Source: Gammaproteobacteria bacterium
GTDB taxonomy: Bacteria; Pseudomonadota; Gammaproteobacteria; Steroidobacterales; Steroidobacteraceae
Direction of reading: 5' to 3'
Length of the DNA: 32,749 nt
Assembly (NCBI GenBank): GCA_005878835.1
Contig: VBMV01000082.1
Location: 1-32,749 of the forward strand
Positions within the stretch are counted from its first letter, which is position 1; each line of letters opens with the position of its first letter. A program made the position numbers and the translations under genes. The notes under the pieces were generated by a model. It did not search any database. It was given only the letters and a program-made list of their open reading frames with translations, and was not told the origin of the DNA. Below are positions 1 through 32,749 of the stretch, in pieces.

Positions 1-2
1 CG

Positions 3-893
3 GACTGGCCGTTGCTGCTGCCGATGGTGAAGAGTGCTTCACGCGCGATGGATGCCGTCCAGCGGCTCGCCCGGGAGCAGTGGGGACTCGCGATCGCGAG
101 GTTCACGGTGACCGGCGCATCCAAGCGCGGCTGGACATCGTGGCTCACCGCGGCCGTCGATCCCCGCGTGGCGGGCGTAGCTCCGATGGTCATCGACATG
201 CTCAACATGAAGGCGCAGATCGAGCTGCAGCGGCAGACGTTCGGCGGGCTGTCTGAGGAAATCAAGGATTATGAGGAGATTCGGCTCCCCGAGCGCATCG
301 ATTCGCCGACCGGGCGGGAGCTGGTGGCGATAGTCGACCCGTACAGCTACCGTGACCGGCTGCTGCAGCCCAAGCTCATTCTGCTCGCAACCAACGATCC
401 GTACTGGCCACTCGATGCGCTGAACGTCTATTGGAATGGGCTGCCGGAACCGAAGCGGGTTCTTTATCTCCCCAATCAGACGCACGGCCTGCGGGATGTC
501 GACCGCCTCATCGGTAGCCTCGCCGCCCTGAACCGCTATGCGGAGGAGGGCAAAGCGCTGCCAGAAGTGTCCGGAGCTTTCACGCAGCGCAACGGCCGGC
601 TTGAGCTCACCGTGCGCACCGATCGGACGCCTGCGCGTGTGCTGGCGTGGAGCGCGCTGAGCGCGACGCGCGATTTTCGTCAGGCACGCTGGACCTCTCG
701 CCGATGCAGCCGCTCGGGCGGTCTCTACGAATGCGAGGCGCGCACGCCGGACGACGCCTACGCAGCCCTGTACGCCGAAGCCGTGTTCCACGATCGCGGC
801 GAGCATGGCTTTTCGCTTTCGACGACGGTTCATATCAGCAGCGGCCCGCAGGCTGATCATCGGACTGCACGGGTCGACCGCGGGCATCGATGA
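3..893 (+). CDS. PqaA-like alpha/beta hydrolase, 5' end missing
   Basis: This is the C-terminal part of a PhoPQ-activated pathogenicity-related (PqaA) type alpha/beta hydrolase. The frame is open to the left window edge, so the N-terminus and any signal peptide lie outside. Visible are the nucleophile elbow GASKRGWTSWL, with Ser as the expected nucleophile; an acidic-residue region, ATNDPYWPLDAL, after a beta strand; and a histidine motif, NQTHGL, giving a plausible Ser-Asp-His triad. The tail FSLSTTVHI, close to the stop, resembles the usual end of the family, so the 3' end looks intact. PqaA homologues are exported proteins of poorly known substrate. No neighbour in the window suggests a specific role. 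Confidence 0.85.
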   Translation, partial: DWPLLLPMVKSASRAMDAVQRLAREQWGLAIARFTVTGASKRGWTSWLTAAVDPRVAGVAPMVIDMLNMKAQIELQRQTFGGLSEEIKDYEEIRLPERIDSPTGRELVAIVDPYSYRDRLLQPKLILLATNDPYWPLDALNVYWNGLPEPKRVLYLPNQTHGLRDVDRLIGSLAALNRYAEEGKALPEVSGAFTQRNGRLELTVRTDRTPARVLAWSALSATRDFRQARWTSRRCSRSGGLYECEARTPDDAYAALYAEAVFHDRGEHGFSLSTTVHISSGPQADHRTARVDRGHR

Positions 894-1371
894 GCTCCGC
901 GCTACACCGCACTCCGTCGATCTTGGCGAGCGAGTCTGGGAGGCTCGAGAGTCTTCGCGTAGTATTCCCCTTCCATATACAGTGTGACCTCCAAGCGTGT
1001 CGACGCTGCGAGGACTCCGAGTCGCCGGATGACCGCCTACCTCATCACGTTCAGGCCAGAAGCCGAAAGCCCGAAGGAGGGCGCATCGCTCCCCGAGTTG
1101 CAGCGGCGGGCCCGCTGGCCGGTGTCGATGGCCGGGCCGGCGGTCTCCTCAAGATGTGCCGCTGCCACGGCGGCAGTCACGCCTTTCCGTGGCACGGCGC
1201 CGGCTCGCGGCCGGGAACGTCGACTTGGCCCGGCTGGAGCCGAAGGGGTATCTCGGGTCCATCCGCGTCGTGGCCGAGCCCACGCAGATGCTGCTCTACA
1301 GCGAGCGCGGCTTCGTCGAGGCGGCTCTGATGAGAGCCGCCGGGAACATCGCAAGTATTGTTGGTAGCGGG

Positions 1372-1384
1372 CGCCCGAGTTGGG
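1372..1384 (-). repeat. degenerate tRNA-fMet 3'-end fragment
   Basis: The plus strand reads TGGTAGCGGGCGC, one mismatch from the first 13 bases of the complement of the tRNA-fMet gene at 11851. It is followed by CCGAGTT instead of the CCGCTTCGAGC of repeat R1, so any R1 here is too diverged to call. It may mark the oldest and leftmost unit of the tRNA-anchored array, or be chance. Confidence 0.4.
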
Positions 1385-1491
1385 TTTCGAACGACCCTGA
1401 ATTCATTGATATTCCGCTCAGGTAGTCACGGGCTAAGTCGGGATTCCCTTCGCAGCCTCCGCAGCGCTGCGGTCCTCGGGGTTCCCCCGTA

Positions 1492-1526
1492 TCCCCTAGC
1501 GTTCATTGCCATCGACACCATCGGGG
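1492..1526 (+). repeat. 35-bp imperfect direct repeat, left copy
   Basis: This copy and the one at 2141-2175 match at 28 of 35 positions, sharing TCCCCT, GCGTTCA and CATCGACAC in the same order and spacing. The left copy lies just upstream of the ribosome binding site of the secreted protein at 1535. The right copy contains its stop codon. Confidence 0.65.
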
Positions 1527-1534
1527 GAGAGACC

Positions 1535-2158
1535 ATGTCAAGTCTCGAACTAGCGAACTACTTAGGCGTGTCAGCGTTACTGCTGTTGCTGGGATCGACG
1601 GCACAGGCACAGGCTGCGACGCCACCGGTTGGCCAGCCCCTTTTCGGGGAGTGGCATCGCCTCAATTCCACCGGGAGTCCGCCAGCAGCCTCAGAGCACG
1701 AGGTGATGCACTTCGGGGTCGAAGGGACCACTTGGGCCGGTCGTTACGACAAACACCCCGAGCCCGCTCTCGCATTTGCGAACCCGCCGGAGGGTAGGTA
1801 CGGAGTCTTCATCGGTGCGGACGCGGCGAGCTTCGTCTGCCAACCTGCCTTCCCCTTCCATCCGTGTCAGAACGTGGTGGAGGTTGCCGAGGGTACGACG
1901 CGGTACTACCCGCCGCATCAACCGCCCTTCGACGTCCGTCAGCAAACCATCGTAGTACGGGACGAAAACGGTCAAGAGGTGATGTGGCAGTACTGGATTA
2001 GTCCGGGGAACTTCGCTTGCCCGTGGTATCGCACTTTCGATGAAGCGCTGGCGGCGAATCCCTTTCCTACTCATGGAGATTGCGTCTTCCCGGTCACGAT
2101 CCATGACCAGCGGGAGCAACCCTCCGTGCGGGGAACTCCGTCCCCTGGCGTTCACTAG
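1535..2158 (+). CDS. secreted protein of unknown function
   Basis: About 207 residues. I chose the ATG at 1535 because GGGGGAGAG precedes it and a signal peptide follows directly: LGVSALLLLLGSTAQAQA has a hydrophobic core and an AQA-type cleavage site. The open frame extends further upstream, but that part is not protein-like. The mature part has several cysteines (SFVCQPAFPFHPCQ, FACPWYR, HGDCVFP), suggesting disulfides in the periplasm or outside the cell, plus a short Pro/Tyr-rich patch (YYPPHQPPF). I do not recognise the family. The gene sits alone between two copies of a 35-bp repeat and its last codons lie inside the right copy. Confidence 0.65.
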   Translation: MSSLELANYLGVSALLLLLGSTAQAQAATPPVGQPLFGEWHRLNSTGSPPAASEHEVMHFGVEGTTWAGRYDKHPEPALAFANPPEGRYGVFIGADAASFVCQPAFPFHPCQNVVEVAEGTTRYYPPHQPPFDVRQQTIVVRDENGQEVMWQYWISPGNFACPWYRTFDEALAANPFPTHGDCVFPVTIHDQREQPSVRGTPSPGVH

Positions 2159-2175
2159 CATCGACACAATCCGGC
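2141..2175 (+). repeat. 35-bp imperfect direct repeat, right copy
   Basis: Partner of the repeat at 1492-1526. The stop codon of the secreted protein (TAG, 2156-2158) lies within it, so the repeat supplies the protein's C-terminus. Confidence 0.65.
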
Positions 2176-2189
2176 GAGCTCGCGTGGTG

Positions 2190-2711
2190 CCGCTCCGCCT
2201 GGAAACGCTCGGCGGTGGGCTCCAAGCAGCGGCGGTGCGCGTTGAGCCATGTCGGGCAGATCGGCACGCACCAGGACGAGCCACTGCGTATCGGTTCCGC
2301 AAAGCCTGTGGGACGGCGTGAAGAAGCGGCAGGGCGAAATCGAGTGCATGAGCGTGACCCATCCGCGGCGCGCTCAGGCGCAACGGCCGGCTGCCGCGGT
2401 ATCTGCCGTCGGGGCTGCTAGTCTGTGGGCAATGCGGCGGCACGTCCCGTCGCGTGAATACCCGAGAGTACGGTTGCGCGAGCCACGTCGACGGCGGTCA
2501 TGCGGCGTGTACGAACGGCATCCGGGTCCGGGGCGAGCTCGCCGAGAGCAAGCTGTTGGAGGAACTGCAGCGCGAGATTCTCAGCCCGGAGGGCATCGCG
2601 CTGCTCGAGAGCAAGGTCCGCGAGAACATGCGCGGGCGTAGGCAACTCTGCTGCATGGTGCGAGGATCTCTTGTCGAAGCGGTCGGGCCGCGGTCGGTCA
2701 ACTTGCAGTAG
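2190..2711 (+). pseudogene. serine recombinase remnant (zinc ribbon part, frameshifted)
   Basis: The best-preserved frame, about 2358-2711, contains the zinc beta-ribbon of large serine recombinases: SGLLVCGQCGG, then EYGCASHVDGGHAACTNGIR, giving the two Cys pairs, followed by the usual helix ELAESKLLEELQREILSP. The upstream piece SLWDGVKKRQGEIE, which in the family precedes the ribbon, is in another frame near 2310. A third frame holds an even earlier EPLRI piece. No catalytic serine domain is seen, and the coiled-coil end stops early. At least two frameshifts and both ends missing make this a dead gene. It shows a phage or integrative element once lay here. Large serine recombinases do not usually use tRNA 3' ends, so it need not be related to the tRNA-anchored array. 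Confidence 0.75.
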
Positions 2712-3403
2712 CGGCAAGTGCGTTCTCGCGGCATGCACCCTTGTCCAAAATATCCAGCACAGCCGAGCTGAGGCCCGCGCCACGCTATTCCGGCCGATAC
2801 AGAAGGTGCCGAAGGCGAGCCTCCTGAATCACAGCATCTGTCCGGCGCACACGGCTCGATCCCGTTGTTTTGTCCAAGCTTTCCATCAATCGCCACGACA
2901 TCACAAGGAGCTATTCGGGTTGGGTCTTCGGAGAATTCAATGTTGCGACCGTTTCGGCGTGTTGGCCGTGTTGCATTGCGGCGCTCGCTTCCCCGACAGA
3001 CATGGAGGTTTCCCCGCATTGACAGCCGCAGCATTGAGGCATCTAGTGCGCCGACACGAGGCGGCGCGGCCTGCGCACGCGGATGCCGACTGAACGCGGG
3101 CACACCTCTCGTTCTGCTCGCATACTCAGTACAGTGGCCGCGGGGGGAATTTAAAGAAACGCTCGGTGACCGCTCGCGCCGGCGGGTGACAGACTCGTCG
3201 GCGCAGTTGCATTCGAGGGAGTACCTTCCCGCGTTTCGGTTCAATGAACGCGTTAGACCAAAAGAAGTCAGAACACCCGACCCGAACGGACACTTCGAGC
3301 TGGGAGGGACGCTCGCCACGCGCGGGCGCGTTCGGCAGGCTTGCCGTGTCCGGAATGGTCGACTTTTACGTTTGCATAACATTAATCAAACTGGGGGAAG
3401 CCT
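2712..3403. other. gene-less stretch between recombinase remnant and HbpS-like gene
   Basis: There are long open frames on both strands, but none has convincing composition or a recognisable domain. They look like products of high GC. A minus-strand stretch around 2900 reads IAPCDVVAIDGK, faintly recalling transposases with an AIDGK motif, but too little matches to call one. The last bases hold the ribosome binding site of the next gene (GGGGA before 3404) and an AT-rich stretch around 3370-3390 that may carry its promoter. Confidence 0.4.
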
Positions 3404-4192
3404 ATGACAATCTCGATAACACGCGTGATTGCGATTCTTTTCGGTGCGGCAGCCACGACTTGGGGCGCGGGGGCGGCCTTTGCTCAAGATACAGAACAGT
3501 GTGCCGGACTGCCCAGCCAGGGTGCCCTGAAGAATGCTCTGACGCTCGCGCGCAATCAGGCCAATGGGGGCTTCAATCTCGACATGTGGGCCACGGTCGT
3601 GAATCGCGATGGACTGGTATGCGCAGTGGCCTTCACCGGTTCAGATCGCGGGCAGCAATGGCCCGGGAGCCGCGTCATCTCGGCTCAGAAGGCGAATACC
3701 GCTAATGCATTCAGCCTGCCGGGCCTCGCACTATCCACGGCCAACTTGTACTCGGCAGTCCAGCCCGGCGGCAGCCTGTACGGCTTGCAGCACAGCAATC
3801 CTGTGAACACCGCGGTGGCTTACCTTGGTCCGGCAACGAACTTTGGCACCGGCAGTGACCCAATGGTGGCTCATCGTATCGGTGGTGTGAATGTCTTCGG
3901 AGGCGGACTCGCTTTATACAACAGCGCCCACGTCCTGGTCGGCGCCATCGGCGTGAGTGGTGACAGTTCCTGCGCGGATCACAACATCGCGTGGCGAACC
4001 CGGAATGACTTGGGTTTGGATCACGTACCCGCGGGAGTGAGTGGAGATCCAGCACGCCCGGATAACATCGTGTACGACATCACCCCTCAGCATGGCCAGC
4101 AGGAGGGAGTCAGCGCGAGTGGCTGGGGGCACCCGCAATGCAGCCCCGTCGCGACAGCGCTTGCTGGGAGCCTGCCTGCCACGAGCCGCTGA
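3404..4192 (+). CDS. secreted HbpS/GlcG-like (DUF336) heme-binding-type protein
   Basis: 262 residues with a clear Sec signal peptide (hydrophobic segment, cleavage near GAAFA-QD). The mature part fits the GlcG/HbpS/PduO C-terminal fold (DUF336): an early helix LKNALTLARNQA, a strand WATVVNRDGLVCAV, a mid-domain SAQKANTANAFS in the place of the usual substrate-proximal helix, and the late glycine-rich strand VLVGAIGVSGDSSCADH. Relatives are extracellular heme-binding or heme-degrading proteins or cofactor-handling enzymes of uncertain chemistry. The start is supported by CTGGGGGAAGCC just upstream. It stands alone. Family placement is fairly secure; the actual ligand is unknown. Confidence 0.8.
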   Translation: MTISITRVIAILFGAAATTWGAGAAFAQDTEQCAGLPSQGALKNALTLARNQANGGFNLDMWATVVNRDGLVCAVAFTGSDRGQQWPGSRVISAQKANTANAFSLPGLALSTANLYSAVQPGGSLYGLQHSNPVNTAVAYLGPATNFGTGSDPMVAHRIGGVNVFGGGLALYNSAHVLVGAIGVSGDSSCADHNIAWRTRNDLGLDHVPAGVSGDPARPDNIVYDITPQHGQQEGVSASGWGHPQCSPVATALAGSLPATSR

Positions 4193-4386
4193 GCGGAACG
4201 TCGGTTTCCAAGATCGCAGAAAGGGGTTTGCGCGTGAGCGCGGACCCCTTGCGGTCGGCTGCCCGTCGCGCACGTAGCGTGCAGGTTGCGTCTCGACGGT
4301 CGTTGCTCACGGGCTCCGCGGGTGGCTCCGAGAATCTGTTCCGCAGCAATCAGTCTGTCGAGTAACCCCGGATTTATTGAATCGGT
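4193..4386. other. short spacer left of the first R1 repeat
   Basis: No gene seen. The last bases, AATCGGT, directly precede the tRNA-fMet 3'-end fragment at 4387. Confidence 0.5.
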
Positions 4387-4586
4387 TGGTAGCGGGGGCG
4401 CGCTTCGAGCTTTATAGCGCCTATTCCATCCGCGTGCCGGCGGTTCCGGCCAGCGTCATCGCGGCGGAATGAGACGCCTTGCAACGGTTTGCATTCTTGT
4501 GCGCCAGGAGGGCAGGGACATTCAGGTCCTCCGCGTCCTCCGCGTCCGCCGCCAACGGAGCGATCGCGGAACCGGCGGACGGGGAC
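4387..4586 (+). repeat. repeat R1, copy A
   Basis: It begins with the 13-base tRNA-fMet end fragment TGGTAGCGGGGGC, continues with CGCTTCGAGCTTTATAGCGC, and runs to TTGCAACGGTTTGCAT (4479-4494). A second conserved block, GAGCGATCGCGGAACC, starts at 4558. By eye about 12 of the first 108 positions differ from copy C. Its 16 bases at 4479-4494 are the exact inverted complement of 5303-5318 at the far end of the same unit. It lies upstream of the DUF3018/MazF pair. Confidence 0.85.
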
Positions 4587-4630
4587 GAGACAGCGGCCAG
4601 GTGCCGACCCCGATCATCTGATAAGCGTTG

Positions 4631-4664
4631 CATGTAACACTGAAAGAGTGCATGCTGTTACATG
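4631..4664. promoter_or_regulatory. inverted repeat, likely toxin-antitoxin operator
   Basis: CATGTAAC (4631-4638) and GTTACATG (4657-4664) form a perfect 8-bp inverted repeat with an 18-bp spacer, 25 bases before the antitoxin start. Autoregulation by antitoxin binding to such a palindrome is the rule in type II modules, so this is the likely operator. Confidence 0.55.
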
Positions 4665-4688
4665 TCACTTTCTTCGGGAGAATCGATT

Positions 4689-4925
4689 GTGAGTCCAGCC
4701 CGTGTCAGGAACGGTTTGCGCACCCCGGTCGCCCAACGTGTGCAGAAGCACCGCAAGGCACTACGCGCCGCGGGCCTTCGTCCCATCCAGATCTGGGTCC
4801 CCGATGTTCGCTCGAAGCGCTTTGTCGCCCAGGCCCACCGGCAATCGCTCGCGGTCGCCAACAGCCCGTATGAGAAGGATGATCAAGCCTTCATCGACTC
4901 CATCTCCGACTGGGACACGACATGA
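4689..4925 (+). CDS. antitoxin, DUF3018 / MazE-family type
   Basis: 78 residues. I chose the GTG at 4689 because GGGAG lies 8 bases upstream; an in-frame ATG at 4662 overlaps the inverted repeat. The sequence has the DUF3018 pattern: TPVAQRVQKHRKALRAAGLR, then PIQIWVPDVRS, then an acidic tail ending DDQAFIDSISDWD. In the family the basic N-terminal part binds DNA and the acidic tail wraps and neutralises MazF. Its stop overlaps the MazF start (ATGA), so the two are translationally coupled. It is the cargo of the first tRNA-anchored unit. Confidence 0.85.
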   Translation: MSPARVRNGLRTPVAQRVQKHRKALRAAGLRPIQIWVPDVRSKRFVAQAHRQSLAVANSPYEKDDQAFIDSISDWDTT

Positions 4926-5257
4926 AACGTGGCGACATCTGGACTGTCGCCGGCGGTCCGGGCTACGCCGGCAAACCCCGGCCCGTTATGGTCCTGCAGG
5001 ACAACAGGTTCGACGCCACGGAGTCCATCACGATTTGCCCCTTCACGGGTGATCCAACAGCCGCCGAACTGTTCCGTATTCCGATTGAGCCCACTGCGAC
5101 CAACGGTCTTAAGAGCCCGTCCCGCCTCATGGTCGACAAAATCACCACTGTCGCAAAGAGCAAGGTGGGCAAACAGATCGGACGTCTCGATGACGAGGAC
5201 GTCGTGCGCTTAAACCGCGCAGTCGTCGTGTTTCTCGGGCTGGCTGGCTCGAGCTAG
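4922..5257 (+). CDS. MazF/PemK-family endoribonuclease toxin
   Basis: 111 residues, the usual length for MazF. It begins KRGDIW and has the conserved basic segment GKPRPVMVLQ, then a Thr/Cys strand SITICPFTGDP in the place of the T-rich strand near the active site, SPSRLMVDKITTV, and a final helix DDEDVVRLNRAVVVFLGL. MazF toxins cut RNA at short motifs and are inhibited by the neighbouring antitoxin. Start overlap with the antitoxin is 4 bases. All core elements seem present, so it is probably functional. The cleavage motif cannot be inferred. Confidence 0.9.
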   Translation: MKRGDIWTVAGGPGYAGKPRPVMVLQDNRFDATESITICPFTGDPTAAELFRIPIEPTATNGLKSPSRLMVDKITTVAKSKVGKQIGRLDDEDVVRLNRAVVVFLGLAGSS

Positions 5258-5302
5258 GCGCTGCGGAAGGCGTGCGCGCCGCTCCCAGTGGAGGACTCGA
5301 TG

Positions 5303-5332
5303 ATGCAAACCGTTGCAAATGGTAGCGGGGGC
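5303..5332 (-). repeat. unit end with tRNA-fMet 3'-end fragment
   Basis: ATGCAAACCGTTGCAA (5303-5318) is the exact inverted complement of 4479-4494, and AT then GGTAGCGGGGGC completes a copy of the tRNA-fMet 3' end (5320-5332). CGTTGCAAATGGTAGCGGGG is shared with the true tRNA gene end at 11842-11861, so this end has the same junction as the living tRNA. Confidence 0.8.
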
Positions 5333-5557
5333 GTGCTACCTCTTGATCTACCAGACGTGCACCTGATACGAACTCGAACATAACGCAAGGCTCCCTGGTG
5401 GCTCGGCACCATTGTCAGCCGGCAGTACCCGGTCGCCGAAGTGGTGGTCTATCACGCGGATCGTTTGTCCGCCCTTGAGAGGCGCGAGGCGGCACTCAAA
5501 TCGGGAATATACTGCGAGCGCTCCTGCCTCGTTGAGCGCCGAGTTTCAGGGTTACCG

Positions 5558-6505
5558 ATGGGCCTAAAGCTGGTCGCAATCTGGCGTCGCCTGCCAGTCC
5601 TAGTGCGCGCCCCGATTGTTGCCTTTGTCGTGCTCAACGTCGGGTCGATACTCGCCGTCTTGCCGATATTCGGAAATACGAAATTCCTGACCAGCGTCCC
5701 GTGGGCGCTTCCGGGCACGATGGCCATTATGTGGGCGTTTTGGCTGTACGCTACCGGCAGCGGCTATCCGTCGGCGACGCGCGCGTATCGTGCCACGATG
5801 ACGCGCGACAAGACGGTCTCGGCATCGGTTTGGCGCGCAGCCATCCCGGCGGTTATCGCCTCGCTGATTGTCACTTGGAGCTTGCGCCTAGTGCTGCCCA
5901 GCGTCGTTCCAGTCGCGCCACCAAGTCTCCCGATCGACATCAGCGTCTACCCGGTCACGACCGTAATTGGTCTCGCGCTCGCGATAGCCTTATCGGCCGG
6001 AGTCGTCGAGGAGATCGCGTTCCGCGGCTATCTGCAGAAGTCGCTTGAGGATGCCTACGGGATAGTACCGGCGCTAATCCTAACCGGCATCGCATTCTGG
6101 TCCGCTCACGCGGACAAGGTGACCGTCAGTCACTTGCCGTTCCATCTCGCGGTCAGCGTATTGCTCGGAACTGCGACCTACCTGACGCGTTCGTTGCTGC
6201 CCGCCATGGTCGGGCACGTACTGGGAGATGCACTTCTTCTCCCAGCATACGTGTATCACCGTCCGCATGTCGCCTGGTCGTTGCTCACCGCTCGACCTGT
6301 TTGGGAAGGTCATGCGAATGCAACCGTTGTCGATCGGCTGCACGTCATCGTGACCTCTGTGCGACCCAGTCTTTTGCTCGAGCCGAGTTCGCATCCTTTG
6401 GCCGTGGCCGGGTGGCTTCTGATCGTGAGTTCGATCGCTGCGGTCTTCGCCTTGCGACGACTCGCGCGCATTGCCGCCATCGCGAGCACGCACCGACAGC
6501 GGTGA
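5558..6505 (+). CDS. CPBP-family intramembrane metalloprotease (CAAX/Abi type)
   Basis: About 315 residues with 7-8 hydrophobic membrane segments. The three CPBP (Abi) motifs are visible in order: EEIAFRGYL in the EExxxR motif, an aromatic-rich segment IAFWSAHAD with the second-motif His, and HVLGDALLL, where an N/D after His is usual. These residues build the zinc site of Rce1-like proteases. Bacterial members act in peptide maturation, bacteriocin self-immunity or abortive infection. I prefer the ATG at 5558 (AGGG upstream); an in-frame GTG at 5441 would add a polar, unlikely N-terminus. It is the only gene in its tRNA-bounded unit, and the unit's end lies within 15 bases of the stop. A defence or immunity role is inferred from context only. 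Confidence 0.85.
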   Translation: MGLKLVAIWRRLPVLVRAPIVAFVVLNVGSILAVLPIFGNTKFLTSVPWALPGTMAIMWAFWLYATGSGYPSATRAYRATMTRDKTVSASVWRAAIPAVIASLIVTWSLRLVLPSVVPVAPPSLPIDISVYPVTTVIGLALAIALSAGVVEEIAFRGYLQKSLEDAYGIVPALILTGIAFWSAHADKVTVSHLPFHLAVSVLLGTATYLTRSLLPAMVGHVLGDALLLPAYVYHRPHVAWSLLTARPVWEGHANATVVDRLHVIVTSVRPSLLLEPSSHPLAVAGWLLIVSSIAAVFALRRLARIAAIASTHRQR

Positions 6506-6507
6506 AG

Positions 6508-6530
6508 AATGCAAAATTGGTAGTGGGGGT
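6508..6530 (-). repeat. degenerate unit end with tRNA-fMet 3'-end fragment
   Basis: AATGCAAAAT then TGGTAGTGGGGGT (6518-6530). The tRNA part has two mismatches to the 13-base fragment. The preceding AATGCAAA fits the intact unit end ATGCAAACCGTTGCAAA after an internal deletion. It closes the CPBP unit, and the next fragment is only 58 bases on. Confidence 0.6.
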
Positions 6531-6575
6531 GCGCTTGTGGCGTTGCTTGCTGCGGCTCCCGTTTGCCTGATTAGT

Positions 6576-6763
6576 TGGTAGCGGGGGGTCGCTACGAGCT
6601 TTATAGCGCCTATCCCATCCGGGTGCTGGCGGTTCCCGCCAGCGTCTTCGCGACGCGATGAGACGCTTTGCAACGTCTTGCATTTGCGTGCGCCAGCAGG
6701 GGGACGCGGATCCTCCGGCAGTCGCCGTCCTAGTTGAGCGATGGCGGAACTGGCGGATGGGGA
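6576..6763 (+). repeat. repeat R1, copy B
   Basis: It starts with the tRNA-fMet fragment TGGTAGCGGGGGG. About 9 of the first 112 bases differ from copy C, and the run TCTTCGCGACGCGATGAGAC onward is identical in both. AGCGTCT and AGACGCT within it form a perfect 7-bp stem around TCGCGACGCGATG. Block 2, GAGCGATGGCGGAACTGG, lies at 6736-6763. Copies B and C have the same length (188 bp). It precedes the AbrB/MazF pair. Confidence 0.85.
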
Positions 6764-6813
6764 TCAGACGCCGAGCCGGCGGGCGCCGACGGGCACCCGG
6801 GAAATCCGCTTTC

Positions 6814-6852
6814 TTGACGGGAGCCATCCAATGTATATACTTGTTTATACAT
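6814..6852 (+). promoter_or_regulatory. promoter with overlapping palindromic operator
   Basis: TTGACG (6814-6819), a 16-bp spacer and TATACT (6836-6841) form a good sigma-70 promoter. A perfect inverted repeat, ATGTATA (6831-6837) and TATACAT (6846-6852), covers the -10 element. Binding of the antitoxin or toxin-antitoxin complex there would repress the operon. GGAGG follows 10 bases before the antitoxin ATG. Confidence 0.65.
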
Positions 6853-6876
6853 GCTTGGCGCAGGAGGTAACTACCT

Positions 6877-7131
6877 ATGGCAAAGAGGGCAACCCTCACG
6901 GTTCAACAGTGGGGGAATAGTCTGGCGGTACGCATCCCGGCGGCCGTAGCCCGATCCGCCCGGTTTGTGGTGGGCCAACCGGTGGAGCTGTCCGTCGGTG
7001 AAGAGGGAGTACTAGTCAAACGGGCCGGTAGGCCGAAATTGACGCTGGCACAGAAGCTTGCTGTGTTTGATCCCGCTCAGCACGGCGGCGAAGTGATGGC
7101 TACGTATCGCATAGGCGCCGAGGAACTTTGA
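6877..7131 (+). CDS. AbrB/MazE-type antitoxin
   Basis: 84 residues with the swapped-hairpin AbrB fold signature of MazE: QQWGNSLAVRIPAAVARSA followed by VGQPVELSVGEEGVLVKR. The C-terminal part (KLAVFDPAQHGGEVMATYR) is the toxin-binding tail, here less acidic than usual. The strong site AGGAGG before the ATG supports the start. Its stop overlaps the toxin start (TGATG). It is unrelated in sequence to the DUF3018 antitoxin of the neighbouring unit. Confidence 0.9.
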   Translation: MAKRATLTVQQWGNSLAVRIPAAVARSARFVVGQPVELSVGEEGVLVKRAGRPKLTLAQKLAVFDPAQHGGEVMATYRIGAEEL

Positions 7132-7496
7132 TGGCTGGGCGCCTGTCGTGGAGTCCGAGTCGCGGTGACATGATCTGGATCGACTGCAGTCCGCAGGTCG
7201 GGCGGGAGATGAAGGACGTACATCCCTTGCTGGTGCTGTCTCCGCGGGAATTCAATGTGCGCACCGGCATCGTGATAGGTCTGCCGATGACGACGGCGCG
7301 CTACAACGAGACCAACCCGTTCGCGATTCGTTTCGTAGGTCCGAAGGGTGCAGTGAGCTACATCCTCGGGCATCAACCGAAGTCGTTTGATTGGAGAGCG
7401 CGCGCAGCCAAGCCGCATCCGTGGAAGCAGGTGCCCGAAGACACGTTTGGGCTCGCGTGCGAAACACTTAACCAGATCATCTTGATTGGCAGCTGA
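7131..7496 (+). CDS. MazF/PemK-family endoribonuclease toxin
   Basis: 121 residues; the ATG at 7131 shares one base with the antitoxin stop. It begins with the MazF core SPSRGDMIWIDCSP, then HPLLVLSPREFNVRTGIVIG, a strand with LPMTT in the active-site position, and FAIRF. A segment KSFDWRARAAKP matches the conserved basic region before the last helix, in the EndoA/ChpB style. It is a ribonuclease toxin checked by the upstream AbrB-type antitoxin. It differs clearly from the MazF at 4922, so the two units did not arise by simple duplication of cargo. Confidence 0.9.
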   Translation: MAGRLSWSPSRGDMIWIDCSPQVGREMKDVHPLLVLSPREFNVRTGIVIGLPMTTARYNETNPFAIRFVGPKGAVSYILGHQPKSFDWRARAAKPHPWKQVPEDTFGLACETLNQIILIGS

Positions 7497-7605
7497 TGAC
7501 GCGGTCTAGACCCAAACTGTCAGAGTCGCACCAGCCGCACGACAGGCGGACTATCCAGCACGGGTCGTTAACGACACCCTGCTCGGGATGGAGGGTCCTT
7601 GACTT

Positions 7606-7793
7606 TGGTAGCGGGGGCCCGCTTCGAGCTTTGTAGCGCCTATTGCATCCGGGTGCCGGTGGTTCCGGCCAGCGTCTTCGCGACGCGATGAGACGCTTTG
7701 CAACGTCTTGCATTCACGCGCGTCAGGAAAACAGGCATACACGCGCCCTCCCGCGTGCGCCGGCGAACTGAGCGATGGCGGAACGGCGAACGG
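7606..7793 (+). repeat. repeat R1, copy C
   Basis: It begins with TGGTAGCGGGGGC, then CCGCTTCGAGCTTTGTAGCG. It has the same 7-bp stem AGCGTCT/AGACGCT as copy B. TTTGCAACGT (7697-7706) is the exact inverted complement of 8667-8676 at the other end of the unit. Block 2 lies at 7770-7793. It precedes the HigB/HigA pair. Confidence 0.85.
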
Positions 7794-7926
7794 GTAGGGG
7801 CAAGCAGTAGCACCGGGCAATCGCTGGTGCCTGTCCATGTCGGCGATGGCCGAGATGCTGGCGAAATCTAGGGCTTGCACGATTATGCCCGAGTTAACGA
7901 GTTCGTTTGGCGGTTAAGCCCGAGCC
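7794..7926. other. spacer between R1 copy C and the HigB promoter
   Basis: No gene seen here; it carries no obvious further repeat. Confidence 0.4.
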
Positions 7927-7955
7927 TTGCTGCATACCGGTAAACGGGATAAACT
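7927..7955 (+). promoter_or_regulatory. candidate promoter of higB-higA
   Basis: TTGCTG (7927-7932), 17 bases, TAAACT (7950-7955), with the palindrome TACCGGTA in the spacer, which could be an operator. It ends 8 bases before the HigB start codon, so translation would begin very near the transcript end, which is a reason for caution. Confidence 0.4.
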
Positions 7956-7962
7956 TATTGGC

Positions 7963-8247
7963 ATGGCAATTCAAGGGTTCAAGTGCGCCGATACACAGGA
8001 ACTCTTTGAAACGGACAGGTCCCGGCAGTTTGGATCTATTCGTAAGCTTGCGACGCGAAAGCTGGGGATGCTTGATGCGGCGGCGACACTGAAGGACCTG
8101 AAGTCGCCGCCGGGAAACCGACTTGAGGCGTTGACCAGGGATAGAGCGGGACAACACAGCATACGGATTAATGATCAGTGGCGAATCTGCTTTGTTTGGA
8201 CGGAGGCGGGTCCAACGGACGTAGAGATCACAAAGCACTACCAGTAG
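7963..8247 (+). CDS. higB: HigB-type toxin (RelE superfamily)
   Basis: 94 residues, typical HigB length. It has the family signature: GFKCADTQELFET at the start, ATRKLGMLDAAATLKDL, then the very conserved PPGNRLEAL and AGQHSIRINDQWRICFVW, ending VEITKHY. HigB toxins cleave mRNA on the ribosome. The catalytic basic and aromatic residues near the C-terminus (RINDQWR, HY) are present. The toxin gene precedes the antitoxin gene, as is normal for HigBA and the reverse of MazEF. It is in the third R1-headed unit. Confidence 0.93.
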   Translation: MAIQGFKCADTQELFETDRSRQFGSIRKLATRKLGMLDAAATLKDLKSPPGNRLEALTRDRAGQHSIRINDQWRICFVWTEAGPTDVEITKHYQ

Positions 8248-8258
8248 GAGTGACGGCT

Positions 8259-8576
8259 ATGGGTTTCAAGAACGGCATGCGACCGGTGCACCCGGGCGAG
8301 GTGCTCAGCGAGGAGTACCTCAAGCCCCTGGGCATGAGCGTGAACGCGCTCGCTAAGGCCCTACACCTGTCGCCTTCGCGAGTGAACGACATCGTGTTAG
8401 AGCGTCGCGGTATTAGCGCGGACACCGCGGTGCGCCTAGAGCGCTACTTTGGTAGCAGCGCGCAGTTCTGGCTCAACCTGCAGTCTGCTTACGACCTTCG
8501 AAAAGCGGAGCGATCCGCAGAAACGCGAAAAGCCGTACGCGCGATCGAACCGCGAGAGACGGAATCAGCAGCCTGA
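8259..8576 (+). CDS. higA: HigA-type antitoxin (XRE/HTH)
   Basis: 105 residues; start chosen at the ATG at 8259 after TAGGAG. It has the HigA N-terminus RPVHPGEVLSEEYLKPLGMS, then a helix-turn-helix NALAKALHLSPSRVNDIVLE with RRGISADTAVRLERYFG, and SAQFWLNLQSAYDLR. It binds and neutralises HigB and represses the operon. It starts 11 bases after the toxin stop. Confidence 0.95.
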   Translation: MGFKNGMRPVHPGEVLSEEYLKPLGMSVNALAKALHLSPSRVNDIVLERRGISADTAVRLERYFGSSAQFWLNLQSAYDLRKAERSAETRKAVRAIEPRETESAA

Positions 8577-8666
8577 CAGGCGATGAGTAACTGGTCGGCT
8601 CCGTCTCCTCGACAGGAGCCTGCCCACGGGTTCACGGACGTTGCACCCGGGCGCATAGCGATGGAC

Positions 8667-8689
8667 ACGTTGCAAATGGTAGCGGGGGC
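8667..8689 (-). repeat. unit end with tRNA-fMet 3'-end fragment
   Basis: ACGTTGCAAA (8667-8676) inversely repeats 7697-7706 of R1 copy C; TGGTAGCGGGGGC (8677-8689) is the tRNA fragment. The junction GTTGCAAATGGTAGCGGGGG is identical to that at the intact tRNA gene. Confidence 0.8.
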
Positions 8690-8951
8690 GCGATTCCGAC
8701 TAATGACACGCTCGTTATTCCGTTCTCGCGCGCTGACCGCCGCCGCAAGATTGCCCGCGTCCAGATTCCCGAGCACTGTGGTAACGGCCATCGGCTGACA
8801 GTTGGCAATGTTCGAATAGACCAGCGCGAGCGCCGATGGCGGTGCCGGCAGTGTGGTAACGACCGCGCTGCGGCATTCAGGGATCGGCAACGGACAGGCT
8901 GAGTGCGCTCGCATGGTCAGGAGCATGCTCCCACCGGCTCGGTATGCCGCC

Positions 8952-9069
8952 TTTCGCAACGGATGAAGTGGCCTTGACTCGGATGTTCATGCGAAGACTG
9001 CTCGAGGCGCCAGGACAGTGGCGCAACGACTTGCAGCGGTCCGCACCGAAATGCATCGCGCACCGTGGT
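8952..9069 (+). repeat. repeat R2, left copy
   Basis: It matches 10835-10953 along its whole length, roughly 85% by eye, sharing CGCAACGGATGAA, TGGCCTTGACTCGG, ATGCGAAGACTGCTCGAGGC and GCACCGAAATGCATCGCGCA. It differs from R1 but has a similar TTGCAGCGGTCCGCACCGA element (9031-9049), related to the inverted-repeat element of the unit ends. Confidence 0.8.
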
Positions 9070-9346
9070 AGAGCCGGCGCCACGCGCTGCAATCGAATCT
9101 GTCTCCCGATCAATACCGCAATCTGCTGCTCCGCGCTTCCGCGCTTGCAAGGCGTTGCAGGAGCTAGCCGCGCTACCTGCCGGCTGCGGGAAGACTACTG
9201 GACTGGCAAGGTAATTGCGCTCGAGCTGACGGCGCCTCACTCTCAGATGCAAACGCGCGGCCGCCGTCTTCCGGGTGCCGTGCTGAGACGCCCTTGAGCG
9301 CGCAAGCGGTTTACATAATAGGTACCAGTCGTGTGCAAGCGCAGAC

Positions 9347-9361
9347 ACAAGTGTTACTTGT
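9347..9361. promoter_or_regulatory. perfect 15-bp palindrome, possible operator
   Basis: ACAAGT-GTT-ACTTGT, about 110 bases before the ORF at 9471, in an AT-richer tract. No regulator that would bind it is recognised. Confidence 0.35.
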
Positions 9362-9470
9362 ACTGTGTCGTTGGCCGAAGACGTTTTGATCGAGACACGT
9401 CGACAACCTAACCTCCTCAGTGTCTGCCACGGACTAAGTTGCTGCACATACTGAGCAATTGTCCAAGAGA

Positions 9471-9839
9471 ATGGTTTCCATGGAGATGGTGCGTTTGCGC
9501 TGGAAGAGTCAATATTCCTCCAAGGTGGAGGAACTGTTGGAATCGTATATCTCGCAGTCTGAAGTCGTGCCGAGGGGCGCCTACCGGATTCGCGAGCCCG
9601 ACTCGGTCCCACGGGAGGTGCGAAAGCCTCTCATTCAGGCAGCGAAGGAGGGTCAGACCTGGTCGTGCCGGGCTCACGGTCTTCATACATGGCTGTTCAC
9701 CTGCAACATGTCTCGTCCCTTGTCACGCGAGCGCGGAGCGCCAGTGCTGCAGGTGAGCCTGTACGGCGACGACGGCGGATTGCGCGATTGCGGGACCTGG
9801 ATACCTGATCAGAGCGGTAAATGGTGTCGCAGCGCCTGA
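9471..9839 (+). CDS. unknown small protein in the tRNA-anchored array
   Basis: About 122 residues from the ATG at 9471 (AAGAGA just upstream); a second ATG at 9480 is possible. The sequence is protein-like: a helical start (YSSKVEELLESYISQ), then EVRKPLIQAAKEGQTWSC and a C-terminal half rich in Trp, Cys and Gly (LYGDDGGLRDCGTWIPD). No membrane segment or signal peptide is seen. I do not recognise the family. It lies upstream of the kinase-like gene on the same strand and between the two R2 repeats. Confidence 0.5.
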   Translation: MVSMEMVRLRWKSQYSSKVEELLESYISQSEVVPRGAYRIREPDSVPREVRKPLIQAAKEGQTWSCRAHGLHTWLFTCNMSRPLSRERGAPVLQVSLYGDDGGLRDCGTWIPDQSGKWCRSA

Positions 9840-10027
9840 GAGTGCCGGCTTCGGGGGGCACTGTCCTCTTCAGTCCGGAAACTTCGGCACCCGCTCGATC
9901 GCCTGGTAGCGCGGCTCCTGGCACAGAGGCTCCGGGAACCGGTCCGCTTTTAGGAACCCCAGAGATGGATCACGCAGTTGTTGAGCGGCGCTTCGGGGGG
10001 CATATGAGCGTGGAACCAAGGAAATTG

Positions 10028-10849
10028 ATGAGCGAGGGCTGGACGAGCTGGCAGGGGCACGTCGTCAACGGCGTGTTTCCTTTGGGACGCTATCTCGGTT
10101 GCTCGAATCACAGCGGCGTCTTCCTCACAGTGTCAGCGGCGCGACGCCCTCCGGAGGTCGCCGTCAAACTCATTCCCACCAATCGGGCCCTAGCGGAATC
10201 ACAACTGCCGCGGTGGAAGCGGGCTGGCGCCCTCGCTCATCCTCACCTGCTTCGCCTGTGGGAATGGGGCGGGTGCCAACTGGACGGATTGCCCTATCTG
10301 TACACCGTTATGGAGTACGCCGACCAGACTCTTGCGCAGCTGTTGCAACACCGCGCCCTGACGGACGACGAAGCGCGAGAGATGCTGCTGCCGACCCTGG
10401 ACGCACTGGCGTTTTTGCACGGCCGAGATTTGGTGCAAGGCCAGTTGAAGCCGGCAAACATCCTGGTTGTTGGAGATCAGCTGAAGCTGGCAAGCGACAC
10501 GATACGTCACGTCAATGCAGGCACGATGAGCGCTAACACGCCCACCGTGTACGACCCTCCGGAAGCCCGGCACGGGAGCAGTTCCACTGCTGATGACATC
10601 TGGGCGCTCGGCGTCAGCCTGTTCGAAGCGCTCACTCGCTGTCCGCCATCGGGCTTGGGCGAGCCCAGGGAAGCCATCGTGCTGCCGGCCGATTTCTCCT
10701 CGGCATTCCGCGAAGTTGTAGTGCGCTGTCTGAGCCCCAGCCCGCAGGATCGTCCGAGCGTGACGGAGCTCGTAGCTTGGGCCCGCGGGCGATCAGCGGG
10801 GTCTGCGCCGGCTGCGACCATTCACATCGCAGATTTTCGCAACGGATGA
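10028..10849 (+). CDS. protein-kinase-like protein lacking catalytic residues (likely pseudokinase)
   Basis: About 273 residues. I chose ATG 10028 because AAGGA lies 5 bases upstream and MSEGWTSWQGHVVNG fits the usual beginning of this family; in-frame starts at 9821 or 9965 would add Pro/Gly-rich sequence. The Hanks-type fold is visible: VAVKLIP with Lys47, HPHLLRLWEWG, YTVMEYADQTLAQLL as hinge and helix D, and DDIWALGVSLFEALT as helix F. However, the catalytic loop reads QGQLKPANIL, so the HRD aspartate is Gln139, and the DFG position reads SDT (156-158). It probably binds rather than phosphorylates, or acts by an atypical route. No membrane segment is present. Its last codons and stop lie inside R2, so the repeat shapes the C-terminus. 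Confidence 0.8.
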   Translation: MSEGWTSWQGHVVNGVFPLGRYLGCSNHSGVFLTVSAARRPPEVAVKLIPTNRALAESQLPRWKRAGALAHPHLLRLWEWGGCQLDGLPYLYTVMEYADQTLAQLLQHRALTDDEAREMLLPTLDALAFLHGRDLVQGQLKPANILVVGDQLKLASDTIRHVNAGTMSANTPTVYDPPEARHGSSSTADDIWALGVSLFEALTRCPPSGLGEPREAIVLPADFSSAFREVVVRCLSPSPQDRPSVTELVAWARGRSAGSAPAATIHIADFRNG

Positions 10850-10953
10850 AATGGCCTTGACTCGGGTGTTTCATGCGAAGACTGCTCGAGGCGCAAGGGC
10901 AGGGATGTAACGCCGTGCAACGGTCTGCACCGAAATGCATCGCGCAACGTGGT
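10835..10953 (+). repeat. repeat R2, right copy
   Basis: Second copy of R2. The first 15 bases encode the end and stop codon of the kinase-like gene. TGCAACGGTCTGCACCGA (10916-10933) is the inverted complement, with one mismatch in 18, of 11831-11848 next to the tRNA gene. Confidence 0.8.
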
Positions 10954-11257
10954 CAAACTGCGGCCGCAGCCATCCTGCACCCCTCAGCGAATGTTCAGAT
11001 CGCCGGCCCGATTGGGGGCTCGCTGCGAGGGGGCAGGGCTCTCGTCAGGTTACCGGTCTACGGGCGCGGCGATCATTCGAATCCATCGCGTGATTGCGCG
11101 TGTCGTTCAGCATGCGCGACGAACACGCCAAGATTCCGCGCAATTAATCGCACCCTGCCTTCCTTAGTTCGGATGTCTTGAGAGACGCCCGAGAACTTTC
11201 ATCTATCGCCGATTCACGTACGCTTCGATTGGGAGCCTGCTCAAATGGGGGCTAGTC
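10954..11257. other. gene-less 300 bases
   Basis: No supported gene. The final bases before 11258 (GGGGGCTAGTC) give a moderate ribosome binding site for the next ORF. Confidence 0.4.
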
Positions 11258-11446
11258 ATGAGGACACTGTTTCCCGGCGGTCATATCGGTCCTAACCGTT
11301 ACCCGCACTGCAAGGTCAGCGATAGTGGTCATCTGTGTTTTTGGGACACGAAGCTTGCGATGTGGGTGCCGATGTTTCGGCTGACCAACGCTCAGCTGTT
11401 TGAGTGGATGAAGAGCATCAAGGTGCTCGACTTGGAGTTGCGATGA
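11258..11446 (+). CDS. 62-residue protein of unknown function
   Basis: It begins MRTLFPGGHIGPNRYPHC and continues with SGHLCFWDTKLAMWVPMFRL and a helix QLFEWMKSIKVLDLEL. Rich in aromatic residues, with two Cys and two His in its first half. No signal peptide. The composition and the 4-base stop/start overlap with the next ORF favour a real gene. I do not recognise it. It is the unit nearest the tRNA gene, between R2 and the tRNA 3' end. Confidence 0.5.
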   Translation: MRTLFPGGHIGPNRYPHCKVSDSGHLCFWDTKLAMWVPMFRLTNAQLFEWMKSIKVLDLELR

Positions 11447-11664
11447 AAAAGGACAGAGTTTTGATGGAATCAAAGAGGCTGGAGCACCATAACGCTCGCG
11501 TCGCCGCCAAGCGCGCCAGGGGCAAGGCTGCCGGTCACCGGTCACCATCTGGAGCTGACCGGACCATCGAGCGCCACGGGCGGCAGATCAAGGCGATCCA
11601 AGGATTCAAGCCGCAAGCGCGGCGGCCGGTGCCGGCGGAGGCTTCCGCGCGCAAGTCCGCCTGA
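11443..11664 (+). CDS. 73-residue very basic protein of unknown function
   Basis: It starts MKKDRVLMESKRLEHHNARV and is strongly basic throughout, with Lys/Arg/His-rich helices and an Ala/Pro/Arg-rich tail; it may bind nucleic acid. The ATG overlaps the preceding stop (ATGA), suggesting coupling as in toxin-antitoxin and similar two-gene modules. No family is recognised, so that role is only a guess. Confidence 0.5.
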   Translation: MKKDRVLMESKRLEHHNARVAAKRARGKAAGHRSPSGADRTIERHGRQIKAIQGFKPQARRPVPAEASARKSA

Positions 11665-11830
11665 CCCTGTGCCTCGGCGGACGTCCGCTTCGCGCCATCT
11701 CAGTGTCCGCTTCCTGCGCGCGTGACCGGTTGCTCGGGGTCGAAAGGCGGCGGTGGCCAGTACCGAAGCGCTCTTCGACCATCGCGCGGGATGCGTGCAG
11801 GAGGTGCCCGACGCAGCAACCCGGTGCAGA

Positions 11831-11850
11831 TCGGTGCATACCGTTGCAAA
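11831..11850 (-). repeat. unit end abutting the tRNA-fMet gene
   Basis: TCGGTGCATACCGTTGCA (11831-11848) followed by AA abuts the tRNA 3' CCA. Its inverted complement occurs in R2 at 10916-10933 (17 of 18). This is the same layout seen at 5303 and 8667, so the newest unit would be the one directly attached to the living tRNA. Confidence 0.7.
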
Positions 11851-11927
11851 TGGTAGCGGGGGCAGGATTTGAACCTGCGACCTTCGGGTTATGAGCCCGA
11901 CGAGCTGCCAGACTGCTCCACCCCGCA
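11851..11927 (-). tRNA. initiator tRNA-fMet (anticodon CAU)
   Basis: A 77-base cloverleaf with encoded CCA. Read on the minus strand: acceptor strand TGCGGGG, D stem GAGC/GCTC, anticodon stem TCGGG/CCCGA around CTCATAA, T stem GCAGG/CCTGC with loop TTCAAAT, and 3' acceptor CCCCGCT-A-CCA. Initiator hallmarks are three G:C pairs at the foot of the anticodon stem, an A11:U24 pair and an unpaired first base. The mismatch is U1:U72 instead of the common C1:A72. The last 12-13 bases are copied several times to the left, making this the anchor of the array. Confidence 0.97.
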
Positions 11928-11941
11928 CCAGGAGGGCGCGC

Positions 11942-11970
11942 ATTCTACAAGCGCGCGCCGGGAGCGGCAA
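11942..11970 (-). promoter_or_regulatory. promoter of tRNA-fMet
   Basis: On the minus strand TTGCCG (11970-11965), a 17-bp spacer, TAGAAT (11947-11942), then GCGCGCC just after the -10. A GC-rich discriminator is typical of stable-RNA promoters under stringent control. Confidence 0.65.
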
Positions 11971-12075
11971 TAAGAAGAAGCAGGGCCCGCGACATCAATG
12001 ACTTGCGTCGACCCGGCGGCAAGCGAGCCCGCGGAGGGGTGGGTTACCGGCGGGAATTCGCCGCGAGCGCGGGTT

Positions 12076-12492
12076 TCAGGACAGCGCGCCGGCAATCTTC
12101 GCGGCGAGGGCGGCTCCCGCTTTGGGGTCGAGAGTCGTCAGCGGCCAGCCGATGCCGAGTCCCTCGCGGCCGCTGGGCTTGGGGATGATGTGGAAGTGCA
12201 CGTGCGCGATCGCCTGGTGGGCGCCGGTGCCGTTGTTCTCGAGCACATTGTATTCCTTTACCCCCGTCACAGCGACGACGGCGCGGCACAGGCGCGGCAG
12301 CACGCGCCCGAGCGCAGCTGCGGATTCGTCGGACAGGCGGTCGAGAGTCTCGGCGGGCTCCTTCGGAACCACGAGCGTGTGTCCGTGGCTCACGGGATTG
12401 ATGTCGAGAAACGCCAGCACCTTGTCATCCTCGTAGACCTTGTGACAGGGAATCTCCCCGCGGACGATCTTGCCGAACACTGTGTCTGCCAT
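12076..12492 (-). CDS. HIT-family (HINT-type) nucleotide hydrolase
   Basis: 138 residues with start at the ATG MADTVFGKIVRGEIP; the longer open frame upstream is not protein-like. It has the typical HIT core: VYEDDKVLAFLDINPVSHGH, TLVVPKEP, a central helix, YNVLENNGTGAHQ, and the histidine triad HVHFHII. HINT-type members hydrolyse aminoacyl- or phosphoramidate-linked AMP in the cytoplasm. It is divergent from adhC across a 139-base gap and is the first gene beyond the tRNA. Confidence 0.93.
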   Translation of the reverse strand: MADTVFGKIVRGEIPCHKVYEDDKVLAFLDINPVSHGHTLVVPKEPAETLDRLSDESAAALGRVLPRLCRAVVAVTGVKEYNVLENNGTGAHQAIAHVHFHIIPKPSGREGLGIGWPLTTLDPKAGAALAAKIAGALS

Positions 12493-12631
12493 GGCTGCCT
12501 CGCGCCAATGTTTCCCTCGAGGCCTCATTGTCGCCATCGGGGTCGCATCCGGACAAGTCGTTTCTGTAATTTGACGCACAGGCGCGTAGACTTACCGGGC
12601 CGCGCTTGCACACCAATAACGGGGAACTGGC

Positions 12632-13741
12632 ATGAAGACCAAGGCTGCCATTGCGCATGCTGCCGGACGGCCGCTTGAAGTGGTCACGGTGGATCTGGAC
12701 GGCCCGAAGGCCGGCGAAGTACTGGTGGAGATCCGCGCGAGCGGCGTGTGTCACACGGACGAATTCACCCGCTCCGGCGCGGATCCGGAGGGCCTGTTTC
12801 CGGTGATTTTCGGGCACGAGGGCGCCGGCGTCGTCGTGGACGTGGGGCCCGGGGTCACCTCCGTCAAGAAGGGCGATCACGTGATCCCGCTCTATACGCC
12901 CGAGTGCCGGCAGTGCAAGTCGTGCCTGTCGCGCAAGACCAACTTGTGCACGGCCATCCGCGCCACGCAGGGCAAGGGCGTCATGCCTGACGGCACCAGC
13001 CGCTTCTCCATGGGCAGGACGATGGTGCATCACTACATGGGATGCTCGACTTTCTCCAATTACACCGTGCTGCCGGAGATTGCGCTCGCCAAGATCCGCG
13101 AGGACGCGCCCTTCGAGAAGGTCTGCTACATCGGCTGCGGCGTCACGACCGGCATCGGCGCGGTCATCAACACCGCCAAGGTCGAGTCCGGCGCGAACGT
13201 GGTGGTGTTCGGCCTGGGGGGCATTGGGTTGAACGTCATCCAGGGCGCGCGCCTGGTCGGCGCGGGCAAGATCATCGGCGTGGATGTAAACCCGCGCCGC
13301 AAAGCGCTCGCCGAGCGCTTCGGCATGACCCACTTCGTGAACCCCAAGGAGCTCGGCGGGGACCTGGTGCAGCACCTGGTGGGCCTCACCGACGGCGGTG
13401 CCGATTACAGCTTCGAGTGCGTCGGTAACGTCGATCTCATGCGCCAGGCGCTCGAGTGCTGTCACCGTGGCTGGGGCGTGTCGGTCATCATCGGCGTCGC
13501 CGGAGCGGGGCAGGAGATCAAGACCCGACCGTTCCAGCTGGTCACCGGGCGGGTGTGGAAAGGTACGGCGTTCGGCGGCGCCCGCGGCCGCACCGACGTG
13601 CCGAGGATCGTCGATTGGTACATGGACGGGAAGATCAAGATCGACGAGCTGATCACGCATGTCATGCCGCTGGAGAAGATCAACGACGCCTTCGATCTGA
13701 TGCACAAGGGCGAGTCGATCCGCTCGGTGGTTACGTTCTGA
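12632..13741 (+). CDS. adhC: S-(hydroxymethyl)glutathione dehydrogenase (class III alcohol dehydrogenase)
   Basis: 369 residues, full length. It oxidises S-hydroxymethylglutathione, the adduct of formaldehyde and glutathione, to S-formylglutathione with NAD; it also works as an S-nitrosoglutathione reductase in many bacteria. Visible: catalytic zinc ligands in GVCHTDEF and GHEGAGVV, the structural zinc lobe CRQCKSC with the fourth Cys in TNLC, and the Rossmann motif GLGGIGLNV. The Arg of RATQGKG, after the zinc lobe, is characteristic of class III. It is followed by gfa on the same strand 61 bases on. An S-formylglutathione hydrolase is not in the window. Also called frmA. Confidence 0.97.
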
Positions 13742-13802
13742 CGGGCGCTGCATCCTTGCGGGGGCGCTCACTGCTCTCAAAAACGCGAATCAGGAGAACA
13801 TC

Positions 13803-14375
13803 ATGGCCACTACGATTCATCCGGCCGTCGATGGCGGCGTGCAGCCCGGCGCGACCGACTTCGCGGGCGGTACGCTCACCTGCAAGTGCAGCTCCTCACC
13901 CGTGACGGTGAGTCTGAAGGGCAACACCGCGTTCAATCACGTGTGTGGCTGCACCAAGTGCTGGAAACCCAAGGGCGCGCTGTTTTCGATGGTCGCGGTC
14001 ATCGGACGCGACAAGCTCAGCGTCAGCGCCAATGCGCACAAGCTCAAGATCGTCGATGAGAAGGCGCCGATCCAGCGCTATGCGTGCACCGGGTGCGGCG
14101 TGCACATGTACGGGCGGATCGAAAACAAGGATCATCCCTTCTACGGCTTCGATTTCGTGCACACCGAGCTGTCGAAGGACAAGGGCTGGTCGGCTCCCGA
14201 GTTCGCGGCGTTCGTCTCCTCGATCATCGAGTCGAGCTTTCCGCCGGCGCGCATGGGCGAGGTGCGCGCGCGCCTCAAGGAATTACGGCTCGAGCCGTAT
14301 GACTGCCTCTCGCCGGCTCTCATGGACCTGATCGCGACACACACCGCAAAACAGAAGGGTACGCTGGCGGCTTGA
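13803..14375 (+). CDS. gfa: S-(hydroxymethyl)glutathione synthase (glutathione-dependent formaldehyde-activating enzyme)
   Basis: 190 residues, the normal size. It speeds formation of S-hydroxymethylglutathione, the substrate of AdhC just upstream. Zinc-binding cysteines of the Gfa fold are present: CKC near residue 30, CGCTKC near residue 50 and CTGC near residue 98, followed by VHMYGRIE and [11 protein letters not shown] typical of true Gfa. CAGGAGAA before the ATG supports the start. It forms an adhC-gfa detoxification operon. Confidence 0.95.
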
Positions 14376-14479
14376 GCCCGTGGGGCCAGCCCGTCGGTTG
14401 GCCGCCCACCGGTGAACCGGTGCCGCGGCCCGCGACAGCGGGCCGGCGCCGGATGCGTGGCCACACGGAGGAGGCTCTC

Positions 14480-16312
14480 GTGATCGATCGTCGGCAGTTT
14501 GTCACCGTCGCCGGTTCGCTGGTCGCGGCGTGCGTCGCGTCGTCTTTGAGACGGGCCCTCGCCACGGCGCCGCCCGCGAGCGAGGTCACCGAGCGCCTGG
14601 ATGCGCTGTTCGATGTCTTCATGGACGAGCGGCTGACGAAAAATCCCGACCAGCTCACGGTCCTCGGGCTCGACAAGGGCAAGTACGCGTGGGCCAGGTC
14701 AAAGCTCACCGAGGCCTCGCTGCAATGGGTGCGCGAGTCCAAGCAGGACAACGCCTCCCGGCTCAAGCGCCTGAGAGCCTTCGACCGCAGCACGCTTTCC
14801 GGAGCGGATCTCGCCAACTACGACACGGTCGAGTTCCAGATGGAGACGATCGCGCGCACCGAGCCCTTCGAGTACGGCGACGGAGTACGCCCGTACGTGG
14901 TCAGTCAGCTGACGGGGGCGTACCAGAGCATCCCGACCTTCCTCGACCGGCAGCATCGGATCGAGAACAGGGAGGACGCCGAGGCGTACCTCGCACGGCT
15001 GCGGGCCTTTGCCGTAGTGCTCGATCAGGAGACCGAGCGCGTGCGGCACGATGCGGGACTGAAGGTTGCGCCGCCGGACTTCCTCATCGAGCGCGCGCTG
15101 GAGCAGATGCGCACCTTGCACAGCACGGAGCCGGCTGACTCGATCCTCACGACCTCGATCGCAAAGCGCACGCAGAAGCTCGGCTTGCAGGGTAGCTACG
15201 GCACGGATGCCGCGCGCATCGTCACCGCCGAGGTCTATCCGGCGCTCGAGCGGCAGATGCAGGCCCTTGCCGAGCTGCGCCCCGGCGCCGCGCATGAGGC
15301 GGGGGTCGGCCGCCTGCCGCAGGGGGAAGCGCTGTACCACGTCGCCTTGCGCCAGGGCACGACCACCGCTCTGAGTCCGGACGAAGTGCACCGCCTCGGG
15401 CTCGAGCAGGCGAAGGAGCTCGACGCGCGCATGGATGCCCTGTTGCGCGCGCAGGGCAAGAAGAGTGGCACGGTGTCCGAGCGCATGCAGGGACTTGCCA
15501 GGGACCCGCGCTACCTCTATCCCGACACCGATGCCGGCCGGCAGCAGATCCTCGATTACTGCAACGGGCTCGTTACCGCCCTGCAGCCGCGTCTGCCGAA
15601 GTATTTCCACATCCGGCCCAAGGCGGCCGTGGAAATCCGCCGGGTGCCGGCCTACACCGAGGCCGGGGCGCCGGGCGGCTATTACCAGATTCCGGCGCTC
15701 GACGGATCGCGCCCGGGCGCCTTCTACATCAATCTGCGCGACAGCAGCGAATGGTCACGCTGGAAGCTGCCTACGCTGGTGTATCACGAGTCCGAGCCCG
15801 GACATCACTTCCAGCTGGCGCTGGTGCTGGAGATGCCCTCGCTGCCGTTGATCCGCAAGGCGGGCGGCGGTTTCTCCGCCAACACGGAGGGGTGGGCGCT
15901 GTACGCCGAGCAGCTGTGCGATGAGATGGGGCTGTATGAGGCCGACCCGCTCGGCCGGCTGGGTCTATTGCAGTCGCTGCTGTTCCGCGCCGCGCGCTGC
16001 GTGGTCGATACCGGGCTGCATGCGAAGGGCTGGAGCCGTGAGCGCGCGATCGACTACATGGTCTCGACCACCGGTGAGAATGGCACGGCCATGAGCACGG
16101 AAGTCGAGCGCTACTGCACCTGGCCCGGGCAGGCGTGCAGCTACAAGGTCGGCCACACCCGCTGGCTGAAACTGCGCGCGGAGGCGCGCCGCCGCCTGGG
16201 CGCGAAGTTCGACATCCGCGATTTCCATGATGTGGGGCTCACCGCTGCGCCGATGCCGCTGTCGGTGCTCGAGCGCGTGGTCGAGGACTGGCTGAAGAGT
16301 CTCAGGGTATGA
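14480..16312 (+). CDS. exported DUF885 family metallopeptidase-like protein
   Basis: About 610 residues. I chose the GTG at 14480 because GGAGGAGG lies 5 bases before it and the next residues form an export signal, DRRQFVTVAGSLVAACVASS, with a twin-arginine-like start. The key family motif is YHESEPGHHFQLAL, a HExxxGHH-type metal site, with ANTEGWALYAEQL downstream and GWSRERAIDYM near the C-terminus; these mark the DUF885 group, often annotated as X-Pro or general peptidases. Its stop overlaps the start of the next hydrolase gene by 4 bases, so they are coupled. Substrate unknown. Confidence 0.88.
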   Translation: MIDRRQFVTVAGSLVAACVASSLRRALATAPPASEVTERLDALFDVFMDERLTKNPDQLTVLGLDKGKYAWARSKLTEASLQWVRESKQDNASRLKRLRAFDRSTLSGADLANYDTVEFQMETIARTEPFEYGDGVRPYVVSQLTGAYQSIPTFLDRQHRIENREDAEAYLARLRAFAVVLDQETERVRHDAGLKVAPPDFLIERALEQMRTLHSTEPADSILTTSIAKRTQKLGLQGSYGTDAARIVTAEVYPALERQMQALAELRPGAAHEAGVGRLPQGEALYHVALRQGTTTALSPDEVHRLGLEQAKELDARMDALLRAQGKKSGTVSERMQGLARDPRYLYPDTDAGRQQILDYCNGLVTALQPRLPKYFHIRPKAAVEIRRVPAYTEAGAPGGYYQIPALDGSRPGAFYINLRDSSEWSRWKLPTLVYHESEPGHHFQLALVLEMPSLPLIRKAGGGFSANTEGWALYAEQLCDEMGLYEADPLGRLGLLQSLLFRAARCVVDTGLHAKGWSRERAIDYMVSTTGENGTAMSTEVERYCTWPGQACSYKVGHTRWLKLRAEARRRLGAKFDIRDFHDVGLTAAPMPLSVLERVVEDWLKSLRV

Positions 16313-17397
16313 GACGGCGCAGGCGCCTCGCCGGGTGCATCGGGGCGAGTCTGGTGGCGCTGCTGCTGGCTGCGGGCGGCGCCGCGGCGGACTATCCGCC
16401 GCCGGCCGAGGGCGACTTCCTCATCAGGGACTTCAGGTTCGTCTCCGGTGAGTCGCTGCCGGAGGTGCGGATCCACTACCGCACCTTCGGCACGCCCCGC
16501 GCGGATGCGCGCGGCGTGGTGCGCAACGCCGTCCTGATCCTGCACGGCACCGGCGGCAGCGGCGCGAGTCTGGTGAGAGCCGAATTTGCCGGTGAGCTGT
16601 TCGCAGCGGGGCAGCCGCTCGATGCTGCGCGCTTCTTCGTCGTGCTGCCTGACGGTATCGGTCACGGCAAGTCCAGCAAGCCGAGCGACGGGCTGCACGC
16701 GCGTTTTCCGCATTACGGCTACCAGGACATGGTGGAGGCGGAGTTCCGGCTGCTGACGCAGGGCCTGCACCTGAATCACGCGCGCCTGGTGATGGGCACG
16801 TCCATGGGCGGCATGCATACCTGGCTGTGGGGGGAGCAGCACCCGCAATTCATGGACGCGCTGATGCCGCTCGCGAGTCTGCCGACGCAGGTCTCCGGCC
16901 GTAACCGTATCTGGCGGCGGCTGATCATCGACGCGATCCGCAACGATCCTGCCTGGCTGGGCGGGGAGTACCGCACGCAACCGCCCTCGCTCAGGACCGC
17001 CGCTGAGATGCTGTGGCTCGTCAGCAGCAACCCGGTCCTGCGACAACAGGAAGCGCCGACGCGCGCGCAGGCGGACCAGGTGATCGACAGCTATGTGAAC
17101 GACTATCTGAAGACGCAAGACGCCAACGACCTGCTGTACGCCGTGGAGGCGTCGCGCGACTATGACCCCGGGCCGGCACTGGAGAGGATCGAGGCGCCGC
17201 TGCTCGCGATCAACTCCGCGGACGACCTCATCAATCCCCCCGAGCTGCAGATCTTCGAGCGCGAGATCAAGCGCGTGCCGCACGGCCGCGCCCGCGTGAT
17301 ACCGTTCAGCGAGCGCACCCATGGGCATGGCTCGCACACCTACGCGGTGCTGTGGAAGCACGATCTTCTGGAGTTGCTGCAGTCCCCGGAACGCTGA
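16309..17397 (+). CDS. exported MetX-like alpha/beta hydrolase
   Basis: 362 residues. It begins with an Arg-rich start and signal peptide (LAGCIGASLVALLLAAGG, cleavage near AAA-DYP). The body has the homoserine acetyltransferase-like fold: ILHGTGGSG oxyanion loop, GTSMGGMHTW nucleophile elbow with Ser, NSADDLINPPE with the acidic residue, and RTHGHGSH with the catalytic His. An export signal argues against methionine synthesis, which is cytoplasmic, so it is more likely a secreted esterase or hydrolase. It is coupled to the DUF885 gene by an ATGA overlap. Confidence 0.88.
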   Translation: MRRRRRLAGCIGASLVALLLAAGGAAADYPPPAEGDFLIRDFRFVSGESLPEVRIHYRTFGTPRADARGVVRNAVLILHGTGGSGASLVRAEFAGELFAAGQPLDAARFFVVLPDGIGHGKSSKPSDGLHARFPHYGYQDMVEAEFRLLTQGLHLNHARLVMGTSMGGMHTWLWGEQHPQFMDALMPLASLPTQVSGRNRIWRRLIIDAIRNDPAWLGGEYRTQPPSLRTAAEMLWLVSSNPVLRQQEAPTRAQADQVIDSYVNDYLKTQDANDLLYAVEASRDYDPGPALERIEAPLLAINSADDLINPPELQIFEREIKRVPHGRARVIPFSERTHGHGSHTYAVLWKHDLLELLQSPER

Positions 17398-17418
17398 TGC
17401 CCGCGAACCGGCTGCGGT

Positions 17419-18597
17419 TCAGGCCCCGCGCACGTGCTGCGGGCCGAGCTCGGCGATGGAATTGCAGCCGAGCTGGCCGAGCACCCGGTGGATTTCGGCG
17501 GTCAGGATGCTCAGCGCACGCTCCACGCCCGGCTCGCCCCCCGCGGCCAGGCCGTACAGCGTGGCGCGGCCGATCATGACCGCCTGCGCACCGAGTGCGA
17601 GCGCCTTGAGGATGTCGGTACCACGGCGGAAGCCGCTGTCGATGAGAATCGGCAGGCGCTCCCCGAGTGTGCGCACGGTCTGCGGCAGCACCTCGATCGG
17701 CGTGACACAGGAGTCGAGCTGCCGCCCGCCGTGATTGCTGAGCACGATGCCGTCGCACCCCAGTGCCGCAGCGCGCTCGGCGTCCGCCACGCTCAGTACT
17801 CCCTTGATGAGGAGTCGGCCGCGCCACAGCTGCCGGATCCAGGTGATGTCATCCCAGCTGATGGTCGCATCGAACAGCGGTGGAATCACCGTGCTGCCGC
17901 CGAGCGCGGTGGCCGCGGATGGGGGCAGGAAGGCCTCGAGATTGCGAAAGCGCGGCATGCCGTGGCGGCCGAGAACCTCGAAGAGCCAGCGCGGGTGCCG
18001 CAGCACGTCGAGCGCGGTGCGGACAGTAGGTTTGCCGGGGGCGCGATAGCTGCGCTGGTCCCATTCACGGCTGCCGAACACGTTGGCGTCGGTTGTGAAC
18101 ACCAGCGCCTCGTAACCCGCCGCCGTGGCACGCTGCATGATGTCGCGTGCGATGGCACGGTCCTTCAGCACGTAGAGCTGCATCCACAGCCGTCCGCCTG
18201 CGCGGTTGGCGACATCCTCGAGCCGGGTGGTCGACATGGTGCTCAGGGTGAACGGCACGCCGAGCCTGGCGGCCGCCCGCGCGAGCGCCAGGTCGCCTTG
18301 CGGGTCCAGCATGCCGTTCAGGCCGGTCGGGGCGATGACGAGCGGCGAGTTGGCGGGCCGCCCGAGAATCGCCGTGCGCTGATGGCGCGCGCTGGTGTCG
18401 ACCAGGGTCTGGGGGATCAGCCGCAGACGCTCCAGGGCGTCGCGATTGGCGCGCAGCGTCACCTCGTCTTCGGCCCCGCCCTCGACGTACTCGAACGCGA
18501 AGCCCGGCACGCGGCGCCGGGCAATCTCTCGCAGGTCGGCGATGTTGAGCGCGCGTGACAGGCGATTGCTGCCGAACGGACGCCGCTTCCAGGGCAT
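17419..18597 (-). CDS. FMN-dependent alpha-hydroxy-acid dehydrogenase (LldD/mandelate dehydrogenase type)
   Basis: 392 residues with a TIM-barrel of the lactate oxidase family. It begins LNIADLREIARRRVPGFAFE, with EGGAEDEVTLRANR, PLVIAPTGLNGM (FMN site), STMSTTRLED, LWMQLYV, VFTTDANV and then GIVLSNHGGRQLD, whose His is the catalytic base, and DSGFRRGTDILKALALGA for FMN phosphate. It oxidises an L-2-hydroxyacid to a 2-oxoacid, passing electrons to a quinone or cytochrome. The exact substrate cannot be read. The next gene upstream, a lipoprotein, is 30 bases away on the same strand. Confidence 0.92.
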   Translation of the reverse strand: MPWKRRPFGSNRLSRALNIADLREIARRRVPGFAFEYVEGGAEDEVTLRANRDALERLRLIPQTLVDTSARHQRTAILGRPANSPLVIAPTGLNGMLDPQGDLALARAAARLGVPFTLSTMSTTRLEDVANRAGGRLWMQLYVLKDRAIARDIMQRATAAGYEALVFTTDANVFGSREWDQRSYRAPGKPTVRTALDVLRHPRWLFEVLGRHGMPRFRNLEAFLPPSAATALGGSTVIPPLFDATISWDDITWIRQLWRGRLLIKGVLSVADAERAAALGCDGIVLSNHGGRQLDSCVTPIEVLPQTVRTLGERLPILIDSGFRRGTDILKALALGAQAVMIGRATLYGLAAGGEPGVERALSILTAEIHRVLGQLGCNSIAELGPQHVRGA

Positions 18598-18627
18598 GCG
18601 CTCTCTCCCGGAGCCCGCCTACGCCGG

Positions 18628-20556
18628 CTACATCAGGGCCACGCTGATGCGCGAGGCGACGAAGGTGTTGGTGCCGGTATTGTATTGCCCGACCGCGACC
18701 AGGCGGTAGACCCTGTTGGTGCCCTTGAAGGTCGAGGACAGGGCTGTGGCAAAGCCGCTGAGGCTGTTGAATACCGACACCCCGGTGCTGAGGCTGGCGC
18801 TGCCGATCGCCAGCCGCAGATCAGCCTGGGCCGCGCCCACGATGGTGAAAGGCGGACTCGTGGGGAGCAACGTCAGATCCCGCACCCCCGGCCCGGTGTT
18901 CGCAGGCCCAGGGGGTCCAGTGCGAATCTCGTGGATGGTCCCGAGATCGGCGTTGCTCACGTTCAGGACCAGGCCGGCGCTGCTTGCGCTGGTGAAGGGC
19001 GCGGTCAAACCGCCATTGATCCATTCCACCACCAGGCGCTGCTCGGTCGCGGTGCCGGCGGTGATGGCGGTGGCGGTGAAGTCCGGTGGCGCGGAACCGA
19101 ACGCGTTGACGATACCGTCGACCTGCAGCAGCGTGCCGGCAGCGACGGTGCTTTCGTCGAGCGAGCCGGTGTTCAGTGCGTAAGCGCTCGGGTTGGCATC
19201 CTGCCCGCCGGTGCCGGTGCCGGCGAAGTTGAAACCGGCAGGCGCGAAGTTGCCGAGCGTCAGGACATCGAGCAGGGCGCTGCCGGGGGTCGCGGAGTTG
19301 AGCGTCCCCCAGATGCGGGTCGGGGCGAGGCGCACCTGGCACGGTGGGGCCGAGCTGCAAGCCGTGGCGTCCAGGCTGACATTACCGGAGCTGTCGACGC
19401 TGCCCTGGCCGGACACATCCAGTTGCTGGCCAACCGATAGGGCCGCGGGCGTCAGAGCGCTCGCGGCCACCCCGTCCTCGCTGACGACGGTCGAGCTGCC
19501 GATGGTGACCGTGGCGTTGTTCACGTAGCTGGCGGTGTAGCTGGCGCTGCCGAAGACGGGGGGAGTGAGGAAGGTTGCCCCGTGCACGGTCAGGGTGTTG
19601 CCGCTGCGGGCGCTGACCACGCCGCTGATGTGGTCGGCGACGGGACTCTCGAGGCTGGTGCCGGCATACACCGCGGTGGCGTGGAAGCCGGGCGTGTTGC
19701 CGGAAAGATCCCCGAGCGTTCCGTAGGCGGCGGTGGCCGTGTTTTCCGTCAGCGACGCCATGGCGGTGAGTCCCGCCGCTCCGGTGTAGGCGACACCGTT
19801 GATGTTGAAGTAAGTCTGCGCGTCGGTGCTCACGATCACGGCGCCGTAAGGGGTCGTCAGCAGGTCAGTCAAGGGTCTCACGTTGATGACGTAGTGGCTC
19901 GAGCCGCTCTGTACCGTGACCAGCGGGCCCCGTACACGCGTGACGGTGGCATCGGCCGGCGCCGGTGTCATCACCAGGAACGGTCGCACGGTCACCGTGG
20001 GCGGTGTGGTCGCGGTGTTGATGGAGTTCGACGCGGCGAGGTCGAAATCAATCGCCAGGCGCGTCGATTTGCCCCGGGTGATCACCAGCGGATGACCGGT
20101 ATCGAAGGTGATGGTGAGGGTGGTGGTGGTCAGCGCGGTCCCGGTGCTGCTTACGGGGGTGGCGAGGACCGCCTGCCCGTTGATGTTGACCCAGATGCTC
20201 GCGCTCGTGTAATCGAGAGTGAGCGTGGCGGACTTGTACGTGCCGGCCCGTACGGCCGGCACTCCGAGCAGCTCCGTCAGGTCGGTGAGGGCGGCGAGAT
20301 CGACGCTCTCGGGCGTCGTCTGATATAGAAGCAGAGTCTCGGGCACGCCGTTGCTGTCGGTCAGGGTGATCGGAGGATTGATCGCCACTCGGTAAGCGGC
20401 AAAGTCCCCGCTGGTATCTGACAGGGTGATGACCGGCGTGCCCAGCGAGGCGGTGGAATGGCTGCCGCAGCCGGTGAGCAGGCCAGTGAATCCCAACACG
20501 AGGGTGGCCAGGCTTCGCGCAGAGCAGCGGCTGCCGCGGGTGCAAACGACGGTCAT
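18628..20556 (-). CDS. DUF4382/DUF5666-type lipoprotein
   Basis: About 642 residues. Start at the ATG at 20556, with GAAGGGA 7 bases upstream; the upstream extension is not protein-like. It has a lipoprotein signal peptide ending LLTGC-G. The N-terminal part matches DUF4382-type surface proteins (LPVxAGTY-like stretch GVPAVRAGTYKSATLTLDY); beyond about residue 200 come repeated beta-rich segments such as HISGVVSARSGNTLTVHGA, resembling DUF5666 modules. Probably anchored in the outer membrane. Function unknown. It lies in the same minus-strand run as the related lipoprotein upstream. Confidence 0.8.
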   Translation of the reverse strand: MTVVCTRGSRCSARSLATLVLGFTGLLTGCGSHSTASLGTPVITLSDTSGDFAAYRVAINPPITLTDSNGVPETLLLYQTTPESVDLAALTDLTELLGVPAVRAGTYKSATLTLDYTSASIWVNINGQAVLATPVSSTGTALTTTTLTITFDTGHPLVITRGKSTRLAIDFDLAASNSINTATTPPTVTVRPFLVMTPAPADATVTRVRGPLVTVQSGSSHYVINVRPLTDLLTTPYGAVIVSTDAQTYFNINGVAYTGAAGLTAMASLTENTATAAYGTLGDLSGNTPGFHATAVYAGTSLESPVADHISGVVSARSGNTLTVHGATFLTPPVFGSASYTASYVNNATVTIGSSTVVSEDGVAASALTPAALSVGQQLDVSGQGSVDSSGNVSLDATACSSAPPCQVRLAPTRIWGTLNSATPGSALLDVLTLGNFAPAGFNFAGTGTGGQDANPSAYALNTGSLDESTVAAGTLLQVDGIVNAFGSAPPDFTATAITAGTATEQRLVVEWINGGLTAPFTSASSAGLVLNVSNADLGTIHEIRTGPPGPANTGPGVRDLTLLPTSPPFTIVGAAQADLRLAIGSASLSTGVSVFNSLSGFATALSSTFKGTNRVYRLVAVGQYNTGTNTFVASRISVALM

Positions 20557-20702
20557 CAGGCTATCCCTTCGAACCGATGGGCGCGGGCATTCTCGGCACC
20601 GTCGCTTAGAGGCACAGACCGGCAATCCGTTCCCCGTAATTACAGTGACTTAGGTGTTGCCGGCCCGGAAAGCGGGGCTAGTTTACCGGTTTCGCGCCGA
20701 TT

Positions 20703-22466
20703 TCAGTTGATCGTCAGCTGCACGGCGCCCGTCGTGCTGCCGCGCAGATCGATCGCGGTGGGATACGAGTGGCGCTGCAGGGTCCCGGACGCGTTCCAGA
20801 CGCGGACCGCGACGTAATAAAGAGCCGCCGACGTGCCGGCGGGCAGGCCGCTGACGGTGAGGGTTGCGCCCGCGCCCTGTGCGAGCGCCGCATCCAGGGG
20901 CGTCGTGGCGATGAGCGTGCCGTCATGGGACACGAGCAATTCGCCGTGATCGTATTTGCCCGCCGTCGCCTGGGTGACGGAGGCGGAAATCGAGCCGGCG
21001 GTGGCGCCCGGGGCGAGCGCCAGAGTCGGCACGGTGACCGGCATCGCTGTCGTGGCGGACACGGAGGTCGTGAGGGCTCCGTCGGTGAACGAGGGCGCAC
21101 TCGCCGCGACCAGGTACCCTCCGGCGCCCTCCTTGGGCGGGGTGCTGACCAGTGTCACGGACGCACCACTCGTCGAGTAGGTGCCCGAATCGAGCGTACC
21201 GGTGGACAGCGCCTGGGCGTTGGCCAGCACCTGTTTGAAGGGATCGATGGGACTTGCTTCGATGACATAGGGAACTTCGCCCGCGGTCGCCAGCGTCTGG
21301 TAGAAGGCGACCTGTGCGCCGGCGGGCAGCGCGGCACCGGCCGCGGTGGCGACATTTGCAGTGTAGGAGCTGGCTGCCCGGGGGATCAGCGTACCCACCG
21401 ACACCGTGTTGAGAGTCGCGTTGGCCGCGGTTCCGGTGGTGGTGGTAGTCGCCGCGCTGGTGCTGCTGGCGAGGGTCACCTGCACCGACTTGATGATGAT
21501 GGTGGCGATTCCCGGGCCATGAATGACCAGGTCGTACTCGGTCGGGCTCGAGGCGCTCGTCGCCAGCGGGTACAGGAGGAAGCTGCCGTCCGCATGCACC
21601 GGTGCGCGGCTCACCACCACGTGGCGCGTGCCGTCGGCGCTCAGGGACTGCGCGCTCACCTGGATGGCCGGCAGGCCGGCCGCACTGTTGATCCCGGGGA
21701 GGTTGGTAAGTGTCAGCTGCCCCTGGATCCCGCCCACCTCCGACAGGTCGAAGGCGCTCGCGTGCGAGCTCAAGAGGATGGCGTTGGGCGTGGTCGCGCC
21801 GGCGTAGCTGAACGGGGTGAGGTCGCGCGCACCGTCGAAGGTGATCGCGAATGAGGTCGTAGTCGCGGTCGTCGTCGGCGTCGTGGGGGTGGTCGTGGTA
21901 GTGCCCGTCGTGGTGGTGCCCGTCGTGGTGGTGCCGGTCGTGGTCGTCGCGCCGGTGAGCGCGCCGCCGACATCTCCAACCGGCACCTTCAGCGTGCCCG
22001 GGATGCCGATGCCCTGCTCAGGATTGAGCAGCTCGAGGGGCAACTGGTGCGGCGTGCCAGTCGTGCCAACGTTGTCGACGTAGTCCGCTTCCGCGTTGTA
22101 GCGCGCGCCCGCACTCTGCGCCGAGCTCGTCAGGGGCGCGGCCGGATCCACCGGGATGAGCCGGACCTGCGAATAGGTTCCCGGGGCCAGCTTCAGTCCG
22201 GTGACCAGGCTGCCGAGGTTGCCGCCCGATTCGGTCACCAGATCAACCGTGACCGGGGTCGACAGGGGGAACTTGACCCAACCGCCGTCGTCGGGACCGG
22301 CAGTCGCGCTGGTGTTGAACCACACTTCCTGCGCGGTGATCCACACGTGCGAGTACTGCGCCGGGGTGTTGCCGGTTACCGACACATCGGTGCGCGTCGA
22401 GCAACCGGCCACCGCGCAGCACAGGCCCGCGACCGCAACGGCAGGTGCGACAGATATGCGGTTCAT
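20703..22466 (-). CDS. DUF4382-type lipoprotein with Thr-rich linker
   Basis: About 587 residues from the ATG at 22466 (AGGGA upstream). Lipobox AVAGC-S. Residues about 30-190 form the DUF4382 domain: HVWITAQEVWF, WVKFPLSTPVTVDLV and GLKLAPGTYSQVRLIPV. A low-complexity linker of Thr with Gly/Pro follows, then beta-rich domains with many Ala/Ser/Thr. Likely a surface-exposed outer-membrane lipoprotein of unknown role. It lies 146 bases upstream of a second lipoprotein and could be cotranscribed with it and the 2-hydroxyacid dehydrogenase. Confidence 0.8.
   Translation of the reverse strand: MNRISVAPAVAVAGLCCAVAGCSTRTDVSVTGNTPAQYSHVWITAQEVWFNTSATAGPDDGGWVKFPLSTPVTVDLVTESGGNLGSLVTGLKLAPGTYSQVRLIPVDPAAPLTSSAQSAGARYNAEADYVDNVGTTGTPHQLPLELLNPEQGIGIPGTLKVPVGDVGGALTGATTTTGTTTTGTTTTGTTTTTPTTPTTTATTTSFAITFDGARDLTPFSYAGATTPNAILLSSHASAFDLSEVGGIQGQLTLTNLPGINSAAGLPAIQVSAQSLSADGTRHVVVSRAPVHADGSFLLYPLATSASSPTEYDLVIHGPGIATIIIKSVQVTLASSTSAATTTTTGTAANATLNTVSVGTLIPRAASSYTANVATAAGAALPAGAQVAFYQTLATAGEVPYVIEASPIDPFKQVLANAQALSTGTLDSGTYSTSGASVTLVSTPPKEGAGGYLVAASAPSFTDGALTTSVSATTAMPVTVPTLALAPGATAGSISASVTQATAGKYDHGELLVSHDGTLIATTPLDAALAQGAGATLTVSGLPAGTSAALYYVAVRVWNASGTLQRHSYPTAIDLRGSTTGAVQLTIN
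21868..21960. repeat. short tandem repeat encoding the Thr/Gly linker
   Basis: Near-identical 15-base units based on GTGCCCGTCGTGGTG, coding on the minus strand for repeated TTTTG. Unit number could vary by slippage, always in steps of five codons, leaving the frame intact. Confidence 0.7.
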
Positions 22467-22776
22467 GATGCCAATCCCTGTGCCATCCTGAGGCGATGAT
22501 CTCCCAACCGGACGGGCGCCGCAACGCGGGACCGGCCGGGTCTTGTGTCGAATTGTCGTCACGCTTCACAGGCCTGGCGGGCGAATTGGACGCGCCCGGG
22601 CAAAGTCTGTACAGTGCGCGGCGCCAAACGTCCTTACAGTGCTCGGTCAGCACCGTTTCGCTCGCAGTCTGTGCCTCGCCGGCGCACTTCGATTTACCAT
22701 TAACTCCAAGCCTCGCGTCTGACCGCCGCAGCCAAAAGCTGCCGGGCGAGTTCGATAACAGAGGTTTTCCTTTTAT
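22467..22776. other. intergenic region between divergent lipoprotein and helicase genes
   Basis: No gene seen. A small hairpin, GTGCT/AGCAC, lies at 22639-22653. The last bases hold GAGG upstream of the helicase start, and the AT-rich TTTTATATG start region. Confidence 0.4.
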
Positions 22777-24063
<1,287 letters not shown>

Positions 24064-24116
24064 CCTCTACCAATGAGACCCGTGCGGTCCCGGAGGGGCG
24101 GGCTCCGGGCTGTGTG

Positions 24117-25019
24117 ATGACCGAGCTCGCCTGGGTCGCGCTGCGCGCCGCGAGTCTGGTGCTGCTGTTCCAGGCGGCGGGCGCGGCGCTCTTCAGCGCG
24201 GCCTTCGCCCACCGCCTCGAACACTCCACGTCCACTATCCGCCGCACAGGGGTGCGCGCGGCGGCGGGGGCGCTCGCGGTGCTCGCGGCGCAGTACCTCC
24301 TCGAGCCGGTGCACCTGGCGGGGGAGTGGGCCGGGATCGCCGACGCGTCCCTCCACCGGCTGGTGTTGAGCTCTTCCACCGGTGCCGCGCTGGCGGTGCG
24401 GGCCGCCGGTGTTGCGGGCGTGGCGCTCGGGCTGCGGTACGACGGGTTGGCCGCCAGGAGCGCGGCTGCTGGGGGCAGCCTCGCCGCGCTGGGCTCGTTC
24501 GCGTTGACAGGGCACAGCGCGGTCGATCCGCACCGCCTGCTGCTCGCGCCGCTGCTGCTCGTCCACCTCATGCTCGCCGCGTTCTGGTTCGGCTCGCTGT
24601 GGCCGCTGCGGCAGCTGTGCGCCCTGGAGCCGCGTGCGCAGGCGGCGCGCGTGATCGAGGCGTTCTCATCCGGCGCGCTCTGGCTCGTGCCGCTGATCCC
24701 GCTCGCGGGCGCCGGGATTGCGGCGGTGCTGCTGCCGGGTTTCGCCGCACTGCTGGCGCCCTATGGCCTGCTGCTCGGCGCCAAGCTGATGCTGTTCGCG
24801 GCACTGATGGGTCTCGCCGCGCTCAACAGGCTGCGGCTCACGCCCGCGCTGGCGCGCGGGGAGCCCGGTGCGCTGCCGCGGTTGCGGCGGTCGCTGGCCG
24901 CTGAATATGTCCTCATCTGCGCGGTGCTCACCGTGACGGCCGTGCTGACCGGGTTTTTCTCGCCCGCGCAGACCGAGCGCGATGCGAGCGCCGGCCCGCC
25001 CGCTACGGCGCGCGCATGA
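24117..25019 (+). CDS. CopD-domain integral membrane protein
   Basis: 300 residues with about 8 hydrophobic segments and short loops. It matches the CopD copper-resistance/transport domain: FALTGHSAVDPHR and LLLVHLMLAAFWFGSLWPL contain the conserved His and Trp-rich helices, and LLLGAKLMLFAALMGLAALNR lies further on. Start is the ATG at 24117. The usual partner, CopC, is not seen. Its end overlaps by 17 bases the end of the convergent peptidase gene. Confidence 0.85.
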   Translation: MTELAWVALRAASLVLLFQAAGAALFSAAFAHRLEHSTSTIRRTGVRAAAGALAVLAAQYLLEPVHLAGEWAGIADASLHRLVLSSSTGAALAVRAAGVAGVALGLRYDGLAARSAAAGGSLAALGSFALTGHSAVDPHRLLLAPLLLVHLMLAAFWFGSLWPLRQLCALEPRAQAARVIEAFSSGALWLVPLIPLAGAGIAAVLLPGFAALLAPYGLLLGAKLMLFAALMGLAALNRLRLTPALARGEPGALPRLRRSLAAEYVLICAVLTVTAVLTGFFSPAQTERDASAGPPATARA

Positions 25020-25932
25020 TGGCGCGGCGTACCTCGGCGAGCGGCGCGCTGTCGGAGAGGCGCACGGCGGAGCCTTCGGGCTCGATACCGAGCTGCTGCC
25101 ACAGCTTCATGAGATCGGGCGTGACAGGGCGGTCTTTCATCTGCGCGTAGAGATCTTCGAGCGTCGTGGTGCCGACCGCCCCGTCGCCGGTCCTCAGGAC
25201 GCGCTCGATCGGCCAGTCCGCGCTGAGCCCGCCGCTCTCGCGCGCCACGGCGCGCAGCGCGTCCTGTAACCCGAAGCGGTTGTGCGTCTGCGTGCGGATC
25301 TCGACGTCGGCCAGCAGACAGAACATCGCGCCGCCCCAATAGGTGCGCCCCCAGGTGTGAGTGTGGTCAAGTCCGCGGTCATCGGCTTGCGGCATGCCGC
25401 GCGGCATCTGCCGGATCTCTTCCGCCCACACATCCGCTTCGCTGCGGTTGCCGGCCTGCACGCGCGCCACTCCCTCGACGTAGGTCGCAATTCCCTCCGA
25501 CAGCCACGCATGAGCCTCGCCGGTATCCGGCAGCGCAAGGTGGGTCATCTCGTGCACCAGTACCCAGTCCGAGAGCAGCTGCGCCCCGCTCACCTCGCGC
25601 CCGACCTGCACCCGAATGGAGGCGTCGGGATTGGCGAAGCTCTTGCCCCCGTGCACACCCTCACCGGCTTCGGCCATCACCCGCACGGTGAGCCGGGTGG
25701 CTGGAAAGCGTCCGTAATAGCCGCTGACGATACTTGCCGAACGGCGTATCCATTCCCGTACCGCATCGCCGCCGTCGCGGAAGGCGCGCGGCTCGAGCTC
25801 GACGTGTATGGCCGCGCCGTCGATCCTGATGTCGTTGGGGGTCGCAGCCGCGGATGCCGGCGGCGCGCCGAGCGCCAGGTGTGCGATCGCGGCCGCGGCG
25901 GCGGCGGTGCCGGCGGGCCAGGCGCGCGGCAT
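25003..25932 (-). CDS. exported HExxH (gluzincin-type) metallopeptidase-like protein
   Basis: About 309 residues from the ATG at 25932; the upstream open frame is Arg/Pro-rich and not protein-like. It has a signal peptide (AAAAAAIAHLALGAPPASA). The catalytic site is VLVHEMTHLALP, and AHAWLSEGIATYVEG gives the second Glu zinc ligand typical of gluzincins. Its N-terminal part resembles the beta-rich region that precedes such domains. Substrate unknown. It is 10 bases downstream of the glutathione transferase gene on the same strand. Confidence 0.85.
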   Translation of the reverse strand: MPRAWPAGTAAAAAAIAHLALGAPPASAAATPNDIRIDGAAIHVELEPRAFRDGGDAVREWIRRSASIVSGYYGRFPATRLTVRVMAEAGEGVHGGKSFANPDASIRVQVGREVSGAQLLSDWVLVHEMTHLALPDTGEAHAWLSEGIATYVEGVARVQAGNRSEADVWAEEIRQMPRGMPQADDRGLDHTHTWGRTYWGGAMFCLLADVEIRTQTHNRFGLQDALRAVARESGGLSADWPIERVLRTGDGAVGTTTLEDLYAQMKDRPVTPDLMKLWQQLGIEPEGSAVRLSDSAPLAEVRRAIMRAP

Positions 25933-25942
25933 CAGCGGTCCT

Positions 25943-26641
25943 TCAACGCGCGGTCTGGCCGAACAGCACGCGCCGGGCCTCCTCGGTGAGCGGGGTGCGG
26001 GTGTTGGCGGCCGGGTTGATCGAGGCCGCCTTCTCGTAGGCGCGCACGGTGGCGGGGCGGTCGTGGATGGCCTGGAACCAGCGCTTGAGCTGCGGGAAAT
26101 CCTCGAGCTTCTGTCCCTGTGCTTCGTACGGGACGATCCAGGGGTAGGCCGCGATATCGGCGATCGAGTACTCGCCGGTGATGAACGCACGGTCGGTGAG
26201 GCGCTTGTTCAGCACCCCGTACAGGCGGTTCGTTTCCTTCACGTAGCGCTCGATGGCGTAGGGAATCGGCTCGGGCGCGTAGCGGGCGAAGTGATGGTTC
26301 TGGCCGGCCATCGGGCCCAGTCCCGCCACCTGCCAGAACAGCCATTGCAGGACCTCCAAGCGCCCACGCAGATCGGTTGGCAGGAGCTGCCCGGTCTTTT
26401 CGGCGAGGTAAAGCAGGATCGCGCCCGACTCGAACACGGACAGCGCTGCGCCGCCTCCCCTGGGATCGTGATCGACGATCGCCGGGATGCGGTTGTTGGG
26501 AGAGAGGGCGAGGAACGCCGGATCGAACTGCGCCCCGGTATTGATGTTCACCGGCACGATCCGGTAGGGGAGCCCCGTCTCCTCCAGGAACATCGTGATC
26601 TTGTGTCCGTTCGGCGTGGTCCAGTAATAAAGGTCGATCAT
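25943..26641 (-). CDS. yfcG: glutathione S-transferase, YfcG/YghU (disulfide-bond oxidoreductase) type
   Basis: 232 residues from the ATG at 26641, which has GGAGG 8 bases upstream. The N-terminal thioredoxin-like domain has the nu-class motif YYWTTPNGHKITMFLEE, with Thr/Asn in the active-site position, then NNRIPAIVDHDP and FESGAILLYLAEKTG for glutathione binding. The all-helical C-terminal domain holds EYSIADIAAYPW. Relatives reduce disulfides using two glutathione molecules. It is likely cotranscribed with the peptidase downstream. Confidence 0.93.
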   Translation of the reverse strand: MIDLYYWTTPNGHKITMFLEETGLPYRIVPVNINTGAQFDPAFLALSPNNRIPAIVDHDPRGGGAALSVFESGAILLYLAEKTGQLLPTDLRGRLEVLQWLFWQVAGLGPMAGQNHHFARYAPEPIPYAIERYVKETNRLYGVLNKRLTDRAFITGEYSIADIAAYPWIVPYEAQGQKLEDFPQLKRWFQAIHDRPATVRAYEKAASINPAANTRTPLTEEARRVLFGQTAR

Positions 26642-26786
26642 GATCCGCACCTCCGGCGCCCGAGCCCCACATTGGCACGCCCTGGGCGCAGGCGCGAGGC
26701 CCTTACGAGTTGGCGCGGCGTCCGCCTTTCGCGGTATTGATAGGTACCGGCGCCCATGACTTTTGAGGCTGCCGCTGGAGACGTCT

Positions 26787-27521
26787 ATGACTCCTGACCG
26801 CTCCGGACTGCGAGCGCAGCTCGCGGAGGCAGGTTACGCGCTGCTGCCGGCAGCCAGCGCGCGCGCCACGCTGCAGCTCGACCTCGCGGCTCTCGATGCC
26901 CTGCGCGACAGCTGGGAACGGTTGCCGCGCGATGCGTACCTGCGCGATGGCGGCAACTACCGCGCGCGCCGGCACGGCTGTTTCGTGCAGACCCCGGCCG
27001 CAGGCCTGCTGGAGGCGGTGCCGCACCGCCCGCACTGGCAGCCCACCTCCTACAACGCTCTGCATGGCGGACTGACGCGCTGGTTCGAGCCCGTGGAGCC
27101 TGCGGTCATGAGCGCGCCGGCGTGGCGCCAGCTGCTGAGGTCCGTTGGCGAGCTGTTTGCCGAGGTTCGCGCCGTGGCGCGCTGGTTCATCGAGGCACAC
27201 CAGTTCCGCATCGACACCGCCAGCGGCATCGGCCGTCCGACGCCCGAGGGCGCGCATCGCGATGGGGTGGATTTCGTCGCGGTGATTCTCGTCGGACGGC
27301 GCAACATCCTCGGGGGCGAGACGCGCGTGTTCGATGCGCGCGGCGCCTCCGGCGTGCGCTTTACCATGCAGGAGCCCTGGTCGATGCTGCTGCTGGATGA
27401 CGCGCGCGTGATTCACGAGACGACCCCGATCCAGGGGCAGGGGAAGGACGGCGTGCGCGACACGCTGGTGCTGACCTACCGGGAAGGGGGATTTCAGGAG
27501 CCCGACACGGCGCCGGCCTGA
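26787..27521 (+). CDS. 2OG-Fe(II) dioxygenase family protein (PF10014-like)
   Basis: 244 residues from the ATG at 26787 (GGAG upstream). Conserved features of the small 2OG-Fe dioxygenase family seen next to BsmA and leucine hydroxylases: an initial ...WFEPVEPAV..., then EAHQFRIDTA, PEGAHRDGVDF with the iron His and Asp, NILGGETRVFD, and DDARVIHETTPI with the second His and RDTLVLTYR with the Arg for oxoglutarate. Probably a hydroxylase of an amino acid or related substrate. The gene stands alone. Confidence 0.87.
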   Translation: MTPDRSGLRAQLAEAGYALLPAASARATLQLDLAALDALRDSWERLPRDAYLRDGGNYRARRHGCFVQTPAAGLLEAVPHRPHWQPTSYNALHGGLTRWFEPVEPAVMSAPAWRQLLRSVGELFAEVRAVARWFIEAHQFRIDTASGIGRPTPEGAHRDGVDFVAVILVGRRNILGGETRVFDARGASGVRFTMQEPWSMLLLDDARVIHETTPIQGQGKDGVRDTLVLTYREGGFQEPDTAPA

Positions 27522-27571
27522 AGCCCGCACACCGGAGGGCACTCACGGTGGGACCCGTGCCCGCAGGCCGA

Positions 27572-28729
27572 TCACCCGCCGTCGCCGTCCCGCGATGAGC
27601 GCCCGGCGATCCAGGTTTCCACAACGTTGAGCGCATCGTCGGCGAGCGCGAGATCCGCCCGCAGCCCCGGGGCGATGCGGCCGGTGTCCTGCGCGAGGCC
27701 GAGGAACTCGGCCGGCCCCTGGCTGGCCATGTGCACCGCCTGCGGCAGCGACACGCCCAGCATCGAGATGGCATTGCGCACGCAGCTCGCCATGTCGATG
27801 TTGGTCCCGGCGAGCGTGCCATCCTCGTCCAGGCACACGTTGCCCCTGACGGTGATGCGTCGTCCCTGCAGCTCGAAGGAGTCGTTGTCGGTGCCGACGC
27901 TCGGCATGGCGTCGGTGACCAGCATGAAGCGATCGTGAGCTTTGCAGCGCAGCGCGATGCGCAGCGCCACCGGATCGGTGTGCTCGCCATCGACGATGAT
28001 GCCGCACCAGCTGGAGGGGTCATCGAGCGCCGCGCCCACCGCGCCGGGCTCGCGGGCCGTGAGTTGCGACATGGCATTGAACAGATGCGTGAAGCCGCTG
28101 AGGCCGTGGCGCAGCGCGGTGTTGATCTGCGCGTAGGTGGCGTTGGTGTGCCCCGCGGAGACCACGACGCCGGCCGCCACGAGTTTGTCGATCATCTGCG
28201 GCGTGGTCATCTCCGGTGCGAGGGTGACGAGGGTGCGGCCGCCGCGCAGCGAGGTGAGGAGCCCGAGCGCGCTCGGGCCGAGCTCGCGCAGCTTGGCCGA
28301 ATCGTGCACGCCCTTGCGCGCGACGTTGAGGAACGGACCTTCGATGTGAATGCCCAGCACGCCGGGAACGCCGGCCTCGATGGCGCTGCGCACCGCCGCG
28401 ATCGCTCGCGCCACGACGTCGAGATCCGCGCTGATCAGCGTCGGCAGGAACCCGGTGGTGCCGAAGCGGCGATGGGCGCGGCCGATGGCGCGGATCGTCT
28501 CGACGGTCGGCGCGTCGTTGAAGAGCACGCCGCCCCCGCCGTTGACCTGCGAGTCGATGAAGCCCGGCAGCAGCATTTGCCCGCCCAGATCGTAACGCTC
28601 GGCGCGCCGCACGCGCCGGTCCGAGGGGGCGACGATATCGAGTATGCGGCCGTTCTCGATGAGCACGCACCGGCCCTGCGTGAGCCGGGCCTTGCGCAAC
28701 ACCCGGCCGTTGACCAGGGCGACGCTCAT
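27572..28729 (-). CDS. nagA: N-acetylglucosamine-6-phosphate deacetylase
   Basis: 385 residues. It removes the acetyl group from GlcNAc-6-P, giving glucosamine-6-P for NagB-II. Motifs visible: LPGFIDSQVNGGGG, HIEGPFLN (metal-binding Glu), SAGHTNATY, THLFNAMS, VDGEHTDP and LVTDAMPS with the catalytic Asp, all typical of NagA. Last gene of the operon; its start shares one base with the stop of nagB-II (TGATG), so they are translationally coupled. Confidence 0.97.
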   Translation of the reverse strand: MSVALVNGRVLRKARLTQGRCVLIENGRILDIVAPSDRRVRRAERYDLGGQMLLPGFIDSQVNGGGGVLFNDAPTVETIRAIGRAHRRFGTTGFLPTLISADLDVVARAIAAVRSAIEAGVPGVLGIHIEGPFLNVARKGVHDSAKLRELGPSALGLLTSLRGGRTLVTLAPEMTTPQMIDKLVAAGVVVSAGHTNATYAQINTALRHGLSGFTHLFNAMSQLTAREPGAVGAALDDPSSWCGIIVDGEHTDPVALRIALRCKAHDRFMLVTDAMPSVGTDNDSFELQGRRITVRGNVCLDEDGTLAGTNIDMASCVRNAISMLGVSLPQAVHMASQGPAEFLGLAQDTGRIAPGLRADLALADDALNVVETWIAGRSSRDGDGG

Positions 28730-29763
28730 CAGAGGGTCTCGGTCACCTTGGAGAGGTGCGGCGGATGGTCCGGGTCGCCGCCGCGCGCGAGCGCGAGGGC
28801 GTTGACCATACGGTAAAAGCTCTGCACGAGGAGCAGCGGCTCGATCACCGGGTGCGCAGCCTTCGTGGGCAGCAGCGTGGCGCGCGGCGCCTGCGCCCCG
28901 GCGAGCAGCACGTCGGCCCCCTGCGCGGCGAGCTCGCCGGAGAGCTCGGCCACGCCGGCACGGCTCTCATCGTTCTGGGCGAAGACGAGGAGGGGAAATC
29001 CGGGCCGCACCAGCGCAATCGGGCCGTGTCGCAGCTCCGCGGCGCTCACCGCTTCGGCGTGCAGGCCGCAGGTCTCCTTGAGCTTGAGTGCCGCCTCCTG
29101 CGCGATCGCAAGTCCCGGGCCACGGCCGATCACATAGAGATTCGTCGCGTGGGTGAGACGCGTGAGGGCCGCGCTCCAGTCGAGCTCCCAGGCGCGCGCG
29201 AGGAGCTCGGGGGAGCGCTCGAGGGCCGCAGCGAGCTCCGCATTGCGCGACCAGAGCGCGAGGAGCTGCACGATCGCGGAGAGCGAGGCGATGTAGGACT
29301 TGGTCGCGGCCACACTCTTCTCGACCCCGGCGCGGAGCGGGATCAGATCGTCGGCGAGCTGCGCGAGCGGGGAGTTCTCGGCATTCACGAGAGCCACGAT
29401 GCGAGCGCCCGCGGCGCGCGCGTGGCTCACGGTCGAGAGCAGGTCGGGGCTCGCGCCCGACTGCGAGATCGCCAGCACCAGGGCACCGGAGAGGTCCGGC
29501 CTCGCCTCGTAGACCGAGCTCACCGACGGGGCCGCCGAGGAGGTGAGCAGTCCCAGGCGCGTTTCGATCAGGTAGCGGGCAAAGGTGGCGGCGTGATCGG
29601 AGCTGCCGCGCGCGCAGGTCACGACGGCGCGCGGCGGGGTCTGTCGCAGCCGCTCCGCAAGGCGCGCGAGGCTTGCGGCGTTGGAGCGCAGCTGCGCGCA
29701 CACCACCGCGGGCGCCTCGGCCGCCTCGCGATACATGCGCGTGCTCGCGTGCGTCGCGTTCAC
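28729..29763 (-). CDS. nagB-II: glucosamine-6-phosphate deaminase, SIS-domain type (NagB-II)
   Basis: 344 residues with two SIS domains: VVTCARGSSDHAATFARYL and LAISQSGASPDLL in the first, YVIGRGPGLAIAQEAALKLKE and ELRHGPIAL in the second. No N-terminal glutaminase domain, so this is not GlmS. It is the NagB-II class that replaces the unrelated NagB in many proteobacteria, converting glucosamine-6-P to fructose-6-P and ammonia. Position between nagA and the GntR gene supports this. Its start overlaps the regulator's stop by 4 bases. Confidence 0.93.
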   Translation of the reverse strand: MNATHASTRMYREAAEAPAVVCAQLRSNAASLARLAERLRQTPPRAVVTCARGSSDHAATFARYLIETRLGLLTSSAAPSVSSVYEARPDLSGALVLAISQSGASPDLLSTVSHARAAGARIVALVNAENSPLAQLADDLIPLRAGVEKSVAATKSYIASLSAIVQLLALWSRNAELAAALERSPELLARAWELDWSAALTRLTHATNLYVIGRGPGLAIAQEAALKLKETCGLHAEAVSAAELRHGPIALVRPGFPLLVFAQNDESRAGVAELSGELAAQGADVLLAGAQAPRATLLPTKAAHPVIEPLLLVQSFYRMVNALALARGGDPDHPPHLSKVTETL

Positions 29764-30503
29764 GAGGAGTCGCTGAGCTCGGCGACGAAATCGTAGATGT
29801 CGCCGCGATAGTAGGACTGGGTGAACTCCGCGGCGCGGCCGTCGTTGAGAAATCCGACCCGCTCGACCAGCAGGCCGGCGTCACGCTCCTTGGCCTGCAG
29901 CAGTTCCGCCTGCTCGGCGCTGAACAGTACCGCGCGCAAACGCTGCAGCGCGCGCACCGGTCGGTTGCCGGCGCGCTCGAGCGCCACGTACAGCGACGAC
30001 TCCACCGCATCGACCGACGGCAGGCAGGAGGCGAGGATGGTCGCGTACTCGAGCGCCATGGGCGCATCGTCGGCGAAGCGAATGCGGTGGAAGCGGTACA
30101 CCGGCGTGCCGGGGCTGGCGCGCAGCGTGAGCGCCTCCTCGGGTGTGACCGTGCCCGTGGACTTGCGCAGCCATACGCTGCGCGGGTTGCGGCCGCGCGC
30201 CCGCATGTCTTCCGAGAACGAAGTGAGCTTGGAGAAATTCTTCTCGACGCGCGCGCGCACGAAGGTCCCCGAGCCCTGACGCCGCACCAGCATGCCATCG
30301 CTCACCAGCCCGTCGATGGCCTTGCGCACGGTGATGCGCGACACGTTGAAGTCGGTCGCGAGATTGCGCTCGGGGGGCAATGCGTCGTCGGGACCCAGCA
30401 CGCGCGACTCGATCGCCTGGCGCAGGGCGCGCTGCAGTTGTTGGTAGAGCGGCAGGCTGCTCGACTCGTCGAGCTTACCGACCGCCTGTGACAGCGGCGT
30501 CAA
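29760..30503 (-). CDS. GntR/HutC-family regulator of GlcNAc genes
   Basis: 247 residues. N-terminal winged helix of the GntR family: LPLYQQLQRALRQAIES, LPPERNLATDFNVSRITVRKA and GMLVRRQGSGTFV. The C-terminal UTRA domain of HutC type, from about residue 90 (KLTSFSEDMRARG) to FTQSYYRGDIYDFV, binds the effector, probably an amino-sugar phosphate. In related bacteria GntR regulators in this position (NagQ type) repress GlcNAc genes. It is first gene of the operon, so likely autoregulated through the sites in the upstream gap. Confidence 0.92.
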   Translation of the reverse strand: MTPLSQAVGKLDESSSLPLYQQLQRALRQAIESRVLGPDDALPPERNLATDFNVSRITVRKAIDGLVSDGMLVRRQGSGTFVRARVEKNFSKLTSFSEDMRARGRNPRSVWLRKSTGTVTPEEALTLRASPGTPVYRFHRIRFADDAPMALEYATILASCLPSVDAVESSLYVALERAGNRPVRALQRLRAVLFSAEQAELLQAKERDAGLLVERVGFLNDGRAAEFTQSYYRGDIYDFVAELSDSS

Positions 30504-30540
30504 GGTGGCTCTCCGACCGGTACGGAAAACAGCGTCATAC

Positions 30541-30558
30541 TACCACTATAAGACCAGT
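30541..30558 (-). promoter_or_regulatory. candidate operator facing the gntR-nagB-II-nagA operon
   Basis: The minus strand reads ACTGGTCTTATAGTGGTA, matching at 14 of 18 bases the site at 30660 in opposite orientation. It includes TATAGT, a possible -10 element, about 38-60 bases before the regulator start, so binding there would block transcription. Confidence 0.55.
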
Positions 30559-30643
30559 CCGTTGCCAGCACGACACATGGTAGATCTCAACTAATTGAAA
30601 CTATTATATAAGGAGCGGGCATAAGCGATTGGTATCTACGGGT

Positions 30644-30673
30644 GTGGCATTTTACGAGCACTGGTACTATATT
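30644..30673 (+). promoter_or_regulatory. candidate promoter of the TonB-dependent receptor
   Basis: GTGGCA (30644-30649), an 18-bp spacer, and TATATT (30668-30673), with 4 and 5 matches to the sigma-70 hexamers. The -10 element is inside the operator candidate, and the start codon lies about 130 bases downstream. Confidence 0.5.
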
Positions 30674-30677
30674 GGCA
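30660..30677 (+). promoter_or_regulatory. candidate operator facing the TonB-dependent receptor
   Basis: ACTGGTACTATATTGGCA, matching the site at 30541 in 14 of 18 positions. It overlaps the -10 element of the receptor promoter. Two sites of the same type facing divergent operons around a GntR gene are the normal layout for a local regulator. Confidence 0.55.
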
Positions 30678-30803
30678 TGTAAGTGGTCCCAAACGGGCTG
30701 CCGGCACGGACGCTCGCAAGCGAGCGATCCCTTGGGTCTCGCGGGAGTTGGGTGACGGCGTGAACGGGCATCGGCTAACGACAACATCCGGGGTGGGTTA
30801 CTC

Positions 30804-32749
30804 ATGAGAATCGCAAGGTCGACGTTGATCGGAACCGCAGTCGCGATGGCTCTGTTCGGACGCAATGGCGTAGTTCACGCACAGGCAAGCGGCACAACAG
30901 CGTCCAATCCAGATGAGCTGCAGGAAGTCCTGGTGTACGGCATCCGTGCGAGCTTACGTGAATCGCTCGAGACTAAGAGGCAAGCGACCGGGGTCGTCGA
31001 CGCCCTGACCGCCGAGGACGTCGGGAAGTTTCCAGATAAGAATCTCGCTGAAGCACTGCAGCGCGTCCCGGGCGTAGTCATCAACCGCGAGTTTGGAGAA
31101 GGCGAGCGCATCAACCTGCGTGGCACGGCAGCAAACTTGACTCGAACGCTGCTCAACGGGCATTCGCTCGCGACCGCGGACTGGTTCATTCTCGACCAAC
31201 TTGCCACCACGCGCAGCTTCAACTACCTGATGCTGCCTGCGGACATTATCGGCAAGGTGGTGGTTCTCAAGAGTGCGCAGGCAGATGTGGAGGAGGGTGG
31301 TATCGGCGGCACGGTCGACGTTGCCACGCGCAATCCCCTCGACCTGAACCCGTTCACGGCGTACGCATCCGTGCAAGGCGGATACTCGGAGATGTCCGGC
31401 AAGACGGATCCGCAGGGTACGGGTCTGATCAGCTGGAGGGACAAGGACGATAGATTCGGAGTACTACTCGCCGCGATCTATCAGGAGCGACACCTGCGCC
31501 GCGATGGCGTAGAGGTGCTGGGGTATCAGCCGGTGAGCGCGAGTGATCCGACCCTCGTCCCAGCGCTCATCGGCTCGGCGCTGTTCCGGCAGGACCGCAT
31601 CCGCAAGGGCGGCAATATCGGCGTGCAGTTCAAGCCGACCGACCAGGTGCTCGTCAATGTGACGGGTCTGCTGTCCGAGTTCGATGCGAACAATGTGAAC
31701 GAGAACTATCTGGCCTGGATTACCCGGGCGCTCGGTAATGGCGGAACGCTCAGCAATACCACGGTTCAGAACGGCACCGCGGTTGCCGGTCGGGTCGCGT
31801 CCCTGAACAACGGCACCCAGGACTTCGGAGTCGTCTACGACGCGATCGATCGATTCGCCCGAGCCACGACTCGCAACGTCGATTTCGACGCAATGTACAG
31901 GCCGACGGACGACTGGACCACGCACCTCAAATTCGGCTACACGGATGCCACGGGCAACACCAACGGCCAACCGTTCGTCGAGTTCGGCGCGCCCGCCGTC
32001 CTCAACTATGACTTGAGAGGCACCGCGCCGCAGGTCCAATTCGCGCCCAACGGCAACGGGGTGACCGTCGATCCCACCAATCCCGCCTCGCTGCAACTCA
32101 TCTTCGGCTCTCTGCATCAGATCTTGAACGACGACCGGGAGCAGTACGGCTACCTCGATGCCGCCAAGAAACTCGACGCCGGCCCGTTGAAGTCACTGAA
32201 GTTCGGCATCAAGCGCACTAATCACGAGCGCGACCTGACGTTCAACGCGACGACCTACGGCGGATTCTTTGTCCCCATAAACACGCTGCCGGCCTCAACG
32301 TTCGCCGGAGGCTTAACGCCGGGGGACTACCTCAAGAACATCTCCAGCCCGGGCACTTTGACCAGGTATTGGCAGGTGGACACGGGTGCCGTGGAGCGCG
32401 TGCTCTTCGCTGAGCTTGAACACTCGGGGCGCGTGTTGTATCCGCAGCAGAGCTTCTCTGCACAGGAGAAGACCACGGGCGGCTTTGTCATGGGCAACTT
32501 CGAGGGCGATCACTGGCGCGGAAACCTCGGCCTGCGCATCGTTCGCACGGAGCAGACCACAAACGGCGCAGTCTTCGCCGGCGGACCCGGCTCGATCGAT
32601 AATCCGTTCGGCCGCTTCATTCCGACCACCGCGGAGCGCAACTACACGGATACGCTGCCCTCCTTGAACGTGGCCTACGATGTGAGGAAGGATGTCGTGG
32701 TGCGTTTTGCGGCGGCAAAGGTGATGGCGCGGCCTGACTACACCGACAT
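30804..32749 (+). CDS. TonB-dependent outer-membrane receptor, 3' end missing
   Basis: At least 648 residues, frame open to the window end. Starts MRIARSTLIGTAVAMALFG, a signal peptide with cleavage near VHA-QA. The TonB box region is EVLVYGIRASL, followed by the plug domain: VVDALTAEDVGKFPDKNLAE, ALQRVPGV, REFGEGERINLRG, VVVLKSAQADVEEGGIGGTV. These match the long Xanthomonas/Caulobacter type of TonB receptors, and barrel strands follow to ARPDYTD. Next to GlcNAc genes and facing a shared control region, it most likely imports GlcNAc or chitooligosaccharides across the outer membrane. The inner-membrane transporter is not in this window. Confidence 0.95.
   Translation, partial: MRIARSTLIGTAVAMALFGRNGVVHAQASGTTASNPDELQEVLVYGIRASLRESLETKRQATGVVDALTAEDVGKFPDKNLAEALQRVPGVVINREFGEGERINLRGTAANLTRTLLNGHSLATADWFILDQLATTRSFNYLMLPADIIGKVVVLKSAQADVEEGGIGGTVDVATRNPLDLNPFTAYASVQGGYSEMSGKTDPQGTGLISWRDKDDRFGVLLAAIYQERHLRRDGVEVLGYQPVSASDPTLVPALIGSALFRQDRIRKGGNIGVQFKPTDQVLVNVTGLLSEFDANNVNENYLAWITRALGNGGTLSNTTVQNGTAVAGRVASLNNGTQDFGVVYDAIDRFARATTRNVDFDAMYRPTDDWTTHLKFGYTDATGNTNGQPFVEFGAPAVLNYDLRGTAPQVQFAPNGNGVTVDPTNPASLQLIFGSLHQILNDDREQYGYLDAAKKLDAGPLKSLKFGIKRTNHERDLTFNATTYGGFFVPINTLPASTFAGGLTPGDYLKNISSPGTLTRYWQVDTGAVERVLFAELEHSGRVLYPQQSFSAQEKTTGGFVMGNFEGDHWRGNLGLRIVRTEQTTNGAVFAGGPGSIDNPFGRFIPTTAERNYTDTLPSLNVAYDVRKDVVVRFAAAKVMARPDYTD

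Follow-up and report, generated by a model that had tools for sequence, protein, structure and literature searches.

Integrons are the textbook route by which bacteria stack single-gene cassettes, and integron arrays hold many small, co-oriented cassettes that are rich in toxin–antitoxin genes and are reordered over time. Ccr serine recombinases insert SCC elements into the 3′ terminus of a conserved gene, where tandem composites arise that include ccr-less elements; unlike the array described here, their target, rlmH, is a protein gene and the elements are much larger. SCC has also been compared with DsiB, a serine recombinase of the Dehalococcoides ssrA islands (PMC3146451). These islands are the nearest published case. 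In Dehalococcoides, the serine recombinases DsiB and DsiA are associated with the 3′ end of the tmRNA gene, tandem islands are bounded by a 20-bp ssrA repeat, 15 islands are without an integration module, and in those that have one the module comprises six genes, two of which encode serine recombinases (PMC3146451). At attL, the direct repeat is embedded in a dsiB homologue, and no duplicate islands within a strain are reported in the excerpts of that paper (PMC3146451). In both systems, a serine recombinase is found at a stable RNA gene, whose 3′ end is repeated between tandem islands; both also include module-less members and a repeat located inside the recombinase gene. They differ in the target, which is tRNA-fMet here and tmRNA there, and neither arrays of one-operon units nor recurrence of units across species is described in the same excerpts.

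Decayed elements that retain att sites are also known to stack at one tRNA 3′ end in the CIME/ICE/IME family, whose members at tRNA genes, as far as the excerpted text goes, use tyrosine integrases, unlike the LSR proposed here (PMC5704250). The present units resemble CIMEs in being att-bounded and without an integrase gene, and co-mobilization by a neighbour may apply to them as well. In Methylophilaceae, copies of the final 20 tRNA bases recur in the additive flexible island fGI-2 at tRNA-Lys, whose content varies from 330 bp to 42 kb and from 1 to 63 CDS, whereas the excerpts of that report name no enzyme and do not trace units between species (PMC10872708). Among the openly licensed PMC papers searched, as represented by the excerpts retrieved, no LSR cassette array at tRNA-fMet was found.

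Here, we analyse a 32,749-nt stretch of DNA (the window) and its relatives. Our analysis favours, with a probability of roughly 0.66, a cassette array built by tandem accretion at tRNA-fMet, composed mostly of non-autonomous elements of large serine recombinases (LSRs), with an LSR specialized for tRNA-fMet as the motor.

Core copies of the tRNA-fMet 3′ end in the window

The window contains an intact tRNA-fMet gene, called as tRNA-Met(CAT) by ARAGORN, whose 3′ end forms a 13-bp core, TGGTAGCGGGGGC. Exact copies and near copies with one or two mismatches all lie on the + strand, as follows.

1362–1374, +, core with 1 mismatch
4387–4399, +, exact core; end family A
5320–5332, +, exact core; end family C
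6518–6530, +, core with 2 mismatches
6576–6588, +, core with 1 mismatch; end family A
7606–7618, +, exact core; end family A
8677–8689, +, exact core; end family B
11851–11863, +, exact core, being the 3′ end of the tRNA gene itself
11851–11927, −, tRNA-fMet, intact, the insertion target (Rfam tRNA 11854–11927)

Seven matches with at most one mismatch are observed against 0.11 expected, and seven were reached in none of 100 shuffles, which confirms the original prediction of repeated tRNA-fMet 3′-end copies in one orientation; the degenerate core that it placed at 1372 begins at 1362. At up to three mismatches, 26 matches compare with 18.2 expected and 8 of 100 shuffles reach that count, so weight is given to near-exact copies only.

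The cores define units whose core-to-core lengths are, from the tRNA outward, 3174, 1071, 1030, 58, 1198, 933 and 3025 bp. In the orientation of the tRNA, each unit is laid out as core, start, genes, end and core, and the genes of the window point back toward the tRNA. In the features listed below and throughout, G labels denote genomes of relatives, C labels contigs (C29 being the window contig) and L labels LSR proteins.

8690–11850, +, unit adjoining the tRNA; kinase-like ORF at 9821–10849 and unassigned ORFs
7619–8676, +, higBA unit; HigB-like ORF at 7927–8247 and HTH antitoxin at 8178–8576
6589–7605, +, mazEF unit; MazE at 6877–7131 and PemK/MazF at 7128–7496
6531–6575, gene-free 45-bp stretch flanked by two cores
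5333–6517, +, unit with a CAAX-protease-like (Rce1-like) ORF at 5441–6505
4400–5319, +, mazF unit; PemK/MazF at 4922–5257, preceded by a small ORF at 4702–4925 without a Pfam match
4386–4532, 147-nt repeat carrying end family A, with more copies at 6575 and 7605
1375–4386, +, unit with an HbpS-like ORF at 3404–4192; matches G160
1–1361, +, outermost unit, cut at the contig end; PhoPQ_related-like ORF at 12–893

The description of the locus as small units with one operon each applies to four of them (higBA, mazEF, CAAX-protease-like and mazF), but the 58-, 3174- and 3025-bp units fit it poorly. Units 1 to 6, counted outward from the tRNA, are att-bounded, and the recombinase domain is absent from their scanned ORFs.

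Distribution across the assembly and the genus

The 4.18-Mb assembly contains 14 exact copies of the 13-mer, all within seven contigs totalling 78 kb (C29, C11, C128, C133, C137, C146 and C182). Nine of these copies lie beyond the window on the six other contigs, which are 4.6–12.2 kb long, and copies with at most one mismatch share a single orientation inside each of the seven. The 13-mer is therefore not scattered genome-wide, zero exact copies being present outside these contigs in this assembly. The simplest reading is that the seven contigs would represent one larger array split by the assembly.

In 58 genomes of the genus, one per species and many of them assemblies of hundreds of contigs in which array ends are often broken, 124 exact cores occur in 41 genomes, as compared with 23 for the reversed control, and 17 genomes have none. 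At the fetched loci, all 58 neighbouring site pairs are co-oriented, and the 58 units have a median length of 1.97 kb, with 29 shorter than 2 kb and four of those shorter than 100 bp; these loci, which yielded 113 sites, were chosen for holding cores and are not a random sample.

Duplication, reordering and recurrence of units

The higBA unit has a second copy in contig C133, with 93.4% identity over its full length and a degenerate far (left) core. Further copies of the PhoPQ_related-like ORF are present in C133 (97%) and in G160 (98%). Two units of contig C128, X and Y, match G155 with 97–98% identity and coverage of 98% or more, in reversed order. Unit X is preceded by a family B end in G155 and by a family A end here, where 56 bp are missing after its core, indicating a later alteration of this junction. 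The unit at 1375–4386 matches G160 in two blocks with 95–97% identity over 83% of its length, and its G160 counterpart starts 27 bp from the tRNA core; apart from shared ends, the units lying between it and the tRNA in the window were not found on the fetched G160 stretch.

Recurrence extends over several species. One unit, which encodes Doc and is about 0.8 kb long, is found in five (G020, G057, G147, G156 and G162), with coverage of 0.73–1.0 and identity of 75–92%; it adjoins the tRNA in G020 and G147, and the fetched stretches of G057, G156 and G162 do not include a tRNA. A Fic unit of 1.56 kb is found in four (G003, G014, G167 and G169). Unit order and content thus vary among related genomes rather than being fixed, and cassettes are gained, lost and reordered in the manner of an integron. 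This presence/absence variation and reordering support the proposal that small units were inserted in series at tRNA-fMet.

Large serine recombinases at tRNA-fMet

A PF07508 search returns 41 matches in 21 of the 58 genus genomes, of which 13, in 12 genomes, lie at an fMet core and 28 elsewhere; loci were viewed for 30 of the 41, and the 13 at-core cases were matched by position. Among the 12 at-core LSRs seen as loci, nine read through the core and terminate within the tRNA gene, their last residues being GSGGRI. Another, L174, reads into the tRNA in a different frame, and the genes of the last two pass through an inner core. The core-adjacent LSRs L165 (G162), L166 and L175 (G156) of relatives contain Resolvase, Recombinase and zinc-ribbon domains. 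Across the class, 10 of 274 genomes have a strong LSR match, and in six of the 10 the gene ends in tRNA-fMet. In other genera, L200, L202, L203, L204, L206, L224, L225, L226 and L227 have a GSGGRI-type or close tail, and L198, L222, L223 and L229 read into the tRNA in another frame. L195, L196 and L221 are located near a core or tRNA, the gene reading into neither.

A tree was built from 59 LSRs no shorter than 350 aa, and its 28 fMet-labelled LSRs fall in one group of 33 with support of 99/98; the tree is rooted at its midpoint, on which the status of the group as a clade depends, and the fMet label covers five LSRs with only a nearby core as well as a plasmid-borne LSR that lies 191 bp away from the tRNA. 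The other members are the LSR of Rhizobium phage RR1-A and four Pro-type LSRs forming one inner group, in which tRNA-Pro was called for two of the four and L167 and L197 were assigned by their similar tails. An apparent switch of target to tRNA-Pro is thereby located inside the fMet group. Of the LSRs that fall outside the group, three have their end in tRNA-Glu or tRNA-Asn, and the remaining 23 have no such tRNA there. Among phage and plasmid records, only LSRs below 60% identity were found. No cluster of cores is present in six genomes of the class outside the family or on two plasmids, all of them bearing an LSR of the group; in G317, a single pair of cores, in two different 1-mismatch forms, is spaced by 3.7 kb.

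An intact LSR of the group is absent from the present assembly (95% complete), whose single PF07508 match, on C181, falls outside the group. The lack of an integrase had been taken as a general trait of the units; this is not supported, as relatives bear LSRs at these sites and the window itself bears two LSR gene pieces.

LSR remnants and site anatomy

The two pieces are as follows.

1162–1362, +, LSR C-terminus remnant entering the core; E 2.4e-22, 60% identity over 70 aligned columns to the G156 LSR
2358–2708, +, LSR zinc-ribbon remnant of 117 aa; Pfam Zn_ribbon_recom, 1.6e-8

Every reported match of the zinc-ribbon remnant under E 1e-12 is an fMet-labelled LSR, as are all seven of its best-scoring matches. 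LSR tails touch the core, in frame, at seven LSR-less starts with E of at most 1.2e-4, two of the seven sites being the same Fic unit and about 80 starts having been tested per frame. The E-values are 2.4e-22 at 1362 of the window, 3e-15 at the tRNA-proximal unit of G169, 4e-12 in G014 (next frame), 1e-7 at the Fic unit shared by G167 and G169, 7e-6 in G157 and 1e-4 in G160. The best E-value of the third-frame control is 0.001, and G003:C65:7428, at E 0.001, is therefore excluded from the count. At most of the approximately 80 LSR-less starts tested per frame, no LSR tail was found, and for the dominant start family here (TTTGCAACG...) neither an LSR tail nor an LSR parent was found. One end cluster of seven unites a complete LSR element (G003 C26:115–11474) with small units of G003, G014, G057, G116 and G169. 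The LSR tails at cores, the zinc-ribbon piece and this mixed end cluster together indicate that shortened LSR elements make up at least part of the units.

The flanks of the core are structured on both sides. By clustering of the fetched sites, the ends preceding the core group into families, the three largest of which are all present here; family A also occurs in G155 and G160, family B in G155 and G177, and family C in G155, G156 and G172. The starts following the core cluster as well. At the similarity thresholds applied, 108 of 6216 start pairs and 112 of 4005 end pairs are alike, as compared with 2 and 0 after shuffling. Within this genome, shared ends extend over 100–390 bp with about 70–95% identity. 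Immediately beyond the core, otherwise dissimilar ends have two bases in common, C at position −3 (80 of 91 sites) and A at −5 (74 of 91). The sites also show dyad symmetry about an axis that falls between the second and third core bases, where the score is 0.42, as compared with 0.12–0.31 at 23 other axes.

Proposed mechanism and alternative motors

The mobilizing enzyme is most likely an LSR of the fMet-specialized group, judging from the sequence comparisons above. A circle with joined ends would recombine with the tRNA 3′ end through such an LSR; since a 13-base copy of this end bounds each unit, insertion rebuilds the tRNA and displaces a core copy that then marks the far end of the unit. 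Later insertions at the tRNA, which is a more probable point of entry than the inner sites, would move older units outward. In several cases, most of the recombinase gene has been lost, leaving a core-bounded unit that keeps its ends and its cargo, often a toxin–antitoxin pair, and units without an LSR may be mobilized in trans by any LSR of the group, whether already in the cell or newly acquired. Strand exchange is predicted at the central CC of the core, at the dyad axis; because CC is not self-complementary, the orientation of insertion would be fixed. One objection is that the usual LSR reaction is between attP and attB, and repeated insertion next to a hybrid site would call for explanation. 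Also weighing against this scheme are the absence of a group LSR from this genome, the dominant start family with neither tail nor parent, the tyrosine integrase at the same tRNA in three relatives, the 56 bp missing from unit X, and the LSR-bearing genomes and plasmids in which cores do not cluster. No circles or excised sites were seen in the assemblies.

A different motor, a P4-type tyrosine integrase targeting tRNA-fMet, could have made the array, its units being cis-mobilizable remnants of the ICE/CIME kind. The 3′ ends of tRNA genes are classical targets of tyrosine integrases, as stated in excerpts of two papers (PMC4383910, PMC5704250), and in G003 a tyrosine integrase (Arm-DNA-bind_3 and Phage_integrase) adjoins tRNA-fMet, and tblastn places closely related integrases next to the tRNA in G012 and G007. 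We consider this reading unlikely: the three starts and three ends of the tyrosine-integrase islands of G003, G007 and G012 cluster only among themselves. Furthermore, an incidental view of the unit starts met no pieces of P4-type integrases, and the two P4-type integrases encoded here are on contigs C144 and C176, neither of which has a core. A survey of tyrosine integrases in ten relatives was compared with the sites by eye and could miss weak links. None of the nine PF00589 matches in this genome is on the seven core contigs, so the tyrosine recombinase within a tRNA-bounded element that defines tycheposons is lacking there. The advice to seek a tyrosine recombinase as the enzyme was probably misdirected, given the LSRs at these sites in relatives. 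It is also conceivable, albeit quite improbable in our judgement, that the array is a relic whose old insertions are now duplicated, lost and reshuffled by homologous recombination between long shared ends. Such ends do exist within the genome, and cores or units have decayed at 1362, at 6518 and, in the second higBA unit on C133, at the left core. By comparison, the change of neighbour of unit X occurs at or near the core and not inside a shared end, the Doc and Fic units recur across species, and the core is common to many dissimilar end families.

The assignment of the array to the integron of this genome is hardly credible, even though a full-length integron integrase is present on contig C67 (TIGR02249, 451 bits) and IntI occurs in 15 of the 58 genus genomes, including the core-rich G156, G157 and G160. 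The 16 intI loci contain no core at up to two mismatches, GTTRRRY occurs in or within 12 nt of the core at 1 of 101 sites against 2.4 expected, and IntI-bearing genomes such as G002, G017, G019, G171 and G180 have zero or one exact core. The coreless intI loci and the scarcity of GTTRRRY at the junctions lead us to reject the integron as the motor. The array therefore works similarly to an integron but fails to show its two defining features, attC-type sites at the junctions and a core at the intI loci, in line with the earlier suggestion of an integron-like function without integron sites. The C67 integrase seems to belong to an ordinary integron, C67 ending 149 bp past intI with its own array out of view. 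In several relatives, GTTAG-type sites were seen by eye after intI.

The LSR-driven array admits a broader formulation, which we put forward tentatively and rate at slightly below even odds: fMet-specialized serine recombinases may constitute a second cassette-capture system, maintaining a pool of one-operon cassettes across the species of the genus. The tRNA gene would be the fixed entry site, cassettes mobile in trans would be joined at the central CC, and the enzyme gene would end in the core, its last codons being supplied by the place of insertion. If true, this would be an alternative stacking route that uses an enzyme unrelated to that of the integron and is anchored on a tRNA gene every cell needs. 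As each unit has its own pair of ends, the arrays would double as natural libraries of attachment sites. The LSRs found here provide a testable set of enzymes.

Cargo of the units

The cargo of the window comprises two PemK/MazF proteins, MazE, a HigB-like toxin paired with an HTH protein, and CAAX-protease-like, kinase-like and HbpS-like ORFs. Among 41 unit proteins of the genus, hand-picked from ORF lists, the 25 listed of 32 families include at least four Fic/Doc, four PIN, three PemK and two MazE matches, with CcdB, HigB, FitA-like and Phd/YefM represented once each, alongside assorted single genes.

Target tRNAs of the large serine recombinases

Four large serine recombinases (LSRs) of the fMet group share closely similar tails, which read GRGDRI in L167, L169 and L199 and GRGEGI in L197, and for two of these four the gene ends inside a called tRNA-Pro(CGG), apparently reflecting one switch of target within the group. 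The LSRs of loci L184 and L216, and that of L230, are more distant, and their genes enter tRNA-Glu or tRNA-Asn in antisense; read-through of the target tRNA by LSR genes may therefore have more than one origin.

Members of the group are also found on plasmids and in a phage. The Ketogulonicigenium vulgare plasmid pYP1 (L221) and a Loktanella salsilacus plasmid (L222) each bear a tRNA-fMet gene that is adjoined or overlapped by an LSR of the group. The LSR of Rhizobium phage RR1-A (L220) falls within the group as well, and carries GTGGTAGCGGGAG, similar to the fMet core (the last 13 bases of the tRNA-fMet gene), close to its 3' end.

Other occupants of tRNA-fMet

The same tRNA-fMet also holds tyrosine-integrase islands in the following relatives:

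L094, genome G003, contig C65: tyrosine-integrase island
L133, genome G012, contig C217: tyrosine-integrase island
L134, genome G007, contig C213: tyrosine-integrase island

In G012, an LSR element lies immediately behind the island. Contigs C16 of G173, C60 of G164, and C9 and C11 of G127 terminate 0–8 bases from an fMet core, and these breaks could reflect mixed occupancy in the sampled population.

Further elements in the own genome

Assembly GCA_005878835.1 also encodes an integron integrase:

Contig C67, 8703–9755 (L055), at the contig end: complete integron integrase

Relatives of this integrase occur in 15 of the 58 genus genomes (one per species). Its cassette array is not visible because the contig stops 149 bp past the gene. 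Positions 58–555 of contig C128 (L050) encode another LSR C-terminus fragment, whose top match is to LSRs labelled fMet (E 3e-5). Window positions 22587–23883 share 79% identity with positions 2041–3309 of contig C137, which span an ORF putatively resembling a DEAD-box helicase, as read from the sequence, and adjoin a core-bounded unit.
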